Part shown: in pieces, positions 1-64,000 of the stretch
Numbering within the stretch: position 1 is the stretch's first letter
How the letters are laid out: the number at the start of each line of letters is the position of its first letter
NCBI RefSeq assembly: GCF_002952215.1
Contig: NZ_CP022600.1
Coordinates: 2,976,001-3,040,000, forward strand
DNA length: 64,000 bases
From: Porphyrobacter sp. HT-58-2
GTDB lineage: Bacteria; Pseudomonadota; Alphaproteobacteria; Sphingomonadales; Sphingomonadaceae
Direction: 5' to 3'
Made by a program: the position numbers and the translations under genes
The notes under the pieces: model-generated
Told to the model about the DNA's origin: nothing
Seen by the model: the letters and a program-made list of their open reading frames with translations, nothing else
The model's database searches: none

Positions 1-15
1 CGCTCTGCCCGCCAT
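1..15 (-). CDS. Start of probable bufC (DUF2063), truncated by window edge
   Basis: Only five codons are visible. An ATG at 15-13 overlaps the bufB stop codon in a TGATG arrangement, so a further gene is translationally coupled downstream of bufB and runs out of the window. In bufferin loci the gene after the DUF692 protein is normally the DUF2063 partner BufC, which delivers the precursor to BufB. That identity is inferred from gene order alone; the visible residues cannot confirm it. Confidence 0.35.
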
Positions 16-920
16 CAAGCCAGCGCATGGGATCGTTCCTGCCGGGCCGCTGAGGCCGTGATGATCGCGCCTGCCCTAGCCGCTTCGCCGAGCAGAACAT
101 CGAAGGCAGGCACATCCGTATCCCATTCGATCAGCACGGGGCGCGGGCCGGCACGTTGCACGAATCTCTCGAACAGTCGCCATGTCTCGCCTGACACGGG
201 CGAGCCGTGATCATCGATCAGCAAACGCCCATGCGCGTGATCTTCGCTGGCATGACCTGCCAAGTGAACCTCGCCCACCAGCGCCGGATCAATCGCATCC
301 AGCATGGCACCGGCATCAAGACCGAGATTGGCGGCGGAAACTTCGATATTGTTGATGTCGAGCAACAGCCCGCAACCGGTGCGGATGCACAGCGCATGGA
401 GAAACTCCGCCTCGGACATCTCGTCGCCTGCAAAAGCAAGATAGCGCGAAGGGTTCTCGATCAGGATCGTGCGCGCAAGGCGATCCTGCACGCGGGCGAC
501 TTGCCCTGCAAAATGATGGAGCGCGTCTTGGGTGTAGGGCAACGGCAACAGATCGGGATAACGATTGGAAGCGCTGCCGCTCCAGCTCAGGTGATCGGAA
601 ACCATGGCCGGCGCATAGCGATCGCATAGCACGGCAAGCTGATCCAGCTCGTGCAGATTGACGCCATCGGCGCTGCCAAGTGACAAGCCGACCGAATGGA
701 AGCTGAGCGGGACGCGTTCGGCAAAGGCGCTGAGCCAACGATGTGGCGGGCCACCTGCGCCAAAATAGTTTTGCGGATGAACTTCGAACCAAGCGGGAAT
801 GTATCCCGCAGGGTGGATGCTGGCCGACACGGACTCAAGCGCCTCGGCATAATGCTGAGGTTTGAGGCCGACCCCTGCGAGGCGGGGGAGAGAGCGCGGG
901 GTTGGCATATCAGCCAGCAT
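15..920 (-). CDS. bufB: DUF692 multinuclear iron oxidase-like enzyme, BufB/MbnB family
   Basis: DUF692 enzymes are TIM-barrel proteins with a di- or tri-iron centre that modify cysteines of small precursor peptides; in bufferin loci they turn Cys into thiooxazoles that bind copper. Family landmarks are visible: a SFHSVGLSLGS strand, VSDHLSW, ENPSRYL, a DINNIEVSAANLGLD loop, GEVHLAGH and LIEWDTDVP, holding the His, Glu and Asp ligands. The open frame continues upstream into bufA, but ATGs at 920 and 908 lie just after the bufA stop (940) and give the usual family N-terminus; 920 was chosen and 908 is equally possible. It follows the DUF2282 precursor gene by 19 nt and overlaps the next gene by one base. 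The product has about 301 residues, normal for the family. Confidence 0.88.
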   Translation of the reverse strand: MLADMPTPRSLPRLAGVGLKPQHYAEALESVSASIHPAGYIPAWFEVHPQNYFGAGGPPHRWLSAFAERVPLSFHSVGLSLGSADGVNLHELDQLAVLCDRYAPAMVSDHLSWSGSASNRYPDLLPLPYTQDALHHFAGQVARVQDRLARTILIENPSRYLAFAGDEMSEAEFLHALCIRTGCGLLLDINNIEVSAANLGLDAGAMLDAIDPALVGEVHLAGHASEDHAHGRLLIDDHGSPVSGETWRLFERFVQRAGPRPVLIEWDTDVPAFDVLLGEAARAGAIITASAARQERSHALA

Positions 921-939
921 CCGGGGCGACCCGAGGGCG

Positions 940-1236
940 TCAGGCCTTCGGGGGAACAGGCTTGGCATTGCCCGCCTTGGCGGTCAGCGATCCGCCCATC
1001 TTCACGCATTCGCCCTTGCCGACATATTTCCAGGCGTTGCCTTGATAATCGACCGTCGAGGTACCGGCGCAGCTTGTGCCGGGGCCGGCGGCGCAATCAT
1101 TCTTGCCCTTGAGCGATACGCCATAGCACTTTTCCTTGGCGCCCTTGTTCTGCGCAACGGCGGGGGATGCGGCGATCAGGGACGCGGCAGCGAGGCTGGC
1201 GAGCGATGCCGCAGCAATGGCGAGGGATGATTTCAT
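940..1236 (-). CDS. bufA: Bufferin precursor, DUF2282 secreted small protein
   Basis: This is a 98-residue protein with a signal peptide of about 27 residues (hydrophobic Ala/Leu stretch ending ASPAVA) and a core containing four cysteines in the DUF2282 pattern: [14 protein letters not shown], then GTSC and GKGEC. DUF2282 proteins are the BufA1 bufferin precursors, periplasmic copper-sequestering RiPPs matured by the neighbouring DUF692 enzyme. The start at 1236 is preferred over the upstream ATG at 1251 because AAAGGA sits six bases before it. It is first in the operon, followed directly by bufB. An ECF-type promoter lies about 50 bases upstream. The copper role is family knowledge; the sequence shows the domain, cysteines and context. 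Confidence 0.87.
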
Positions 1237-1288
1237 GACGATTCCTTTCACGTATCCTGGGTGGGCCTTGCTGGCTCACATGAACCCG

Positions 1289-1314
1289 TTCGACGCCGCG
1301 TGTGTGAAGGTTAC
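1289..1314 (-). promoter_or_regulatory. ECF sigma (SigF-like) promoter of bufAB
   Basis: Read on the minus strand, GTAACC (1314-1309) is followed by exactly 16 bases and CGAA (1292-1289), about 53 bases before the bufA ATG. From memory, this layout resembles the Caulobacter SigF promoters that control the orthologous DUF2282/DUF692/DUF2063 operons in response to metal stress. The match is seen in the sequence; control by a SigF-type factor is inferred, since no ECF gene lies in this window. Confidence 0.6.
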
Positions 1315-1646
1315 ACTTGCGGTCAAAACGCCGACCACGAAGTCTTCGCCAAGGGTCTCGTTTCGCGAATCTGTTTTTTGCAGCACAGGGAGGCGACCGC
1401 TTCGGGGCGCTTGCCGAATGGCAACTATGCGGCGGTGACGTGCCACAAGCGGTTCAAGACGCACGGCAGAGCCAATTCCGGCAAGCCTGTCCGCCGCCAG
1501 CCTCTAACATTACTGCCGTGATCAATGCGGCCTGTCACGACGCGGTTCATTTGTCCCGACCGAAATTCCCCATTGCCCCCGCACCAGGGAGCCTCACTTG
1601 GAACCAGCCGGAACACCGATAAATTAGGTCGCCAATCATGGATGTG
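1315..1646. other. Intergenic stretch with no recognised gene
   Basis: About 330 bases lie between the bufA promoter and the tRNA-Ser 3' end. Short open frames occur on both strands but none has a ribosome-binding site, a recognisable product or convincing codon use. No terminator hairpin with a T tract was found. Confidence 0.5.
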
Positions 1647-1736
1647 TGGCGGAGAGGGTGGGATTCGAACCCACGTTACCGTTGCCGGTAAACCGCATTT
1701 CGAGTGCGGCGCATTCGACCACTCTGCCACCTCTCC
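1647..1736 (-). tRNA. tRNA-Ser (CGA)
   Basis: The minus strand gives a 90-nt class II tRNA. The acceptor stem GGAGAGG/CCTCTCC is perfect and is followed by discriminator G and an encoded CCA. The D-arm contains TGGTCGAATGC. The anticodon loop CTCGAAA gives anticodon CGA, the variable arm is long as expected for serine, and the T loop GGTTCGAATCC is intact. Confidence 0.97.
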
Positions 1737-1920
1737 GCGAGGCCTGACACGCCCTGTAATTGGCCGCCTGGTCGAAGGCGGCAGGGCGACAGGAAGCGCG
1801 CCCGTTAGCCCAAGGCGTAAGGCTTGCCAAGACCCGCAAGCATACAAAATGCGGGCATATCCGGCACACCGCGCGGATGCCGTGCTTGTTTTGCGGCACG
1901 AAACATCCATATTGGCCGCC

Positions 1921-2301
1921 ATGGAACGCGCAGAGTTCTTTTCGAGTCAGGCGGGCCGCACCATTGTCGCCCCGCGCCAGACCCGCGCCCGCTTCAGCAT
2001 TGGCGATGTGGTGCGCCATCGGCTCTTTGCGTTTCGCGGGGTTGTCTTCGACATCGATCCGGTCTTTGCCAATTCGGAAGAATGGTATCAGTCGATCCCG
2101 GAAGACATGCGCCCTCGCCGCGATCAGCCCTTTTACCACCTGCTCGCCGAGAACGAGGACTCATCTTACGTTGCCTACGTCAGTCAGGGCAATCTGCTCG
2201 CTGACCCGCAGGGTGGGCCGGTTGACCATCCGACTGTCCGACAGCTGTTCGACAGCTTCAAGGATGGCCGGTACAAGATGCGCAGGTCTCTGACGCACTG
2301 A
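1921..2301 (+). CDS. hspQ: Heat shock protein HspQ / YccV-like hemimethylated-DNA-binding domain
   Basis: This 126-residue protein carries the HspQ (YccV-like) fold: RFSIGDVVRHRLFAFRGVV followed by FDIDP, then RDQPFYHLLAENEDSSY, YVSQGNLL and a C-terminal F-DGRY motif. In enterobacteria HspQ is a specificity factor for the Lon protease and promotes DnaA turnover; in alphaproteobacteria the role is less certain. The start at 1921 gives the usual family length with about 15 extra N-terminal residues. The open frame extends back through the tRNA on the other strand, which is not coding. It stands alone, between tRNA-Ser and the convergent ABC permease gene. Confidence 0.85.
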   Translation: MERAEFFSSQAGRTIVAPRQTRARFSIGDVVRHRLFAFRGVVFDIDPVFANSEEWYQSIPEDMRPRRDQPFYHLLAENEDSSYVAYVSQGNLLADPQGGPVDHPTVRQLFDSFKDGRYKMRRSLTH

Positions 2302-2397
2302 TGCTTGCGGCAAGCCATCCGGCTTGCCGTACCTCGCAAAGGCTCGGGCGCGCGGTCGCGCTGGCGGGCCTTTGGCCAGAATACGGGAATGGCTTTC

Positions 2398-3303
2398 CTA
2401 GCTCTTCAGCTTCCACCCGCTGCGCAGCACCGCATAGACAGCAGCTGCCAGTCCAATATTCAGCGTCAGCAATCCTCCCGCTGCGGTGATGACTTCGCTG
2501 CTCTGGCCTATGTCGCTGGTACCGAGAAAGCCGTAGCGAAAACCTGAAATCACGTAGAAGAAGGGGTTGAGACGGCTCACCCACTGAAACGCCGGGTCGA
2601 GATTGTCGATCACGTAGAACGTCCCCGACAGCAGCGACAAAGGCGCGATGATGAAATTGGTGATCGCCGCGTTGTGATCGAACTTCTCTGCCCAGATCGA
2701 GGTGGCAAGGCCAAGCGTTGCCAGCATCAGCGATCCCATCAGCGCAAACCACACCAACGCCCAGACATGCGTCACGGCCAGCGACACTCCCGGCCACAAG
2801 GCCATCGCCAGGGCAACGGTGCAGCCCACCGCCACAGCACGAGTAATCGCTGCAGCGAGAATCCCGCCCATCAGCTCCCCTGGCGAAAGCGGCGGCATGA
2901 GAAGGTCGATGATCGTGCCTTGCATCTTGCCGGAGAGCAGCGAGAAGCTGGAATTGGCAAAGGCATTCTGCATCATCGCCATCACGATCAGCCCCGGCGC
3001 GACGAAGGTGGCAAACGGCACGCCAAGCACCTCCCGGCCCTCGCGCCCCAGCGCAATAGTGAAGATCACCAGAAACAGCAGCGTCGTGAAGGCAGGCGCC
3101 CAGATCGTCTGCGTCTGCACCTTGAGAAACCGGCGCACCTCCTTCATATAGAGCGCGAACAAACCCACACGGTTGATGCCTGTGATAATCGGCTGCCCAC
3201 GAGGGGCAAACGGCGCGCGACCGCTGGTCTTGTGTTCGGCCGCTTTTTCAGTCACGGAGGCGGACAGAGGCATGGGTTGCACTGGCGGAGCAGGTTCGGT
3301 CAT
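2398..3303 (-). CDS. ABC-2 type transporter permease
   Basis: This is a 301-residue inner-membrane protein. After a polar N-terminus of about 45 residues it has LYMKEVRRFLKVQTQTIWAP, the characteristic ABC-2 (NodJ/YadH-like) entry sequence, and six hydrophobic segments including TLLFLVIFTIALG, AVAVGCTVALAMALWPGVSL and a last span near the C-terminus. The SGTFYVIDNL and LNPFFYVISGFRYG motifs are typical of the family. Such permeases pair with an ATPase to export polysaccharide, lipid or drugs, but no ATPase gene adjoins here, so the substrate is unknown. The start at 3303 was chosen because the frame upstream runs into the divergent gcrA gene. Confidence 0.83.
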   Translation of the reverse strand: MTEPAPPVQPMPLSASVTEKAAEHKTSGRAPFAPRGQPIITGINRVGLFALYMKEVRRFLKVQTQTIWAPAFTTLLFLVIFTIALGREGREVLGVPFATFVAPGLIVMAMMQNAFANSSFSLLSGKMQGTIIDLLMPPLSPGELMGGILAAAITRAVAVGCTVALAMALWPGVSLAVTHVWALVWFALMGSLMLATLGLATSIWAEKFDHNAAITNFIIAPLSLLSGTFYVIDNLDPAFQWVSRLNPFFYVISGFRYGFLGTSDIGQSSEVITAAGGLLTLNIGLAAAVYAVLRSGWKLKS

Positions 3304-3387
3304 GGCCCGGATGCCTAGGCTGCACAGGGCTCGCTGACAAGCATCGGCCCCAACCGCGGCGGCCAGACACAGGAACAGGTAGAATAC

Positions 3388-4101
3388 ATGAGCTGGACGG
3401 ATGAGCGCATCGGGACGTTGCGCAAAATGTGGGAAGGCGGCGCAACCGCAAGCGAGATCGCCGCTGAACTCGGCGGCGTGAGCCGCAATGCGGTGATCGG
3501 CAAGGCCCACCGGCTCGGCCTCAAGGCGCGCCCTTCTCCGGTCAAGGCCAACGAAAAGAAAAAGGCATCGACCCCGGCCAAGAAGACTGCCGCACCTGCC
3601 GCCGCGTCTGCCCGCCCCGCCGCCGCGGCCGAACCGCGCGCAGAAGCGGCTGAACCCGCCGAGCGCCTTGCGCCGCGTTCCGCTGCTCCTGCTTCGCGGA
3701 GCGGGGACAACAGCGGTCAGGCTGCTTCGCTGTCGCAGCCGGTTCCCAACCCGCAAGCTGATCTTCCCAAGATCGTTTCGGTCGGCCCTGGTGGCTTCCT
3801 GCGGCAAGGCCCGGGCGATCAGCAGGCCCCGATCCCCCCTGCGCCGCCACGTCGGCTTGTCCCTGCCAAGCCAAGCCCTGAAATCGCAGGAAAGACCAGC
3901 CTGCTGGATCTGTCGGACAAGGTCTGTCGCTGGCCGATGGGACATCCGGGTGAACCGGATTTCCATTTCTGCGGTGAGCCGGTGAACCCAGGCTTTCCCT
4001 ATTGCGTCGAGCATTGCGGCCGGGCCTATCAGGCTCAGCTGCCGCGCGGCGTACGCCGTCCCCCTCCGCCCCTGCCCTTCGGTGGACCGCGGGTCCGCTA
4101 G
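3388..4101 (+). CDS. gcrA: GcrA cell cycle regulator
   Basis: The N-terminus, MSWTDERIGTLRKMWEGG followed by an SEIA-ELGGVSRNAVIGKAHRLGL helix-turn-helix, is the GcrA signature. A proline/alanine-rich linker (about residues 55-165) leads to the conserved C-terminal block CRWPMGHPG-PDFHFCGEPV-GFPYCVEHC, which contacts sigma-70. GcrA is an alphaproteobacterial transcription factor that works with RNA polymerase at promoters carrying GANTC sites methylated by CcrM. It is divergent from the ABC permease across an 84-base gap. Length (237 residues) is at the upper end of the family because of the linker. Confidence 0.93.
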   Translation: MSWTDERIGTLRKMWEGGATASEIAAELGGVSRNAVIGKAHRLGLKARPSPVKANEKKKASTPAKKTAAPAAASARPAAAAEPRAEAAEPAERLAPRSAAPASRSGDNSGQAASLSQPVPNPQADLPKIVSVGPGGFLRQGPGDQQAPIPPAPPRRLVPAKPSPEIAGKTSLLDLSDKVCRWPMGHPGEPDFHFCGEPVNPGFPYCVEHCGRAYQAQLPRGVRRPPPPLPFGGPRVR

Positions 4102-4187
4102 CCCCCCAGGGATGCCGCAAGGTTTGGTCTGGCCTGGCTGACACCGTCCGGCACTCACCTGCAAACACGGCCGAGAGGACCCTCAAA

Positions 4188-5147
4188 GTGAATTCCGTAA
4201 CCTGTCTGTCCATGGCCGGGCTTACAGCGGTGACGTTCTTGTGGTCGACACCAGCTCTGGCCGAATTGCCTGAGCCGGTGCGTGCCATGCTCGATGCAGC
4301 CATTGCCACCGGCGATGAAAGCAAGGTTCGCACTGTCGCGGAGATCGCTCGCACTACCAATCCGACGGATGGCCAGGAAATCGACGCTATCCTCGCGATC
4401 TTCGAAGCCGAAGTCGCTGCGCGCAGGCAGGCCGAAGCAGCTGAGAAAGAAGCCAAGATCCGATCCGCAAGCCTGTTCGAAAACTGGGCGGGCAAGGGTG
4501 AGTTTGGCGCTTTCCGGGCCACTGGCAATTCTTCCAACACCGGCATCACTGCTGGCCTGACCATGAACCGGCAAGGGATCGACTGGCGTCACAACCTAAC
4601 CGGGCGGGTCGATTACCAGCGCGCCAATGGCGTTACCACGCGTGAGCAGTTCCTCGGCCGGTACGAACCCAATGTGAACATTTCCGACCGCTTCTACGCC
4701 TATGCCCTCGCGCAATATGAGCGCGACCGGTTTCAGGGCTTTTCGGGACGCTACGCCATTTCTGGCGGGATCGGCTATCAGGCGCTGAAGAAGGACGACA
4801 TTCAGCTCTCGCTCAAGGCTGGCCCGGCCTACCGCATTACCGAGTTCGTCGACGGGCGCAGCGAAAGCCGCATTGCGGGGCTTGTCGGGATTGATTTCGA
4901 CTGGAGCATCACCGACCGGCTGAAATTGACGCAAGACACCAATGCGGTTGCGGAAACCGGCGGGTCGGCAGTGGCGATCATCGATTCGCGCAATACCACC
5001 CTCGATCTGATCACGGGCCTTAACGCAACGATCAGCAGCAAGCTGTCAGCACGGTTTTCCTACGCGATCGAATATGACAGCAACCCGCCGCCGGGCGCGG
5101 TGCAGACCGATACGCTGAGCCGCGTTACGCTGATCTACGACTTCTGA
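4188..5147 (+). CDS. DUF481 outer-membrane beta-barrel protein (YdiY-like)
   Basis: The GTG start at 4188 is preceded by GAGAGGA and yields a signal peptide (SMAGLTAVTFLWSTPALA, cut before ELPEP). A charged helical segment, AEVAARRQAEAAEKEAKIRSA, follows at about residues 80-105. The rest is amphipathic beta-strand ending in the terminal aromatic motif RVTLIYDF, as expected for a BamA-inserted barrel. The pattern matches DUF481/YdiY salt-induced outer-membrane proteins. Function is unknown in the family. It lies 86 bases after gcrA and may have its own promoter. Length is 319 residues. Confidence 0.75.
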   Translation: MNSVTCLSMAGLTAVTFLWSTPALAELPEPVRAMLDAAIATGDESKVRTVAEIARTTNPTDGQEIDAILAIFEAEVAARRQAEAAEKEAKIRSASLFENWAGKGEFGAFRATGNSSNTGITAGLTMNRQGIDWRHNLTGRVDYQRANGVTTREQFLGRYEPNVNISDRFYAYALAQYERDRFQGFSGRYAISGGIGYQALKKDDIQLSLKAGPAYRITEFVDGRSESRIAGLVGIDFDWSITDRLKLTQDTNAVAETGGSAVAIIDSRNTTLDLITGLNATISSKLSARFSYAIEYDSNPPPGAVQTDTLSRVTLIYDF

Positions 5148-5152
5148 ATCAG

Positions 5153-5170
5153 GGTTCGCTGCCGCGAACC
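5153..5170. terminator. Hairpin between convergent genes
   Basis: GGTTCGC and GCGAACC form a perfect 7-bp stem around a 4-base loop a few bases after the DUF481 stop codon and before the convergent methyltransferase gene. No T tract follows on either strand, so it may only stabilise a 3' end rather than terminate. Confidence 0.35.
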
Positions 5171-5201
5171 GCAGACCTCCCAAGCTTGAAAGGCTCGGGT
5201 T

Positions 5202-5882
5202 TCAGCTCTTCTGGGCAAACCAGATGACGTGATGCGCACCCTTGTTGTTGGGGCGCGAGCGGATGCCGCGTTCCTCGACCTCCAGCCCTGCATCCTTCAA
5301 CCGCTTGCGGAAGGCCGGATCGGGCGCGGCTGACCACACGCTGAGAATCCCGCCCGGCTTCAACGCATCGCGCGCCTTGGCAAGGCCGGTGCGCGAATAG
5401 AGCCGGTTGTTTTCATGCCGCACCAGCCCGTCGGGGCCATTGTCGACATCAAGCAGGATTGCGTCGAACTTGTCGCAGGTGCCGTCATTGGCATCGTCGA
5501 TCAGCGCGGCAACATCGCAGATCTTGAGGTTGAGGCGCGGGTCGGACAGGCTGTCGCCGGTCAGCTCGGCCATCGGCCCGCGCGCCCAGTCGACGATCTT
5601 TTCCGATATTTCGGCAATCACGATCTGCGCCTTCGCGCCGAGCTTGGCGGCGGCGGCGCGATAGGTGAAGCCCATGCCGTAGCCGCCGATCAGGATGCGG
5701 GCATTGTCCTTGCCCAGCCGGTCGATGGTGAGCTCGGCCAGCTGTTCCTCCGAAAACCGCATCCGCGTGCTCATCAACTCGTTGCGGCCGAGCACGATCA
5801 TGAAATCGCGGCCATGGCTGAACAGTTCGAGCAGGACACCGTCCTCGATCTGGGTGGTGTCTATCAGTTCACGTTTGAGCAT
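5202..5882 (-). CDS. Spermidine synthase-like class I SAM methyltransferase-fold protein
   Basis: This 226-residue protein carries the Rossmann-fold core of spermidine synthases: ILIGGYGMGFTYRAA (SAM-binding glycine loop), QIVIAEISEKIVDWAR, a LKICDVAALI segment and AILLDVDNGPDGLVR. The N-terminal tetramerisation part of true SpeE is short, and the aspartate proton acceptor region reads LDVDNGP, so polyamine synthesis is not assured; many such proteins are unassigned. The start was set at 5882 (MLKRELID) because the longer frame begins inside the pnp terminator hairpin. It is transcribed in the same direction as pnp, 71 bases after the pnp stop. Confidence 0.7.
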   Translation of the reverse strand: MLKRELIDTTQIEDGVLLELFSHGRDFMIVLGRNELMSTRMRFSEEQLAELTIDRLGKDNARILIGGYGMGFTYRAAAAKLGAKAQIVIAEISEKIVDWARGPMAELTGDSLSDPRLNLKICDVAALIDDANDGTCDKFDAILLDVDNGPDGLVRHENNRLYSRTGLAKARDALKPGGILSVWSAAPDPAFRKRLKDAGLEVEERGIRSRPNNKGAHHVIWFAQKS

Positions 5883-5893
5883 CTGGATAATCC

Positions 5894-5928
5894 CAAAAAC
5901 AAGGCCGCCCGGATCGCTCCGGGCGGCC
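5894..5928 (-). terminator. Rho-independent terminator of the pnp operon
   Basis: On the minus strand GGCCGCCCGG (5928-5919), a 6-base loop and the exact complement (5912-5903) form a 10-bp stem followed by TTGTTTTT. It lies 26 bases after the pnp stop and only about 12 bases before the ATG of the next gene. Confidence 0.88.
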
Positions 5929-5953
5929 AATGTTCATACCTCTTGCGAGGCGC

Positions 5954-8233
5954 TTAGTCCTTCAGGAAGTCGGGGAGACCCGCCGGACCGCTGTCGCGCT
6001 CGCGGCCGCCACGATCGCCGCCGCGTCCGCCGCGATCGCCACCGCGACCACGGTCGCCACCGCCGCGCGGCCCGCGACGATCACCACGGTCACCGCGCGG
6101 CTCGCGCGGTTCGCGGGGCGGACGGGTGTCTTCCAGCTCTTCGCCGGTTTCCTGATCGACGACGCGCATCGACAGGCGGACCTTGCCGCGTTGGTCGATC
6201 TCGAGCACCTTGACCTTCACTTCCATGCCTTCGGAGACGACATCGGTCGGCTTCTCGACACGCTCGTTCTTCATTTCGCTGACGTGGACGAGACCGTCCT
6301 TGCCGCCCATGAAGTTCACGAAGGCACCGAAATCGACGATGTTGACGACCTTGCCGGTGTAGATCTTGCCGACTTCGGCTTCCTCGACAATGCCGAGGAT
6401 CCACTTCTTCGCCGCTTCGATCTCGTCGAGGTTCGAGGACGAGATCTTGATCACGCCTTCATCGTCGATGTCGACCTTGGCGCCGGTTTCGGCGACGATC
6501 TCGCGGATCACCTTGCCGCCGGTGCCGATGACGTCACGGATCTTCGACTTGTCGATCTGGATCGTCTCGATGCGCGGGGCGTGCTTGCTGACTTCGGTGC
6601 GGGCACCGGTCAGCGCCTTGGCCATTTCACCCAGGATGTGCTGGCGACCGGCCTTGGCCTGCTCCAGCGCCTTGGCCATGATTTCCTGCGTGATGCCGGC
6701 AACCTTGATGTCCATCTGCATCGTGGTGATGCCTTCGGCGGTCCCGGCAACCTTGAAGTCCATGTCGCCGAGGTGGTCTTCATCGCCCAGAATGTCCGAG
6801 AGGACAGCGAATTCGTCACCTTCGAGGATCAGGCCCATGGCGATGCCCGACACCGGAGCCTTCACCGGAACGCCCGCGTCCATCATCGACAGACAGCCGC
6901 CGCACACCGTCGCCATCGAGGACGAGCCGTTGGACTCGGTGATGTCCGACAGCACGCGGATGGTGTAGGGGAAATCTTCCTTGCTCGGCAGCACCGGGTT
7001 GAGCGCGCGCCATGCGAGCTTGCCGTGACCGACTTCGCGGCGACCCGGCGCGCCGAAGCGGCCCACTTCACCGACCGAATAGGGCGGGAAGTTGTAGTGC
7101 AGCATGAAGCTGGAATAGCTGAGGCCTTCCAGACCGTCGATCATCTGCTCGCTGTCCTTGGTGCCGAGCGTGGTGGTGCAGATCGCCTGGGTCTCGCCAC
7201 GGGTGAACAGCGAAGAGCCGTGGGTGCGCGGCAGGAAGCCCACAATGGCTTCGATCGGGCGGACCTGATCGAGCTTGCGGCCATCGATGCGCGAACCTTC
7301 CTTGAGGATGGCGGTGCGGACGATGTCGGCTTCCACCTTCTTCATGGTCTTGATCGCGACCATCTGGGTCTGCGGGGTTTCGTCGGCGAAGGCCGCCTTG
7401 GCCTTGGCCCGCGCCTCGTTCAGCGCGTTCGAACGCGCCGACTTGTCGGTGAGCTTGTAGGCCGCGGCGATATCGGCGCCGACCAGTTCCTTGAGCTTCG
7501 CCTTGATGTCGGCGGTGTTATCGGAAAGGTCGACTTCCCACGGATCCTTGGCGGCCTTTTCGGCGAGCTCGATGATCGCGCCGATCACCTTGCGGATCTC
7601 GTCATGCGCGAACATGACGGCGCCGAGCATTTCGTCCTCGGTCAGTTCCTTGGCTTCGGATTCGACCATCATCACGGCCTTGTCGGTCGCGGCGACCACG
7701 AGGTCGAGACGGCCTTCGGCGAGTGCCTTGTCCTGCTTCGGGTTGAGCGTGTACTCGCCGTCGACATAACCGACGCGCGCAGCACCGATCGGGCCCATGA
7801 AAGGTACGCCCGAGATCGTCAGCGCAGCAGACGCCGCGATCATCGCCACGATATCAGCCTCAGTCTCGCCGTCGAACGACAGGACCTGCGCGATCACGTT
7901 GATTTCGTTGTAGAAGCCTTCGGGGAACAGCGGACGGATCGGACGGTCGATCAACCGGCTGGTGAGCGTTTCCTTCTCGGTCGCGCCGCGTTCACGCTTG
8001 AAGAAGCCGCCCGGGATACGACCGGCGGCGGAGAACTTTTCCTGATAGTGGACGGTGAGCGGGAAGAAATCCTGCCCTTCCTTCACCGACTTGGCGGCGG
8101 TCACGGCGCACAGCACCACGGTTTCGCCATAGGTCGCCAGAACGGCGCCATCGGCCTGACGGGCAATACGCCCGGTTTCCAGAGTGAGGGTCTTTCCGCC
8201 CCACTCCAGCGATACGGTTTTCGTGTCGAACAT
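5954..8233 (-). CDS. pnp: Polyribonucleotide nucleotidyltransferase (PNPase)
   Basis: PNPase degrades RNA 3'-5' by phosphorolysis and is a core degradosome enzyme. The 759-residue product has two RNase PH domains (first [20 protein letters not shown]; second around [14 protein letters not shown], with a [24 protein letters not shown] active-site block), a KH domain with [11 protein letters not shown], and an S1 domain starting [18 protein letters not shown] final stretch of about 50 residues is rich in RG/RGG and DRGGR units and ends GLPDFLKD. The start at 8233 was chosen because AGAAGGA lies seven bases upstream. It sits downstream of rpsO behind an attenuator-like terminator and ends with its own terminator. 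Confidence 0.98.
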
Positions 8234-8368
8234 TGGTTTTCCTTCTGACCCGCGCGGCCATATTGCCATCGCGGGGCCTCATGTGCCGGGGAAACAACCG
8301 TCCCGGTCCGGTGCGGGGCACTGGTTTGGCCCCAAGGCAACAGGCCGGATGCCTGCTAGCCCCAATGC

Positions 8369-8394
8369 AAAAAAGGCGGCCCTTTCGAGCCGCC
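8369..8394 (-). terminator. Terminator/attenuator between rpsO and pnp
   Basis: On the minus strand GGCGGC, an 8-base loop and GCCGCC are followed by TTTTTT, 15 bases after the rpsO stop. As in many bacteria, it probably separates an rpsO transcript from read-through into pnp. About 135 bases of leader remain before the pnp start, where PNPase autoregulation would act. Confidence 0.8.
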
Positions 8395-8408
8395 CTTTCG
8401 CTAAACTC

Positions 8409-8678
8409 TTACTTACGCAGACCCAGCTTCTGGATCAGGGCGTTGTAGCGCTCGACGTCCTTCTTCTTGAGATAGGCGAGCAGCGTGCGACGCTTGTTGA
8501 CCATCATCAGCAGGCCACGGCGCGAGTGGTTGTCCTTGTGGTGATCCTTGAAGTGCTCGGTGAGGTTGCGGATGCGCTCGGTCAGGATCGCGACCTGGAC
8601 TTCCGGGCTGCCGGTGTCCTTGGGATCACGGGCGTTCGAGGCAATGACTTCCTGCTTCTTTTCGGCGGTCACCGACAT
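8409..8678 (-). CDS. rpsO: 30S ribosomal protein S15
   Basis: This 89-residue protein has the full S15 sequence pattern: [51 protein letters not shown] and a C-terminal [13 protein letters not shown]15 binds 16S rRNA helices 20-22 early in 30S assembly. It lies 12 bases after the truB stop and upstream of pnp, the normal bacterial order. Confidence 0.99.
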
Positions 8679-8690
8679 AGTTTTTCTCTC

Positions 8691-9602
8691 TTACTCAGCG
8701 ACATCGGGAAGGTTGAAACCCCTGACGACCGTGGCCGTCCCATCCGAAATTTCCATCAGCGCGACCGGGACAGAGCCCAGTTTCGCAAGGTAGAGCCCGG
8801 ATGATTGGGGCATGCCAGACAGCACCCGGCCCTGTCGGACCGCCTGCGCGCTTGTCTGGTCGAGGGTAAGGGCCGGGATGTCGTCCAGCCCCGCCTCTAG
8901 CGGCAGGAGGAGGTGTTCAAGGCCCCGGCCCTTAGCGGTTTGCTCCAGTTTGTCCAGCGAAATCGCTTGGCTTTCGAGGAACGGCCCGGCCTTAATGCGT
9001 CTGAGATAGGTGACATGCCCGCAGGTGCCCAGCGCGTGGGCGATGTCCCGCGCGAGGGACCGGATATAGGTGCCTTTGGAGACGTGGGCTTCAAGCGTTA
9101 CCTCATCCAGATCGTCACCCCGGCGCAGGTTGAGGGCGTGGATCGTGACTTGACGCGCCTTCAGCGCCACCGCCTCCCCCGCGCGCGCCAAATCATAGGC
9201 GCGCTGGCCGCCGACCTTGAGCGCCGAGTACGCTGGCGGCACTTGCTCGATTGCGCCGGTGAAGCGCGGCAGGATCGCTTCAACCTCGGCCAGCGTCGGG
9301 CGCGCATCGCTGGTGGCAATCACCGGCCCCTCGGTATCGAGCGTGTCAGTTTCCGCCCCGAACTTTACCGTAAAGGCATAAATCTTGTCGCTATCGAGCA
9401 TCCGCCCGGCAAGTTTCGTCGCCTCGCCCAGCGCGATCGGCAGCACGCCTTCGGCCAGCGGATCGAGCGTCCCGCCGTGGCCAACCTTGGTCTTCGCATA
9501 ACCGTTTGCGCGCAGCACCCGCTTGACCGCGCTCACGCCTTGCGTGCTGCCCATGCCGCGCGGCTTGTCGAGAATCAGCCAGCCGGAAAGGGGTGTCGTC
9601 AT
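8691..9602 (-). CDS. truB: tRNA pseudouridine(55) synthase TruB
   Basis: TruB makes pseudouridine 55 in the T loop of tRNAs. The motif GHGGTLDPLAEGVLP places the catalytic aspartate at residue 47; the substrate-binding KTYIRSLARDIA-like block (KGTYIRSLARDIAHALG) and PPAYSALKVGGQRAYDLAR follow. The start at 9602 overlaps the tdk stop in an ATGA, so the two are translationally coupled; the longer frame would overlap tdk further and lacks the family N-terminus (GWLILDKPRGMGST). Length is 303 residues. The C-terminus carries a short PUA-like extension ending GFNLPDVAE. Confidence 0.96.
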   Translation of the reverse strand: MTTPLSGWLILDKPRGMGSTQGVSAVKRVLRANGYAKTKVGHGGTLDPLAEGVLPIALGEATKLAGRMLDSDKIYAFTVKFGAETDTLDTEGPVIATSDARPTLAEVEAILPRFTGAIEQVPPAYSALKVGGQRAYDLARAGEAVALKARQVTIHALNLRRGDDLDEVTLEAHVSKGTYIRSLARDIAHALGTCGHVTYLRRIKAGPFLESQAISLDKLEQTAKGRGLEHLLLPLEAGLDDIPALTLDQTSAQAVRQGRVLSGMPQSSGLYLAKLGSVPVALMEISDGTATVVRGFNLPDVAE

Positions 9603-10174
9603 CCCCGCAGCGCCTCCGAAAAATGCTTGCGGCACAGCGCCACATAGCGGTCATTCCCGCCAATCTCGGTCTGTTGGCCCTGCCGCACCGCCGCGCCGCT
9701 TTCATCGACCCGCAGGTTCATCGTCGCCTTACGGCCACAGTGACACACGGCCTTGAGCTCCACCAGCGCATCCGCGATCCCCAGCAGGACGGCAGATCCG
9801 GGGAACAGCGCACCCTGAAAATCGGTCCTGAGGCCATAGCACAGCACCGGAATGCCACCCTCGTCCGCCAGCCGCGCGAGCTGCCACACCTGTTCGGCGG
9901 TCAGGAACTGCGCCTCGTCCACCAGCACACAGTCGAGCGGCTGGACCTTGTGCGCGGCGCTGATAATCGCCCACAGGTCAGTCTCGGTCGTGAACTTGTG
10001 CGCCGCGCTCTCCAGCCCGATGCGGCTCTTGACTTGCCCTCCCGAGCGGCTGTCGAGCGCCGCAGTCCACAGCATCGTCGTCATGCCGCGTTCGCGGTAA
10101 TTGAAGTCCGCCTGCAACAGGTGCGAGGATTTGCCGGCATTCATGCTGGCGTAGTAGAAATAGAGCTTGGCCAT
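9599..10174 (-). CDS. tdk: Thymidine kinase, type II
   Basis: This is a 191-residue salvage kinase for thymidine/deoxyuridine. The P-loop SMNAGKSS is at residues 10-17 and the Walker B/lasso motif DEAQF at 86-90. The zinc-binding cysteines appear as CHCGRKATMNLR and a C-terminal CRKHF. The lasso region TEIGGNDRYVALC contacts the base. The gene is placed directly before truB with a 4-base ATGA overlap, an unusual neighbour for truB, which normally follows rbfA. Confidence 0.96.
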   Translation of the reverse strand: MAKLYFYYASMNAGKSSHLLQADFNYRERGMTTMLWTAALDSRSGGQVKSRIGLESAAHKFTTETDLWAIISAAHKVQPLDCVLVDEAQFLTAEQVWQLARLADEGGIPVLCYGLRTDFQGALFPGSAVLLGIADALVELKAVCHCGRKATMNLRVDESGAAVRQGQQTEIGGNDRYVALCRKHFSEALRG

Positions 10175-10255
10175 GGCAGAGGCCTACCCCCTGACAGTGC
10201 CGCGTGCGAGCGCGGACTTGAACCTTTTGCCCGGTTCGTGCGTATTCCCTCAGAG

Positions 10256-10840
10256 ATGATCGGTCGCAGCCTTCCTTTCCGGGTTCTGTTTGTGCCGCTG
10301 CTGGCGCTGTTCGCGCTCGCCAACAGCGCGGGCGTGCCGCAGCGCTACACGCTCGATGCGTCAGCCAGCAATGTCTCGGCGCAAGTCCCGTTCTTCGGGC
10401 TCGCCAGCAAGACCGCACGCTTTCCCCGGATGCAGGGCGCGGTGACGATCGTGCCGGGCGCGCCGGAGCAAGCGGTAATCGACGTGACCTTCGATGCCAC
10501 CGCGATCGAGGCTCCGGACTCCGTCACCCTCGCGCGGCTGCGGGGCGAGAAGTTCTTCTGGGTCGAGAAATACCCCACGATTCGATTTCTTGGCCTTTCG
10601 CTCGATCTGGAAAGCCCGACCCGCGGGACGGTGACAGGCGAGCTGACCGCGCGCGGCGTGACCCGCCCTGCCATGCTCAAAGTGGTCTTTGACGGCGATC
10701 CGCTCGCGCTGGCTGGCAAGCCCGTAAGCTTCACCGGGACGACAACCATCGACCGGCGGCAGTTTGGCATGAAAAGCTATCAGCTGATCGTGGGCAACAA
10801 GGTCGACATCACGCTGAAGGCGCGGATGGTGCCGAAGTAG
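10256..10840 (+). CDS. YceI-family periplasmic lipid-binding protein
   Basis: A 194-residue YceI protein with an N-terminal signal/membrane segment (FRVLFVPLLALFALANSAG). The lipocalin-like YceI core follows: RYTLDASASNVSAQVPFFG, GAVTIVPG-PEQAVIDVTFDA, EKYPTIRFLG, GTVTGELTARGVTRPAMLKV, FTGTTTIDRRQFGM and a final VGNKVDITLKARM. YceI proteins bind polyisoprenoids or amides in the periplasm; the ligand here is unknown. The gene is on the opposite strand to everything around it and separates rbfA from tdk-truB. The start at 10256 (MIGRSLPF) was chosen to give a plausible signal sequence. Confidence 0.87.
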   Translation: MIGRSLPFRVLFVPLLALFALANSAGVPQRYTLDASASNVSAQVPFFGLASKTARFPRMQGAVTIVPGAPEQAVIDVTFDATAIEAPDSVTLARLRGEKFFWVEKYPTIRFLGLSLDLESPTRGTVTGELTARGVTRPAMLKVVFDGDPLALAGKPVSFTGTTTIDRRQFGMKSYQLIVGNKVDITLKARMVPK

Positions 10841-10851
10841 CGCGCCCGGCG

Positions 10852-11262
10852 CTATTCTTCCTCGTCGAGATCGCCGCCCAAATCTCTGGTGACCTTGGGA
10901 TCACGCAGCAGCGCCTCGATCCGGTCCGCCTCGGCAAAGCTTTCGTCCTTGCGGAAACGCAGCTTGGGCGCGAATTTGAGGCCAAGGCGTTGGGCCACCT
11001 CGCGCTGGAGGAAGGCAGTGTTCTGACGGAGCGCGTGGACGACTTCATCCTCGCCCGCACCCAGCAGCGGCTTCACATAGGCCGTAGCGTGGCGCAGGTC
11101 GGGCGTCATGCGCACTTCGGTGACGGAGACATGTGACGCGCTCACCACATCGTCATGCACCTCGCCGCGCGCGAGCAGTTCGGACAGGATATGCCGCACC
11201 CGCTCGCCCACCTTGAGGACCCGCACCGACTGCTGTTCGGCGGTGAAGGGTTGCTTGGCCAT
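10852..11262 (-). CDS. rbfA: Ribosome-binding factor A
   Basis: RbfA is a KH-fold 30S assembly factor. The 136-residue product shows [43 protein letters not shown] and [27 protein letters not shown], the conserved blocks of the family. Its ATG overlaps the stop codon of the upstream thioesterase gene (TGATG), so it is part of the infB operon. It ends 11 bases from the convergent yceI stop. Confidence 0.97.
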
Positions 11263-11702
11263 CAGCGCGTCATCCCGGTCTGTTCGGGGGTCGGGCGCGG
11301 GGTCGGGATCGCGGTGGAGGTCGAGCGGGCGTAGATCGTGCCATCCTCGCCCAGCAATTCCCCTTCGAGGAAGATCACCCTCTGCCCGGCGCGCACCACC
11401 CGGCCCTTGCCAATGATCGTCGCGCCTTCGGGGATCAGGCGAATGAGGCTCATCGAAATCTCAAGGTTCAGCGGGGCCATCTCCCCGCCCGTGGCCGCGA
11501 CATAGGCATAGCCCATCACGTCATCGAGATAGCCCGCGACCAAGCCCCCCTGCACGCCGCCGCGCCAGGTGGTCATTTCGCGCTTGACGGTAAAGCGCAT
11601 GGTCGCGGTCTGGGTCGCTTCGTCAAAGCTGACAAACTCGCTGCCGAGCAGCGCCGTATGCGGCGAGGCGCCCGCATCGTCGGGATCGGTGCAGTTAATC
11701 AT
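11262..11702 (-). CDS. PaaI-type hotdog-fold thioesterase
   Basis: This 146-residue hotdog protein has a [28 protein letters not shown] segment, the equivalent of the PaaI/YbgC substrate loop with a catalytic acidic residue (D in YLDD), followed by the strands [25 protein letters not shown]. It probably hydrolyses an acyl-CoA; the substrate is unknown. The start at 11702 overlaps the end of the upstream coiled-coil gene by eight bases, and its stop overlaps the rbfA start, so it is inside the infB-rbfA operon. Thioesterases in this position are not part of the standard operon. Confidence 0.75.
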
Positions 11703-12207
11703 TGCTAGACGACTTTTTGCGCAAGCCGAGCCATCCCACGAACGCGAGGAGGATCGCAACAATCGAACCTACAAGACTTAAGAGAATTGTCCTCAGCTCA
11801 GATACTTGCTGTTGAAGCGCGCCGACCTGCTCCTTTTGCCTTTCCTCAATTGTATCGATATCATTACGCATTGTCGCCAAAGCAATTACGCGATCTGCGC
11901 TTTGCGACAGCGCCTCATCCAACGCCTTTTGGCGATCCTCAATCGCTATGACCCGCGTGCTGTCAATCGGGGTTAATGGCTCACCTTCGGAGTAGACATC
12001 TCCTTTGAGAGTGTCGATTTGAGAACGCAGAGTCGCAATCTCTTCATTCTGGATCTTGTCGAGTGGATCCAGAAAAAGGCTTTGCTCTCCTCCGATGGTG
12101 GCCAAAAAAAACAGTGAAATGGCAGATACAGCGATACCAGCGGTAGCGGCCGACACGGACGCTACTTGAGAGAGCTTAGATCGAATCCGTTCGAGATTGT
12201 CGCTCAC
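11695..12207 (-). CDS. Membrane-anchored coiled-coil protein of unknown function, inside the infB operon
   Basis: No family was recognised. The 170-residue protein has two membrane segments, at about 22-40 (AGIAVSAISLFFLATIGG) and 142-162 (ILLSLVGSIVAILLAFVGWLG), separated by about 100 residues of charged, heptad-like helix (NEEIATLRSQIDTLKGD, IEDRQKALDEALSQSADRV, TIEERQKEQVGALQQQVSELR). It ends KKSSSND. It starts with GTG overlapping the infB stop (GTGA), so it is translationally coupled to infB. By hand count its G+C is about 51% over 11701-12180, against clearly higher values in its neighbours, and it has more A/T-ending codons. This suggests later acquisition into a conserved operon. Confidence 0.7.
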   Translation of the reverse strand: MSDNLERIRSKLSQVASVSAATAGIAVSAISLFFLATIGGEQSLFLDPLDKIQNEEIATLRSQIDTLKGDVYSEGEPLTPIDSTRVIAIEDRQKALDEALSQSADRVIALATMRNDIDTIEERQKEQVGALQQQVSELRTILLSLVGSIVAILLAFVGWLGLRKKSSSND

Positions 12208-14744
12208 AGCGTCCGCTCACGCTCCTCGACCGAGAAGACTTCGAGGTTGTCGCCCGGCTTGATGTCGTTGGTGTCCTCCAACACCACGCCGCATTCGAGA
12301 CCGGCACGTACTTCGTCGACATCGTCCTTGAAGCGACGCAGCGAGGCGATCTTGGTGGCCGAGACGATGACATCGGCGCGGGTGAGACGCGCGAACAGAC
12401 CCTTGCGGATCGCGCCTTCCAGCACCAGCAGACCCGCTGCCTTGTCCTTTTTGCCCGCAGGGAAGACCTGCTTGACCTCGGCACGGCCCACGACCGTCTC
12501 GATGCGCTCCGGCCCAAGCTCGCCCGCCATTTCCTTGGCCACGGCATCGGTGAGGTGATAAATGACGTCGTAATACATCATCCGCACGCCATCGCGCTTG
12601 ACGAGGTCGCGCGCCTTGGCATTCGGGCGCACGTTGAAGCCGATGATCGGTGCCTTAGAGGCCGCTGCCAGGAGCACGTCGCTTTCGGTAATCGCACCGA
12701 CGCCCGCGTTGAGCACGCGCACCTTGATCTCGTCATTCGAGAGGTTGTGGAGCGCGTTGACGATCGCTTCGACCGAGCCCTGCACGTCGGCCTTCACCAC
12801 CACCGGATACTCGATGACGTTGGAGGCGAGGTTGTTGAACATCGTGTCGAAGTTGGTCGGGGCCAGCGCGGTGCGCTTTTCCGTCGCGATTTCCTGACGA
12901 TACTTGGCGACCTCGCGGGCGCGCTGTTCGTTTTCGACCACGGTGAGGTTGTCGCCCGCTGACGGCACGCCGCCAAGGCCCAGAACTTCGACCGGCATGG
13001 AGGGGCCGGCTTCCTTGAGCTGCTGCCCCTTGTCGTCGACGATCGCGCGCACGCGGCCGCTTTGCGTGCCGACCACGAAGTTGTCGCCGCGCTTCAGCGT
13101 CCCGCGGGTCACCAGCACCGTCGCCACCGGGCCGCGGCCCTTGTCGAGCTGGGCTTCGATCACGGTCGCTTCAGCATCGCGGTCCGGGCGGGCCTTCAGT
13201 TCGAGCAGTTCGGCCTGAAGGTTGATCGCTTCGATCAACTTGTCGAGCCCCGCGCCGGTCTTGGCCGAAACCTCGACATCCTGCACGTCGCCCGACATCG
13301 CCTCGACGATCACTTCATGCTCGAGCAGGCGTTCGCGGATCTTCTGCGGGTTGAACTCGGGCTTGTCCGACTTGGTGATCGCCACGATCATCGGGACGCC
13401 CGCCGCCTTGGTGTGATTGATCGCCTCGATCGTCTGCGGCATCAGCCCGTCATCGCCCGCGACCACCAGAATGACGATGTCGGTGACATTGGCACCGCGC
13501 ATCCGCATTTCGGTAAAGGCCGCGTGGCCCGGCGTATCGAGGAAGGTGATCTTTGCCTTGTCCTTGGTGGTGATCTGATAGGCGCCGATATGCTGGGTGA
13601 TGCCGCCGGCCTCGCCCTTGACCACATCGGTGCCGCGCAGCGCGTCGAGCAGACTGGTCTTGCCGTGATCGACGTGACCCATGATCGTCACCACCGGCGG
13701 ACGCGGCTTCTGGGTTTCGATCGGATCCTCGTCCGCGCTGGTGTCGATATCGACATCGCTGGCGGAAACGCGGGTAATGTTATGGCCGAACTCCTCGACC
13801 AGCAGTTCGGCCGTGTCCTGATCGATGGTCTGGTTGACCGTGACCATCATGCCCATGTTGAACAGGGCCTTCACCAGATCGGCGCCCTTTTCGGCCATGC
13901 GGTTGGCAAGTTCGCCCACGGTGATCGCCTCGGGCACGACCACATCGCGCACCTGCTTTTCACGCGGCTTCGACGGCCCGCCCTGACCACGGCGTTCCTT
14001 CTCGCGCGCACGCTTCAGCGCGGCGAGACTGCGCGCACGGCGGCCTTCATCCTCGTTGAGGGCGCGCGTGACAGTCAGCTTGCCCGACCGGCGGTTGTCC
14101 TTGCCCGCATCGATCGGCGCAGCGCGCTTGTCGTCCTTCTTCTTGCCCTTGACCTCGGGGGCCGGACGCTTCGGCTCGGGGCGCTCGACCGGGGTAAAGC
14201 GGCGAGCGGCAGGGACAGTCGCCTCAGCCTTGGCGGCGGGCGCAACGCCTTCATCAGCGGCGGGCGCTTCAGCGTCAGGCGCCGTCGCCAGAGGCTCAGG
14301 GGCAGCGGCTACTTCGGCGCGCTGCTTTTCGGCCTCTTCTTCGGCGCGGCGGTTTTCCTCGGCGCGGCGGCGTTCCTCCTCCTCGCGCTCGCGCGCTTCA
14401 GCTTCCTCGCGCTTGCGGGCTTCCTCGGCCAGACGCAGCCGCTCTTCCTCCGCTTCGAGCTGGAGGCGCTTCACGCGCTCCTGCGGGGTCTCACCAGCAG
14501 GGGCGGGACGCGCGGGCGGCGGCGGAGGCGGCGGTGCGGCCACGACCGGCTCGGGCGCGGGCGGCGGCGGGGGCGGCGGCGGAGCAGCCTCACCCGGTTT
14601 ACCGAGCACGCGGCGACGCTTCACCTCGACCACCACCTTGTTGGTGCGGCCGTGACTGAAGGTCTGCTTGACCTCGCCCGCATCAACCGAGCGTTTGAGG
14701 CCCAGAGGCTTGCGGGTGCGCTGGTTGTCGTTGTCGTCGCTCAT
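12204..14744 (-). CDS. infB: Translation initiation factor IF-2
   Basis: IF-2 is the GTPase that brings fMet-tRNA to the 30S subunit. The 846-residue product has a long low-complexity N-terminus (proline runs near residues 55-80, then an EAR/EER-rich helix and an APAAKAEA segment). The IF2_N domain includes [28 protein letters not shown]. The G domain carries [17 protein letters not shown] and TKSDKPEF from about residue 350, followed by domains [16 protein letters not shown] domain II strand and a [11 protein letters not shown] end block are present. It lies between ylxR (9-base gap) and the coiled-coil gene. Confidence 0.98.
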
Positions 14745-14753
14745 TATCGCTCG

Positions 14754-15533
14754 TCAGTCCTTCACGTATTCATCAAAATCAGCCGACCGGCCCTGCGGCT
14801 GATCGGCGTGGCCGGATTGATCCCGGCCCGTCTCATTCGTCGCGCTCGCCCGATCATCCCCGGTGTAATGCACCAGCCGGGATACCGCCTGAAGCACGCG
14901 GGTTGCCGCGCGCATGTCGCCGGGATGACCGGCAACGCCCAGGTGGACCACATTGTCGCGGCCCAATGCCACAGACAGCGCGGTGCGGTCTAGGGGCAAG
15001 ACTTCGCCGCGTGCGCCTGTGCCTTCGGCATCCGTGCCGACACGCCACGCCTGATCAAGCTTGCGCCGCCCGTCTTGGCTGCTGTCAGCAGCATGGAGCA
15101 GCAGCGCGATCCTCCCGGAGCGCGCCTGTTCCTCGATCCGCGAGGAGCCCATCACGATATTTCCGGAACGCAGTTCCAGCCCGAGCCGATCACAGAGATG
15201 GCGCGCCAGCGCCGCCTCGACCCGCGCGGGAAGATCGTCGGGAATGGCAAGCGGCGCCCCCTTGAAGGCACGCATAAGGGCCTTCTTCAGGCTGCCATCA
15301 GCCAGAGCGGTTTCCAGCCGAGGCTGGGTCACACCGATCCACGCGCCCCGCCCCGGGGCCTTGCCGGCGGCATCAGGCAAAACCAGCCCATCCGGCGAAA
15401 TCGCCAGCCGCACAAGCATGTCGCGCGGCGAATTCTCCCCGGAGAGGATACAGCGCCGCTCGCTCCCCGCAGCAGCGGAAAGCGACGGCTCAGCGATGTC
15501 GGACGTCAGGCGCTCATTGGGTGGAGTCCGCAT
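14754..15533 (-). CDS. ylxR: YlxR-family (DUF448) RNA-binding protein with C-terminal L7Ae-like extension
   Basis: The N-terminal part matches YlxR/DUF448: RRCILSGENSPRDMLVRLAISPDGLVLPD, AAGKAPGRGAWIGV and LETALADGSLKKALMRAFKG. A second region, residues about 120-210 (GLELRSGNIVMGSSRIEEQARSG and following), resembles the ribosomal L7Ae/YlxQ-like fold, giving the two-domain form common in alphaproteobacteria. The RCILSGE motif is close to the start, so the ATG at 15533 is used although it overlaps the nusA end by 20 bases. The tail is polar and charged. The position between nusA and infB is classical. It is thought to act with NusA in RNA binding; the precise function is not established. Confidence 0.85.
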   Translation of the reverse strand: MRTPPNERLTSDIAEPSLSAAAGSERRCILSGENSPRDMLVRLAISPDGLVLPDAAGKAPGRGAWIGVTQPRLETALADGSLKKALMRAFKGAPLAIPDDLPARVEAALARHLCDRLGLELRSGNIVMGSSRIEEQARSGRIALLLHAADSSQDGRRKLDQAWRVGTDAEGTGARGEVLPLDRTALSVALGRDNVVHLGVAGHPGDMRAATRVLQAVSRLVHYTGDDRASATNETGRDQSGHADQPQGRSADFDEYVKD

Positions 15534-17145
15534 GGGCGGCCTCCTCGGTCGGCTCTTCGTCCGCGAACCAGTGCGCGCGGGCAGCCATGATGATTTCGTT
15601 GCCCTGCTCTTCCGACAGGCCATATTCGCCCAGCACGCCGCCCTTGTCGGTTTCGCGCTGCGGACGACGCTGCGGCGGGCCGTCGGCCTGGCCACGACGG
15701 CGCGGGGCCTCGCGCTTCTTCGCAATCAGTTCGTCGGTCGCAAGATCGGCCAGATCGTCGAGCGTCTTGATCCCGGCCTTGCCGAGCGTGACCAGCATCG
15801 CTTCGGTGAGGTGCGGAATTTCGGCGAGCGCATCTTCAACGCCCAGACCACGACGCACTTCGCGGTGCGCAGCTTCCTGACGCTCAAGCGCTTCCAAGGC
15901 ACGGCTCTGGAGTTCCTCGGCCAGTTCCTCGTCGAAGCCTTCGATGGTCGCGAGTTCAGCGAGGTCGACGTAAGCCACTTCCTCCAGCTCGGCGAAGCCT
16001 TCGGCCACCAGCAGCTGCGAGAGGGTTTCATCGACGTCGAGTTCTTCCTCGAACATCTTGGAACGCTCGGCGAATTCCTTCGAGCGCTTCTCCGAGGCTT
16101 CTTCCTCGGTCATGATGTCGATCTGGTGGCCGGTGAGCTGGCTCGCCAGACGCACGTTCTGACCACGGCGACCAATAGCCAGCGACAGTTGATCGTCCGG
16201 CACCACCACTTCGATGCGGCCGTCATCCTCGTCAAGCACGACGCGGCTGACCGTGGCGGGCTGGAGCGCGTTGACCACAAAGGTTGCGGTGTCTTCGCTC
16301 CAGGGGATGATGTCGATCTTTTCGCCCTGCAATTCCTGCACCACCGCCTGCACGCGGCTGCCCTTCATGCCGACGCAGGCGCCGACCGGGTCGATGCTCG
16401 AATCGCGGCTGATCACGCCGATCTTGGCGCGGCTGCCGGGATCGCGGGCGGCGGCCTTGATCTCGATGATGTTGTCGTAGATTTCAGGCACTTCCTGCGC
16501 GAACAGCTTCTTCATGAAGTCGGGATGCGCGCGGCTGAGGAAGATTTGCGGGCCGCGGTTGTTGCGCTCGACCTTGGTGATAAGCGCACGCACGCGCTCG
16601 CCCACGCGGGCGGCTTCGCGCGGGATCTGCTGGTCGCGGCGGATCACGCCCTCGGCCCGGCCCAAGTTGACGATCACATGGCCGAATTCGACCGACTTGA
16701 TCACGCCGGTGATGACTTCGCCCTGACGGTCCTTGAATTCCTCGTACTGACGCTCGCGCTCCGCGTCGCGAACCTTCTGGAAGATCACCTGCTTGGCCGA
16801 CTGCGCGTCGATGCGACCGAGATCGACCGGCGGCAGCGGATCGACGATGAAATCGCCGACCTTGGCGCCCGGCTGGAGCTTTTCGGCCTGCTTCAGATCA
16901 ACCTGCTTGAAGTAGTCCTCGACCACGTCGACCACTTCGACGACGCGCCACAGCGTCAGATCGCCGGTCAGCGGATCGAGCTTGGCGCGAATGTCGTTTT
17001 CCGCGCCATAGCGGTTTCGCGCGGATTTCTGGATCGCTTCTTCCATCGCCTCGATGACGATCGCCTTGTCGATCATCTTTTCCGAGGCAACCGCATTGGC
17101 GATTGCGAGAAGCTCAGCCTTGTTGGCGGAAATGGCGCTGGCCAT
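15514..17145 (-). CDS. nusA: Transcription termination/antitermination protein NusA
   Basis: NusA binds RNA polymerase and modulates pausing, termination and antitermination. The 543-residue product has the N-terminal polymerase-binding domain (ANKAELLAIANAVASEKMIDK, EAMEEAIQKSAR), an S1 domain (GEVITGVIKSVEFGHVIVNLGRAEG), and two KH domains with DPVGACVGMKGSRVQAV and LAIGRRGQNVRLASQLTG. The C-terminal acidic region has helix-hairpin-helix repeats (LLVAEGFAELEEVAYVDL, LVTLGKAGIKTLDDLADL). Its start overlaps the rimP stop (TGATG). Confidence 0.98.
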   Translation of the reverse strand: MASAISANKAELLAIANAVASEKMIDKAIVIEAMEEAIQKSARNRYGAENDIRAKLDPLTGDLTLWRVVEVVDVVEDYFKQVDLKQAEKLQPGAKVGDFIVDPLPPVDLGRIDAQSAKQVIFQKVRDAERERQYEEFKDRQGEVITGVIKSVEFGHVIVNLGRAEGVIRRDQQIPREAARVGERVRALITKVERNNRGPQIFLSRAHPDFMKKLFAQEVPEIYDNIIEIKAAARDPGSRAKIGVISRDSSIDPVGACVGMKGSRVQAVVQELQGEKIDIIPWSEDTATFVVNALQPATVSRVVLDEDDGRIEVVVPDDQLSLAIGRRGQNVRLASQLTGHQIDIMTEEEASEKRSKEFAERSKMFEEELDVDETLSQLLVAEGFAELEEVAYVDLAELATIEGFDEELAEELQSRALEALERQEAAHREVRRGLGVEDALAEIPHLTEAMLVTLGKAGIKTLDDLADLATDELIAKKREAPRRRGQADGPPQRRPQRETDKGGVLGEYGLSEEQGNEIIMAARAHWFADEEPTEEAAHADSTQ

Positions 17146-17708
17146 CAGTCGTCTGCCTTTTCTTCTTCTTCGATGAGTTCGTCGACCCCGCTGGTGTCCA
17201 GCGGGCGGGTGGCGGCGATCAGCGCGTCGGTGAGGACGAGCTTAGCCATATGAATCTGTTGGCGCGGCAGGCGAACATCGCCCGCCTTCACTTCCTTGAC
17301 GAGGACCATACCATCCTCAAGCCCCCCAAGCACGCCCTTGTTGACGCGTTGACCATCAAAGCCCTTGTCCATGACGATCCGCACCTCGTGCCCTGCCCAG
17401 TTCACGAAGTCCTTGTCGCGGGTCAGCGGACGGTCGATTCCGGGGCTGGAAACTTCGAGGTGATAGGCATCCTCGATCAGCACGTCGCCCGCTTCCTCGG
17501 CGGCATCGAGCACATCCGACACGCGGCGCGACAGAGCGGCACACTGGTCGATCACCAGCTGGCCGGTTGCCGGATCCTCGGCCATGATTTGCAGCGCCAT
17601 GCCGCCATCGCCTGCCTCGGACGGCAGAAACGCCACGCGCACAAGATCAAAGCCGAGCGCCGCAGCCTCGGGTTCGATCAATTGTGTCAGGCGCGCGATA
17701 TCGGCCAT
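17145..17708 (-). CDS. rimP: Ribosome maturation factor RimP
   Basis: RimP assists 30S maturation. The 187-residue product shows ALGFDLVRVAFL, IDQCAALSRRVSDVLDAAEE, a YHLEVSSPGIDRPLTRDKDF block (the family signature) and an SH3-like C-terminal domain (VLVKEVKAGDVRLPRQQIHMAKLVLT). The start at 17708 (MADIARLTQLIEP) is used; the longer frame is promoter DNA. It is the first gene of the rimP-nusA-ylxR-infB operon, with the promoter expected in 17709-17880. Confidence 0.96.
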   Translation of the reverse strand: MADIARLTQLIEPEAAALGFDLVRVAFLPSEAGDGGMALQIMAEDPATGQLVIDQCAALSRRVSDVLDAAEEAGDVLIEDAYHLEVSSPGIDRPLTRDKDFVNWAGHEVRIVMDKGFDGQRVNKGVLGGLEDGMVLVKEVKAGDVRLPRQQIHMAKLVLTDALIAATRPLDTSGVDELIEEEEKADD

Positions 17709-17880
17709 GCGGGCTCCAGAATGATGACATTGCGCAAATGCGGTGTGGGGCCGGCCCCGTGCGGCGCCAGCATCCAAACCTTGTTGCGACAATGTCGGGA
17801 TTGGCAGGCGCAATAGTCGCCTTTGCCCCGTTTGGCAAGCATCTTCGCGGCCGCCCGCCAGTTTGCCCTGCGCGAGCGGC

Positions 17881-18285
17881 CTAGCTGTCCCCCGCAACCC
17901 AGCGCCGCACCTGATCGCGCAGGGCCTGCTGGTTGCGCAGCTCGAAACCTTCGGCAAACCTGCGGATCCGGAGCACGTCTTCGTGCAGGATCGGATCGTC
18001 GAATTCCATCGCATTGACGGCCATCTCGGGCCTGCGCTCGGCCCGCACAATCATGCCGAAGATTTCCAGACGGCCGATCTCGATATAGCCGCTCTTTCCT
18101 TCGGCAAGAGGCGCGGGCAGCGCGATGCGGGCGCCGGTACGGGAAATGTCCATCAGAACGCAGGACTGGGTCGCGTAGATCGACACAAACCGTGCCGGGA
18201 CGGCCAGCCGCAGGCGCGCAGCAGCGCGGCGGCCTGTGGACACCGCTTCATCCTGCGCGGCAGAGGAAAGAGGTTGCGCTGCCAT
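17881..18285 (-). CDS. PilZ-domain protein 1
   Basis: This 134-residue protein consists almost entirely of a PilZ domain: GRRAAARLRLAVPARFV, then VLMDISRTGARIALPAPLAEGK and GMIVRAE. Canonical c-di-GMP binding needs RxxxR and (D/N)xSxxG. Here RRAAARLR contains R-x3-R spacing and DISRTGAR matches the second motif, so binding is plausible. A helical tail (ILHEDVLRIRRFAEGFELRNQQALRDQVRRWVAGDS) follows the barrel. It is a paralog of the next gene upstream, with the same layout and nearly the same length. Its target is unknown. Confidence 0.82.
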   Translation of the reverse strand: MAAQPLSSAAQDEAVSTGRRAAARLRLAVPARFVSIYATQSCVLMDISRTGARIALPAPLAEGKSGYIEIGRLEIFGMIVRAERRPEMAVNAMEFDDPILHEDVLRIRRFAEGFELRNQQALRDQVRRWVAGDS

Positions 18286-18398
18286 GACGACGCAATGCTC
18301 GCCGCCAATGCTGAAAATAAGCCCTGCCAGGCTCCCGGGAGGATTACTTACTCATCCTGCGGGAGGCGCGCCCGTGCAGCCCGCTTAGCGGGCCGGGG

Positions 18399-18806
18399 TC
18401 AGGCCGTGCGTTCGTCGCTATTGTCGCCAGTCACCCATTTACGCGCGGTCTCGATCAGCGCGCGCTTCTCGCGTTCCTCGAAGGTCTCGTGATAGCGGCG
18501 GATCTCCAACACGATTTCGTCGGTGAGCGGCTCATCGAATTCCAGCGCGTTAAGGCCAAACTCGCTACGCGTAATGATCGCAAAGTTATTGATGATGCCA
18601 CATCGCAGGATCGCCCCCTCGCCCTCACGCATGGCATCAAGAATGGCAACCTGCGCACCCGTGCGCGACAGGTTGAGAAGAATGCAGGTATGGACCTTCT
18701 CAACTGCGACCAGTTGAGCAGGCAGACTTAAACGCAGTCGTGGAGCAGCGCGGCGACCGACAGGCACCCCTGCTTTGGCATCCTTGTCCGGATCGGGATC
18801 CACCAT
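18399..18806 (-). CDS. PilZ-domain protein 2, paralog of PilZ 1
   Basis: The PilZ core reads GRRAAPRLRLSLPAQLV, ILLNLSRTGAQVAILDAMREGE and AIITRSE, with a helical tail containing VLEIRRYHETFEEREKRALIETARKWVTGDN. The open frame runs 83 codons further upstream to 19055, but ATG 18806 has GGAAGGGAG eight bases before it and gives a 135-residue protein that aligns end to end with the 134-residue neighbour, so that start is preferred. The RxxxR motif is present, and NLSRTGA replaces the (D/N)xSxxG motif with N, which is allowed. Both genes are minus strand with a 113-base gap. Confidence 0.78.
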   Translation of the reverse strand: MVDPDPDKDAKAGVPVGRRAAPRLRLSLPAQLVAVEKVHTCILLNLSRTGAQVAILDAMREGEGAILRCGIINNFAIITRSEFGLNALEFDEPLTDEIVLEIRRYHETFEEREKRALIETARKWVTGDNSDERTA

Positions 18807-19122
18807 CGGTTGCGCTCCCTTCCGCAGCCACGTCGAAGCCCCATCGACTGGCATCACGACGTGCGACTCGGCAACGGTATCAAGTGCAACCCGCGACTGT
18901 TTAACCGAGGAAGAGCCATGCGGCAAAGGTGTCATAAGACGCATTGCATGGTCATCAGGCACGCCGACATGAGTCACGTCAGGCCGTTCAGGCTCAGAGC
19001 ACGAGCGAACGGGCCTTGCCGCTGATTGCGCCATATCTCTGACTGATCTTTGCATCCTGTCGTCGCCCCGGACCCCGCCCTTTCAATAATCGCCAGAGCT
19101 TTAAAAACGGTAAGGAACGCTC

Positions 19123-20166
19123 TCAGTCCTGGCCTTCCATCAAGCCATGCTTACGGATGCAGTGACGCAGTTGGTCATAGGTCAGGCCGAGCGCTCGCGC
19201 CGTCTGACGCTGGTTCCAGCGATGCTTGCCTAGCGCGTGGGCGAGGATTGCGCGTTCGTGCGCATCGACTGCGGCGCGCAGGTCATCGACGTTGTCATAG
19301 CCTGTGGCCGCAGGCCCGGCTGGCACCGCACCGCTTGATGCGGCAACAGGTGCCTGCGGGGAGGCGCGTCGATGTTCGGGTGGACGCGGGCGCCATGGGC
19401 TGTCGAACGGATCGAACTGCACATGGGCGATCGCCATGTCCGGCGCGTCCCAGCGATAGACCGCGCGTTCAATCACATTGCGCAGCTCGCGCACATTGCC
19501 GGGCCAAAGGTGATCCTCCAACGCTTCCATCACGTGCGGGGCAAAGCCGGGCCAGCGCTCCCAGTCGAGCTCGGCTGCCATGCGCCGCCCGAAGTACTCC
19601 GCCAGCACGCCAATATCGCCCTCACGCACGCGGAGCGGAGGCAAGGTGATGACTTCGAAACTGAGCCGATCGAGCAGATCAGCGCGAAATTCCCCCGCGG
19701 CGGCGAGAGCAGGCAGATCGTCATTGGTCGCCGCAATGATGCGCACATCGACCCGGATCGGCCGCGAGGCGCCAATGCGCGTGACCTCGCCATACTCGAC
19801 CGCGCGCAGCAAGCGTTCCTGCGCGCCCATGGAAAGCGTGCCGAGTTCATCGAGGAACAGCGTTCCCCGGTCCGCCTCCTCGAACCGCCCCGCGCGCGCT
19901 CTGGTCGCACCGGTGAAAGCCCCTGCCTCATGGCCGAACAGCTCGGCCTCAATCAGCGTTTCGGGCAAAGCAGCGCAATTCATCGTTACCAGCGGCTCGT
20001 CCCACCGGCTCGACAAGCGGTGAAGACGTTCGGCGATCAGCTCCTTGCCGGTGCCGCGCTCGCCGATCACCAGCACCGGACGGTTCATCGCCGCAGCCCG
20101 ACTGGCGCGCTCGACCGCGTCCAGAAAGGCCCCTGATTGACCAATGAACTGCGTCTCAAGCTTCAT
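19123..20166 (-). CDS. pspF: PspF, sigma-54 activator of the phage-shock operon
   Basis: PspF is the enhancer-binding AAA+ protein that activates psp genes with sigma-54 and is held inactive by PspA. The 347-residue product begins directly with the AAA+ domain and has no receiver domain, as in PspF. Walker A is GERGTGKE (35-42), the sigma-54 contact loop GAFTGA is at 82-87, and Walker B is TLFLDELG. NVRELRNVIERAVYRW follows, then a Fis-type helix-turn-helix (NQRQTARALGLTYDQLRHCI). It is transcribed divergently from the psp genes; the start at 20166 (MKLETQFIGQS) matches the family N-terminus. Confidence 0.95.
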   Translation of the reverse strand: MKLETQFIGQSGAFLDAVERASRAAAMNRPVLVIGERGTGKELIAERLHRLSSRWDEPLVTMNCAALPETLIEAELFGHEAGAFTGATRARAGRFEEADRGTLFLDELGTLSMGAQERLLRAVEYGEVTRIGASRPIRVDVRIIAATNDDLPALAAAGEFRADLLDRLSFEVITLPPLRVREGDIGVLAEYFGRRMAAELDWERWPGFAPHVMEALEDHLWPGNVRELRNVIERAVYRWDAPDMAIAHVQFDPFDSPWRPRPPEHRRASPQAPVAASSGAVPAGPAATGYDNVDDLRAAVDAHERAILAHALGKHRWNQRQTARALGLTYDQLRHCIRKHGLMEGQD

Positions 20167-20266
20167 GTCCAAACTATAGTGAAATTCCCCAATGCTTGGC
20201 AATAGAGACCAATGCCCGACCGTCACTTGCGCCAGAAAACCGCGCAAATCCGCCATTCGGGCAGTT

Positions 20267-20282
20267 TGGCACGGCGGTTGCA
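20267..20282 (+). promoter_or_regulatory. Sigma-54 promoter of the psp operon
   Basis: TGGCAC (20267-20272), five bases and TTGCA (20278-20282) match the sigma-54 -24/-12 consensus, with GG at 20268-20269 and GC at 20280-20281. Transcription would start near 20293, about 30 bases before the first psp-operon gene. PspF sites would be expected between here and the pspF start at 20166; no clear dyad was picked out by eye. Confidence 0.9.
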
Positions 20283-20323
20283 GATTGGATGGCAAGACCA
20301 CGGATACGACTTGGGAGGCCATA

Positions 20324-20509
20324 ATGATCAACCGCAATGCAAGCCAAGCCAGCTTCTGGAGCTCCAAGCTCGGCCAGGCCGCGATGGCCAGCATCGCTGC
20401 CATGGTGATGATGATCGCGCTGACATCCCAGCTTCAGCCGGGGGCGGCCAGCGCCGCTCCGCTTGGTCACCCCGCTGCCGAAGCCGGCGCCTTGATCGAG
20501 GTTGCCTGA
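20324..20509 (+). CDS. Small membrane/secreted protein at the head of the psp operon
   Basis: A 61-residue product, not recognised as any named family. The start has TTGGGAGG six bases upstream. One hydrophobic segment (AAMASIAAMVMMIALTSQL, about residues 19-37) is followed by SASAAPLGHPAAEAGALIEVA, which looks like a signal-peptidase site or a membrane anchor with a short periplasmic tail. It is the first gene behind the sigma-54 promoter and ends one base before a GTG that opens the frame leading into pspA. It is probably a stress-induced accessory of the Psp response, judged by position only. Confidence 0.65.
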   Translation: MINRNASQASFWSSKLGQAAMASIAAMVMMIALTSQLQPGAASAAPLGHPAAEAGALIEVA

Positions 20510-20798
20510 CGTGAGCGATCACGAGAATCCCCTCGGGCCGGAGCGCCCCATGCAGGCTGTCCCTCCTGCAAACGCCGGTCACACCGCGGAACCCACCCGC
20601 GATGCAGGTACCAGCGAAGCTCCGGCCCACCCTTCCCGCCTGCTGTCGGCGGGGCGCATGTCGCGGCTCGATGAAGAAATCGAAGCCTTGCGTCGCAGCC
20701 CCACCCCGACGCAATCTCGGCGCGACAACGCCCAGCCGCAGGACGAGCGAGTCGCTCCCCTCGACCGGGTCAATTCGTTTCTCGATGGAGTAGCCTTC

Positions 20799-21485
20799 AT
20801 GGGCATTTTCAGCCGCACCCGCGACATCATTGCTGCCAATTTCAACGATATGCTCGACAAGGCGGATGATCCGACCAAGATGATCCGCATGATCATCCTC
20901 GAAATGGAGGAGACCCTGGTCGAAGTCCGCGCCAGCGCGGCGCGCACCATCGCCGACCAGAAGGAAATGCACCGCCACTGCGTGAAGCTTGATCGCCTCC
21001 AGGCCGACTGGGCTGAAAAGGCGCAGCTCGCGCTGTCGAAGGACCGCGAGGATCTCGCCCGTGCGGCGCTGGTCGAAAAGAAGAAGGCTGGCGACATGGC
21101 CGAGCAGCTCAAGGCTGAAATCGCGGTGCTCGACGATGCCCTGCGCGCCTACGAGGACGATATCGCCAAATTGCAGCACCGCCTGCGCGAGGCCCGCAGC
21201 CGCCAGACCGCAATTGCCGCGCGCCTCGAAAGCGCCGAAAACCGCGTGAAACTGCGCACCCTGATGAGCACCGAGCGCACCGACGAGGCGCTGGCGCGGT
21301 TCGACCAGCTCGAACGCCGCGTCGACTACGCCGAGGGCCGCGCCGACGCTTTGCAGATCGCAGAAGGCAAGACCCCGTCGCTCGCCGATGAAATTGCCGC
21401 TCTCGCCGGGTCGGACGCGATCGACGACGAACTGGCTGCCATGAAAAAGGCGCTTGGCAAATCCGGCGAAGACAAGGGGGAATAA
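20799..21485 (+). CDS. pspA: PspA, phage-shock protein A (ESCRT-III/IM30 superfamily)
   Basis: PspA is a peripheral inner-membrane protein that binds and inhibits PspF and oligomerises on damaged membranes. The 228-residue core starts MGIFSRTRDIIAANFNDMLDKADDP, the canonical PspA N-terminal amphipathic helix and helix 1. MIRMIILEMEETLVEVRAS and long coiled-coil helices follow to residue about 190. GGAG lies eight bases before the ATG at 20799. The frame is open for a further 96 codons upstream to a GTG at 20511, with GAGG before it and only one base after the previous gene; this extension contains MSRLDEEIEALRRSP and is otherwise polar. Both a 228- and a roughly 324-residue form are possible. 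The core identity is certain; the start is not. Confidence 0.93.
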   Translation: MGIFSRTRDIIAANFNDMLDKADDPTKMIRMIILEMEETLVEVRASAARTIADQKEMHRHCVKLDRLQADWAEKAQLALSKDREDLARAALVEKKKAGDMAEQLKAEIAVLDDALRAYEDDIAKLQHRLREARSRQTAIAARLESAENRVKLRTLMSTERTDEALARFDQLERRVDYAEGRADALQIAEGKTPSLADEIAALAGSDAIDDELAAMKKALGKSGEDKGE

Positions 21486-21488
21486 GCC

Positions 21489-21794
21489 ATGGATGGAGGA
21501 GAAGTCATTGCCGCCCTGGCGCTGTTCATTGGCGCACCCTGGGTGATCCTGCACTACATCACCAAGTGGAAGACAGCCCCAACCATCACATCGGATGACG
21601 AGGTGCTGCTTGAGGAGCTCTACAACCTGGCCCGCCGGCTCGACGAACGGATGGACACGGTGGAACGGCTGGTCGCTTCGGACGACCCCGCCTTCACCCC
21701 CGCCCGCCGCCTGATCGCCGATCAGGAAAAGGACAACCAGCAGCTTCGCGAGTTGGAAGCACTGATCGCCGAGAAGAAGGGAACGACGCGATGA
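21489..21794 (+). CDS. pspB: PspB, envelope stress response membrane protein
   Basis: PspB with PspC senses membrane stress and relieves PspA inhibition. The 101-residue product has an N-terminal membrane span (VIAALALFIGAPWVILHYI) followed by a coiled-coil tail: EELYNLARRLDERMDTVERLVASDDPAFTP, then QEKDNQQLRELEALIAEKKG. The ERLVASDDP stretch corresponds to the E. coli PspB ALE-IL-DAEHP region, but the tail is longer than the 74-residue E. coli protein. It begins three bases after pspA and overlaps pspC by four bases (ATGA). Confidence 0.9.
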   Translation: MDGGEVIAALALFIGAPWVILHYITKWKTAPTITSDDEVLLEELYNLARRLDERMDTVERLVASDDPAFTPARRLIADQEKDNQQLRELEALIAEKKGTTR

Positions 21795-22165
21795 ACAGCC
21801 CCCGGACCACGCTTTACCGCGACAAGCACAACGGCAAAATCATGGGTGTTTGTGCAGGCATCGCCGACTATACCGGAGTGAACGTGTTCTGGGTCCGCCT
21901 GGCGACCATCGCTCTCACATTCGGGCTCGGCTGGCCGATCATGGCCTATTTCATCGCCGGTTTCTTCCTCAACAAGAAGCCACCGCATCTCTACCGTGAC
22001 GAAAGCGAGCAGAAGTACTGGCAGTCCGTCCGGCAGAGCCCGAAGCGCACCGCCCGCGAAATCCGCGCGAGCTTCCGCGACATCGACCGCCGCCTCGCCG
22101 CTGTCGAGCACCATTATGTCAGCAGCAACCCGCGCCTGACCGCCGAGATCGAGCGGCTGCGCTGA
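21791..22165 (+). CDS. pspC: PspC, envelope stress response membrane protein
   Basis: A 124-residue PspC-domain protein: LYRDKHNGKIMGVCAGIADYTGVNVFWVRLA is the family signature, followed by a membrane region (ATIALTFGLGWPIMAYFIAGFFL) and a cytoplasmic or periplasmic helical tail, RASFRDIDRRLAAVEHHYVSSNPRLTAEIERLR. The tail resembles the E. coli PspC end (MERYVTSDTF). It overlaps pspB by four bases, and a 34-base gap with AAAGGGGG leads to the next small gene. Confidence 0.94.
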   Translation: MNSPRTTLYRDKHNGKIMGVCAGIADYTGVNVFWVRLATIALTFGLGWPIMAYFIAGFFLNKKPPHLYRDESEQKYWQSVRQSPKRTAREIRASFRDIDRRLAAVEHHYVSSNPRLTAEIERLR

Positions 22166-22199
22166 AACCCGCAATCACACTCAAAGGGGGACGCATATC

Positions 22200-22511
22200 A
22201 TGGAAGGCTACCTGGCCCTGATGATCCCGATCATCGCATTGATGATCCCGATCGTCGCAATCTGGACCAAGCACCAGCAGAAAATCGCTGAAATGCAGGT
22301 TGGTGCCACCGCCGAGCAGACCGCCGAAAAGGCTGCGCAGTACGCCAGCCACATTCAGCGGCTCGAAGACCGGGTGCAGGTGCTCGAACGCATCGTCACC
22401 GATCGCGGCTACGACATTGCAACGCAAATCGAGGCGCTGCGCGACACGCGCCGGGTTGATGAAGCAGGCGCGGGCGTCCCGCTCGGCCTAGGCAGCAAGG
22501 AGCGCGTGTGA
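22200..22511 (+). CDS. Small membrane coiled-coil protein, psp operon (Psp-associated 1)
   Basis: A 103-residue protein of no named family. The N-terminal segment YLALMIPIIALMIPIVAIW is a single membrane span. A helix then runs KHQQKIAEMQVGATAEQTAEKAAQY to RLEDRVQVLERIVTDRGYD, ending IEALRDTRR. The (V/L)ERIVTD-GY-xxxx-EIxALRD pattern recurs in the next genes and resembles the PspB and PspC tails. AAAGGGGG precedes the ATG by nine bases. It overlaps the next gene by a GTGA/TGATG junction. It is probably part of the same membrane stress complex; inference from operon position and shared motif. Confidence 0.8.
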   Translation: MEGYLALMIPIIALMIPIVAIWTKHQQKIAEMQVGATAEQTAEKAAQYASHIQRLEDRVQVLERIVTDRGYDIATQIEALRDTRRVDEAGAGVPLGLGSKERV

Positions 22512-22867
22512 TGCAGGCGTCCGATTTTCTCCCCTATCTGGGCTGGATCATCCTAGCCTGCACCGTGCTTGGCGGGATGGGTATCCTCGTCTCGTTCCAG
22601 ACCACCCGCATGAAGATTAAGAACGGCTATCCGCTCGAAGGGATGTGGGGCCAGTCGCTGAAGCCCGGCTCGGACAAGGAAACCGCGCACCGCGTGACCC
22701 TGCTGACCCAGGAAAACGCCGAACTGCGGGCAGAGCTGGGTTCGATGAAGGACAGGCTTGCCAATGTCGAACGGATCGTCACCGACGGCGGATATCACCT
22801 CGGCGCGGAAATCGACGCCCTGCGCGACCGCGCGCTGGCAGGCCTCAAGGACAAGGGCGAAGCATAA
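22511..22867 (+). CDS. Small membrane coiled-coil protein, psp operon (Psp-associated 2)
   Basis: A 118-residue protein. After LPYLGWIILACTVLGGMGILV (one membrane span) comes a basic stretch TTRMKIKNGYPLEGMWGQSLKPGSDKE. A helix then ends in MKDRLANVERIVTDGGYHL with EIDALRDRALAGLKDKGEA. The C-terminal motif is the same as in the preceding and following proteins. The MKIKNGYPLEG segment looks like that of small uncharacterised proteins in psp loci of alphaproteobacteria, but this was not checked. The start could also be the GTG at 22508. It overlaps its successor by one base (TAATG). Confidence 0.8.
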   Translation: MQASDFLPYLGWIILACTVLGGMGILVSFQTTRMKIKNGYPLEGMWGQSLKPGSDKETAHRVTLLTQENAELRAELGSMKDRLANVERIVTDGGYHLGAEIDALRDRALAGLKDKGEA

Positions 22868-23205
22868 TGAGCTTTTGGACCGCCGCAGTCATCATCTTTG
22901 CCATCTGGGGCCTGGTGCAGATCTACACCCGTCGCCATGACCGCGAACTGGGCGTGACCCGCGATGAGGATGGCAACCCGGTCTTCGCCCCGCGTGATGA
23001 CGGGCAGGCAGCTGCGGCGCTTGAAGCTTCGCGCAGGGAGATTGCCGAACTTGCCGAACGCGTGAAGGTGCTCGAACGCATCGCCACCGATGGCAACACC
23101 AGCGATGCGCGTGAACGGGCGCGGATCGCCGCTGAGATCGAGGCGCTGCGCGGGCTGCCGAACGCGCATAATTCCGACGAACGCCAGAAGGAGCAGAGCC
23201 AGTGA
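22867..23205 (+). CDS. Small membrane coiled-coil protein, psp operon (Psp-associated 3)
   Basis: A 112-residue protein with one N-terminal span (FWTAAVIIFAIWGLVQIY), a basic/acidic linker (TRRHDRELGVTRDEDGNPVF) and a helical tail with EIAELAERVKVLERIATDGN and RIAAEIEALRGLPNAHNS. The shared motif is interrupted by an insertion, SDARERA, between LERIATD and EIEALR. It overlaps the upstream gene by one base and the next by four bases (GTGA). No family was recognised beyond the repeated operon motif. Confidence 0.8.
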   Translation: MSFWTAAVIIFAIWGLVQIYTRRHDRELGVTRDEDGNPVFAPRDDGQAAAALEASRREIAELAERVKVLERIATDGNTSDARERARIAAEIEALRGLPNAHNSDERQKEQSQ

Positions 23206-23453
23206 CCACGCCCCTTTTCGACCCCTCCATTATCACCGCCGGTTCCTCCCTGATCGCGGTCATCGTCATCGCCGCTGCTCTGCTGCGCGCCTGGCAGGGA
23301 TGGCTCGATCTCAAGCGGCACGAGCTTGAGCGTGCGCCCGAGGACAAACGCCCGGATCACGGCCTCGCGCTGGGCACGGCGCGTATCGAGATGGCGGATC
23401 TCAAGGAACGCATCCGCAAGCTGGAAGCGATCGCCAGCGGGGTGGAGCTGTGA
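23202..23453 (+). CDS. Small membrane coiled-coil protein, psp operon (Psp-associated 4)
   Basis: An 83-residue protein beginning with GTG in a GTGA overlap. One membrane span (IITAGSSLIAVIVIAAALLRAW) is followed by DLKRHELERAPEDKRPDHG and MADLKERIRKLEAIASGVEL. The C-terminal motif is cut short: only the ERIRKLEAIAS part remains and the EIxALR half is absent. It overlaps the next gene by four bases. Confidence 0.75.
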   Translation: MTTPLFDPSIITAGSSLIAVIVIAAALLRAWQGWLDLKRHELERAPEDKRPDHGLALGTARIEMADLKERIRKLEAIASGVEL

Positions 23454-23626
23454 GCGGCGCGCGCGATACCGCCACGCAGGCGGGGATCGGCCTTGGCAGC
23501 GCCATCGCCGTCGCCATCAGCTGGAGCCTCAACCAGTCGATCATCTGGGCGATCATCCACGGCTTTTTCGGCTGGTTCTACGTGATCTACCATGCTCTCA
23601 CCCGGCCGGGCGGGCTCGGCGGATAA
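23450..23626 (+). CDS. Tiny two-span membrane protein ending the psp operon
   Basis: A 58-residue product from a GTG overlapping the previous stop (GTGA). Two hydrophobic helices are visible: AGIGLGSAIAVAISWSLN and SIIWAIIHGFFGWFYVIYHAL, joined by a short NQ turn, with TRPGGLGG at the end. It lacks the coiled-coil motif of its neighbours. Aromatic residues cluster in the second span. It is the last gene of the unbroken run from the sigma-54 promoter; sufE begins 43 bases later. It is too short for many gene callers but has tight overlap and good codon use. Confidence 0.7.
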   Translation: MSGARDTATQAGIGLGSAIAVAISWSLNQSIIWAIIHGFFGWFYVIYHALTRPGGLGG

Positions 23627-23669
23627 TCACCCCTTTGCGTTGGAGTGCCGCCCTGTCTAAGGGCGGCCC

Positions 23670-24080
23670 ATGCGCACTCTTTCCGACATTCTTGAGGAAT
23701 ATGAATTCCTCGACGGCGATGACCGTTACGGCCTGCTGATCGAGCTGGGCCGTAGCCTTGAACCCATGCCCGATGCACTGAAGACCGACGCCACGCTGGT
23801 GCGCGGGTGTTCGGCGGCGGTCTGGGTCTATCCCGCAGGCACCGACGCCGAGCGCCTGCACTTCCTTGCCGACAGCAATGCCGCGATCACCAAGGGCATC
23901 GTCGCGCTTGTCATCGCCGCGGTGCAGGACAGGCCGGCCGCCGAGGTTGCCAGCATGGACGTGATGGGCGCGCTCGCCCCCTTCGATCTCAAGAACCAGC
24001 TGTCGAGCAACCGCACCCAGGGCGTGCCGAACATGATCGCGCTGGTGAAGGAACACGCCAGCCGCCTCGCCGCAGGCTGA
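23670..24080 (+). CDS. sufE: SufE-family cysteine desulfuration protein
   Basis: SufE accepts sulfur from the desulfurase SufS for Fe-S cluster building. The 136-residue product has LSDILEEYEFLDGDDRYGLLIELGRSL, then LVRGCSAAVWVYP with the sulfur-accepting Cys47, and a C-terminal LSSNRTQGVPNMIALVKEHA. Length is normal. It lies just after the psp operon with a 43-base gap, so it could share read-through or use its own promoter. No suf genes are nearby. Confidence 0.93.
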   Translation: MRTLSDILEEYEFLDGDDRYGLLIELGRSLEPMPDALKTDATLVRGCSAAVWVYPAGTDAERLHFLADSNAAITKGIVALVIAAVQDRPAAEVASMDVMGALAPFDLKNQLSSNRTQGVPNMIALVKEHASRLAAG

Positions 24081-24085
24081 GCGGC

Positions 24086-24101
24086 TGTTTCACGTGAAAC
24101 A
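24086..24101. promoter_or_regulatory. parS site (ParB centromere box)
   Basis: The 16-bp perfect palindrome TGTTTCACGTGAAACA sits in the gap six bases after the sufE stop. This is the classic bacterial parS sequence recognised by ParB. Chromosomal parS sites cluster near the replication origin, so the window probably belongs to the origin region. Perfect match and intergenic position make a chance occurrence unlikely. Confidence 0.85.
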
Positions 24102-24194
24102 GCGCGCGCAAGCCGGGGGCAAACCCCGCCGAGAGGGAGGCTAACCGGGGTCTGGAGGGGGTCTGAACCGAGTCAAGCTGCCGTTGAAACCGGC

Positions 24195-24731
24195 CTAGAT
24201 ATTGCGCCCGACCGCTTCGAATTCGTCGCCGCCCGCGCCCGCGCTGTCACGCACCACGGCAAGACCCGCTTCCTTCTGCGCCTTCAGTTCAGCCTTCAGC
24301 TTGGCCGGATCACGCGCGAAGACGAAACCGAAGCTCACCCCGCCTTCCTTGCCGATCGTCGCATGGTGGAGCTTGTGCGCCTGCACCAGCCGCTTGGCAT
24401 AGCCCTTCCTCGGCACCCACTTCCAGTAACGCTGATGCACCAGGCCATCATGCACCAGCGTGTAGATCACCCCGTAAAGGCTGATCCCCACCGCAAACCA
24501 CCACAGCCAGTCCCAGTAGAGCGAGCCGTAGATATACATCGCGGCATTGATCGTGCCGAAGACCACCGCGAACAGATCGTTCTTTTCCAGCATGTTGTCA
24601 TGCGGTTCGTGATGGTCGCGGTGCCACGCCCAGCCCCAGCCATGCATGATGTACTTGTGCGCATACCACGCGAACAGCTCCATCCCGATCAGCGAGGACA
24701 TGACGGTGAGGAAAATTTCGAGCCAGCTCAT
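24195..24731 (-). CDS. crtZ: Beta-carotene hydroxylase CrtZ
   Basis: CrtZ adds 3-hydroxyl groups to the beta-ionone rings of carotenoids. The 178-residue membrane di-iron enzyme shows the histidine boxes HKYIMH (25-30), HRDHH (37-41), HDGLVHQR and HKLHHA, with hydrophobic spans between them (LFAVVFGTINAAMYIYGSLYW, WWFAVGISLYGVIYTLV). Its ATG overlaps the crtW stop (ATGA), so the two are made together. It ends close to the parS-containing gap and is convergent with sufE. With CrtW it would give astaxanthin-type ketocarotenoids. Confidence 0.96.
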   Translation of the reverse strand: MSWLEIFLTVMSSLIGMELFAWYAHKYIMHGWGWAWHRDHHEPHDNMLEKNDLFAVVFGTINAAMYIYGSLYWDWLWWFAVGISLYGVIYTLVHDGLVHQRYWKWVPRKGYAKRLVQAHKLHHATIGKEGGVSFGFVFARDPAKLKAELKAQKEAGLAVVRDSAGAGGDEFEAVGRNI

Positions 24732-25513
24732 GCAGGCACCTTTTCAGTCAATGCGTCGCGGCCCACCCCGGCCCGGCGCGCTGCCGGGAGCGCCCACCAC
24801 GGCACATCGGGGCGGCGGTGATGTTCGAGATGATAGCCGAAATGGAAGCAGGTGGCGAGGCTCGCCAGCGTGCCGAAATCCTCGGAGCGGGTGTTGTGAC
24901 GATCCGCAAAGCGCTGCGCGTCTTCGCCGGGCTTGTGACAATGCGGGCGATAGGTGCCGAAATAAAACAGCTGCAGCGATGATCCCAGCGCGGGCAGGCC
25001 GTAGAGCAGCACGATCTGGACCATGGGAATGTCCAGCACCAGCCAGTAAATCCCGACGACAGTGTGCACGAACACCAGCGAACGCCAGCCGAAATAGCGC
25101 CGGAAGAAAGTAGCATACCAGCGCCAGAAATTGTCGGGATGATGCTCGTCGAAATCGGGATCGCCCGCATGGCCAGCCAGCTTGTGATGGGCAAAATGCG
25201 CATCGCGCAACTGCTTCCAGGCAAAGCCGGCATACAGCGCCAGCAGCACCGCGCCGATGGTGCCGTTCACACGCGGCGCGCCCGGCACGAGGCTGCCGTG
25301 CATCGCATCGTGGCAGACGATGAACACGCCCACCGAAAGCCAGCACTGCACCACCGCCAGCATCAGCGCAAAGGGCCAGTTCGACCATGTCAGATCGAAC
25401 ACGAACATGCCGTAGGCATGGATGCCCAGCCAGCTCCCGGCAATCGCCAGTGCCAGCGCAAGGCCGAGGGCGCGTTGGCGCGGACGCTGAGGCAGAGCGA
25501 AGTGCGGGTTCAT
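24728..25513 (-). CDS. crtW: Beta-carotene ketolase CrtW
   Basis: CrtW introduces 4-keto groups into beta-rings. The 261-residue product has the fatty-acid-desaturase-like histidine boxes HDAMHG, HFAHHKLAGHAGDPDFDEHHP and HLEHHRRPDVPWW, plus SLQLFYFGTYRPH typical of bacterial ketolases. Several hydrophobic spans flank them. The start at 25513 (MNPHFALPQRPRQR) avoids a non-homologous upstream frame. It is first in the crtW-crtZ operon; no other carotenoid gene is in the window. Confidence 0.93.
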   Translation of the reverse strand: MNPHFALPQRPRQRALGLALALAIAGSWLGIHAYGMFVFDLTWSNWPFALMLAVVQCWLSVGVFIVCHDAMHGSLVPGAPRVNGTIGAVLLALYAGFAWKQLRDAHFAHHKLAGHAGDPDFDEHHPDNFWRWYATFFRRYFGWRSLVFVHTVVGIYWLVLDIPMVQIVLLYGLPALGSSLQLFYFGTYRPHCHKPGEDAQRFADRHNTRSEDFGTLASLATCFHFGYHLEHHRRPDVPWWALPAARRAGVGRDALTEKVPA

Positions 25514-25628
25514 CTCAAGGGGATACGCGCAGGCGGGCCATGCGGATGCGTATAGAGCGCGCGCGGCAAACGGCAATTGCGTTTGCGCAAAACAGGATTG
25601 CGCCGCGCACGGCAGCAATGTGCCGGTT

Positions 25629-26177
25629 TCAACCTTCGCCCGAAACTGGCAGCGCCCGCGTGAGCAGCACCGCACCGCATTCGTCCGCCACCTCGGTTTC
25701 GATCCGCCCTTCGAACTGCATGAGGCCGTCGCTGCGCGCGGTAAAGCGGCCCTCGAAATCGGCGGCGCCCTCCCCCGTCTCAGGCGCGACCAGCCAGCCG
25801 AGATTATCGAGCGTCACATGGCCATCGGCGCGGATCTCACCCACCAGCCGGAAGCTCCCCGCACTCTCGCCATGGATTCCGGCACGTCCGGAGATCACGG
25901 GGAAGAAGGCATAGCGGCCTTCGAGGCGGTAGGGGTAGTCGGGCGTGTCACCGGGGATGACGCGGGTGATTTCCAGCAGCGCGCCATGTTCGCCGTTCTC
26001 GCAGACATGGCTCCCGCCATAAAGGCCGGCAAGGCGCAGCGGCTCTGGCGGCAGTTCGGCGCGCGCCGGGCCGGATGGCGCAAACGCCAACGCCAGTGCG
26101 GCACAAGCGGCAATCCGCCAGAGGCTGGCTGTGGCCGTTGAAGCCTTGCCAATGGCGCAGGGTGGTGTCTTGACCAT
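25629..26177 (-). CDS. Secreted protein of unknown function
   Basis: A 182-residue protein whose ATG at 26177 has AGGGAGGA seven bases upstream. A signal peptide (ATASLWRIAACAALALAFAPSGPARA) precedes ELPPEPLRLAGLYGG. The mature part has two cysteines (HVCENGEHG and ADECGAVLL) and a beta-rich pattern with PYRLEGRYAFFPVISG and FEGRFTARSDGLMQFEGRI. No family was recognised; it could be a small periplasmic beta-sandwich or lipocalin-like protein. It is upstream of crtW on the same strand with a 115-base gap. Confidence 0.7.
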   Translation of the reverse strand: MVKTPPCAIGKASTATASLWRIAACAALALAFAPSGPARAELPPEPLRLAGLYGGSHVCENGEHGALLEITRVIPGDTPDYPYRLEGRYAFFPVISGRAGIHGESAGSFRLVGEIRADGHVTLDNLGWLVAPETGEGAADFEGRFTARSDGLMQFEGRIETEVADECGAVLLTRALPVSGEG

Positions 26178-26274
26178 GGCAATCCTCCCTCGTCCCCTGG
26201 CTTGCGCGGCGCTGCGCAGTACACGCCCGTCAAGCCTGCGCCAAGCAGCACGCCTGTTCGCTGACCCCACCTTA

Positions 26275-27165
26275 CTACTGCCCCAGCATACTCCGCGCCG
26301 TACAACCTCTTGTGTATCCCCCATCGCAGGCGCGCTGAAAGGCGGCTCGCGCCGCGGGCAGATCGAAAGCGCCGCCTTCGCCCTTCACCAGGAAGGTGCC
26401 CAAACTGAAACAGCCGTGCGCGTTGCCGCCATCACAGGCGCGCTGCGCCAGGCTCCGCGCACGCGGCAGATCGGCAGAGCCACCCTCGCCTTTCGCCAGC
26501 ATTGTGGCCAAGCCGGAGCAGCCCTCCGCACTCTTGCCATCGCAGGCCCGCTCGAACAGGCTCCGCGCGCGCGGGAGGTCGGCGGGTCCGCCTTTGCCGT
26601 CCCTCAGCAAGACGCCCAGATTGTAGCATCCCCCTGCATCTTTCAGATCGCAGGCGCGCTGAAGGGCGGTTCGCGCGTTTGGCAGGTGGGCAGGACCACC
26701 CTGGGCGTTCACGAGCATGAGGCCCAGGTTGAAGCATCCATCCACGTCGTTCCCGTCACAGGCGCGCTGGAACGCGCTTCGCGCCTTGGGCAGGTCGGCA
26801 GGGACCCCCATGCCCTTCGAAAGCATAAGCCCCAGACTGAAACATCCCTGAGCTTCGTTCCCGTCGCATGCGCGCTGGTAAAGGTTCAATGCTTTGGGCA
26901 GATCGGCAGGGCCGCCTTGGCCTGTCCTCAGCATGTACCCAAGGTTAAAGCAGGCCTGTGCATTCTTGCCATCGCAGGCGCGCTGGAACAGGGTTCGTGC
27001 CGTGGCAAAATCACCTCTCTGGTAAGCCGCCCAGCCAGACTGAAATGTGCTCGCAGGCGAGGTCGGCGTTTGTGCCTGCCTTGCCTGTGCCGGGATTGCC
27101 GCTGTTGCCAGTGCCAGCCCCGCCAGCACCGCCCCCCAATGCCGCGCGCTTGCCGCGATCCGCAT
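26275..27165 (-). CDS. Secreted Sel1-repeat (Hcp-type cysteine-rich) protein
   Basis: A 296-residue protein with a signal peptide (AVLAGLALATAAIPAQA) and seven consecutive repeats of about 36 residues. Each repeat has a cysteine pair of the form ACDG-(x4-5)-GCFNLG and a GQGGPADLPKA-type turn, the pattern of Helicobacter Hcp beta-lactamase-like Sel1 repeats with one disulfide per repeat. Such solenoids bind proteins or peptidoglycan-related ligands. It is the first of three Sel1 genes in a row on this strand. Repeats are near-identical, so expansion by duplication is likely. Confidence 0.9.
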   Translation of the reverse strand: MRIAASARHWGAVLAGLALATAAIPAQARQAQTPTSPASTFQSGWAAYQRGDFATARTLFQRACDGKNAQACFNLGYMLRTGQGGPADLPKALNLYQRACDGNEAQGCFSLGLMLSKGMGVPADLPKARSAFQRACDGNDVDGCFNLGLMLVNAQGGPAHLPNARTALQRACDLKDAGGCYNLGVLLRDGKGGPADLPRARSLFERACDGKSAEGCSGLATMLAKGEGGSADLPRARSLAQRACDGGNAHGCFSLGTFLVKGEGGAFDLPAARAAFQRACDGGYTRGCTARSMLGQ

Positions 27166-27193
27166 TTGTCACCTCATTTGTCGTCAGCGCCCA

Positions 27194-28288
27194 TCAATAC
27201 GTGGTGTTACAATCGTTCCAGTAATCGGTGTAGGTGTGGCACGAATTGCGCGCGCCGGTGGTGCGGTCGACATAGCAGACCTTGCGCTGCGGGCAGACGC
27301 GGCGTTCGGTCGGGCGGTAGGCGGGCGGTGCGTTCATGCGGTCGAAGATGCTCACCACCTGCGGGCGAAAGCGGGCCATGTCGCCCTTGATCTTGGCATC
27401 GCCGTGGGTCTCGGCGAAGGCCATCCAGTGCAGGATTTCGTTCTGGTGCTTCTTCACATCCTTGCGTTGAAGCAGGGCACTGGCGGCGATCACTGCGCCC
27501 ACCACCTCACCCTGATCGACAAGGTTGCGCCCGAGCCTGTAGGCAAGACCGTAATCGGCCTTCACCCCGGCCCCGCGATTGACCAGATCGGCGGCGGAAA
27601 AGGTGGCGTGGACGTGGCCGCGCTCGGCCGCCTGCTTGAAGTATTCCAGCGCCTTCTTCGCGTCTTTCTTCGTACCGATCCCCTCGGCATGGATCAGCCC
27701 CAGCATGAACAGCGCATCGACGTGCTCGGTCTTGGCGGCGGCTTCGAGATGCTCGAGCGCCTTGGCCGGATTCTGCGGGCCAAGACCGCTGGGCTGCATC
27801 CTGAGGACACCGACCAGATAGTTGGCCGAGGGATCGCCCAGCCGCGCGGCTTCCGCCAAAGTGGCAATGCCGAGACTCGCATCGACATCCGGCACCCGCC
27901 CGTTCAGCGTCGCCAGCGCAAGTTCGTAATGGGCGGCGGCATCGCCTTGCTGGACATACTGGGTGAGCTGGTAGAACGCCTCCTGCGTCACCACGTCGCG
28001 GTTGGTTGCCTGCGCCAGCAGCGCGTCGGGCGGCGCGGGACAGGGCTGGCGCGCGGCGGCGTTGGCCTCATAGGCCTCGGCAAAGTCCTCCTCCGCGTCC
28101 GTGAGCCTGGCCCCGCCCGCCTCACGCTTCGCCAGCAGGTCATAGGCCCCATGGCAGTTGGAGCGCTGGTGATGCTTGCGCCCCGGATCAGGAAAGCCGC
28201 CGTTGATCTGGCCCGAGGCGAGGCCCGCCCCGGCCAGCCCGATCACCGCCGCGCCGATCGTGATGGTCGCCAGAAATCGTGATGTCAT
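27194..28288 (-). CDS. Sel1-repeat protein with cysteine-rich C-terminus
   Basis: A 364-residue protein. GGGGGGAA six bases before ATG 28288 supports this start. A signal/anchor segment (ATITIGAAVIGLAGAGLASG) is followed by an alpha-helical region with classical Sel1 repeats lacking the cysteine pairs: ASLGIATLAEAARLGDPSANYLVGVL, AKALEHLEAAAKTEHVDALFMLGLIHAEGIG and KALEYFKQAAERGHVHA. The C-terminal 40 residues carry CPQRKVCYVDRTTGARNSC and end NDCNTTY, probably two disulfides. It lies 28 bases upstream of the Hcp-type gene, so the two probably form one transcript. Function unknown. Confidence 0.8.
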   Translation of the reverse strand: MTSRFLATITIGAAVIGLAGAGLASGQINGGFPDPGRKHHQRSNCHGAYDLLAKREAGGARLTDAEEDFAEAYEANAAARQPCPAPPDALLAQATNRDVVTQEAFYQLTQYVQQGDAAAHYELALATLNGRVPDVDASLGIATLAEAARLGDPSANYLVGVLRMQPSGLGPQNPAKALEHLEAAAKTEHVDALFMLGLIHAEGIGTKKDAKKALEYFKQAAERGHVHATFSAADLVNRGAGVKADYGLAYRLGRNLVDQGEVVGAVIAASALLQRKDVKKHQNEILHWMAFAETHGDAKIKGDMARFRPQVVSIFDRMNAPPAYRPTERRVCPQRKVCYVDRTTGARNSCHTYTDYWNDCNTTY

Positions 28289-28325
28289 GTCAGTTCCCCC
28301 CATCTGATAAAGCGACCCCCACGCC

Positions 28326-29477
28326 TCAGTAGCAGTCGAAATCGAGCACCGTCGTCCCCGCCGTCACCCCGCGGGTGCGCGCCTGTCGTGCGATGCAAGC
28401 GCTGAAGGTCTCATCCGATCGGCGCGGGTCATTGCCAAAGCCGGGTCGCGGCCGCGTCAGCGGTTCCCACGCCCGCGCCATCTGTTCGGCAAAAGCGCGC
28501 CGGTTGTTTTCGTTCTCGGCCTTCTTGTAGCGCTGGCGCCAGGTCGAACAGTGCGGCCCGCGGTACTGGCAATAGACCGCGACGTCATAACCGAAGGTCT
28601 GGAGGCTGGTCATGTCCGGCCCCTGCGTGTCGATCATGTAGACGAATTCGGCCTGCCGGATATTGGGCGCAATCCTTGCCAGCACTTCTTCGGCGCCCTT
28701 GTCGCCCTTGCGCGCGGCGCGCACGAGAAAGCGCGCGGCTTCAAGGTAATCGCGGCTCGTCCCCTCGCCATAGGCCAGCATCCAGCCGACGGCATATTCG
28801 GACGGCGTATCGCCGGAATCGGCGAAGGGGCGCAGCAGCTGGTAGGCGCCGGGATAGAGCCTGCGGTTGAAGGAATCGAGCCCCATCCGGTAATCCGCCT
28901 GACTGAGCCCGGCGGTCGACGGCGGGGCCGGGGGCGTGCCGGTGGCGACCTTGCGGAGATTGTCGCAGGCGGTGTTGGCACCGCCATCGCAGGCAGACTG
29001 ATAGAGCTGCTTCGCCCGCCCCAGATCGGCCCGTCCGCCGCGCCCGGATTCGAGCAGGATCGCAAGGCTGTTGCAGGCCTGCGCTATGCCTTCACGGCAG
29101 GCACGTTCATGCGCCATGCGCGCCTGCGTATCATCGCGCCCGCCGCCCTTGGCCTCCATCGCCATATTGCCGAAATTGTAGCACCCCGCTGCCCAGCCGA
29201 GATCACAGGCACGGCTCAGGCGCTGGCGGGCCGCCGGTAGATCGGCGGCGCCCCCGATCCCGTCAGTCAGCATCACGCCAAGGTTGAAGCAGGCGCGGGC
29301 ATGGCCGCCATCGCAGGCCCTGCCAAAGTGGCCCCGGGTGGTAACCATGTCCCCGGCCTTGTAGGTCTTGGCGCCTTCGCTCCACGCCTTTTCGGCATCC
29401 TTGCTTGGCTTGTTGGCGGACGCGGGCAGCGCCAGCGCACAGGCAAGAACACAGAAAATCGAAAGCAGACGCAGCAT
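28326..29477 (-). CDS. Sel1-repeat protein with C-terminal Cys-containing domain
   Basis: A 383-residue secreted protein (signal LLSIFCVLACALALPASA). The first half has four Hcp-type repeats with cysteine pairs (ACDGGHARACFNLG, ACDLGWAAGCYNFG, ACREGIAQACNSLA, ACDGGANTACDNL). A proline linker (TGTPPAPPSTAG) leads to Sel1-like AYQLLRPFADSGDTPSEYAVGWMLAYGEG and a unique end with CQYRGPHCSTWRQRYKK and FSACIARQA. The C-terminal cysteines parallel those of the next gene. It is 37 bases upstream of that gene. This is probably the first gene of the three-gene unit. Confidence 0.82.
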   Translation of the reverse strand: MLRLLSIFCVLACALALPASANKPSKDAEKAWSEGAKTYKAGDMVTTRGHFGRACDGGHARACFNLGVMLTDGIGGAADLPAARQRLSRACDLGWAAGCYNFGNMAMEAKGGGRDDTQARMAHERACREGIAQACNSLAILLESGRGGRADLGRAKQLYQSACDGGANTACDNLRKVATGTPPAPPSTAGLSQADYRMGLDSFNRRLYPGAYQLLRPFADSGDTPSEYAVGWMLAYGEGTSRDYLEAARFLVRAARKGDKGAEEVLARIAPNIRQAEFVYMIDTQGPDMTSLQTFGYDVAVYCQYRGPHCSTWRQRYKKAENENNRRAFAEQMARAWEPLTRPRPGFGNDPRRSDETFSACIARQARTRGVTAGTTVLDFDCY

Positions 29478-29605
29478 TCTTCATCCCCCCGGATCAGTGC
29501 GCAGGATTGGCCGCCAAAGCTTACCCCTTTGCACGCTATGGCCAGAATATGCCGAAGGCCGTGCGGGTCAAATCCCCTGTTCGGGTAAGGCAGGCGCGCC
29601 CGGTT

Positions 29606-30445
29606 TCAGCCCGCCGGCTTTGGCTTGATCCAGTTGTAGAGATAGTCGGGCATGATCACCCGGTTGGCATAGCTGCCATCAACCACCGCATCGAACACGG
29701 CATCGTAAAGGATGTGGCGCAGCAGCAGCTTGTCACTTTCCTCCGGGAAGGCGTTGATCACCGCATAGGTCTGCGAGATCAGTTCGCGCAGCGGCGCATA
29801 GGCGTTCTGCGTGGTCGAGCTTGCAACGCGCGGCTTGGCCTCGGCCAGCAGCAGCGCATGAAAATTGCGGGCATGGTCGCGCGAACCGATACTGGCCCTG
29901 GCGAGCCGGCGCAGCGCGTCCTGCCGCTGCTTTTCGCTCCAAGTCGCGTCCCATGCCGATACCACCGGCTCGACATCGAGCAGGCTGGCAACAGAGGCCC
30001 GCATGGTATCGTTGATGACCTCCGACATCAGCAGATAGCCCTTGTCCGCTCCGTCCGCAGGTTTGGCAGGACTGACCGTGATCGTCCTGATCGGCCCCTT
30101 GAACGTCACCTCGACGATCAGATCGCGTTCATCGTCACTGATGCGGCCATCGGCAAGCACATGGCGACGCAGGGCTGCGACCCCGGCCTCGTCCCACTGC
30201 CCGCGTGGCAGGCGGTCACGGATGGCATTGGCGGCAGCATAAAGTGCAGGGCTGGCGGCCACACGGTTATCGGTCGGGCCATAATAGCGTTGATGGCGCT
30301 CAGGCCGGGCAGCGAACTGCGCTTGCGACAGTTTCGCGCTGTCCTCGCTCCATTGCGACGCACCCCGCCTGGTCTGTGCCTGCACGGAGGAAAGGGCCAC
30401 TGCTCCGAGCATTACGGCAGAGACAGCAAAAAGCTGGCGGATCAT
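29606..30445 (-). CDS. Secreted protein of unknown function, TerB-like DGRISDDE motif
   Basis: A 279-residue product starting at 30445 with a signal peptide (LFAVSAVMLGAVALSSVQA). The mature part is mostly helical and has a HVLADGRISDDERDLIVEV motif that resembles the acidic turn of TerB or EF-hand-like domains. A later region reads VINAFPEESDKLLLRHILYDAVFDAVVDG. Family not recognised. It shares strand and neighbourhood with the Sel1 genes, but a 128-base gap separates them and it may have its own promoter. The metal-binding idea rests only on the DGRISDDE turn. Confidence 0.65.
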   Translation of the reverse strand: MIRQLFAVSAVMLGAVALSSVQAQTRRGASQWSEDSAKLSQAQFAARPERHQRYYGPTDNRVAASPALYAAANAIRDRLPRGQWDEAGVAALRRHVLADGRISDDERDLIVEVTFKGPIRTITVSPAKPADGADKGYLLMSEVINDTMRASVASLLDVEPVVSAWDATWSEKQRQDALRRLARASIGSRDHARNFHALLLAEAKPRVASSTTQNAYAPLRELISQTYAVINAFPEESDKLLLRHILYDAVFDAVVDGSYANRVIMPDYLYNWIKPKPAG

Positions 30446-30528
30446 GGCGAGGCGTCTCCTCCACGGCAGTATGATCGCTTCATCGCCTACCGCATCGCGC
30501 CGGGCAATCCCCCGATCAGGTGACGCCC

Positions 30529-30945
30529 CTAGGGCGCGGGCGGGAAGAAGAAGGCACGCAGATGCTCGCCGATGCGCGCGGGGCGCAGGGTTTCGGCATC
30601 GATGCAGCACCAGCTTGATTGCACCTCGGCCAGCACCTCCTCGCCGCGCTTGATCAGCGTCGAATAGAACGCGCGCGCCCCGTTGAAGCGTTCCAGCACG
30701 GTCTGGGCAATCACGGCATCATCAAGAAAGGCGGGCTTGCGATAGGTGATCTCGTGCTTCAGCGCGACCCATGCCTTGGATGCCACATCTTCGGCCGGAG
30801 CGATCCCGCGCCAATGCGCCAGCACCGCGTCCTGCACCCAATTGAGATAGCGGGCATTGTTGACGTGGCCCATGAAGTCGATGTCGGCCGGTTCGACCGT
30901 GATCGGGTGAAAAAAGGGCGCGGCGGGGGATTCGGTTGCTGACAT
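30529..30945 (-). CDS. Acyl-CoA thioesterase, 4-hydroxybenzoyl-CoA thioesterase-like hotdog
   Basis: This 138-residue hotdog protein has VEPADIDFMGHVNNARYLNWVQDAVLAHW: the D-x-x-GHVNN-xY pattern, with the nucleophilic aspartate, is the 4HBT/YbgC signature. WVALKHEITYRKPAFLDD and WCCIDAETLRPARIGEHLR follow. It hydrolyses a fatty or aromatic acyl-CoA thioester; substrate unknown. The frame is open far upstream antisense to leuC, but the start at 30945 fits the family. Divergent from leuC. Confidence 0.87.
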   Translation of the reverse strand: MSATESPAAPFFHPITVEPADIDFMGHVNNARYLNWVQDAVLAHWRGIAPAEDVASKAWVALKHEITYRKPAFLDDAVIAQTVLERFNGARAFYSTLIKRGEEVLAEVQSSWCCIDAETLRPARIGEHLRAFFFPPAP

Positions 30946-31080
30946 ATTTGTCAGTATACCGTGGGAACCTTGCAAATCCATGACGATTTTGACGCGTATC
31001 AAGCACACATCTTGCGCGATGGCGCACCCGGCGTCTAATCGCCCCCTCCCCACCCCCTTGCACACAGGGAATGACACAAG

Positions 31081-32511
31081 ATGGCCAGCCGCCCGCGCAC
31101 GCTTTACGAAAAGATCTGGGACGCGCACGTCGTCGAGACGCGCGATGATGGCACCGCGCTGATCTACATCGACCGGCATCTGGTGCACGAAGTTACCAGC
31201 CCGCAGGCGTTCGAGGCGCTGAAGGTGGCCGGACGCCCGGTGCGGCGACCTGAACTCACCCTCGCGGTGCCCGATCACAACCTGCCCACCACCGCGCGGC
31301 TGGACAGCGCAGGCAAGCCCGTCCCCATCGCCGATCCCGAAAGCGCAGCCCAGCTCGCCATGCTGGAAGTCAACGCGCCCGCCTTCGGCATCCGCTACAT
31401 CCCCGCGACCGCGAAGGAACAGGGGATCGTCCATGTCGTCGGCCCCGAACAGGGCTTCTCGCTTCCCGGCACCACCATCGTCTGCGGGGATTCGCACACC
31501 GCCTGTCACGGCGGCCTCGGTGCGCTCGCCTTCGGGATCGGCACCAGCGAGGTCGAGCATGTGCTGGCGACGCAAACCCTGCTGCTCCAGCAGTCGAAGC
31601 CGATGGAGGTGCGGGTCGAGGGTGATCTCGGCCCCGGCGTTTCCGCGAAAGACCTGATCCTCCACATCATCGGCCGCATCGGCGCGGCGGGTGGCTCTGG
31701 CTATGTGATCGAATATCGCGGCAAGGTGTTCGAGCGCATGACCATCGAGGAACGCCTCACGGTCTGCAACATGAGCATCGAGGCGGGCGCACGCGCCGGT
31801 CTGATCGCGCCCGACGATGTCACCTTCGCCTACATCAAGGGCCGCCCGATGGCCCCCAGGGGCGCGGAGTGGGATGCGGCGGTGGCCTATTGGCGCACGC
31901 TCCATTCGGACGAGGGCGCGGTCTTCGCCAAGTCGGTGACGATCAACGCCGCCGATGTCGAACCCAGCGTCACCTGGGGCACCAGCCCCGAGGATGTCGT
32001 CCCCATCGGTGGCCGCGTGCCGCACCCCGAGGACTTCGCCGACGATAGCAAGCGCGTCGCCGCGCAGAAGAGCCTCGATTACATGGGCCTCACCCCCGGC
32101 ACGCCGATGACGCAAGTGCCGATCGAGAACGTCTTCATCGGCAGCTGCACCAACAGCCGGATCGAAGACCTGCGCGCCGCCGCCGCGGTGCTCAAGGGCC
32201 GCCGCAAGGCCGACAACGTGCGCTGGGCCATTGTCGTCCCCGGATCGGGTCTCGTGAAGGCCATGGCCGAGGAGGAAGGCCTCGACCGCATCTTCACCGA
32301 AGCAGGCTTCGAATGGCGCGAACCGGGCTGTTCGGCCTGTCTCGGCATGAACCCCGACAAGGTTCCGCCGGGCGAACGCTGCGCCTCGACGTCAAATCGC
32401 AACTTTGTCGGGCGGCAGGGGCCGGGCGCACGCACGCACCTCGTCTCCCCCGCGATGGCGGCGGCCGCCGCAGTCACCGGGCGCCTTGCCGATGTGCGCG
32501 AACTGGTTTGA
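31081..32511 (+). CDS. leuC: 3-Isopropylmalate dehydratase large subunit
   Basis: LeuC with LeuD isomerises 2- to 3-isopropylmalate in leucine synthesis. The 476-residue product has [41 protein letters not shown] and [13 protein letters not shown]. The [4Fe-4S] ligands are C356 (SCTNSR), C417 and C420 (GCSACLGMN). The arginine and histidine substrate residues are in place. It starts the leuC-small gene-leuD cluster; no leader peptide or T-box-like structure was seen upstream. Confidence 0.98.
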
Positions 32512-32556
32512 TCCCAACCCCTTGAAACGCACCGCAGCGAGGCGCATGAAACAGTC

Positions 32557-32733
32557 ATGACTGACAAGCCCAAGAACAACACCGCCCGCAACGCCGCTCT
32601 GGCCGCGGCTGGCGCCATCGGATCGGCGGCCATCGCGGCCGCGCTGCTTTATGCCGGCAAGCGCAAGAAGAAGCAGAACGAGGAGGCCCAGTCCGGCGCG
32701 ATCCCGTCGGGCGAGCCGCCCGAAACCGACTGA
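32557..32733 (+). CDS. 58-residue single-span membrane protein between leuC and leuD
   Basis: This 58-residue product, beginning [13 protein letters not shown], has one hydrophobic helix ([21 protein letters not shown]) followed by the strongly basic stop-transfer KRKKKQ and a polar tail ([17 protein letters not shown]). The frame lies 45 bases after leuC and 11 bases before leuD, so it is inside the operon. Codon use is like its neighbours. It is not a known LeuCD partner; the function is unknown. It was found by direct reading, as it is below the length limit of most gene lists. Confidence 0.6.
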
Positions 32734-32744
32734 CAGGACACGCC

Positions 32745-33347
32745 ATGGAACCCCTCACCCGCGTTGAAGGCCGCGCCATTCCGCTCGGCCTCAAGAATGT
32801 CGATACGGACATCATCATCCCCGCCAAGTGGCTCAAGACCATCAGCCGCGAGGGCCTCGGCGCGGGCGCGTTTGAAGTGCTGCGCGCGGAACCGGGCAAC
32901 GTGTTCGACGATCCCGCCTACAGGCACGCGCCGATCCTGATCGCGGGCGACAATTACGGCTGCGGGTCGAGCCGTGAGCACGCTGCATGGGCAATGCTCG
33001 ATCTCGGCATCCGCGTGGTCATCGCGCCGAGCTTTTCCGATATCCATTCGGGCAATGCGGTCAAGAACGGCATCCTGCCCGTGGTGCTGCCGCAGGAGGC
33101 GGTCGACCGGCTGCTGGAAGTCGCGCGCGAGGGGCAGGCAATCACGGTCGATCTGGAAAGCCAGACCGTCACCACCCCCTATCAGGATCGCTTCGCCTTC
33201 GAGATCGACCCGTTCCGCAAGCACTGCCTGCTGAACGGGCTCGACGAGGTCGGGCTGACCATGGCGCGGGGCGAGGCGATCGGCGCCTTCGAGGCGCAGC
33301 GTACCGCCGCCCAGCCGTGGCTGATGCGCGGCACTGAGGCCGCATAG
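32745..33347 (+). CDS. leuD: 3-Isopropylmalate dehydratase small subunit
   Basis: The 200-residue swivel subunit of isopropylmalate isomerase. Diagnostic blocks are [57 protein letters not shown] and [18 protein letters not shown]. It lies 11 bases after the small membrane gene and makes a heterodimer with LeuC. Length and motif order are normal. Confidence 0.98.
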
Positions 33348-33372
33348 AATTACAATACCGGGAGAGGACACA

Positions 33373-34371
33373 ATGAAAGCCATTCGCACCCACCAGACCG
33401 GCGGGCCTGAGACGCTGACGCTCGACGAGGTCGAGGTTCCCACCCCCGGTGCAGGCGAAGTACTGGTCGCGGTCAAGGCCTGTGCGATCAACTATCCCGA
33501 TGGCCTCATCATCCGCGACATGTATCAGTTCAAGCCACAGCGCCCCTTCTCCCCCGGCGGCGAGATCAGCGGCGTGATCGAAGCGGTCGGTGAGGGTGTC
33601 GAAGGCTTTGCCGTGGGCGACCGGGTGCTGGCCGGGATCGGCAATGGCGGCCTCGCGGAGAAAGTCGTCGTCCCCGCAGGCCGGATGTTCAAGGTGCCGG
33701 ACGGCGTGCCGTTCGAGAAGGCGGCCAGCCTGTTGATGACCTATGGCACCACCATCCACGGGCTCAAGGACCGCGGCCACATCAAGGCCGGTGACACCGT
33801 GCTGATCCTCGGCGCAGCGGGCGGCGTGGGGCTTTCCGCCATCGAGCTTTCCAAGGCCTTCGGCGCGCGCGTGGTCGCCGCTGTCTCCTCCGAGGCCAAG
33901 GGCGAAGTCGCCCGCAAGGCCGGGGCCGATGAAGTCGTGATCTACCCGCGCGAGGCGATGGACAAGGATGCCTCCAAGGCGCTGGCCGACGCCTTCAAGA
34001 AGGCCTGCGGCCCGGAAGGCGCGAATATCGTCTATGACATTGTCGGCGGGCAATATTCCGAACCCGCGCTGCGCGCGATCGCGTGGGAGGGCCGCTTTCT
34101 GGTGGTCGGCTTCCCCGCCGGGATCGCCAAGATGCCGCTTAACCTCACCCTGCTGAAGTCCTGCGACATCTGCGGCGTGTTCTGGGGCGCCTTTACCGCG
34201 CGCGATCCCAAGGGCTTCCATGCGCAGGTGAACGAGTTGTTCGACCTCATGGCGGCGGGCAAGATCGATCCGCTGGTGAGCGAAACCTTCCCCCTTGCCC
34301 GCGCGGGCGATGCCATCGCCAAGCTCGAAGCGCGCGAGGCGGTGGGCAAGCTCGTCGTGACGATGGAATAA
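33373..34371 (+). CDS. NADPH:quinone oxidoreductase-like MDR protein
   Basis: A 332-residue medium-chain dehydrogenase/reductase without the structural-zinc lobe. MKAIRTHQTGGPETLTLDEV, VKACAINYPDGLIIRDMYQF, PGGEISGVIEAVGEGVEGF and GDRVLAG mark the catalytic domain. GDTVLILGAAGGVGLSAIELSKAFG is the NADP-binding Rossmann motif. KSCDICGVFWGAFTARDP is typical of the NADPH:quinone reductase branch (zinc-free). It lies 25 bases after leuD but has its own ribosome site (GGAGAGGAC). The substrate is not known; quinones or enoyl-CoA are candidates. Confidence 0.88.
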   Translation: MKAIRTHQTGGPETLTLDEVEVPTPGAGEVLVAVKACAINYPDGLIIRDMYQFKPQRPFSPGGEISGVIEAVGEGVEGFAVGDRVLAGIGNGGLAEKVVVPAGRMFKVPDGVPFEKAASLLMTYGTTIHGLKDRGHIKAGDTVLILGAAGGVGLSAIELSKAFGARVVAAVSSEAKGEVARKAGADEVVIYPREAMDKDASKALADAFKKACGPEGANIVYDIVGGQYSEPALRAIAWEGRFLVVGFPAGIAKMPLNLTLLKSCDICGVFWGAFTARDPKGFHAQVNELFDLMAAGKIDPLVSETFPLARAGDAIAKLEAREAVGKLVVTME

Positions 34372-34393
34372 AGTCTCATAATTGTGTCCGACC

Positions 34394-34421
34394 CGCGCGG
34401 CTTCACCCTTGAAGCCGCGCG
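34394..34421. terminator. Strong hairpin after the quinone reductase gene
   Basis: CGCGCGGCTTCA, a 4-base loop and TGAAGCCGCGCG make a perfect 12-bp stem 22 bases after the stop codon and 52 bases before the next gene. No T tract follows, so it may end a transcript with Rho or protect a 3' end. Confidence 0.5.
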
Positions 34422-34472
34422 CGCCCGCCTCTATCGCTGAGAGCGGATCGTACCCGAAGGGACACATATCAC

Positions 34473-34796
34473 ATGACCGATTTCAAGGATCGCGAACGCG
34501 CCGAAGAGGCCAAGTTCGCGCTCGACGGCGAAACCGCTTTCCGCATCGCTGCGCGCCGCAACCGCCTGCTGGGCGAATGGGCCGCGGGCCTGATGAAACT
34601 CACCCCCGAAGAGACCGACGCCTACAAGAAGGCCGTGGTGCAGGCCGATTTCGAGGAATCGGGCGATGAGGACGTGATCCGCAAACTGCTCGGCGATCTG
34701 ACTGCAGCCAGCACCAATGTCAGCGAGGCCGACATCCGTGCCAAGCTGGATGAAATGACCATCGAGGCGCGCCGCCAACTGCTCGGCGAGGCCTAA
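34473..34796 (+). CDS. F1F0-ATPase inhibitor zeta subunit (DUF1476)
   Basis: The 107-residue product matches DUF1476, the alphaproteobacterial zeta subunit first shown in Paracoccus to block ATP hydrolysis by F1-ATPase. Its N-terminus, FKDRERAEEAKFALDGETAFRIAARRN, is the inhibitory and core region, followed by LLGEWAAGLMKL and EETDAYKKAVVQADFEESGDEDVI. It is the first of a BolA/glutaredoxin run, four bases before bolA, so regulation with Fe-S maturation is plausible. The ATP synthase genes are not in this window. Confidence 0.9.
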   Translation: MTDFKDRERAEEAKFALDGETAFRIAARRNRLLGEWAAGLMKLTPEETDAYKKAVVQADFEESGDEDVIRKLLGDLTAASTNVSEADIRAKLDEMTIEARRQLLGEA

Positions 34797-34799
34797 GCC

Positions 34800-35033
34800 A
34801 TGCCGATGACCGCCAGCCAGATCGAGGAAGCCATCCTCACCGCCCTGCCCGGCGCGCGTGTTGAACTCACCGATCTGGCGGGCGATGACGATCACTGGGC
34901 CGCAACCGTTACCGCACCGCAGTTTGCAGGCCTGAGCCGCGTGGCACAGCACAAGCTGGTCTATAATGCGCTCGGCGGGCGCATGGGCGGCGTGCTGCAC
35001 GCCTTGCAAGTCACCACTGTGGTTCCCAAGTAA
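34800..35033 (+). CDS. bolA: BolA-family protein
   Basis: A 77-residue BolA domain protein: MTASQIEEAILTALPGARVELTDLAGDDDHW, the FAGLSRVAQHKLVYNALG helix and GGVLHALQVTTVVPK. A conserved histidine in RVAQHKLVY can ligate a shared [2Fe-2S] cluster with CGFS glutaredoxin, whose gene is 39 bases downstream. It begins four bases after the zeta subunit gene. BolA-Grx pairs act in Fe-S trafficking and iron sensing. Confidence 0.94.
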   Translation: MPMTASQIEEAILTALPGARVELTDLAGDDDHWAATVTAPQFAGLSRVAQHKLVYNALGGRMGGVLHALQVTTVVPK

Positions 35034-35072
35034 CCTGCAACGATCAACCATCCTGCCAGAGGCGCAAAACCC

Positions 35073-35408
35073 ATGTCCGACGTCAACGCGCGCATTTCCG
35101 ATCTCGTCAGCACCAATGACGTGGTGCTGTTCATGAAAGGCACGCCGCTGTTTCCGCAATGCGGCTTCTCCAGCCGCGCGGTGGCGATCCTCGATCACTG
35201 CGGCGTTGCTTATGAAAGCGTCGACGTGCTGCAGGACATGGAAATCCGTCAGGGGATCAAGAACTTCTCCGACTGGCCCACGATACCGCAGCTTTACGTG
35301 AAGGGCGAATTCGTCGGCGGCAGCGACATCATGATGGAAATGTTCGAAGCGGGCGAATTGCAGCAGTTGCTGGATGAGAGCGGTGTAGCGAAAGCCTCAC
35401 AAGCTTGA
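35073..35408 (+). CDS. grxD: Monothiol glutaredoxin, Grx4 type
   Basis: The 111-residue CGFS glutaredoxin binds [2Fe-2S] clusters as a dimer or with Bol[25 protein letters not shown] places the active Cys at residue 30; [38 protein letters not shown] provides the glutathione site. It follows bolA, the usual Sphingomonad arrangement. Its stop codon overlaps a possible TTG start of a tiny membrane gene. Confidence 0.97.
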
Positions 35409-35578
35409 CGCTTGCTCTGCTGCAATTGTTTGCGTTGCTGCTAGGCGGCGTATTCAACGCGGTAATGGCTTATGAAGCTCATGGTCGCCAAGATCCGCTT
35501 TGGCGCAGGCTGATACCGTTATTGATAGCTTTGGGTTTGTTGGCTGCTGCTGCAAGCAAGTTCGCCGCTCTCGCTTAG
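35405..35578 (+). CDS. Possible 57-residue two-span membrane protein
   Basis: From a TTG overlapping the grxD stop codon, a 57-residue frame encodes [21 protein letters not shown] and [21 protein letters not shown], two hydrophobic helices linked by the polar loop [12 protein letters not shown]. The hairpin-like design and absence of stops favour a real gene, but the start is TTG and no other support exists. Downstream lies a noncoding stretch and a terminator. Confidence 0.45.
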
Positions 35579-36032
35579 TTCGGCCAGCGCCGCCGTCTGA
35601 GACGCCAACAGAAACGGCCCCGAAGGGTCGCAAGGCCGACCGGCCGCCCGCAGGCGCCCGTAGCGCAGCGAAGGAACAGCGCCGAGGACGCACCCGCGAA
35701 GGCGGGTGCGGAAAGCAAAAAACGCCCCGCAGGACCAGTGCGGGGCGTTTCTTTGTTCGGGGAGGCGCAACCCGGAGACCAGGAAGGGTCGCACCTCTCG
35801 TCGAAGACCATTAGGACCGCTGCATTCTCTGCACAGCCCGTGCCAAACTCGAAAAATCACGCAATTCCGTCATTTTGACGCTCATTCAGCTGGTCGCCCA
35901 CAGGGCTATTGTAAAGCAATCCGACACATCTACAGGCCTCGGCACGGCTGACGGGAAATCGGGATCGCAACCCGGCAGGGATTCGCCTTGCCCCCTTGGC
36001 AAGCGCCTGCCGCAAGGCCATCCTTTGCCACG
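35579..36032. other. Noncoding G+C-rich stretch with strong terminator; possible RNA or repeat
   Basis: No credible protein gene was found in 454 bases. Positions about 35585-35800 contain several complementary runs (for example GCACCCGCGAAGGCGGGTGC near 35690) next to a 12-bp-stem terminator at 35720-35750. The sequence has the look of a structured RNA or a dispersed element, but no known RNA family such as SRP RNA, tmRNA or RNase P was recognised. The rest (35801-36032) is less ordered. Confidence 0.35.
35720..35750. terminator. Bidirectional Rho-independent terminator
   Basis: AAACGCCCCGCA, a 7-base loop and TGCGGGGCGTTT form a perfect 12-bp stem with A-rich sequence before and CTTTGTT after it. 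It could end transcription in both directions. It lies about 140 bases after the putative small membrane gene. Confidence 0.85.
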
Positions 36033-36827
36033 ATGAACATCGAAACACCGCACGATTCTGGACCTCAGGGCATCCCTGCCGCCACCATCATCATTTTCCG
36101 CAATGCCCCTTCGGGCGGCGCGCCGGAAGTGCTGATGACGGTGCGTTCGCGCAATATGAGCTTTGCCGGGGGCATGGCGGTGTTTCCCGGCGGGCGGGTG
36201 GATCCCGAAGATTTCGCGCTGGCCGAACAGGTGGCCGCAGACCACGGCCTTTCTCCGGACGAAGCCGCCCACCAGATCGCCGCGGTGCGCGAAACGATCG
36301 AGGAAACCGGCCTTGCGCTAGGCCTTGCAGGCACCATCGATGCCGAGCGAGCCGCGGCAGCCCGAGCGATGCTGGCCGAGATCGGCGCGCTCGCTCCTGT
36401 GCTTCAGGCCTTCGACTGGCGACTCGACCTTGCCCAGATCACCCCCTTTGCGCGCTGGTTTCCGAAGAACGAGAACATCCCGCGCGTCTATGACACGCGT
36501 TTCTATCTCGCCGATCTAGGGACTGGCGCCGTCGACGTGTCGATTGACCATGCCGAAAACACGCAGCTGTTCTGGACCAGCGCGCAAGGGGCGCTGGATG
36601 CAGCGGAACGCGGCGAGATCAAGCTGATCTTCCCCACCCGCCGCAACCTCGAACGCCTTGCCCTGTTTTCAAGCTTCGCCGAGGCGCGCGCTCAGGCAGA
36701 AGCGATTCCGGTCAAGACCATCATGCCGCAGATCGTCGAGCAGGACGGCAAGCCGTGGCTGACGATCCTCGCCGATGCGGGCTATCCGGTCACCGGCGAA
36801 TTGCTGGAAACCGTCGCGCGGGGATGA
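36033..36827 (+). CDS. Nudix hydrolase (NUDT19/NUDT7-like, CoA- or acyl-CoA-type)
   Basis: The 264-residue product has a Nudix domain with PGGRVDPEDF followed, after an insertion of about 35 residues, by AVRETIEETGLALGLAG, matching the REUXEEXGU half of the Nudix box. The insertion between the glycine and RE is typical of NUDT19-like proteins. ITPFARWFPKNENIPRVYDTRFYLA is the family C-terminal block. The start at 36033 (MNIETPH) is used. Substrate is likely CoA derivatives or NAD(H), but not resolvable here. Confidence 0.85.
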   Translation: MNIETPHDSGPQGIPAATIIIFRNAPSGGAPEVLMTVRSRNMSFAGGMAVFPGGRVDPEDFALAEQVAADHGLSPDEAAHQIAAVRETIEETGLALGLAGTIDAERAAAARAMLAEIGALAPVLQAFDWRLDLAQITPFARWFPKNENIPRVYDTRFYLADLGTGAVDVSIDHAENTQLFWTSAQGALDAAERGEIKLIFPTRRNLERLALFSSFAEARAQAEAIPVKTIMPQIVEQDGKPWLTILADAGYPVTGELLETVARG

Positions 36828-36865
36828 ATGGCGCGCCGGGAAGGATGAAAATGAGAACTGGGTGA

Positions 36866-37231
36866 TTATCCTTTAATTATTGATTTTCCTACTACATTCG
36901 CCTTCACACAGGAACCTTCTTTTGGCGGAACCTCATCAAAATCGCCCAGATTGATTGGTCTGAGCGGTGCAATCCTGCTGCGTCCGTTTTGTGCCCTCGC
37001 CACGGTTTTTGCGGTTGGCGCGCCGATCACCCAAAAGCTGACGACGTGCTCAGTTCGCCTCGGTTGCCAGTTCTGGGACTTAACCGCCGTGCCCAATCGA
37101 CATTCGAATGACTGGATTCGCCAATACCGGTCGGTCAGCTTGGACCGGGGTTCTGCCAAAAGCCGAAATACAGCAACCGACCCCAAAACGGTCGTGGCGA
37201 GGATTGAACCCAGTTTACGGCTTTTCTTCAA
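36866..37231 (-). CDS. Possible small secreted/anchored protein, low-G+C stretch
   Basis: A 121-residue frame from a TTG start: KKSRKLGSILATTVLGSVAVF is a typical basic-plus-hydrophobic N-terminus, followed by polar sequence with RYWRIQSFECRLG and a GDFDEVPPKEGSCVKANVVG end. The stretch 36841-37260 is about 51% G+C by hand count, lower than its surroundings. No family recognised and no ribosome site seen. A competing frame of 99 residues on the plus strand (36951-37250) ends in a TAATG overlap with the next gene. The call is therefore tentative. Confidence 0.4.
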   Translation of the reverse strand: MKKSRKLGSILATTVLGSVAVFRLLAEPRSKLTDRYWRIQSFECRLGTAVKSQNWQPRRTEHVVSFWVIGAPTAKTVARAQNGRSRIAPLRPINLGDFDEVPPKEGSCVKANVVGKSIIKG

Positions 37232-37249
37232 ACGGTTATTCTGCTCGTA

Positions 37250-38155
37250 ATGCGCTCGCTTGCCATCACGTTAGCAATTGCCCTCGCGGGAGTGTCCGCT
37301 GTCCCAGCAGCGGCCCAAGATGCAGCGGCGCAGGACAACACCCCTCAGGGGACCACGATCATCGTCAGGCCGCCGCTCACGGAAGATGAGCGCAAGCAGG
37401 AACTGCGGGAGTTCACCAAACAGATCGTTCGACCGCCGCGCATGCGCCACCCGGTCGCGAAATTCTTCTATCCGATTTGTCCGCAGGTTCTCGGCCTCGC
37501 TCCCGAAGAGGCTGAGGCCATCGTCGAACGCATCCGGGAGAATGCCCGCGCATTAAGTGTTGGAGCGAACACGGATCCGGCCTGCCTGCCCACTGTCAAG
37601 GTTGCCTTCATGGCACCAGCGGCAGGCCCATCAGATCGCTGGCTGACTGCCGACTCCGCACAGCTCGCGCATCTCGCGATTTACGAGCGCGAGCGCGTGC
37701 TCGCCGAGACCGGACCTGTGCGCGCGTGGAACCGTGTGCTCATGCGCGACTTCAACGGCGAGCCGATTGAGGTTGGTAGGATGATTTTTATCGAGCCCTA
37801 CAACCGGAACGATCCGATCGTCACGACCGAGATTACGGGAGCAGCGGTGCTTATTGCGCGCGAAGCAGCCGAGGGCTTCACGCTCGCCCAGCTGGCCGAC
37901 TACATCACAATGCGAGCGCTGATCGGGACCGGTGCGCCATTGAGCGAAGAGGGCGTTCCGGCCCGCACCATCCTCACCTTGTTTGACGAGCCGGACCCGC
38001 CCGCCGAGATGACCTTGTTTGACCGGAGTTTGGTTGCAGAGATCTACAACGCCTCACGCAATTCCTCGCCTCGCCGTGTTTACAACGACATTGCACGCGC
38101 CGCTGCCGAATCCGAGCGGATTACCGGTGCGGAGCCTGAAGCGCCCAAACGCTAG
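37250..38155 (+). CDS. Secreted protein of unknown function
   Basis: A 301-residue protein with a clear signal peptide (LAITLAIALAGVSAVPAAAQ). The mature part shows TTIIVRPPLTEDERKQELREFTKQIVRP, a KFFYPICPQVLGLAPEEAEAIVERIREN block with a Cys pairing with CLPTVKVAF, and VGRMIFIEPYNRNDPIV. The C-terminal half has DYITMRALIGTGAP. Such proteins are common and uncharacterised in sphingomonads; no enzyme motif is visible. The start overlaps the stop of an alternative upstream frame (TAATG). Confidence 0.75.
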   Translation: MRSLAITLAIALAGVSAVPAAAQDAAAQDNTPQGTTIIVRPPLTEDERKQELREFTKQIVRPPRMRHPVAKFFYPICPQVLGLAPEEAEAIVERIRENARALSVGANTDPACLPTVKVAFMAPAAGPSDRWLTADSAQLAHLAIYERERVLAETGPVRAWNRVLMRDFNGEPIEVGRMIFIEPYNRNDPIVTTEITGAAVLIAREAAEGFTLAQLADYITMRALIGTGAPLSEEGVPARTILTLFDEPDPPAEMTLFDRSLVAEIYNASRNSSPRRVYNDIARAAAESERITGAEPEAPKR

Positions 38156-38408
38156 CGTCGCGAATTAGCCGACAAAGCCGCCGTTCCGCAATCCACCCAC
38201 CAGCAGTCATGAACAGGGCTGATGCGCGATCCCGAAAGCGGCACGTCGGCATTGCCCTGCTCGCGAAAAATTCCTGCCGGTCAGCAAGCGATCCCAAACC
38301 AGTCATCTGAAGAGGAGCGAGTTAGCGGTTCGCGCGGTTCGATACGTAGCAGACAATCGCGGTCATGAGTTTGCGCCCACCGATCCATGATCATTGCGTC
38401 AGCTGCGG

Positions 38409-39644
38409 TCATTGTGCGTGCTCCAGCACGGCTTGCGCCTCGCCCCACTCAGGGAACGGGTCGTTGAGGCGTTCCCACTGTTCAGGCGTGAATTCATCCG
38501 TCGGCACCAGACACGCATCGAGCGCCTTGGTGATCGCCGCCTTATCGAGCCCGATGCCGATGAACACCAGCTCCTGCCGGCGGTCGCCCCATACTGCGTC
38601 CCAGTGGCGGATGACAAATTCCTCGAAGGTGCCGTCATCGGGCCAGCGGTTCTTGGGCACCGCCGCCCACCAGCGCCCCATGCGGCTGACGGTCTTCTGA
38701 TGCCCTGCAATCGCCAGCTCGCCGAGGAAGTCTGTGCGCGTGGCGAGCCAGAAATGGCCCTTGGCGCGGATCACCTTGTCCAAGCAGTCGCCGGTCAGGA
38801 AGCGGTAGAACATCGCCGGATGGAACGGACGGCGGGCGCGGTAGACGAAGCTTTCGACCCCGTATTCCTCGCTTTCGGGGCGGTGGCTGGCGTAATCATA
38901 AAGCTCCTTCATCCACAGCGGGTGCTGTTCGGAACGCTCCTCGTCATAGAGGCCGGTATCGAGGATGGTGTCCAGCGACACCTTGCCGAAATCGGCGTCG
39001 ATGATGCGTGCATCGGCATTCAGCGAGGCCACCACCTGCTTGACCGTGGCAAGCTGCTCGGCGCTCACGGCGCTGGCCTTGTTGACGATTACCACATCAG
39101 CGAATTCGATCTGTTCAACCAGCAGACTGACAAGGCTGCGATCATCGCCTTCGCCCGCTGTCTCACCGCGTGCGGAAAGCAGGTCAGTGCTGGAATAGTC
39201 CGCCAGCAGATTGAGCGCGTCGACCACCGTCACCATCGTATCGAGCCGCGCGACATCGCCGAGGCATTCGTCATCTTCGTCGCGGAAGGAGAAGGTGGCC
39301 GCGACCGGTAGGGGTTCGGAAATACCGGTGCTTTCGATCACGAGATAATCGAAGCGGCCTTCCTCGGCGAGCTTGCGCACTTCCTTCAGCAAGTCGTCGC
39401 GCAAGGTACAGCAGATGCAGCCATTGGTCATTTCGACGAGGCTTTCCTCGGCGCGGGACAACGCCGCCTCGCCCCCGCGAACCAGATCGGCGTCGATGTT
39501 GACCTCGCTCATGTCGTTGACGATCACCGCCACGCGCTTGCCTTCGCGGTTGGCGAGGATGTGGTTGAGCAGCGTGGTCTTGCCCGCACCAAGAAAGCCG
39601 GAGAGCACGGTGACGGGCAGGCGGGGATCAGGCGAGGTGGTCAT
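38409..39644 (-). CDS. CobW/COG0523 GTPase, probable zinc metallochaperone (ZigA/YciC type)
   Basis: The 411-residue P-loop GTPase has [16 protein letters not shown] (Walker A from residue 15), the metal-binding NGCICCTL motif (GCICC at 75-79), [15 protein letters not shown], and VIVNKAS. The C-terminal CobW_C domain includes [16 protein letters not shown]0523 proteins of this branch deliver zinc to client enzymes when zinc is low. The start at 39644 (MTTSPDP) is used. It is divergent from merC with a Zur-box-like palindrome between, supporting a zinc-starvation role rather than cobalamin. Confidence 0.9.
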
Positions 39645-39693
39645 GGGGTGAAATCCTGTTGCTGGCACTTGCAAATCGGCGGCACCGATTTAA

Positions 39694-39711
39694 GTGATGT
39701 TGTAACATTAC
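39694..39711. promoter_or_regulatory. Candidate Zur operator between the two zinc transcription units
   Basis: GTGATGTT-GT-AACATTAC is an 18-bp near-perfect inverted repeat (one mismatch per arm pair) that closely resembles Zur boxes (GTTATGTTATAACAT-type). It lies 50 bases upstream of the CobW start and 17 bases upstream of merC, so a single dimer could repress both. The symmetry is seen; control by Zur is inferred from the genes on either side. Confidence 0.75.
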
Positions 39712-39727
39712 GCAATAGGGGCGGATC

Positions 39728-40120
39728 ATGGCGATTTCTCTTTCAGCAACGTGCAACGAGCCGCTGTGGCACCGGTTCGGGATGGGCCTTTCGGTGCTGT
39801 GCCTCGTACATTGCCTCGCCCTGCCGTGGTTGCTGGCGAGCCTGCCGGCGGTGGCGCTTGCCGCTTTGCCCGAAACATTGCGTGACAACGAATGGCTTCA
39901 CGCCGCGCTGATCGCACCGGTATTACTGGTGAGCGGCCCTGTGCTGCTGCGTGCCCGGCCGGGCCTGCTTCGCACGGCGCTGGTCTTGACTGCCTTTGCC
40001 GCGCTGACCGGCGCACTGTTCCTCGAGAGCGAGCTTGGCGAACAGACGCTGACCGTGGCTGGTGCCGCGCTATTGATGGCGGCCCACTGGGAGCGGCTGC
40101 GGCAAGCGCATCCGCACTGA
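39728..40120 (+). CDS. MerC-domain membrane protein
   Basis: A 130-residue membrane protein: the MerC signature LSVLCLVHCLALPWLLASLP with its two cysteines is followed by hydrophobic spans (LIAPVLLVSGPVLLRA, TALVLTAFAALTGALFL, LTVAGAALLMAAHWERL). MerC-type proteins move metal ions across the inner membrane. The gene follows the Zur-like box at once and precedes the ABC genes by two bases, placing it in the zinc-regulated operon. It probably handles zinc rather than mercury. Confidence 0.85.
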   Translation: MAISLSATCNEPLWHRFGMGLSVLCLVHCLALPWLLASLPAVALAALPETLRDNEWLHAALIAPVLLVSGPVLLRARPGLLRTALVLTAFAALTGALFLESELGEQTLTVAGAALLMAAHWERLRQAHPH

Positions 40121-40122
40121 CG

Positions 40123-40776
40123 ATGGATTTGGCAGCGCGCAATATTGGCAAGGCCTATGGTGGCCGAATGGTGTTGGCGGGCGTCTCGTTCACCCTCGCG
40201 CCGGGCGAGCGGGCGCTGCTGCTCGGCCCTTCGGGCTCGGGCAAATCGACGCTGCTGAATTGCCTGTGCGGGTTGCAACGGCCCGATACGGGTGCGGTGA
40301 TGCTCGGGGAGGACGTGCTGGCCTCACCTGGCAATATGGCCGCCGCAGACCGTTTGCGCCGCCGCCATTTCGGGATCGTGTTCCAGACCCTGCGGCTGGT
40401 TTCAGCGCTCACCGTGCGCGCCAATCTGGCGCTGGCGCAGAAGCTTCAGACCGGCGTGAGCGATCCGGCGCTGATAGAGAGCACGCTTGACCGGCTGGGC
40501 ATCGCGAACCGCGCCGATGCACGCCCCCATGCCTTGAGCCAGGGCGAAGCGCAGCGCGCCGCCATCGCCCGCGCGCTGGTGGTGCGTCCCGCCGTTTTCG
40601 TCGCCGACGAGCCGACCTCGGCGCTCGATCACGACAATGCCGCGCGGGTCGCGGGCCTGCTTCTCGACCTTGCCGAGGAAACCGGCGCAAGCCTGCTGGT
40701 CGCCACGCATGATGATCGCCTGCGCGCGCATTTTCCCCGCACCTTGACGCTGGCCGAAGGGCGGATCGCGGGATGA
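40123..40776 (+). CDS. ABC transporter ATP-binding protein, LolD/MacB-like, zinc locus
   Basis: A 217-residue ATPase with Walker A GPSGSGKST (35-43), signature LSQGEAQRAAIARALV, Walker B VFVADEPTSALD and a switch H-loop in LLVATHDDRLRAHF. It resembles the LolD/MacB family that powers FtsX-type permeases without a membrane substrate path. It overlaps its permease gene by four bases (ATGA). This ATPase-permease-DUF3299 order matches the zinc-starvation-induced PA4064-PA4066 genes of Pseudomonas, from memory. Confidence 0.9.
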   Translation: MDLAARNIGKAYGGRMVLAGVSFTLAPGERALLLGPSGSGKSTLLNCLCGLQRPDTGAVMLGEDVLASPGNMAAADRLRRRHFGIVFQTLRLVSALTVRANLALAQKLQTGVSDPALIESTLDRLGIANRADARPHALSQGEAQRAAIARALVVRPAVFVADEPTSALDHDNAARVAGLLLDLAEETGASLLVATHDDRLRAHFPRTLTLAEGRIAG

Positions 40777-42011
40777 TCGGCCTCGCGCTCGCCTACCTGC
40801 GTGACCGGCCGCTGACGACCGCGCTCAACCTGCTGCTGCTCGCCATCGCCGTCGCCATGCTGGTGCTACTGGTGCAGGTGAGCGCGCAGGCCAGCACACG
40901 GTTCGATCGCGATGCGCAAGGGGTGGATCTGGTGGTCGGGGCCAAGGGTTCGCCACTGCAGCTGATCCTCTCCAGCATCTTCCATGTCGATCAGCCAACC
41001 GGCAATATCCCGATCGAGGCGCGCGCCCTGCTTGCACGCGATCCGGCCGTCGCGCGGGTGGTGCCGCTGGCGCTGGGCGACAATTTCCGCGGCTACCGGA
41101 TTGTCGGCACCGATGCGGGATTTGCAGCGCTCTATGATCTCAGGCTGGCCGAGGGCCGCGCCTTCGCCGCGCCGATGGAAGCGGTGCTCGGCGCAGACGT
41201 CGCCCGTGCCACCGGGGCGCGCCTTGGCCAGAAGTTCGTCGGCAGCCACGGACTTGCCGAGGAGGAGGGGCAGGAACAGGGCCACGACCATGCGCCGTTC
41301 AAGACCGTCGGCATCCTCGCCCCGACCGGCGGGGTGGCCGACCGCCTGATCCTCACCAGCGTCGCTAGCGTGTGGGCCGTGCACGGGATCGCGGAGCATG
41401 ACGAAGGCGAGGAGCACGATCACGATCACGATCATGGCGCAACGAGCGGTTCGCAATCGCTCCAACCCGAACTGACCGCGCTGCTCGTCACCTATCGCAA
41501 TGCCGCGAGCGCGATGCGAGTGCCGGCGATGATCAACCGGCAGAGCGCCCTGCAAGCGGCGGTTCCTGCCACCGAAACCGCCCGCCTGCTCGACCTGCTC
41601 GGCGCAAGCCTCGAAGGGCTGCGGATTTTCGCATGGCTGCTGGCGGCGACCGGGGGCCTTGCGATCCTCGTTGCGCTGGTCGGCATGGTGCGCAGCCGCG
41701 AGGGCGATCTGGCGCTGCTGCGGGTGATGGGCGCCAACCGCGCGCAAGTGTTCGGCACGGTGCTGCTCGAGGGCGTGCTGACCGCACTGGTCGGGGCGGT
41801 GCTGGGCTGGATCGCGGCGCACGGCCTGATCATGGCTGCCCGTGCGAGTTTCCCGGCGCTGGCCGAGCTTGGCCTTGCCGCCTGGCAACCGCTGCCGGCC
41901 GAAGCGGCGCTGGCAACTGCTGTGGTCGGCATCGGCGCGCTTGCCGCACTTGTCCCGGCGCTTGCCGTCTACCGCCTCGATCCTGCCTGCGTGCTGGTGC
42001 GGGCTGGCTGA
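40773..42011 (+). CDS. FtsX-type ABC permease with histidine-rich loop, zinc locus
   Basis: A 412-residue permease: first span near residues 14-34 (LTTALNLLLLAIAVAMLVLLV), a large periplasmic domain, then three spans (LLAATGGLAILVALVGMV, GTVLLEGVLTALVGAVLG, AAVVG-type last span). The periplasmic domain holds GQEQGHDHAPF and a cluster EHDEGEEHDHDHDHG, an obvious metal-binding stretch. GDLALLRVMGANRAQVF is the FtsX coupling motif. MacB-like permeases transmit force to periplasmic partners; here the partner is probably the DUF3299 protein. It is sandwiched between the ATPase and DUF3299 genes. Confidence 0.88.
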   Translation: MIGLALAYLRDRPLTTALNLLLLAIAVAMLVLLVQVSAQASTRFDRDAQGVDLVVGAKGSPLQLILSSIFHVDQPTGNIPIEARALLARDPAVARVVPLALGDNFRGYRIVGTDAGFAALYDLRLAEGRAFAAPMEAVLGADVARATGARLGQKFVGSHGLAEEEGQEQGHDHAPFKTVGILAPTGGVADRLILTSVASVWAVHGIAEHDEGEEHDHDHDHGATSGSQSLQPELTALLVTYRNAASAMRVPAMINRQSALQAAVPATETARLLDLLGASLEGLRIFAWLLAATGGLAILVALVGMVRSREGDLALLRVMGANRAQVFGTVLLEGVLTALVGAVLGWIAAHGLIMAARASFPALAELGLAAWQPLPAEAALATAVVGIGALAALVPALAVYRLDPACVLVRAG

Positions 42012-42037
42012 CGATGACTAGAAAGGAATTTGCCGAA

Positions 42038-42610
42038 ATGAGCTGGAAGGCGATCATCGTGATCTTCGCTGCACTGGTAAGCATCACGGTGGGCCAGGCC
42101 ATCGCCGCCGCGGTTCAAGGCACCAAGCGCAATCCCGCACTTATCGAACCGGCGGTGCAGGCCTATGGCGCGGCGCAGGCTCCCGATTACAAGTCTGGCC
42201 GCATGGTCGAGGACGTGTGGAAGCCCGCCGCGACGCCGAAAGGCGGGGTATCGTGGAAAGTGCTTGAGGCGACCGGCGAGACGACCCGCACCGATGCGCA
42301 GGGTTTCATCGTCTCCAAGCCGAAATTCACTCCGCAGGTAAAGGCGCTCGCTGGCAAGCGGATTACCGTCGCCGGATGGATGATGCCGCTCACCGCCGGG
42401 CGCACCCAGAAACATTTCGTGCTGCTCGGCTATCCGCCGGGCTGCCCCTTCCACTTCCACGCCGCACCCAACCAGTTCATCGAGGTGTATGCCGACACCG
42501 CCTTCCCAACGAGCGAAACGCGGGTGTTCACGGTGAGCGGAGTGCTCGAACTGACTGGCTACGATGAAAGCGGGATATTCTATCGCTTGCGGCAGTCCCG
42601 GCCCGGTTAG
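42038..42610 (+). CDS. DUF3299 protein of the zinc-regulated ABC system
   Basis: A 190-residue exported protein: a hydrophobic N-terminal segment (AIIVIFAALVSITVGQAIAAA), then SWKVLEATGETT, GKRITVAGWMMPL, FVLLGYPPGCPFHFHAAPNQFIEVYAD and VSGVLELTGYDESGIFYRL. These blocks match DUF3299. The CPFHFH residues could bind metal. Two starts fit: 42014 and 42038. AAAGGA lies about ten bases before the second, which also gives a normal signal anchor, so 42038 was chosen. It follows the permease gene; the trio resembles Pseudomonas PA4064-4066. Confidence 0.82.
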   Translation: MSWKAIIVIFAALVSITVGQAIAAAVQGTKRNPALIEPAVQAYGAAQAPDYKSGRMVEDVWKPAATPKGGVSWKVLEATGETTRTDAQGFIVSKPKFTPQVKALAGKRITVAGWMMPLTAGRTQKHFVLLGYPPGCPFHFHAAPNQFIEVYADTAFPTSETRVFTVSGVLELTGYDESGIFYRLRQSRPG

Positions 42611-42955
42611 GCGCATCAAGCGCGATGGGGGCTGTGGCGCGCTGACCTGGACCGGTGCGGCAGCCGTAGCCGCCATTCGCCTTTCTACCCAGCTGCGGTC
42701 ACAAGCGGGGCCAATCGGCAGTCCGAAAAGCCGATTGACGGCTTTTATCGGAACCAGACGCTCGATGGAATGGGCTCGAACGACCGCCTCTGGGTCGACA
42801 GCTGCCGTAGTTGAACAGATGATCGGAGGGTCACTTTCGTCCTTTTGGCACCCGGAACCTGCTCATCGGCAACCGGCCTGGAAATGGTCAAAGTTCTCTT
42901 TTTTGTGCGGGGATGGTTGCTTCGAAAATGCCAGTTTTCCGGTATTTTGTAGCGT
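42611..42955. other. Intergenic stretch with no recognised gene
   Basis: 345 bases lie between DUF3299 and tRNA-Arg. No frame, hairpin or promoter of note was seen; a TGGCAC at about 42849 lacks a correctly spaced TTGC element. A T-rich tract near 42900 precedes the tRNA on the plus strand but the tRNA is on the minus strand. Confidence 0.5.
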
Positions 42956-43032
42956 TGGCGCGCCCGGCAGGACTCGAACCTGCTGCCTCAAGATTAGAAG
43001 TCTCGCGCTCTATCCAGATGAGCTACGGGCGC
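42956..43032 (-). tRNA. tRNA-Arg (UCU)
   Basis: The minus strand gives a 77-nt tRNA: acceptor GCGCCCG/CGGGCGC with discriminator G and encoded CCA, D-arm AGCTCATCTGGATAGAGC, anticodon loop CTTCTAA (anticodon UCU), and T arm GCAGGTTCGAGTCCTGC. All stems pair. Confidence 0.97.
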
Positions 43033-43094
43033 GCAGCCGATTGCGCCAATAGCGTGCTTTGCCGCTCAGGCAAATCGCGCTAACCGTCCGAGCG

Positions 43095-44000
43095 ATGGAA
43101 AACACCTCTCCCGGCAAGCTGCCCGATCCGGCCGCCGCCTTCGACCGCAACCCCCATGACGGGATCGTGGCCACCAGCCATGCGCCGGTTACGTTCCGTT
43201 ACTATGATCTGGTGATGGCCGCTTTCGTGGCAATCCTGCTGCTGTCGAACATCATCGGGGCGGCCAAGCTGACCTTCGTCAGCGTGCCGTTCTGGCCCGC
43301 AGGCTGGTGGCCCGCGCCAGACGGCACCTTCATTTACGGCGCGGGCATCCTGTTCTTCCCGCTGGGCTATGTGATCGGCGATGTGCTGACCGAGATCTAC
43401 GGCTTCGCCAAGGCGCGCCGGGTGATCTGGGTGGGTACGGCGGCGATGATGTTCCTCGCCTTCATGAGCTATGTCGTGGTCAGCCTGCCCGCCTTCGACG
43501 GGTGGGAGTGCAGCGCCAGCGGCTTTGGCGGCACGCGCCCGGTCACCTCCAACGCTGACGCAAGCATTCCCGGCGGCGCGATCTGTCAGGAAACCTATGC
43601 CAGCGTGTTCGGCAGCACCTGGCGGATCGTGGTCGCCTCGATCACCGCCTTCTGGGCGGGTGAGTTCGTCAATTCCTTCGTGATGGCCAAGATGAAGGTC
43701 TGGACCAAGGGTCGCGCCCTTTGGAGCCGCACCATCGGGTCGACCTTCGTAGGGCAAGGCGTGGACAGCCTGATCTTCTACCCCATCGCCTTCTTCGGCA
43801 TCTGGACGACCGACGCGGTGCTGACCGTGATGGTTACCAACTGGGCGCTGAAGGTGGTGTGGGAAGCGGTGCTGACCCCGGTGACCTATGTCGTTGTCGC
43901 CAAGCTGAAGAAGGCCGAAGGGGTCGATCTGTTCGATCTCGACACCGATTTCTCGCCCTTCGCCACGAGCGAGAAACAAGCGCCCCCGAAACCGCTCTAG
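43095..44000 (+). CDS. Queuosine precursor transporter, YhhQ/VUT family
   Basis: A 301-residue inner-membrane protein with FRYYDLVMAAFVAILLLSNIIGAAK, FIYGAGILFFPLGYVIGDVLTEIYGF (family signature with DVLTE), KARRVIWVGTAAMMFLAFMSYVVV, WAGEFVNSFVMAKMK and GSTFVGQGVDSLIFYPIAFFG. YhhQ proteins import 7-cyano-7-deazaguanine for tRNA queuosine. An extra loop of about 45 residues with two cysteines (WECSASGF, GAICQE) sits between spans; compared with E. coli YhhQ (about 220 residues) the protein is longer. The stop TAG is the first base triplet of a palindromic repeat. Confidence 0.9.
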   Translation: MENTSPGKLPDPAAAFDRNPHDGIVATSHAPVTFRYYDLVMAAFVAILLLSNIIGAAKLTFVSVPFWPAGWWPAPDGTFIYGAGILFFPLGYVIGDVLTEIYGFAKARRVIWVGTAAMMFLAFMSYVVVSLPAFDGWECSASGFGGTRPVTSNADASIPGGAICQETYASVFGSTWRIVVASITAFWAGEFVNSFVMAKMKVWTKGRALWSRTIGSTFVGQGVDSLIFYPIAFFGIWTTDAVLTVMVTNWALKVVWEAVLTPVTYVVVAKLKKAEGVDLFDLDTDFSPFATSEKQAPPKPL

Positions 44001-44102
44001 AGCGGATTCCAATCTGGCTGCGCCAGATCAACCGCTCTGATTTATTGGTTTGCCGCGTTTTCCGAACCGTCAGGTGATTCCACCTGACTGGAAAACGCTC
44101 TA
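43998..44102. repeat. Palindromic intergenic element supplying both convergent stop codons
   Basis: The 105-bp element is bounded by TAGAGCG and CGCTCTA, and has an internal long hairpin: GCGTTTTCC-(5)-GTCAGGTG-attc-CACCTGAC-t-GGAAAACGC at 44056-44098. The left terminus provides the TAG stop of the transporter gene and the right terminus the TAG stop of ppx. The whole looks like a dispersed alphaproteobacterial intergenic repeat; a copy number search is needed. Confidence 0.7.
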
Positions 44103-45647
44103 AAGCACGCCTTCCGGGACGATATCGACCCGCCAGCCAAGACCCAGCCGGCCAGCGAGCAGCTTCATGTCCTTTTCGGTCGGCTGTCCGAACAGCGCCT
44201 CGTGGCTTTCCGCCAGTTTCAGCACCAGCTCACCATCCTCGATGATCAACCGGCTGACTTCCAGCGAACGCGCCGATTGCGCACCAAGCCGCCGCGCGAG
44301 CCGCAGCGCAAGGCCCCAGCGCACCGCTTCCTCCAAGGCCTCCTCGCTGGCGAGGGCGTGAACCTCTGCGGGCAGCGCAAGCTGGTTACCATTGGCCGCA
44401 ATTGCCGCCGCCAGCATCGCCCGCCCCTTGCCGTCGATCCCGATCCAGCGCTTGTGCAAGGCCCAGTTGATCGCCTGCGGCAGACGGATATTGGGCTCGA
44501 TCTGCATCCCTGCCAGACCCAGCATGGTCGCCGCCAGCCGCAACCGTTCCGAGCCATGTTCGCGCGCCGGAGCGGCATCCAGCGTCCAGGCTGCCATTCG
44601 CGTCGCCAAGGTTGTCGCCGATCCGCGCTGAGCTGCGAACACGGCCACGCCTGCCAGCAGCGGATCCTGCGAGCGGGTGTGCGCGGGCAAGCGATCATAG
44701 ACCAGCCCTTCGCGCAGGCCCCATGAGGAAAACACCACCTTTTCGGGCGCCAGCCGCACCAGCAAGGCCTGCAGCAGCACCGCGGCATCGGGGAGCTTTT
44801 CTGCGCGCATGGTCGAAATCCGGTCGCGGGTTCTAAGGACGTCGCTTTCACTAACGGACAGCGTTGCGGCCAGTTGCTGCGCCGCAGGAACGTCCAGCTC
44901 GAAGCCGTGCGGATCGCTCAGCGGCCAACCACGCGCGGCCATCGCGTAGACCGCCATCGCCCGCCATGTGCCGCCAACCAGATAGAGCGCGCCGTTCTCT
45001 GCCGGAGTCTTGTCGGCCAGATCCCAGCCGCCCTTGCGGATCGCCTTGTCGATCGATTTGCGCATCTCGGCGCGCCCGGCATCGGGCTTGCGGGAGGAAG
45101 GGCGGTGATCGGGCAGTCGCAATGTTCCGAGCGGGAGCGTGCTGGCGCTGTCGGTCTGGCCATCGGCCACCCGCACGAGTTCAAGGCTGCCGCCGCCCAG
45201 ATCGGCCACGATCCCGCGCGCATCGGGGAAGGCACCGATTACCCCATGGGCGCTGAGCAGGGCTTCTTCCTCGCCCGAAATGACGCGGGGACTGAGCCCG
45301 ATGGCGCGCAACTGCTCCACGAATTCCGGCCCGTTGGCAGCATCGCGCACCGCAGCGGTCGCCACGGTCTCGATATCCTTGATACCAAGGTCGGCGAGCA
45401 GCAGGGCAAAGCGCCGCAGCCCGCGCAGCGCCAGCGCCATTGCCTCATCGGCGAGCCGCCCGGTGGTGGCAATCTCGCGCCCCAGCTTGGCGGTCACCTT
45501 TTCGTTGAGCAACACGATCGGCGCGCGCATGGTGCCGCCATAGACGACAAGACGCACCGTGTTCGATCCGATGTCGATGATCGCCCGTTCGGGCGTGCTG
45601 CCTCCGATTGTCCCATCGCGGTCTGCCCGCCGCCAGCGCCAGATCAT
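44100..45647 (-). CDS. ppx: Ppx/GppA-family exopolyphosphatase
   Basis: A 515-residue phosphatase that trims polyphosphate (or pppGpp). The ASKHA core shows AIIDIGSNTVRLVVYGG, VATAAVRDAANGPEF, ISGEEEALLSAHGV, GIVADLGGGSLELVRVADG and YLVGGTWRAMAVYAM. A helical C-terminal part, including an HD-like KRWIGIDGKGRAMLAAAIAANG, follows. The start overlaps the ppk1 stop (ATGA), so both polyphosphate enzymes are made from one message. The stop codon lies inside the palindromic element. Confidence 0.94.
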   Translation of the reverse strand: MIWRWRRADRDGTIGGSTPERAIIDIGSNTVRLVVYGGTMRAPIVLLNEKVTAKLGREIATTGRLADEAMALALRGLRRFALLLADLGIKDIETVATAAVRDAANGPEFVEQLRAIGLSPRVISGEEEALLSAHGVIGAFPDARGIVADLGGGSLELVRVADGQTDSASTLPLGTLRLPDHRPSSRKPDAGRAEMRKSIDKAIRKGGWDLADKTPAENGALYLVGGTWRAMAVYAMAARGWPLSDPHGFELDVPAAQQLAATLSVSESDVLRTRDRISTMRAEKLPDAAVLLQALLVRLAPEKVVFSSWGLREGLVYDRLPAHTRSQDPLLAGVAVFAAQRGSATTLATRMAAWTLDAAPAREHGSERLRLAATMLGLAGMQIEPNIRLPQAINWALHKRWIGIDGKGRAMLAAAIAANGNQLALPAEVHALASEEALEEAVRWGLALRLARRLGAQSARSLEVSRLIIEDGELVLKLAESHEALFGQPTEKDMKLLAGRLGLGWRVDIVPEGVL

Positions 45648-47839
45648 GTCGCCGCTCCCCGTCGCAGGGACAGCTTCGGCACACCCCCCGCCTCCAGCGC
45701 CCCGCCGCGTCCGGACAGCGATGGGTTGGTCATGAAATAGCGGTGACAGTTGAACGGCTTGCCCTCAGGCACAACCCGCGAATAGCTGCCATCCGAATGT
45801 AGCCACCAGCTTTGTTCGGTATCGAGCATATTGGCGAGCAGCACCTGCTGGAGCACCTGATCGTGGACAGTGCGGTTGAGGATCGGGATCAGCGCCTCGA
45901 CCCGGCGATCGAGATTGCGCCCCATCAGATCGGCCGAAGCGATGAATACCGACGAATGCGCGCTCGGCAGCGGATGACCGCTCGCAAAGGCATAGATGCG
46001 GCTGTGTTCGAGAAAGCGGCCGATGATCGACTTGACGCGGATATTCTCGGACAGGCCCGCGATCCCTGGCCTCAGACAGCAGATCCCGCGCACTACCAGT
46101 TCCACCTGAACGCCGGCATTGCTGGCGGCATAAAGCCGGTCGATCACCCCTTCATCGGTGATCTGGTTGCATTTCATCCAGATCGCCGCAGGCTTTCCGG
46201 CAGCCGCATTGGCGATTTCGATGTCGATCCGGCGATAGATTTCCTGCCTGAGATCGATCGGCGCAATGTGAATCCGCTCCAGCGCGTGGGGCTCGACATA
46301 GCCGGTGACGAAATTGAACATCTTGGCCGCATCGCGCCCCAGCTTGGGATCGGCGGTAAAGAAGCTGAGATCGGTGTACACCTTGGCCGTTACCGGGTGG
46401 TAATTGCCCGTGCCGAAGTGACAATAGGTGCGGAAGGAATCGCCCTCGCGGCGCACCACCATCGCCACCTTGGCGTGGGTCTTCCAGTCGGTGAAGCCAT
46501 AGATCACCTGCACGCCCGCACGTTCGAGTTTGCTCGCCCATTTGAGGTTCTGTTCCTCGTCGAAGCGGGCCTTGAGCTCGACCACGGCGGTCACCGATTT
46601 GCCGGCTTCGGCCGCCTCGATCAGGGCATTGATCACGGCCGATTGCGAACCCGCGCGATAGAGCGTCTGCTTGATCGCCACCACGTCCGGATCGGCCGCT
46701 GCCTGCCGGATGAAGTCGACCACCACCTCGAAGCTTTCATAGGGGTGATGGATGATGATGTCCTTTTCCCGGATCGCCGAGAAGGCATCGCCGTCATGTT
46801 CGCGGATGCGTTCGGGAAAACGCGGGGAATAGGCATCGAACTTGAGGTCAGGTCGGTCTTCGCGGACGATCTCGGCAAGCCCGTCGATCCCGATCATCCC
46901 GTCGGTCTTGATCACCGCCGCCTCATTGATACCAAGCTGTTCGAGCAACAGGGCTTCCGCGGCAGGATCAAAATCCTCCTCGATTTCCAGCTGGATCACC
47001 TGGCCCCTGCGCCGCCGCTGGATCGCGCTGCGGAAGGTCCGCACGAGATCCTCGGCCTCCTCCTCGATTTCGATATCGCTGTCGCGCAGCACCCGGAACA
47101 AGCCGTCGCCTTCGATCGTGAAGCCGGGGAACAGGGCAGCAGCATAACGCTGGATCAGGCTTGAAATCGAGATGTAGAGCGCCCCGCTCTCCCCCGTCAC
47201 ATCATCCGGCACCCGCACGAAACGCGGCAGCGCGCTGGGAATCAGCACCATCTCGATCAACTGTTCACGCGTCGCGTCGCGGGAGAGCGTGAACAGCAGG
47301 CCCAGCCCTTCGTTCTGGACAAACGGAAAGGGGTGCGCCGGATCGAGCGCCTGCGGGGTGATGATCGGCAGGATCTCGTTGAGGAAGAAGCTCTTGAGCC
47401 ACTTGTGCACCGGCGGGCTGACGCGTTGTTCCTCGGCAATATGGATCCCCACGCCCGCCAGCGCGCCCTGCAATGTGCGCCAGATCGATTGCTGGGTCAT
47501 GCTGAGTTCGGCCAGCTCTTCGCGGATTGCGGACAGCTGCTGCGAAGGGCTACGCCCGTCGATCGAAGGGGTCGCGAGGCCCCGCTGCACCTGACCGACC
47601 AGACCAGCCACGCGGATCATCATGAATTCATCGAGATTGCTGCCCGAAATCGACAGGAACCGGAGGCGTTCAAGCAGCGGATAGGCTTCGTTGCAGGCCT
47701 CGGCCAGCACGCGCTGGTTGAATTGCAGCCATGAAAGCTCGCGGTTGAAATAGGGCGATTCGTCCGGGGCAAGTTCCGCAAATTGCGCTGCCGCCGCGCC
47801 TGCGGGCGGGTCTTCACTGCCAATCGGTGACGTGCTCAT
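45644..47839 (-). CDS. ppk1: Polyphosphate kinase 1
   Basis: PPK1 polymerises the gamma-phosphate of ATP into polyphosphate. The 731-residue product has the N-terminal SPYFNRELSWLQFNQRVLAEA, SGSNLDEFMMIRVAGL, the central HHPYESFEVVVDFIRQAA and AIKQTLYRAGSQSAVI. The autophosphorylating histidine is in YCHFGTGNYHPVTAKVYTDLS, and RVEALIPILN lies near the C-terminus. Length is normal. It is transcribed with ppx. A 170-base upstream gap contains the promoter; a PHO-box-like repeat there points the wrong way (see rejected items). Confidence 0.97.
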   Translation of the reverse strand: MSTSPIGSEDPPAGAAAAQFAELAPDESPYFNRELSWLQFNQRVLAEACNEAYPLLERLRFLSISGSNLDEFMMIRVAGLVGQVQRGLATPSIDGRSPSQQLSAIREELAELSMTQQSIWRTLQGALAGVGIHIAEEQRVSPPVHKWLKSFFLNEILPIITPQALDPAHPFPFVQNEGLGLLFTLSRDATREQLIEMVLIPSALPRFVRVPDDVTGESGALYISISSLIQRYAAALFPGFTIEGDGLFRVLRDSDIEIEEEAEDLVRTFRSAIQRRRRGQVIQLEIEEDFDPAAEALLLEQLGINEAAVIKTDGMIGIDGLAEIVREDRPDLKFDAYSPRFPERIREHDGDAFSAIREKDIIIHHPYESFEVVVDFIRQAAADPDVVAIKQTLYRAGSQSAVINALIEAAEAGKSVTAVVELKARFDEEQNLKWASKLERAGVQVIYGFTDWKTHAKVAMVVRREGDSFRTYCHFGTGNYHPVTAKVYTDLSFFTADPKLGRDAAKMFNFVTGYVEPHALERIHIAPIDLRQEIYRRIDIEIANAAAGKPAAIWMKCNQITDEGVIDRLYAASNAGVQVELVVRGICCLRPGIAGLSENIRVKSIIGRFLEHSRIYAFASGHPLPSAHSSVFIASADLMGRNLDRRVEALIPILNRTVHDQVLQQVLLANMLDTEQSWWLHSDGSYSRVVPEGKPFNCHRYFMTNPSLSGRGGALEAGGVPKLSLRRGAAT

Positions 47840-48011
47840 CGCTTTCCCGTTCTGCCTTGCGCCGGTTCTTCAGCGGCGCTCGCACAGCGCATGTGTTCGC
47901 TTGCGCAAGCGGTGTAAATCACGAAGGCAGGCTTGTCACACCAATGTCAATCTGATTGCGGGCGACCTCTGGCGGCACAGACCACCCGCCTCGCATCGCG
48001 CGAAAATGAAA

Positions 48012-49025
48012 TCACACCAGATCACGGCTTTCGGCAATGCTGGTGATACCCCGCTTGCCATTGGCGTCGCGCCCCAATTGCACGATCACGTCGATCACGC
48101 TGGCGGCATAGGCGATGGTGTCGCCGCGCGTCAGGCCAATGCCGGTCTGCATCACCATCAGCGCCAGTTGCTCCAGCGCGCCGCGCAGCGAATTGGCGTG
48201 AATGGTGGAGAAGCTGCCCGGATGCCCGGTGTTGATCGCGCGCAGAAAGCTGACGCTTTCCGCACCGCGAAGTTCGCCCAGGACGATGCGATCGGGGCGC
48301 AGGCGCAGGGCCGCCTGCAGCAGCTCATTGGCGGTGACTTTGGCCTCGCCCAGTTCTCCCTTGACCGCGACCAGACCGACAGCATTGGCACCGGGGAACT
48401 TCAGTTCCGGTGTGTCTTCCACCATCACCACGCGCTCTTCCGGAGGGATCTCGCCGAGCATGGCATTCAAGAAAGTGGTCTTGCCGGTGCTCGTGCCGCC
48501 CGAAATCAGGATCGTGCGGCGCGCCCGGATCGCCGCACGCAGGAAGGCGATAGGCGCCGCATTGGGATCGGGCAGCGATACCTGCGCCTCTCCCGCCAGC
48601 GGCCCGGTGTCATAGGCATCAAGCGGCAGGTCGAGGCGGCGATGACGGCGGATCGCCATGACCCAGTGCTTGCGCGCGGCCGGCGGCCCGCAGAACTGAA
48701 CGCGCGCCCCATCGGGCAAGGTCGCGCCAAGCAAGGGGTGTTCGCGGTTGATGCCCTGATGGCTGACCCGCGCCACCTGTTCGGCAAGGCGCTGCACCAG
48801 CCGGTCGTCGATCTCCGGCACATCGAGGCACTGCATCCCGGGATTGGCGGCATCCTCGATCCACACCTCACCCGGACGGTTGACCATGATCTCGGTCACA
48901 GTGTCGCGGTCGAGCCAGCGGCGGAAGGGGGCAAGATAGGCGTCGAGATAGACAGAGCGTTCCGCCGTGAGCGGCAGGGCCTCTGCCTCGCCTGCCCCCA
49001 GATGATGGATATCCGCGCTCATCAA
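48012..49025 (-). CDS. virB11: Type IV secretion ATPase VirB11
   Basis: The 337-residue hexameric ATPase has the N-terminal domain (VTEIMVNRPGEVWIEDA), the RecA-like domain with Walker A GGTSTGKT (176-183), VMVEDTPELKFPGANAVGLVA, the Asp box region, LGELRGAESVSFLRAINTGHPGSFSTIHANS and a C-terminal TRGDTIAYAASVIDVIVQLGRD. It powers pilus assembly and substrate transfer with VirB4. It is the last gene of the secretion operon, five bases after virB10. Confidence 0.95.
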   Translation of the reverse strand: MMSADIHHLGAGEAEALPLTAERSVYLDAYLAPFRRWLDRDTVTEIMVNRPGEVWIEDAANPGMQCLDVPEIDDRLVQRLAEQVARVSHQGINREHPLLGATLPDGARVQFCGPPAARKHWVMAIRRHRRLDLPLDAYDTGPLAGEAQVSLPDPNAAPIAFLRAAIRARRTILISGGTSTGKTTFLNAMLGEIPPEERVVMVEDTPELKFPGANAVGLVAVKGELGEAKVTANELLQAALRLRPDRIVLGELRGAESVSFLRAINTGHPGSFSTIHANSLRGALEQLALMVMQTGIGLTRGDTIAYAASVIDVIVQLGRDANGKRGITSIAESRDLV

Positions 49026-49030
49026 ACCGC

Positions 49031-50173
49031 TCAGTTCACGGTGCTGAAATCGAGATCGCGCGCGGTAAAGACGCGGATCGGCTCGCCCATGCGCACACGG
49101 ATCGTCGGGCTGATCTGGCCTTGCGACTGCACTGCGGAGTTGGCTGCGCCCTGCGCGCCGCCAGCAACGATCACGCCGCCCACGCCGCCCGTCGCCAAGG
49201 CGCCGAGCCCGCCGACCACAGACAGCAGCAGGCCCGATCCGAACCGCTTGAAGAAGTGGCTGTTGACGTCGCCCTCAAGCCCTGTTGCCCCGTCAAATCC
49301 GACAGCGGGCGAGGCAAGATTGACCGACACGCCATCCGGGCGGATCAGCCGCGTCCAGATCACATAGGCGCGGCGTTGGCCCTGCTCGACGCCCGCCTGA
49401 TACTGCCCGATCAAGCGCGAGGAGCGCGGGATCAGCACGCGTTTGCCATCAAAGCTGCGCACATCCTGGCTCACCACCGCACGGACATAGCCCGGCACAT
49501 CGGTGTTGATCGCGGTTTCAAGGATTGCGGGGATCAGCGTGCCTTCTGTCACGGTGGTCGAGGGGTTGGTCATGGCGCGGGCCTGTGCAGGCGCACCGCC
49601 CACCCCGCCGATACGGCTGGCAAAGGCGGCCGCACCGCCTGACCCTGCGATCTCGGCTCCCGGCGTTCCCGGCGGCGGGGCGGAAGCGGCAACGCCGCCC
49701 ACCTGTACGCCGCGGGCGCTGCTGGCATCGAACACCAGTTGCGGGCTGGCATAGGGATTGACGGCGGCGCCCGGCATCATCGCGGGATTGTTCGCCAGCA
49801 CCGGCGCGGGCGCAGGATCGGCCTGAGGTTGCACCGGCTCGGCACCGGGTTGCAGCGCGGGGTCGGTTACGGGTTGCACGGTAGCAGGCGCCGCTGCTTG
49901 CGGCGGCGCGACTGCGGGATTGCCGATGCCACTGGGCTGAGGGGCCTCAGCCGCATCCATCGCCCAGAAGGTCACCGCGCCCAATAGGCCGACAATTGCC
50001 ACGCCTGCGGCCAGTCCCAGCCCCTCACCCCTTGCCTTGCGGTCGGCGACAGCCGGGAAGGCAGCGCGGCTGGCAAGATCGATGATCTCGGCGCTTTCCC
50101 GCTCGCGCGGGTCATCACCCTCGCCGCTCGATTGATCGCCCTTCTTCGGGGGCAGACGCATGGCCAGACGCAT
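49031..50173 (-). CDS. virB10: Type IV secretion core protein VirB10
   Basis: VirB10 spans both membranes and forms the outer core with VirB7/9. The 380-residue product has a cytoplasmic N-terminus, a span (GLAAGVAIVGLLGAVTFWAM), a proline-rich linker (about 75-135) and the TrbI-like beta-barrel domain: GTLIPAILETAINTDVPGYVRAVVSQDV, KRVLIPRSSRLIGQYQAGVEQGQRR and GVSVNLASPAVGFDGATGLEGDVN. The antenna GSGLLLSVVGGLGALATGG follows, then SPTIRVRMGEPIRVFTARDLDF. It overlaps virB9 by one base. Confidence 0.96.
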   Translation of the reverse strand: MRLAMRLPPKKGDQSSGEGDDPRERESAEIIDLASRAAFPAVADRKARGEGLGLAAGVAIVGLLGAVTFWAMDAAEAPQPSGIGNPAVAPPQAAAPATVQPVTDPALQPGAEPVQPQADPAPAPVLANNPAMMPGAAVNPYASPQLVFDASSARGVQVGGVAASAPPPGTPGAEIAGSGGAAAFASRIGGVGGAPAQARAMTNPSTTVTEGTLIPAILETAINTDVPGYVRAVVSQDVRSFDGKRVLIPRSSRLIGQYQAGVEQGQRRAYVIWTRLIRPDGVSVNLASPAVGFDGATGLEGDVNSHFFKRFGSGLLLSVVGGLGALATGGVGGVIVAGGAQGAANSAVQSQGQISPTIRVRMGEPIRVFTARDLDFSTVN

Positions 50174-50985
50174 CAGTTGGACTCCTTCGACGACCCGGCC
50201 CGATCAAGCCCTGCCTGACGCGCCGTTGGCCTGATCGGCCCGGTGTTGGTGAGGGTCGCGGTCTCGCGCCCCGAACGCAGGATGATCTGCGCCGGCACCC
50301 CATCGACGATCACCATATCGCCGCGGGTGGTGTAATTGACCGGGCCTTCATCGCCATCGGCATTGGTGACGAGAATCGCAGGAATAGCAGTGCCTTGCGG
50401 CCAGACCAGGAACACCGCCTCACCATCGTCGAAAGCGCGGGTGGGCAAGAGTGCCGCCGCACCGGCAGTGGCCCATTCGAAGTTGAGCAGCGCCGGATCA
50501 GCCACGGCATAAGGGTCGGATGCAGCCGCCAGCTCGGCCGGATCAGCGAGCGCCCGTGCAGCTTGCGCCTCAGCCTCGGCGGCAGCGGCAAGCCGCGCTT
50601 CCTCGGCCGCCTTTTCCAGCTCGGGATAGCGGAATTGCAGAACATAAAGCGCTGAATTTCTTGGGCTTGCCACAAGATCGAACAGATAGGTGCGCTTGTC
50701 CGTCACCACCGTCATGTTGGTCCGCGCCACCGGATCGAGCGGCTTCACGAACAGGATCGTCTGCGCCCGGTTGGGCTGCACCTGCCACGCGGTCGAATCC
50801 CCGATGGCGACATTCTCGATCACTTCGTCAGGCGCGAACTTGATGGTGGTCTGCACCTTGACCATGCCATCGATCCGCACCACCGTGTCCTCATCGAAAA
50901 CAAGCGTTTTCAGGCGATTGTCCTGCGCCGCCAAGGGCGCGGCAAGAGCAAGTGCGAGGCTCGCGAGGAGCGCGGCGCGGATCAT
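50173..50985 (-). CDS. virB9: Type IV secretion core protein VirB9
   Basis: A 270-residue outer-membrane core component. After a signal peptide (MIRAALLASLALALAAPLAAQ) come the CagX/VirB9 N-domain (KTTIKFAPDEVIENVAIGDSTAWQV-like; seen as VQTTIKFAPDEVIENVAIGD), TILFVKPLDPVARTNMTVVTDKRTYLFDLVA and a charged linker (EEARLAAAAEAEAQAARALAD). The C-terminal VirB7/10-binding domain holds AVFLVWPQGTAIPAILV, NYTTRGDMVIVDGVPAQIILRSG. It overlaps virB6 by four bases (ATGA). Confidence 0.94.
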   Translation of the reverse strand: MIRAALLASLALALAAPLAAQDNRLKTLVFDEDTVVRIDGMVKVQTTIKFAPDEVIENVAIGDSTAWQVQPNRAQTILFVKPLDPVARTNMTVVTDKRTYLFDLVASPRNSALYVLQFRYPELEKAAEEARLAAAAEAEAQAARALADPAELAAASDPYAVADPALLNFEWATAGAAALLPTRAFDDGEAVFLVWPQGTAIPAILVTNADGDEGPVNYTTRGDMVIVDGVPAQIILRSGRETATLTNTGPIRPTARQAGLDRAGSSKESN

Positions 50986-52181
50986 TGGTAGGTCTCCGGA
51001 AGCGAGGCTGCGGGCGCGGGCGCGGGCTTGGCCGCCCCGGGCGAACGAAAGCGATTGCCGATCCCGCGGGTGCGCGATCCGGCTGGGCCTTGCGCGGCCA
51101 CCTGTCCACCGCCGCTGCTGGTCGCCAGTACCCGGGTTTCACGTGAAACAGTGCCGCCAAGGCTCGTGTCATTGGCCGCAAAGGCGGGCTGAACCGAGGC
51201 AACATCGACCCTGCGGGGGGTCAAACCCGCGCCGGTAGAGGTCAGGACGGCGCTGCGCGGCGCGGCCTGCAACGGCTGCGGTGCCGACACCATGCGCGGC
51301 CCATCGGACACCCGGTCCCGATCCCGCGATGGCACCAGACCGAACACCTGCCAGCCCGATACCATCGTTCCGGCCACCTTCAGCGCCAGCAGCATCAGCG
51401 CCATATGCACCGCGCCGACCAGAAAGAAGGCCATCGCCGCGTTCTGATCGATCTTGCCCGGCACCGCTACCAGCGCGGCCAGCACCGGCACCGACAGCTC
51501 CAGCATGATCGATCCGCCCAGCACCGCAAACAGCGGTGCCAGCGCCAGCATCACCAGCCCCTTGAGCCAGCCGGTAAACAACCCGCGCGTGCCTTCGAAC
51601 AGTGCCATCACCACGAAGATCGGCCCCACCGCCAGCAGCAGCGCCAGCGCGATCCGGGCCGTCACCAGCAGACCGACCGTGCCGAGCATCAGCAGCATCG
51701 CCCCAAACCACATCATCCCGCGCGGGGAAAAGGCGGAAATATCCTCGTTGCTGCCGCTCGCTTCCTGCACCGCCACGAACACCACGTCGAGTTTCTGCGC
51801 GAACACTGCCGTCGCGCTTTCGCCGCGCGTACCGGTCAAGATACCCGCGATCTGATCGGGCGCACCGATGAAGACATTGTAGAACACGCTGGAAAACGCG
51901 ACAAAACTGGTCGCAAAGGTCAAAACCAGCCCCAGCGTCATCATCTTGGGCAGCAGCACGCGAACCGACAGGTTCGACCGGCCGAGCATCAGCGAAATGC
52001 CGAAGAAGGCGACGTAGAAACCCAGCAGCAAGGTCAGGGCAACGGCGAGCTGGCCCTCAGTGCCGAACAGGCGGTTGAAGGCCTGTTCGGAAACGCCGCT
52101 GGCAATGCAGTCCACAGCCGTCAGCGCCGCGGAAACCCCGCTCCCCATCGCCTGCGCGGCCATGTCGCAGGTGGTCGTCAT
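50982..52181 (-). CDS. virB6: Type IV secretion inner-membrane protein VirB6 (TrbL-like)
   Basis: A polytopic 399-residue protein: GTEGQLAVALTLLLGFYVAFFGISLMLG, MMTLGLVLTFATSFVAFSSVFYNV, MMWFGAMLLMLGTVGLLVTARIALALLLAVGPIFVVMALFEGTRGLFTGWLKGLVMLALAPL and further spans. The periplasmic central loop and GW-K-motif are VirB6-like. A tail of about 125 residues after the last span is polar and unusual in length. The start at 52181 overlaps the virB4 stop (ATGA). It contains a near-perfect parS palindrome in its coding DNA. Confidence 0.9.
   Translation of the reverse strand: MTTTCDMAAQAMGSGVSAALTAVDCIASGVSEQAFNRLFGTEGQLAVALTLLLGFYVAFFGISLMLGRSNLSVRVLLPKMMTLGLVLTFATSFVAFSSVFYNVFIGAPDQIAGILTGTRGESATAVFAQKLDVVFVAVQEASGSNEDISAFSPRGMMWFGAMLLMLGTVGLLVTARIALALLLAVGPIFVVMALFEGTRGLFTGWLKGLVMLALAPLFAVLGGSIMLELSVPVLAALVAVPGKIDQNAAMAFFLVGAVHMALMLLALKVAGTMVSGWQVFGLVPSRDRDRVSDGPRMVSAPQPLQAAPRSAVLTSTGAGLTPRRVDVASVQPAFAANDTSLGGTVSRETRVLATSSGGGQVAAQGPAGSRTRGIGNRFRSPGAAKPAPAPAASLPETYQ
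51135..51150. promoter_or_regulatory. parS-like palindrome inside virB6
   Basis: GGTTTCACGTGAAACA differs from the 16-bp parS at 24086-24101 only at its first base, and retains a 14-bp perfect palindrome. It lies in the polar tail coding region of virB6, about 27 kb from the first site. Multiple parS sites spread over tens of kb near the origin are usual; coding position is common. It is likely functional but is weaker evidence than the perfect site. Confidence 0.65.
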
Positions 52182-54601
52182 TCCGCCGCCTGCCACATGG
52201 TGTGATCATCGCCCGCCCCGCCATCGGGCCATGTCCTGCCAGTAAGCGCCGGGAACCAGGCCGAGGGCGCATCGCCCACCGCTTCGCGCAGCAGATCGAG
52301 CCGCCGCACCGCGCTTTCGCGGCCCGAAAGGATCGTCAGCACCTCCGGCGCGCCCGACAGATCGAGCCGCACCACCACGGAGGCATCAGGCTGCCGCACG
52401 AGGAAGCAGCGCGAATGGGCGGGCAGGCTGCGGATCAGCGCGAATTCATGCGGCGTCAGGCCAAAGCCGTCGCAATAATCCTCAGGCCGGGCGCGACTGT
52501 TGGGCATGAACACCATCGTCGCGGTCTGTTCGACCAGCGCGGTCGAAATCTTGCTGTCGAGCGCATCGCGGGCTGATTGCGTGGCAAAGCCGACCAGCGC
52601 GTTGCGCTTTCTCAGCGTCTTGAGCCAGTCGCGGATGCGCGCGGCAAACACCTCGTCATCCAGCGCCTTCCAGCCCTCGTCGATCAGGATCATGGTCGGC
52701 TGCCCGTCCAGCCGCTCGTCGATGCGGTGGAAGAGATACATCATGGTCGGCGTGCGCAGGCGCGGGTTTTCGAGCAGCGCGGTCATGTCGAAGCCCAGCA
52801 CGCGGGTTTCGAGATCCAGAAGATCGCGCGCATTGTCGAACAGCCAGCTGTGTTCGCCTTCTGCGATCCACGCACCGAGGCGATCGGCAAGGTCGCCCGG
52901 CTCGGGACGCCGCGTGCCGGCCAGCAGCTCCTTGAAGTGGCGCAGGCGCCGCAGCGAAGGATCATTGGCATAGGTCGCATCGACCGCGGCGGAAATGGTC
53001 GAAAACTCCTCAGGCCCATCGGCCTTGAGCAGCACCGCCAGCCAGTCACGCAGGAAGGCGCGGTTGGCCGGTGTATCGGGCAGGCTCAGCGGATTGAACC
53101 CGGTGGGCTGGCCCGGCGCGATCCGGTCATAGCGCCCGCCGATCCCGCGAATGAACAGCTCCGCGCCGCGATCCTTGTCGAACAGAATGGTGCGGGGGCG
53201 GAATTTCTGCGCCTGCGCGGCGAGGAAATTCATTACCACGGTCTTGCCCGATCCGCTCGGCCCGATGACGCTGAAATTGCCGAGGTCGCCGTGGTGGAAA
53301 TTGAAGAAGAACGGGGTGGCGCTGGTGGTTTCCAGCAGGGTCACCGCATCGCCCCAGTGGTTGCCGCTCGCCTGCCCCAGCGCAAAGCCGTGAAAGGAGC
53401 CAAATCCCGCCATATTGGCCGAGGAAATCAGCGCGCGGCGCACGATATATTCCTCGTTGCCGGGGAACTGCGCCCAGAAGGCGGGTTCGAGATTGGTGTC
53501 CTCGCGCACCGCGATCGCGCCGGTATCCGCCAATGCCGCCGCGCAGGCGGCCATCGCGTCATCGAGGCGCGGGAGGGTGCTCTCGCGCACCAGCACGGTG
53601 AGGTGATGATCGCCAAAGCCGACCGCGCCATTGCCCAGCGCATCGCGCGCGGCGAGCATGTCGGCACGTTCGGCGGCGGCTTCCTCATCGACCGAGCGCG
53701 AGCGCCGCAGCGCAAGGTCGATCCGTTCCTTGGCCGTGGTGCGCTCGTTCGGAGCGTAGCTTTCGGTAACGACCATTTCGAACGGCTGGCGCAGCAGATT
53801 GTCGAGCAGGCCGGGCGAAGTCGCCTCGGGGTAGTCCTTCAGGCCGAGGATCGCGGCGAAATCGGGCGCGGCTGACCCGCGCAGCTCCATCGCATCAAGC
53901 CCGAAGCTCGCGCGGCGATAGGGGAGCATATGGCCGATGTCGGTGTCTTCCGAAGGACGGCGCACCGGGCGCATTTCGCCGTTGTAGAGCGCGCTGAGCA
54001 GCTCCAGCATCTCCGAATTGGTGCCTGCCGAACCGGGGGCCTGATAATCCCCCAGCACCGCCGCGCCGTAGTTCTGCAAGCTGGCGACGAGGCCGGTGAT
54101 CGCGGCCTTGAGGCTTCGCAGATCCTTGGGATCGGCCTCAAGCTCGTCGGCACCCGCACGGCTGAACAGCTTGGCCATGCGTTCCGGCAGGCCCGTCTTG
54201 CCGCGCGCGGGACGGCGGATCAGGGTCACGAACTGATCATTGATGAACAGCGATCCCCCCGCTAGCCGCTGCTTCCAGCGCGCGTCGATATGGCGACTGA
54301 GAGGATCGGGGAATTCCGCATCCAGCTCCACCTCGACCCGGCGGCGGATGACGTGGTGATACATCACGAAGCGCGCATCGAGGGTCGAACGCAGCATCAC
54401 CTCGCGCGTCGCGGCATGGGCGTTGAGGGCGTCCGAATCCTCCGTCTCGAACAGCAGACCCGGCACCTGAATTGCGCTCATGACGGAACCATCGCGCAGC
54501 AGCACGGTGTTCTCGTCAATCAGGCGGGCATAGGGCAGCCGGTCTCCGACCCTGGCTTCCTTGGCGCTCCAGCTGGCAGGGCCGATCCACTTACGGGGCA
54601 T
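52178..54601 (-). CDS. virB4: Type IV secretion ATPase VirB4
   Basis: The 807-residue ATPase energises pilus biogenesis. Its N-terminal domain has ARLIDENTVLLRDGSVMSAIQVPGL; the C-terminal RecA-like part has Walker A GPSGSGKT (447-454), FDKDRGAELFIRGIGGRYDRIAPG, PGFNPL-type FNPLSLPDTPANRAF, LFDNARDLLDLETRVLGFDMT, Walker B MILIDEGWKALDD and FATQSARDAL. It overlaps virB3 by 11 bases and virB6 by four. All motifs intact, so the secretion machine is likely active. Confidence 0.96.
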   Translation of the reverse strand: MPRKWIGPASWSAKEARVGDRLPYARLIDENTVLLRDGSVMSAIQVPGLLFETEDSDALNAHAATREVMLRSTLDARFVMYHHVIRRRVEVELDAEFPDPLSRHIDARWKQRLAGGSLFINDQFVTLIRRPARGKTGLPERMAKLFSRAGADELEADPKDLRSLKAAITGLVASLQNYGAAVLGDYQAPGSAGTNSEMLELLSALYNGEMRPVRRPSEDTDIGHMLPYRRASFGLDAMELRGSAAPDFAAILGLKDYPEATSPGLLDNLLRQPFEMVVTESYAPNERTTAKERIDLALRRSRSVDEEAAAERADMLAARDALGNGAVGFGDHHLTVLVRESTLPRLDDAMAACAAALADTGAIAVREDTNLEPAFWAQFPGNEEYIVRRALISSANMAGFGSFHGFALGQASGNHWGDAVTLLETTSATPFFFNFHHGDLGNFSVIGPSGSGKTVVMNFLAAQAQKFRPRTILFDKDRGAELFIRGIGGRYDRIAPGQPTGFNPLSLPDTPANRAFLRDWLAVLLKADGPEEFSTISAAVDATYANDPSLRRLRHFKELLAGTRRPEPGDLADRLGAWIAEGEHSWLFDNARDLLDLETRVLGFDMTALLENPRLRTPTMMYLFHRIDERLDGQPTMILIDEGWKALDDEVFAARIRDWLKTLRKRNALVGFATQSARDALDSKISTALVEQTATMVFMPNSRARPEDYCDGFGLTPHEFALIRSLPAHSRCFLVRQPDASVVVRLDLSGAPEVLTILSGRESAVRRLDLLREAVGDAPSAWFPALTGRTWPDGGAGDDHTMWQAAE

Positions 54602-54875
54602 AGGAATTGCACCCCCAGCGCTTGAAATTGGGCACCCGCGGGCATTTGGAGACCTTGGTGATCCACAGGTCGAAGATGCGCGGTTCGCGCAGCGAAGCGA
54701 AGTAGCCGACCACGTGCATCACCACCGGCACCGGGATGATCCACCAGCTGTTGAGGATCAGGAACGAAATCGTCGTCACCATCATGTTGATGATGAAGAA
54801 ATTCATCGTCACGCCCGCAAACATCTGCGGGCGGGTGAGAGTGCGGTGCACCGGATGACGGACGAGATCGGTCAT
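54591..54875 (-). CDS. virB3: Type IV secretion protein VirB3
   Basis: A 94-residue inner-membrane protein. HPVHRTLTRPQMFAGV is the VirB3 signature, followed by two spans: TMNFFIINMMVTTISFLIL and WWIIPVPVVMHVVGYFA. SLREPRIFDLWITKVSKCPR at the C-terminus is also typical. It lies seven bases after virB2 and overlaps virB4. Confidence 0.93.
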   Translation of the reverse strand: MTDLVRHPVHRTLTRPQMFAGVTMNFFIINMMVTTISFLILNSWWIIPVPVVMHVVGYFASLREPRIFDLWITKVSKCPRVPNFKRWGCNSYAP

Positions 54876-54882
54876 CGCCGGC

Positions 54883-55188
54883 TCAGAACCCGCTGATGCT
54901 GGCGACCAGTCTGGGCGCGCCGAAGATGATGAAAACGCCGATGATCACTGTCGCCCCGTAACGCCAGTTCATCCGGCCGGTCAGCATCATGAAGCCCACG
55001 CCGGCAACCGCCATGACAGCAAGGCTGGTGGCGATCGGCCCGAGCAGGATGCCCTGCATCCAGGAAAGCGCGTTGGTGATGGGGTCTCCCCCCTGCCCCG
55101 CAGCGGCCTGCGCAAAGGCGGCGGACGGGGTCAGCGCCAGCGTCAGCAGGGCAAGAAGGCGGGCGGAAATGCGGAACTGCGACATCAT
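54883..55188 (-). CDS. virB2: Type IV secretion pilin VirB2
   Basis: A 101-residue pilin precursor with a long signal (LLALLTLALTPSAAFAQA), a short mature part and two hydrophobic helices: WMQGILLGPIATSLAVMAVAGVGFMMLTGR and YGATVIIGVFIIFGAPRLVASI. The MLTGRMNWRYG loop is the usual TrbC/VirB2 turn between them. The two leading Met codons leave the start open by one residue. It precedes virB3. Confidence 0.92.
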   Translation of the reverse strand: MMSQFRISARLLALLTLALTPSAAFAQAAAGQGGDPITNALSWMQGILLGPIATSLAVMAVAGVGFMMLTGRMNWRYGATVIIGVFIIFGAPRLVASISGF

Positions 55189-55225
55189 TTTGCGATCATT
55201 CTTTCATGTGATGTTGCCCGGCAGA

Positions 55226-55864
55226 TCATTGACCGGCCGGACGCGAATGGTTGGCAAGCCGCCCCATGATGGCGGCAACATACTGCTTTGTCTCGCGGAT
55301 ATTGGGAATGCCCCCAGCGCGCTCGACCCGGCCCGGCCCGGCATTATAGGCCGCCAGCGCCTTTTCCAGATCGCCGTCAAACCGATCGAGCTGTTCGCGC
55401 AGATAGCGCGCCCCGCCTTCAAGGTTCGCATAGGGATCGCGCGGATCTACCCCGAGATAGCGCGCCGTGCCGGGCATCAGCTGCGCCAGCCCCTGCGCCC
55501 CGACCGGGGAGACGGCGCTCTCGTTCCAGCGGCTTTCCTGCCACACCAGCGCCTCAAGCAGGCTGGGAGACAGATCGAACCGCTGGCTGAGCTCGGCAAT
55601 CTTGGCCGAATAGCGCGGGGGAATGCCGGCCGCGTGGCGGGCGGGATCGGCAATGGCATGATCGGGCAGTGCGGGGATTTCGGCAAGGTCGGCGGCGGTC
55701 AGCGGCGCACGCGCGGGATCGACCACGGCCGGCTGTCCGGCAAGCGGCCCTGCCACCCAGCGCGCGCCGTCCGAGCCCAGTTCCAGCACATCGGCCCGGC
55801 CCTCAGCCGCAAGCCCGACCGCAGCAGCAACAATCATGACGCGGCAAGCCGCGGCGAGAATCAT
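55226..55864 (-). CDS. virB1: Lytic transglycosylase, VirB1-type
   Basis: A 212-residue periplasmic peptidoglycan hydrolase. The SLT domain is complete: LSPSLLEALVWQESRWNESAVSPVGAQGLAQLMPGTARYLG with the catalytic Glu in WQES, DPYANLEGGARYLREQLDRF and ALAAYNAGPGRVERAGGIPNIRETKQYV. A signal peptide (MIVAAAVGLAAEGRA) supports either 55864 or 55837 as start. It opens local gaps in the wall for the secretion channel and is the first gene of the virB operon. Confidence 0.92.
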   Translation of the reverse strand: MILAAACRVMIVAAAVGLAAEGRADVLELGSDGARWVAGPLAGQPAVVDPARAPLTAADLAEIPALPDHAIADPARHAAGIPPRYSAKIAELSQRFDLSPSLLEALVWQESRWNESAVSPVGAQGLAQLMPGTARYLGVDPRDPYANLEGGARYLREQLDRFDGDLEKALAAYNAGPGRVERAGGIPNIRETKQYVAAIMGRLANHSRPAGQ

Positions 55865-56052
55865 GTCTCGGCCCTCCAGAATGACCCCCTTTGTCTATCC
55901 TAAATGACAGGCGGGTGACAGTCTTGCGAAAGCCAGAGCCCGCGATGCGCGCTCGGCCGTGGCGCCGGACAGCAAAACGGGCGAGCCGCCTGTGGCAGCC
56001 CGCCCGTGATGCGCATCGGTGCGGCCCGCAGGCCGCGAATCAGCCGCGTATC

Positions 56053-56436
56053 TCAATCGCGATAGGTCAGCTGTTCGCTGCGCGCCGCGGCAGGACGAAA
56101 CTCGCCGCGCTCCAGCATCTTGAGCGCCTTGCGCGCAAGACGCCGCGAATCGGTCGCGGTGCCATCGGCAGTATCGAGCTCGATCACTTCATGACACGCC
56201 AGCGCCTGTTCGAAGGCAGCGCGTGCCTTGGCGTCATGGCCCGCCTGCGCATAGGCAATCCCGAGATTGATCAGCACGGCTGCATCATGCGGCGCCGCAA
56301 TGCTCGCGCGTTCAAGCGTGGCGAGCGCCTGCTCGGCCTTCCCGGCAGCGAGCGGCTGGACGGCAAGCTCAGGCGCAGCTGCGGAGGCGAAGGGCGTTGC
56401 GGCAAACAGCGCGAGCGCGAAGGCGGTAACGGACAT
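56053..56436 (-). CDS. Secreted TPR protein
   Basis: A 127-residue product with a signal peptide (VTAFALALFAATPFASAAA) and tetratricopeptide-like helices: AEQALATLERASIAAPHDAAVLINLGIAYAQAGHDAKARAAFEQAL. It ends SRRLARKALKMLERGEFRPAAARS. The start at 56436 (MSVTAFAL) was chosen because AGAGGAG lies eight bases upstream. Partner unknown; it may be a periplasmic scaffold. It precedes virB1 on the same strand with a 188-base gap and is separated from the divergent lipoprotein by an A+T-rich regulatory gap. Confidence 0.78.
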   Translation of the reverse strand: MSVTAFALALFAATPFASAAAPELAVQPLAAGKAEQALATLERASIAAPHDAAVLINLGIAYAQAGHDAKARAAFEQALACHEVIELDTADGTATDSRRLARKALKMLERGEFRPAAARSEQLTYRD

Positions 56437-56756
56437 CGGCATGGCTCCTCTATCATCGAGCTGCATGATGACTCGCCTTGGCCGTGGATGCAACAAAACT
56501 GTAATATTGTAATTTTTCTGTAATTTATAGTCTCAAATGCGTGTTTTTTAACCCTTTTTATATGACATTTTGAACGTTTTAGGCCCGATCCGGTGTCGGC
56601 GAATTTTGTCATATTTGTCTTTCTTCGGTCATAATCGCGCAACTGCAACACGACTGTAATGCTGCAAGAATTCTGACACGCCCGCCCCCTAGCGACCCCT
56701 CAGCGCATCACGTCACGCGCCATTTCGATTCTCGGCTCATTAGGGGACCATCGCTC
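56437..56756. promoter_or_regulatory. A+T-rich divergent regulatory region with PHO-box-like direct repeats
   Basis: This 320-base gap is much richer in A+T than its surroundings. TTGTAAT (56507-56513), four bases and CTGTAAT (56518-56524) form an 11-bp-period direct repeat, with another CTGTAAT at 56499-56505 and a fourth at 56654-56660. PhoB-type and other OmpR-family regulators bind such repeats; the canonical PHO box is CTGTCAT with 4-base spacing, so this is a variant. The gap serves the TPR gene and the lipoprotein-TonB receptor operon. Confidence 0.5.
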
Positions 56757-58322
56757 GTGAAAAACATTCAACGCACTCTGATCTTGGGTTGCAGCCTTGT
56801 TGCTTTGGCAGGTTGCGGCGCGGATGAAATCGTCTCGCCCGGCACGAGCGGCGACATCATCATCAACAACCCGCCCCCGGCCCCTGCCCCGACGCCGACC
56901 CCCACGCCGACCCAGTCGCTGGTCACGCCGGCGGCCGGTTGCCCCACTATCGCCACGCCGGGCGGTCTGACCGATGCCGGCACCCTGTCCGGCCCGACCG
57001 GCGAGTATCGCGTGTGCCGCCTGCCGGCGCGCTTTACCACCACCGATACGCTGCCGTTCATCCGCGGCCTCGTCTATCAGATCCCCGGCCGTGTCGAAGT
57101 GGGCGAGGATCGCGGCTTTGCCAGCACCGGCAACGCTGTCACCCTGACGGTCCAGCCGGGCGTGATTCTGTTCGGCCAGCAGGACTCCTATCTGGTGGTC
57201 AACCGCGGCAACCAGATCCAGTCGAACGGCACCGCTGATCGCCCGATCATCTGGACCAGCCGCGATAACATCCAGGGTCTGACCGACGACAACAGCCAGC
57301 AGCAGTGGGGCGGCGTCGTGCTGCTCGGCCGCGCGCCGCACTCGGATTGCTCGACCGGCGTGTTCAACACCGCTGCCAACCCCAATGCCAACCCGACCTG
57401 CGAAGGTCGCCTGGAAGGTGCGGCAGTCGCCACCCCGTTCGGCGGTGCCAACCGCAATGACAGCTCGGGCTCGTTCCGCTTCAACCAGATCCGCTTTTCG
57501 GGCTTTGAACTGGCCCCGAACAACGAATTGCAGGCGCTGACCACCGGCGGCGCAGGTTCGGGGACGGTGATCGAGAACCTCGTCTCGTTCAACAGCTCGG
57601 ATGACGGCGTCGAGTTCTTCGGCGGCGTGCTCAACATGCGCAACTTCGCGATCATCGGTGCTTCGGACGATTCGCTTGACGTCGACACCGGTGCCGACGT
57701 CAATCTCGACACCGTGATCGTCGTGCAGCGCCAGACCACCGGTGACCGCGTCATTGAGCTGGATTCGCCCAACGTGGCTGACCGTACGCCCTCGAACGCG
57801 ATCCCGCAGACCCGCTTCCAGGTGAACAACTTCACCTTCGTCGTGCGTGACGGCGCTCCGCAGGCCGTGCAGGCGCGCGGCGGTGCGGCGCTTGGCCTTA
57901 CCAACGGCGTGATCAATGCCGGGAACAACCACTGCTTCCAGCTCGACGAGCCGACCACGCTGGCGGCGCTGATCGGGATCGATTCGGTGGTGGGCGACTG
58001 CCCGACCGGCAACATTGCGCGCGGCGGTGGCGGCAACACCAATGAACAGGCGCTGGCGGCAGTCAATGCCGGCACCAACAACAACTTCGCCTTCACCATC
58101 ACCCTGACCAACAATGTGGTCAACGGGACGGGCGAAGCGGGCCGCACTGCCTTCAACGCCAACAGCCGGTCGACCTTCTTCCCGACCCGCAGCTTCATCG
58201 GCGCGGTGGAGAATGCTGCTGCGCTGGCCAGCACCTTCGGCAACTGGACCTGCAACTCGTCGATCCAGAACTTCAACAGTTCGACCGGCGCCTGCACCTC
58301 GCTGCCTGTCTACCCGGTCTGA
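56757..58322 (+). CDS. Secreted lipoprotein with parallel beta-helix-like repeats, partner of TonB receptor
   Basis: A 521-residue protein from GTG 56757 (GGGGA upstream). The lipobox LAGC gives a lipidated Cys20. After a proline linker (about residues 35-52) the protein has repeating strand-like segments (VTLTVQPGVILFG, PIIWTSRD, GVEFFGGVLNMRNFAIIGASDDSLDVDTGADVNLDTVIVV), suggesting a right-handed parallel beta-helix. Several cysteine pairs occur. Function is unknown; adjacency and order with a TonB receptor suggest a surface ligand-binding partner. The TonB gene starts 99 bases later. Confidence 0.75.
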   Translation: MKNIQRTLILGCSLVALAGCGADEIVSPGTSGDIIINNPPPAPAPTPTPTPTQSLVTPAAGCPTIATPGGLTDAGTLSGPTGEYRVCRLPARFTTTDTLPFIRGLVYQIPGRVEVGEDRGFASTGNAVTLTVQPGVILFGQQDSYLVVNRGNQIQSNGTADRPIIWTSRDNIQGLTDDNSQQQWGGVVLLGRAPHSDCSTGVFNTAANPNANPTCEGRLEGAAVATPFGGANRNDSSGSFRFNQIRFSGFELAPNNELQALTTGGAGSGTVIENLVSFNSSDDGVEFFGGVLNMRNFAIIGASDDSLDVDTGADVNLDTVIVVQRQTTGDRVIELDSPNVADRTPSNAIPQTRFQVNNFTFVVRDGAPQAVQARGGAALGLTNGVINAGNNHCFQLDEPTTLAALIGIDSVVGDCPTGNIARGGGGNTNEQALAAVNAGTNNNFAFTITLTNNVVNGTGEAGRTAFNANSRSTFFPTRSFIGAVENAAALASTFGNWTCNSSIQNFNSSTGACTSLPVYPV

Positions 58323-58421
58323 TCCGGGCCCATGCAACCTGTCGGGGGAGGTGCCGCTTCATCGCTGCGCCTCCCCTGTTTTCGCATCAAGACTGACCAG
58401 ATCATCAGGGGGGCTACACCC

Positions 58422-61133
58422 ATGTCGACCGGCACGCGCCTTGCAGGGCTGCTGCTTCTCACCACTTCGCTGACCTTGCCTTCGGTTCTTCACGCGCAGG
58501 AAGCGCCGCAAGAGCAAGAGGCACAGTCCGAAGACCTCGGCGAAGAGGATTCCCCGGACGAAAGCCTGCAACAGGCCGACATTTCGGTGCCGGGCGGCGG
58601 GATCATCGTGACCGGTCGCCGCAACCGCGATCCGGCGCGCAATTCGGGGCAGGTGCTGAGCGTTCTCTCCGAAGCCGATATCGCCCGCACCGGCGAAGGC
58701 GACATTGCCGGCGCACTGGCACGGGTCAGCGGCCTTTCGCTGGTGGGCAATGGCCGCGTGTTCGTGCGCGGGTTGGGTGATCGCTATTCGCTTGCCCTGC
58801 TCAACGGCCTGCCCCTGCCCAGCCCCGAACCGCTGAGCCGCGTCGTTCCGCTCGATATCTTCCCGACCAGCGTGATCGCATCGTCACTGGTGCAGAAGAC
58901 CTATTCGGCCAACTTCCCCGGCGAATTCGGCGGCGGTGTGATCAACCTGACCACCAAGGCCATTCCGTCCGAAGACTTCCTCACCATCAGCATCTCGGGC
59001 AGCGGGGATACCGAAACCACCTTCCAGAACGGGCTGACCTATTTCGGTTCGGACTGGGACGGGTTCGGGTTTGACAACGGCAACCGCGATTTCCCCACGG
59101 CGCTGCAGGGCCTGATCGCCAGCGGCACGCGCGTCAACGATGCACCGATCGCGGTGCAGCGCCAGTTGGCCGGGCAGGTCATGCCCCTGAACCTCGTCAC
59201 GCTGCAGAAGAACGACGTGCTGCCCGCGAATTTCTCCGGCAGCATCACCGGCGGCGGATCGTTCGAGATCGGCGACGGCAATTATCTCGGGATCATCGCC
59301 ACCGCCGGGATCACCAATTCCTGGCGCAACCGCAACGTCACCAGCCAGCAGTTCGGCGATGCCGAAGCGGGCCAGATCCTGTTCGATTCGCAAAACTTCA
59401 TCACCGACAACAAGGTGCTGGTGAACGGCCTGATCGGGCTCGGGCTCGACATTGGCGAGCACACCATCCGCTGGACCAATCTCTATATCCGCGACACTCT
59501 GAAGACCGCGCGGCTGGCCACCGGCACCGATGCTTTCACAGACGTTGCGCGCCCGTTCGATTTCCAGACCCAGCAGACCGGCTGGTTCGAACGCCAGCTG
59601 ATGGATTCGCAGCTGGTGGCCGAATTCAACTTCGACAAGTTCGAGATCGACCTGCGCGGCGGCTATGCCCGCACCGATCGCGAAGCGCCCTACAACGCCA
59701 TCGTTCCCTATATCCGCACCAACATCCCCAATGACCCCTTCGGCGACAAGTTCGTGGTGGATGTCGGCGCGCTGATCGGCGGGACCGAGCGCATCCAGGT
59801 CGGCTTCGAAGACCTGCGGGAAGAACTGTGGTTCGGCGGCGCGGACGTGACCTTCGAGGTTTCCGACACCCTGTCGCTGACGGCGGGTTATGCCTATTCC
59901 GACACCACCCGCCGCTCGATCTCCTTCATTATCCGTCCGCTGCTCGGCTCTACAGCCGACTTGACGCCGGCGCTGCGTGCGCTGGGTCTGCGCAAGCCGG
60001 GCGACATCATCAACGGTGCGGTGCTGGCCGAATTCCCCGATGGCCGCCCGTTCTTCAATGTCACCGTATCCGACCCGACCCCCTTCCCGGTGTTCGACGC
60101 GGCGCTGACCGTTCACGCTGGCTATGGCCTTGCGCGCTATCGCCCGACCGACCGGCTCAGCATCGAGGCGGGTGTGCGTTATGAAGACGGCCTTCAGGTC
60201 GCCGCGCCCGATCTGCGCTTTGGCGGCGGCAACATTGCGACCCCGACGCGCATTGCCAATGATTACTTCCTGCCCTCGGCCACGGTGACGTGGGAGGCGA
60301 TGGACGATCTCCAGCTGCGCCTTTCTGCCTCGCAGACCATCGCCCGCCCGCAGTTCCGCGAGCTGGTGGAACAGACCTATTTCGATCCCGAATCGAACCG
60401 TCGTTTCCGCGGCAACCCGTTCCTGCAGGACAGCGAGCTGATCAACCTTGAAGCGCGCGCCGAATATTACATGGGCGGACCGAACCGGGTGAGCCTTGCG
60501 GGCTTCTTCAAGAAGATCGACAACCCGATCGAAAACTTCCTGATCACCGCGCCGGGTATCATCGAAACCAGCTATGCCAACGCGCCGGAAGCCGAGCTTT
60601 ACGGGGCCGAGCTCGATCTCGCCTACGGGATCGATCTGTCGGACTGGGGCGGGCTTTTCGAGACCAAGCAGTTCCTGATCCTGGCGAATTACACCTACAC
60701 CCAATCGAGCATTTCGGTCGGCGCGACCGATCTTGCCCCGATCCCCGGTGCGACCGGCCAGGTGGCGAGCCAGCTGTTCGACGACGGAGCACCGCTCGTG
60801 GGCCAATCCGACCACGTCGCCAACGTCTCCTTCGGGATTGAGGATCTGGACAAGGTCCAGCAGTTCACCGTGATGTTCAACTATGCCAGCGAGCGTGTGA
60901 CCCTGCGTGGCGGGGCGCTGCCGGACGTGGTCGAAAACCCCGGCCTTACGGTCGATCTGGTGGCGCGTTCGCAGGTCAAGCTTGGGGGCGTTCCGCTCGA
61001 ACTGAGCTTCGAGGCGCGCAACATCCTGGGCCGTGACAACTTCGAGTTCCAGGAAGTGAACGGCAACCGCGCCGAGCTCAACACCTTCGATGTCGGCACC
61101 ACCTTCGCCATCGGGCTGAAGGCCGAATTCTAG
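58422..61133 (+). CDS. TonB-dependent receptor
   Basis: A 903-residue outer-membrane receptor. AGGGGGG precedes ATG 58422; the signal peptide ends SVLHAQ. The plug domain includes NSGQVLSVLSEADIARTGEGDIAGALARVSGL, GRVFVRGLGDRYSLALLNGLPLPSPEPLSRVVPLDIFPTS and FPGEFGGGVINLTTKAIPSE. A 22-strand barrel follows and closes with VGTTFAIGLKAEF. No classical TonB box was noticed at the mature N-terminus. The substrate is unknown. It is co-directional with the lipoprotein and ends at a strong terminator. Confidence 0.93.
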   Translation: MSTGTRLAGLLLLTTSLTLPSVLHAQEAPQEQEAQSEDLGEEDSPDESLQQADISVPGGGIIVTGRRNRDPARNSGQVLSVLSEADIARTGEGDIAGALARVSGLSLVGNGRVFVRGLGDRYSLALLNGLPLPSPEPLSRVVPLDIFPTSVIASSLVQKTYSANFPGEFGGGVINLTTKAIPSEDFLTISISGSGDTETTFQNGLTYFGSDWDGFGFDNGNRDFPTALQGLIASGTRVNDAPIAVQRQLAGQVMPLNLVTLQKNDVLPANFSGSITGGGSFEIGDGNYLGIIATAGITNSWRNRNVTSQQFGDAEAGQILFDSQNFITDNKVLVNGLIGLGLDIGEHTIRWTNLYIRDTLKTARLATGTDAFTDVARPFDFQTQQTGWFERQLMDSQLVAEFNFDKFEIDLRGGYARTDREAPYNAIVPYIRTNIPNDPFGDKFVVDVGALIGGTERIQVGFEDLREELWFGGADVTFEVSDTLSLTAGYAYSDTTRRSISFIIRPLLGSTADLTPALRALGLRKPGDIINGAVLAEFPDGRPFFNVTVSDPTPFPVFDAALTVHAGYGLARYRPTDRLSIEAGVRYEDGLQVAAPDLRFGGGNIATPTRIANDYFLPSATVTWEAMDDLQLRLSASQTIARPQFRELVEQTYFDPESNRRFRGNPFLQDSELINLEARAEYYMGGPNRVSLAGFFKKIDNPIENFLITAPGIIETSYANAPEAELYGAELDLAYGIDLSDWGGLFETKQFLILANYTYTQSSISVGATDLAPIPGATGQVASQLFDDGAPLVGQSDHVANVSFGIEDLDKVQQFTVMFNYASERVTLRGGALPDVVENPGLTVDLVARSQVKLGGVPLELSFEARNILGRDNFEFQEVNGNRAELNTFDVGTTFAIGLKAEF

Positions 61134-61152
61134 GCACACGACATTGCATCGC

Positions 61153-61182
61153 AAAAGGCCGCTCCCTGAGGGGCGGCCTTTT
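61153..61182. terminator. Bidirectional terminator after the TonB receptor
   Basis: AAAAGGCCGC and GCGGCCTTTT form a perfect 10-bp stem around a 10-base loop, 20 bases after the receptor stop. T-rich ends occur on both strands, so it also serves the convergent P450 gene. Confidence 0.88.
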
Positions 61183-61259
61183 CGTGTGGCAAATCGAAAC
61201 GACCAAGAGGCGCAAGGCGCCCGACAGCCCCCGTTTGCTTTTGCCTATTCGCGTGCGCC

Positions 61260-62480
61260 TCAGCAGGTGCGGACCGGCACGGCGTTGATGATCGCAAGGA
61301 ACGGATGCGCGGCCCGTTCAACAGGGCCGTCCGCGACAAGCCGCAGATCGCGCCGCAGCATTTCCTCGATCAGGATCTGCAATTGCAGTTCGGCAAGGCG
61401 CGCGCCGACGCAGCGGTGGATGCCGTAGCCGAAGGACAGGTGCCGCCGGGCATTGGGGCGGTCCACCAGAAACAGGTCGCCATCCGGAAACAGGCGCTCC
61501 TCGCGGTTGGCCGAGACATACCACAGCACCAGCTTGTCGCCCTTGCTGATCCGGTGGCCGCGAAACTCGGTGTCCTCCAGCGCGGTGCGGCGCATGTGCA
61601 GCGCGGGGCTGTGCCATCGGATCACTTCGCTGGCGGCATTGGCGACGAGCGAGGGATCGGCGCGCAGGCGCTCCCACTGTTCGGGCCAGCGGGTGAAGGC
61701 CTCGGCCAGCGCCGACATCGAATTGCGGGTGGTGTCGTTGCCACCGACGATCAACGTCGCCATGTTGCCCATGAACTCCGCCGCATCCATCTCGCCGAAG
61801 CTGCCCGAATGGATCATCATCGACAGCAGATCAGGAGCGGGCGGTGCTGCGGCGCGATCCTGCCATAGCTGGTGGAACCGGCCCGCCATTTCGAACAGCA
61901 GCCCGGCGCGCTCGTGCGGGCGATTTGCGATCATGTCGAGCGAAGTGATCGCATCCGACCACACGCGCAGCTTGTCCCGTTCCTCCCACGGGAAGTCGAA
62001 CAGGATCGCCAGCATGTCGATGGTCAGCGGGATCGCGACCCGCGCCGTCCAGTCGAAGCCCTCGCCGCGGGGCAGGCCATCGAGACAGGCGGCAGTGCGC
62101 GCACGGATCGACTCGCTCAGCCGCGTCATTTCCGATGGGGTGAAGGCGGGGGCGATGGTGCGGCGCTTCTGGGCGTGGCGCGGCGGGTCCATCATGATGA
62201 AGGATTCCAGATAGGTCGCTTCAGCCGGGTTGATGTCGATGATCGACACCCCGCCATGCTTCGCCTCGGAGGAGAACAGCGCAGGGTTGGCTTCGATGGC
62301 GACGATGTCGTCATAGCAGCTCACCGACCAGAACGGGCCGAAGGCGCCGTCCGAGCACCAATGCACCGGAGCCTCGCGCCGCAGCCGGGCAAACATCGCG
62401 TGGGCGCTGCCGTCGGCGAAGCGTTCGGGCAGGCTGGGATCGAGCGTGTCGGGGCGGTCGGCGAGATCGAGGGTCATCAT
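61260..62480 (-). CDS. Cytochrome P450
   Basis: A 406-residue soluble P450. The I-helix has GGNDTTRNSMSAL, the ExxR motif appears in ASEVIRWHSP, and the heme loop FGYGIHRCVGARLAE places the axial Cys at about residue 357. ESFIMMDPPRHAQKRRTIAPAFTP is typical of bacterial CYPs acting on terpenes, alkanes or sterols (CYP108/CYP153/CYP125-like). GGAG precedes two tandem ATGs; 62480 or 62477 is used. It lies ten bases after the MarR-type gene and is likely controlled by it. Redox partners are not in the window. Confidence 0.92.
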   Translation of the reverse strand: MMTLDLADRPDTLDPSLPERFADGSAHAMFARLRREAPVHWCSDGAFGPFWSVSCYDDIVAIEANPALFSSEAKHGGVSIIDINPAEATYLESFIMMDPPRHAQKRRTIAPAFTPSEMTRLSESIRARTAACLDGLPRGEGFDWTARVAIPLTIDMLAILFDFPWEERDKLRVWSDAITSLDMIANRPHERAGLLFEMAGRFHQLWQDRAAAPPAPDLLSMMIHSGSFGEMDAAEFMGNMATLIVGGNDTTRNSMSALAEAFTRWPEQWERLRADPSLVANAASEVIRWHSPALHMRRTALEDTEFRGHRISKGDKLVLWYVSANREERLFPDGDLFLVDRPNARRHLSFGYGIHRCVGARLAELQLQILIEEMLRRDLRLVADGPVERAAHPFLAIINAVPVRTC

Positions 62481-62490
62481 CGGGGCTCCT

Positions 62491-62952
62491 TCACGCCTTG
62501 ATGTTGCGCGCCATGCGCTCGAAGAACTGGCCGAGCTGCGCGAGTTCGCTGTCGCTGAAGCCGCCAAACAGCTGGGCGTAGATCTCGTCGATCACCTCGC
62601 GCAGGCTGCCGAGCATGGCCTTGGCGGTATCGGTCGGCAGGATGCACCACACGCGGCGGTCGGTGGCATGCTGGCTGCGCGCGATCAGCCCGCGCTTTTC
62701 CAGCGCGTCGATCGCGACGCCGACACTGGCGCGCTCGATTTCCAGATGCCGGGCAAGCTCGGTCTGAGTCAGCCCTTCCTGCCGCAGGACATAGGCGAGC
62801 AAGCGCCATTGGGTGCGACTGAGGCCCTGATCCTGCAAGGCATCGTCGATGATGCGGCGCAGCTGGCGGGGCAGATCCTCAAGCCGGAAGGTAAGCGCAT
62901 CGAGCGGGGTGAGAACCGGCGACTCGGTCGGGGCGGTGGGGACGAGTTTCAT
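62491..62952 (-). CDS. MarR-family transcriptional regulator
   Basis: A 153-residue winged helix protein: LSRTQWRLLAYVLRQEGLTQTELARHLEIERASVGVAIDALEKRGLIARS is the MarR DNA-binding core, followed by RRVWCILPTD and a C-terminal dimerisation helix (EVIDEIYAQLFGGFSDSELAQLGQFFERMARNI). It overlaps nothing but lies ten bases before the P450 gene, so the two form one unit, a common self-regulated pair. The ligand could be the P450 substrate. Confidence 0.9.
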   Translation of the reverse strand: MKLVPTAPTESPVLTPLDALTFRLEDLPRQLRRIIDDALQDQGLSRTQWRLLAYVLRQEGLTQTELARHLEIERASVGVAIDALEKRGLIARSQHATDRRVWCILPTDTAKAMLGSLREVIDEIYAQLFGGFSDSELAQLGQFFERMARNIKA

Positions 62953-62958
62953 GCCATC

Positions 62959-62986
62959 AGCATAAAGTGAATACTCATATTGTCAA
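62959..62986 (-). promoter_or_regulatory. Sigma-70 promoter of marR-P450, possibly leaderless
   Basis: On the minus strand TTGACA (62986-62981), 16 bases and TATGCT (62964-62959) make a good promoter. The marR ATG begins seven bases after the -10 element, so transcription would start at or next to the start codon. An inverted repeat GTCA-aa-TGAC overlaps the -35 region (62982-62991) and could be the MarR operator. Confidence 0.55.
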
Positions 62987-63101
62987 ATGACTTACTAAAT
63001 GAACAGCAAGCCTTACCCATTGACCTCTATGGGCTCGGTTTCGGAACGGCCAGCTTCGGCAGTCGGCCGGACAAAGCGGCCAGTCGGCACGCTAGGCCCC
63101 T

Positions 63102-63776
63102 TCACCCCAGATCGAAGACATACCCCAGTGATCGCACGGTGCGCAGCGGGTTGCCGCCGCCTGCTGCCTTGATCGCGCGCCTGAGCCGCCCGATCCAGAC
63201 GTCCACCGTGCGCTCGTCGATCGGCGGTTCGCGCTTGCCGAGCCCGTTGATCAGATCCTCGCGGGTCAGCACCCGGTTGGGGTTTTCGGCGAGGAAGCGC
63301 AGCAGGCGGAATTCGTTGGGGCGCAGGGTGATCGGCTCCCCCGCCCAGCGCGCCTGAAGCGCGGCCATGTCGATAGTGAGCGCGCCCAGCTCGAACTTTT
63401 GCGATGCGTGACGATCCATGCCGCGCGATTGCAGCGCCAGCACCCGGTCGAGCACTGCTGTGCGCGTGAGCGGCCCGATCACGTAATCATCCGCCCCGGC
63501 CCGCAGCGCGCGGCGGCGATCATCGGGATCGTCCTCCTCCAATACCATCGTGACATGCGCTTCAGCCGTGCGCGGATCGGCGCGCAACCGGCGGCACATT
63601 TCGAGGCCGGCCAGCTCGTCCATCACCCAGTCGACAAAGGCCCACATCGGCCCTTCAACCAGCCGCCGCGGGCCTTCCGGGCCGAGCCGGTCGAAGGTGA
63701 AGCGGCGCTGATCATGGACGAAATCCTCCAGGCTCTCGCCCAGTTCGCCTGTCACGAAAATATTGACGACATCCAT
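63102..63776 (-). CDS. OmpR/PhoB-family response regulator with degenerate receiver
   Basis: A 224-residue two-domain regulator. The C-terminal winged helix is canonical: GEPITLRPNEFRLLRFLAENPNRVLTREDLINGLG, DERTVDVWIGRLRRAIKAAGGGNPLRTVRSLGYVFDLG. The receiver retains the phospho-acceptor Asp49 in FVDWVMDELAGLEMCRRLR and the ADDYVIGPLT strand. However, the usual acidic pair near residues 9-12 is missing (VTGELGE) and the invariant Lys is glycine at about 101. It probably acts without normal phosphorylation. No histidine kinase adjoins. Confidence 0.87.
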   Translation of the reverse strand: MDVVNIFVTGELGESLEDFVHDQRRFTFDRLGPEGPRRLVEGPMWAFVDWVMDELAGLEMCRRLRADPRTAEAHVTMVLEEDDPDDRRRALRAGADDYVIGPLTRTAVLDRVLALQSRGMDRHASQKFELGALTIDMAALQARWAGEPITLRPNEFRLLRFLAENPNRVLTREDLINGLGKREPPIDERTVDVWIGRLRRAIKAAGGGNPLRTVRSLGYVFDLG

Positions 63777-63816
63777 GCCCTGATTGCCCCGGTTTGGGCC
63801 GGGATTGGCGCAGGCG

Positions 63817-63834
63817 TGTGACGCGTTTGTGACG
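63817..63834 (-). promoter_or_regulatory. 11-bp direct repeat upstream of the response regulator
   Basis: CGTCACA (63834-63828), four bases, and CGTCACA (63823-63817) form an exact 7-base direct repeat with 11-bp period on the minus strand, 41-58 bases before the regulator start codon. OmpR/PhoB-family proteins bind tandem sites with this spacing, so autoregulation is plausible. CTGTAAT lies two bases upstream of the first unit. Confidence 0.5.
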
Positions 63835-63869
63835 GGATTACAGTCGCGTGTCGCAATCCGCGAAAAAGG

Positions 63870-64000
63870 TCAGGAAAGCGTCAGCCCGCCATCCACCACC
63901 AGCGTCTGCCCGGTGATGTAGGCCGACAGCGGCGAGGCAAGGAACAGCGCCGCGCCCGCCATATCCTCTGGCGTGCCCATGCGGCGCAGGGGGATCTTCT
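63870..64000 (-). CDS. Short-chain dehydrogenase/reductase, C-terminal part, cut by window edge
   Basis: Only the last 42 residues are visible: [22 protein letters not shown], then [18 protein letters not shown] and a stop. The pattern [29 protein letters not shown] is the classical SDR C-terminal signature. The catalytic Tyr-Lys and the Rossmann motif lie outside the window, so substrate cannot be told. It is transcribed toward the response regulator. Confidence 0.9.

Follow-up and report, generated by a model that had tools for sequence, protein, structure and literature searches.

A variable run of small tail-bearing membrane proteins behind pspC in the psp operon of Porphyrobacter sp. HT-58-2 and its relatives

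How PspB and PspC sense damage at the membrane and hand over to PspA is a long-standing question. For Yersinia, passages of one report describe binding of PspA by the C-terminal cytoplasmic domain of PspC in the on state, and state that PspB and PspC suffice against secretin toxicity (PMC5596341). For E. coli, a putative leucine zipper of PspC is described as required for contact with PspA (PMC3068692), and one paper discusses two topologies of PspC. Duplicates of PspB in psp operons are already in print, in one clause of Ravi et al. 2024 (PMC11237479). Passages of that article name no family and mention no range of copy numbers, no exchange of tails, and no loss of pspB, nor the scale and variability described below. 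The accession AOL22920.1 figured in our comparison with its PspB duplicates.

An extended locus is also present in a distant alphaproteobacterial family (loci L229 and L230), where two small proteins with similar spans are encoded after pspABC, one of them carrying a PspC-type and the other a PspB-type tail. These loci share with the one described here the small one-span tail proteins directly behind pspC. They differ in having two such genes only, and in L229 the second protein scores above the Pfam threshold for PspB (39.3, cut-off 25.6).

Layout of the operon

The window, by which we mean the whole 64-kb stretch of DNA analyzed, contains pspA (20799..21485; TIGR02977, 277 bits, cut-off 243), pspB (21489..21794; TIGR02976, 78 bits, cut-off 51.7), and pspC (21791..22165; TIGR02978, 133 bits, cut-off 104). 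All features given here lie on the forward strand except the divergent pspF (19123..20166, reverse strand), which encodes the sigma-54 activator and was assigned from its open reading frame, its relatives, and its profile. It is 72–73% identical to genes in genomes G124 and G164, and the pspF profile matched in 80/80 fetched loci. A sigma-54 promoter site, TGGCAC-N5-TTGCA, stands at 20267..20282 and is the sole exact match in the 64 kb; the first-pass annotation had likewise put the run behind one sigma-54 promoter. At 41 of 81 loci, the window included, the exact motif occurs no more than 900 bp ahead of the start assigned to pspA. The first gene past the promoter is a conserved 61-codon open reading frame for a small one-span protein (20324..20509), with relatives at the same place in 37/67 family loci and in none of 13 other loci. 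The first-pass annotation had started its run at 20324 and left this separate gene upstream of pspA undescribed.

Behind pspC come the four open reading frames of 103, 118, 112, and 83 codons that had been noted earlier, followed by one of 58 codons. We label them A (22200..22511), B (22511..22867), C (22867..23205), D (23202..23453), and E (23450..23626). The earlier statement that all genes overlap by 1–4 bases does not hold for pspA and pspB (3-bp gap) or for pspC and A (34-bp gap); at every other junction the genes share 1 or 4 bases. Gene order and the sigma-54 site would place A to D in the psp operon behind the PspF/sigma-54 promoter. In three pairwise comparisons, dN/dS was 0.10–0.35 for all five of A to E, indicating purifying selection.

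The A protein is PspB-like, with one span, a coiled coil, and a tail (TIGR02976, 33.0 bits, E = 5.5e-8; family alignment). B has one span, a GYPLE-W linker, a coiled coil, and a tail, as judged from the family alignment and an AlphaFold model with helices at residues 7–38 and 55–114 (pLDDT 81). C, also placed by family alignment, has one span, a coiled coil, and a tail, and D, recognized through its matches to the C profile, has one span and a shortened tail that ends in EAIASGVEL. AlphaFold predicted long helices with modest confidence and did not discriminate a partner. PspB and A to D each have no Lys or Arg before the span and 2–4 in the 15 residues after it, a pattern of charge and hydropathy that fits an N-out/C-in topology. 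Among solved structures, a sequence search with A gave nothing convincing (best E = 0.018), and a fold search with B gave no match at E ≤ 0.001.

E, assigned from its open reading frame and relatives, is a two-span accessory protein that has no tail. It is located behind D in 14/67 family loci. Its relatives occur in 44 of 197 genomes of the order, and at least 13 of the 44 lie on another contig or more than 10 kb from pspC. We therefore rejected E as a fifth member of the array.

Relationship of the tails to one another and to PspB and PspC

The tail modules were delimited at residues 54–81 of A (22359..22442, from invariant alignment columns), 78–105 of B (22742..22825), and 60–95 of C (23044..23151), the latter two from profile comparison and the family alignment. 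Compared with one another, the A, B, and C tails gave hhalign scores of 72–81. The corresponding maxima over 62 control windows taken from PspA, PspF, and SufE were 21.0, 16.3, and 15.0, and reversed tails reached at most 15.9. The three tails are clearly homologous, far above chance. All 62 D proteins matched the C-family profile at E ≤ 0.01 versus 1/124 shuffled or reversed D sequences, which makes D a weaker relative as judged by its profile matches. A chance or convergent coiled coil was rejected for A, B, and C by the controls and for D by the shuffles and reversals. A search of the whole genome with the C profile recovered C (E = 1e-27), A (1e-12), B (2e-7), and D (0.003); the sole further match at E ≤ 1 had an E value of 0.66. 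With membership of the array family defined by a tail-profile match at E ≤ 1e-3 and a location behind pspC, A, B, and C are members, D is one through the C profile only, and E is not. Thus the helix that the first-pass annotation had assigned to five proteins is shared by A, B, and C and more weakly by D, but is absent from E. Within a locus, protein identity is 38% in the tails versus 21% ahead of them, and conserved residues are also found downstream of the coiled coil.

Among the classical segments of this locus, the C-terminal tail of PspC (22073..22162, from hhalign profile comparison) is the closest to the array tails. For the family's own PspC tail, the scores against A, B, and C were 27.5, 40.0, and 30.4, with its own controls at or below 24.9. 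For PspC of other families, whose controls reached 24.5, B alone scored higher (29.1), while A (20.8) and C (22.2) stayed below. The PspB tail of the window's own clade scored 13.6, 19.1, and 13.4 against control maxima of 21.0, 16.3, and 15.0 and is not convincingly related to the array tails, whereas same-family PspC and the PspB of other Sphingomonadales families (28.8, 25.9, and 19.2) are. On these profile scores, the nearest classical tail for B and C, among those tested, is that of PspC rather than that of PspB. The suggestion that PspB and PspC both carry related segments therefore stands for same-family PspC but not for own-clade PspB. A direct comparison of the PspB and PspC tails gave no match (3.9–11.7), and the D tail matched neither (≤7.2).

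Among curated models, those for PspB and PspC were the ones that most array members matched. A resembles PspB (TIGR02976, PF06667) in its single N-terminal span, its coiled coil, and its place in a psp operon, and aligns across nearly the full model. However, its length exceeds the 75 positions of the model, it occurs alongside a full PspB, and it misses both cut-offs (33.0 bits with TIGR02976, cut-off 51.7; 16.8 bits with PF06667, cut-off 25.6). At E ≤ 0.1, 30 of 31 aligned A proteins matched the NCBIfam PspB model, the best of them at 33 bits, and 26 of 31 matched the PspC model. C matched TIGR02976 weakly, in the tail region (12.9 bits in the window; 15/31 C proteins at E ≤ 0.1), whereas B and D of the window had no match to the PspB models at E ≤ 1; B, C, and D missed all PspB and PspC cut-offs. 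The PspC model was matched by 12 of 29 B proteins at E ≤ 0.01. The likeness to PspC lies in the sequence of its C-terminal domain (the end of TIGR02978); the array proteins differ from PspC in having one hydrophobic span and no PspC domain, since PF04024 was not detected in A to E at E ≤ 1. Most membrane proteins of the window's operon thus score too low for the curated models to name them. The first proposal, that a PspB-type module was duplicated repeatedly, is well supported for A by its matches to the PspB model, is supported for B and C via their tails and more weakly for D, and does not apply to the unrelated E.

Copy number, loss of pspB, and tail exchange among relatives

We sampled 136 genomes of the window's family (Sphingomonadaceae, broad sense) and examined 69 psp loci. 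Tail genes follow pspC in 69/69 of these (67 plus those of G045 and G124), with one to seven at each, and in 1/13 loci of sister families. The two outcomes that the first-pass annotation had named as refuting its reading, tails no more alike than chance and a lack of the genes in the psp loci of relatives, were thus both checked and not obtained. Within the genus, the number of tail genes varies from 2 to 7. The series ends with a C-type gene in 62/67 family loci, a separate D gene is present in 61/67 (three matches to other array members excluded), and 128 of 192 internal array junctions overlap. In an operon that serves the repair of a damaged inner membrane, A to D resemble spare copies of its damage-sensing parts. 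Because relatives carry between one and seven tail proteins, the sensing layer of the Psp system seems to be modular and fast-changing.

A pspB gene above the cut-off is absent from 3 of the 136 genomes, in two genera, and all three carry 2–3 tail genes directly after pspC. One of them, G045, has also lost the PspC tail and retains two tail proteins. The loci of the relatives, which differ in their number of tail proteins (one to seven) and in some cases lack pspB or the PspC tail, form a natural series for comparing the sensing part with the docking part and for asking whether PspB is dispensable. At G045 a sigma-54-like site precedes pspA, with no mismatches to a relaxed pattern; it is weak evidence, as up to one mismatch the locus holds 7 sites versus 2.9 expected.

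Copying of a tail between neighboring genes was seen in single pairs at L057 and L046_1. At L046_1 the DNA is 62–65% identical to donor-type tails versus 55–60% to its own type, which is modest support. A scan for chimeras, from which 9 of 263 proteins were excluded as the motif pattern was not found, gave only 9 discordant proteins among 185 unambiguously classed, so that tail exchange rests on single pairs rather than on a general rate.

Possible roles of the array

The reading we prefer, at a probability of about one half, is that A to D are PspB-type membrane proteins arrayed in tandem, which multiplied by duplication within the psp operon of the family and whose extra tails dock PspA, PspB and PspC, or both. 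On sequence grounds, the tails most likely act as additional membrane-tethered docking modules for PspA or for PspB and PspC. Each member would have an outer N terminus free of Lys and Arg, one span followed on the inner side by positive residues, a stalk made of the coiled coil, and a tail in the cytosol. Stress would free PspF, which with sigma-54 would transcribe the whole operon. The array proteins would then insert next to PspB and PspC, possibly pairing through their coiled coils, and the extra tails may hold PspA at the membrane, occupy PspB and PspC, or both. Since spans and stalks vary and tails are conserved, the members would differ in the membrane input they receive yet share one docking output. 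A more tentative reading is that in this family the fixed PspB-PspC sensor pair has evolved into a quickly changing group of membrane receptors with shared tails, able to replace PspB and the PspC tail, such that Psp would be read out by one to seven species-specific receptors feeding PspA.

Separate origins of the tails, with similar heptads arising by convergence in short coiled coils that follow a membrane span, are very improbable. Coiled coils do yield background matches, and D and own-clade PspB are little above the controls in profile comparison, but the A-B-C scores lie far from the control maxima, conserved residues continue past the coiled coil, and the profile is specific across the genome. 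We also think it unlikely that the induced proteins serve mainly as negative-feedback decoys, engaging PspB and the tail of PspC and shutting down the response again, rather than holding PspA. The title of one report has cytoplasmic interactions between PspB and PspC silencing the Yersinia response, and both the placement of the array genes in the same operon and the resemblance of their tails to same-family PspC and sister-family PspB would suit such decoys. However, the two array genes kept in G045 would be decoys without targets.

Nor do we think it probable that the array members are PspA-independent effectors that, as PspB and PspC do with mislocalized secretins, themselves act on membrane damage or on misinserted multimers, with a copy number that tracks the envelope load of the species. 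The sufficiency of PspB and PspC against secretins in Yersinia (PMC5596341), the variation of copy number within a genus, and the tail proteins that other classes encode apart from psp genes would all agree with this, but it leaves unexplained why the tail, which corresponds to the partner-binding segment of PspC, is the better conserved part. The tail proteins outside psp loci also have a span, a coiled coil, and a tail. They were found in other classes of the phylum (L216–L226, L232, and L233) as matches to the A profile with E values of 1e-13 to 4e-7, and the PspA, PspB, and PspC profiles had no match within the approximately 10 kb fetched around them. In 11 genomes outside the class, such proteins are encoded apart from recognized psp genes, so that the link between tail and psp operon is not a strict one, which counts against the preferred reading. 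At three of these loci (L217, L224, and L232), the tail gene is flanked by one gene resembling a tRNA deaminase and one resembling an antiporter, as named by eye.

Operon layout and constraint

The sole exact sigma-54 site within the 64-kb window (20267–20282) precedes, on the + strand, a 61-codon ORF, pspA, pspB, pspC, the one-span genes A–D (103, 118, 112 and 83 residues), E and a SufE-like gene; pspF is divergent and lies upstream of the + strand psp genes. PspA, PspB and PspC each scored above their own NCBIfam cut-offs, and the SufE and PspF gene names were assigned by eye. A gap of 34 bp separates pspC from A. The A/B and B/C junctions overlap by 1 base, and the pspB/pspC, C/D and D/E junctions by 4 bases. 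Relative to three near relatives, dN/dS was 0.10–0.16 for A, 0.10–0.20 for B, 0.19–0.35 for C, 0.23–0.35 for D and 0.11–0.28 for E. The reference values were 0.17–0.27 for PspB and 0.08–0.21 for PspC, and all five genes are therefore constrained.

The two-span protein E (23450–23626, + strand) has relatives in 44 of the 197 genomes of the order; in some genera its gene is linked to D, in others it lies elsewhere. The 61-codon ORF (20324–20509, + strand) encodes a conserved small one-span protein whose relatives, of 45–61 residues, lie between the sigma-54 region and pspA. Proteins of this type were found there in 37/67 family loci and 0/13 other loci, with the frequent motif M(Y/F)-x-R-x-F-F-x-x-K-L-G-Q-A-A and the terminus ELA, EIA or similar. 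For the window copy, neither Pfam nor NCBIfam gave a match at E ≤ 1.

Relationships of the C-terminal tails

Tail profiles were constructed from fetched psp loci and compared with controls comprising 62 windows of 40 columns each from PspA, PspF and SufE, plus reversed tails. Scores between tails were 81 for A-B, 72 for A-C and 75 for B-C, against maxima for A, B and C of 21.0, 16.3 and 14.2 with the control windows and 11.3, 15.9 and 15.0 with the reversed tails. The D tail scored 23.6 against C (D control maximum 16.4), 18.6 against A, 16.0 against B and at most 7.2 against any PspB or PspC tail. At E ≤ 0.01 the C profile matched 62/62 D proteins and 1/124 D sequences that had been shuffled or reversed. 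Across the genome of the window this profile matched C, A, B and D, and the sole further match at E ≤ 1 had a value of 0.66. The first-pass annotation had assigned a common helix to five small proteins. This holds for A, B and C, which lie above controls, and for D by way of the C profile, but not for E, in which a tail of the A–D type is absent.

The PspC tail of the same family scored 27.5 with A, 40.0 with B and 30.4 with C (own control maximum 24.9). For the PspC tail of other Sphingomonadales families the scores were 20.8, 29.1 and 22.2; the control maximum here is 24.5, and therefore B alone passes. The PspB tail of those other families gave 28.8, 25.9 and 19.2. Its own controls reached at most 15.6, but the control maxima of A (21.0) and B (16.3) are higher. 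The PspB tail of the window's own family gave 13.6, 19.1 and 13.4, inside or barely above controls, so in this clade the likeness to PspB drawn in the first-pass annotation is unsupported. Scores between PspB and PspC tails were 3.9–11.7.

Window A aligned over most of its length with the PspB models at sub-cut-off scores (33.0 of 51.7 bits and 16.8 of 25.6). For the A proteins, 31 of the 103 identified were aligned, and matches at E ≤ 0.1 were to TIGR02976 in 30/31, TIGR02978 in 26/31 and Pfam PspB in 25/31. B proteins (29 of 87) matched PspC at E ≤ 0.01 in 12/29, and PspB was absent among the families listed as their matches. C proteins (31 of 73) matched PspB in 15/31 and PspC in 5/31 at E ≤ 0.1. 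Charge patterns agree for PspB, A, B, C and D and fit a predicted topology with the N-terminus outside and the C-terminus inside. AlphaFold modeled A as a single long helix (pLDDT 76) and B as two helices, one forming the span and the other 60 residues long (pLDDT 81).

Distribution, exchange and persistence of tail genes

Of 197 Sphingomonadales genomes, 136 are from the window's family; PspC was present in 192/197, and PspB exceeded its cut-off in 189/197. In 80 psp loci picked to cover genera, tail genes followed pspC in 67/67 loci of the family versus 1/13 from other families, where there was one gene. Two family loci added for a missing pspB or an odd PspC, from genomes G045 and G124, had two and three tail genes, giving 69/69. 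The 67 loci held 259 tail genes, with D-type genes as a rule left out: one in 3 loci, two in 4, three in 20, four in 21, five in 12, six in 5 and seven in 2. Within the window's genus the number was 2–7 (14 genomes, window included). The last tail gene was C-type in 62/67 loci, D was a separate gene in 61/67, and E directly followed D in 14/67. The A profile matched 4 family genomes and 3/285 others in a class sample, and 13 family genomes and 13/286 others in a phylum sample; no family genome without a match was among the rows listed for either. The best 80 of at least 500 loci in a named collection carried the names Erythrobacter, Porphyrobacter, Qipengyuania, Altererythrobacter and kin, the remainder being unclassified alphaproteobacterial or sphingomonadal bins; these entries point to relatives and set no limit to the distribution.

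Proteins of one locus were 38% identical in the tail versus 21% before it (406 pairs; 254 of 263 proteins included). For the first two genes of locus L057, DNA identity was 87% from tail to stop codon versus 47% before the tail, a signature of tail copying. Locus L046 has two tail genes only. The first combines a front of A type with a tail whose protein sequence nearly equals the tail of a paralog located later in L045, a related locus; DNA-level support for this is modest. A general scan found front/tail class discordance in only 9/185 proteins.

Five of the eight order genomes without PspB above cut-off also lacked a PspC match. The other three, G045, G124 and G164 (3/136 family genomes), keep pspA, pspC and 2–3 tail genes. 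In G045 an A-type and a C-type gene follow pspC, and the PspC, of 88 residues, is missing its tail. Array members can therefore outlast PspB and, in one case, the PspC tail. The psp locus of G045 (L231) is reduced to pspA, the tail-less PspC and the two array genes. Its best pspF match (62% identical) is on another contig with no psp genes beside it, and a sigma-54-like site lies ahead of pspA, although such sites are too common in the locus to weigh much.

In two loci of another alphaproteobacterial family (L229, L230), two small proteins are encoded after pspABC: one of 78–80 residues, whose tail is PspC-type, and one of 73 residues, whose tail is PspB-type. In L229 the 73-residue protein exceeds the Pfam PspB cut-off. 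Outside the class, tail proteins occur in 11 genomes at 13 loci (L216–L226, L232, L233), with PspA, PspB and PspC profile matches absent in the ~10 kb examined; L221 has two adjoining tail genes. These cases suggest that the tail is an older module, which would have been amplified within the psp operon in the window's family. At L217, L224 and L232 the tail gene is flanked by tRNA-deaminase-like and antiporter-like genes. Loci L227 and L228 of alphaproteobacterial family f153 encode two adjoining small one-span tail-like proteins, and the stretch examined gave no match to the psp profiles; at L227 the pair follows a gene resembling dUTPase.

Possible role of the array tails

In a Yersinia study, PspA is bound in the on state by the C-terminal cytoplasmic domain of PspC, and PspF is freed (PMC5596341). 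An E. coli study reports that the PspC zipper is required for PspA contact and that no direct PspB–PspA interaction was seen (PMC3068692). Given the resemblance of the array tails to this PspC segment, they are best read as probable extra modules for docking or pairing. That the tails hold PspA we regard as an even matter (probability about 0.5). Silencing of PspBC by the tails seems doubtful, and direct action of the array proteins on the membrane is an equally unlikely account.

According to Popp et al. 2022 (PMC9239133), the proteins usually encoded beside PspA in proteobacteria are PspB, PspC and PspD. PspB duplicates in psp operons are mentioned by Ravi et al. 2024 (PMC11237479), which is the one direct precedent found in the literature searched. 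The excerpt available of a Qipengyuania genome paper notes the presence of psp genes and nothing further, and that of a Zymomonas study reports that ethanol raises pspA, pspB and pspC transcripts.

Among the 62 controls, the C-terminal quarter of PspA (alignment windows from columns 170 and 190) scored best against the tails of A, B and C and of the two PspC groups. The scores, 14–24.5, are weak, but mimicry of a PspA helix by the tails is a question that they raise.
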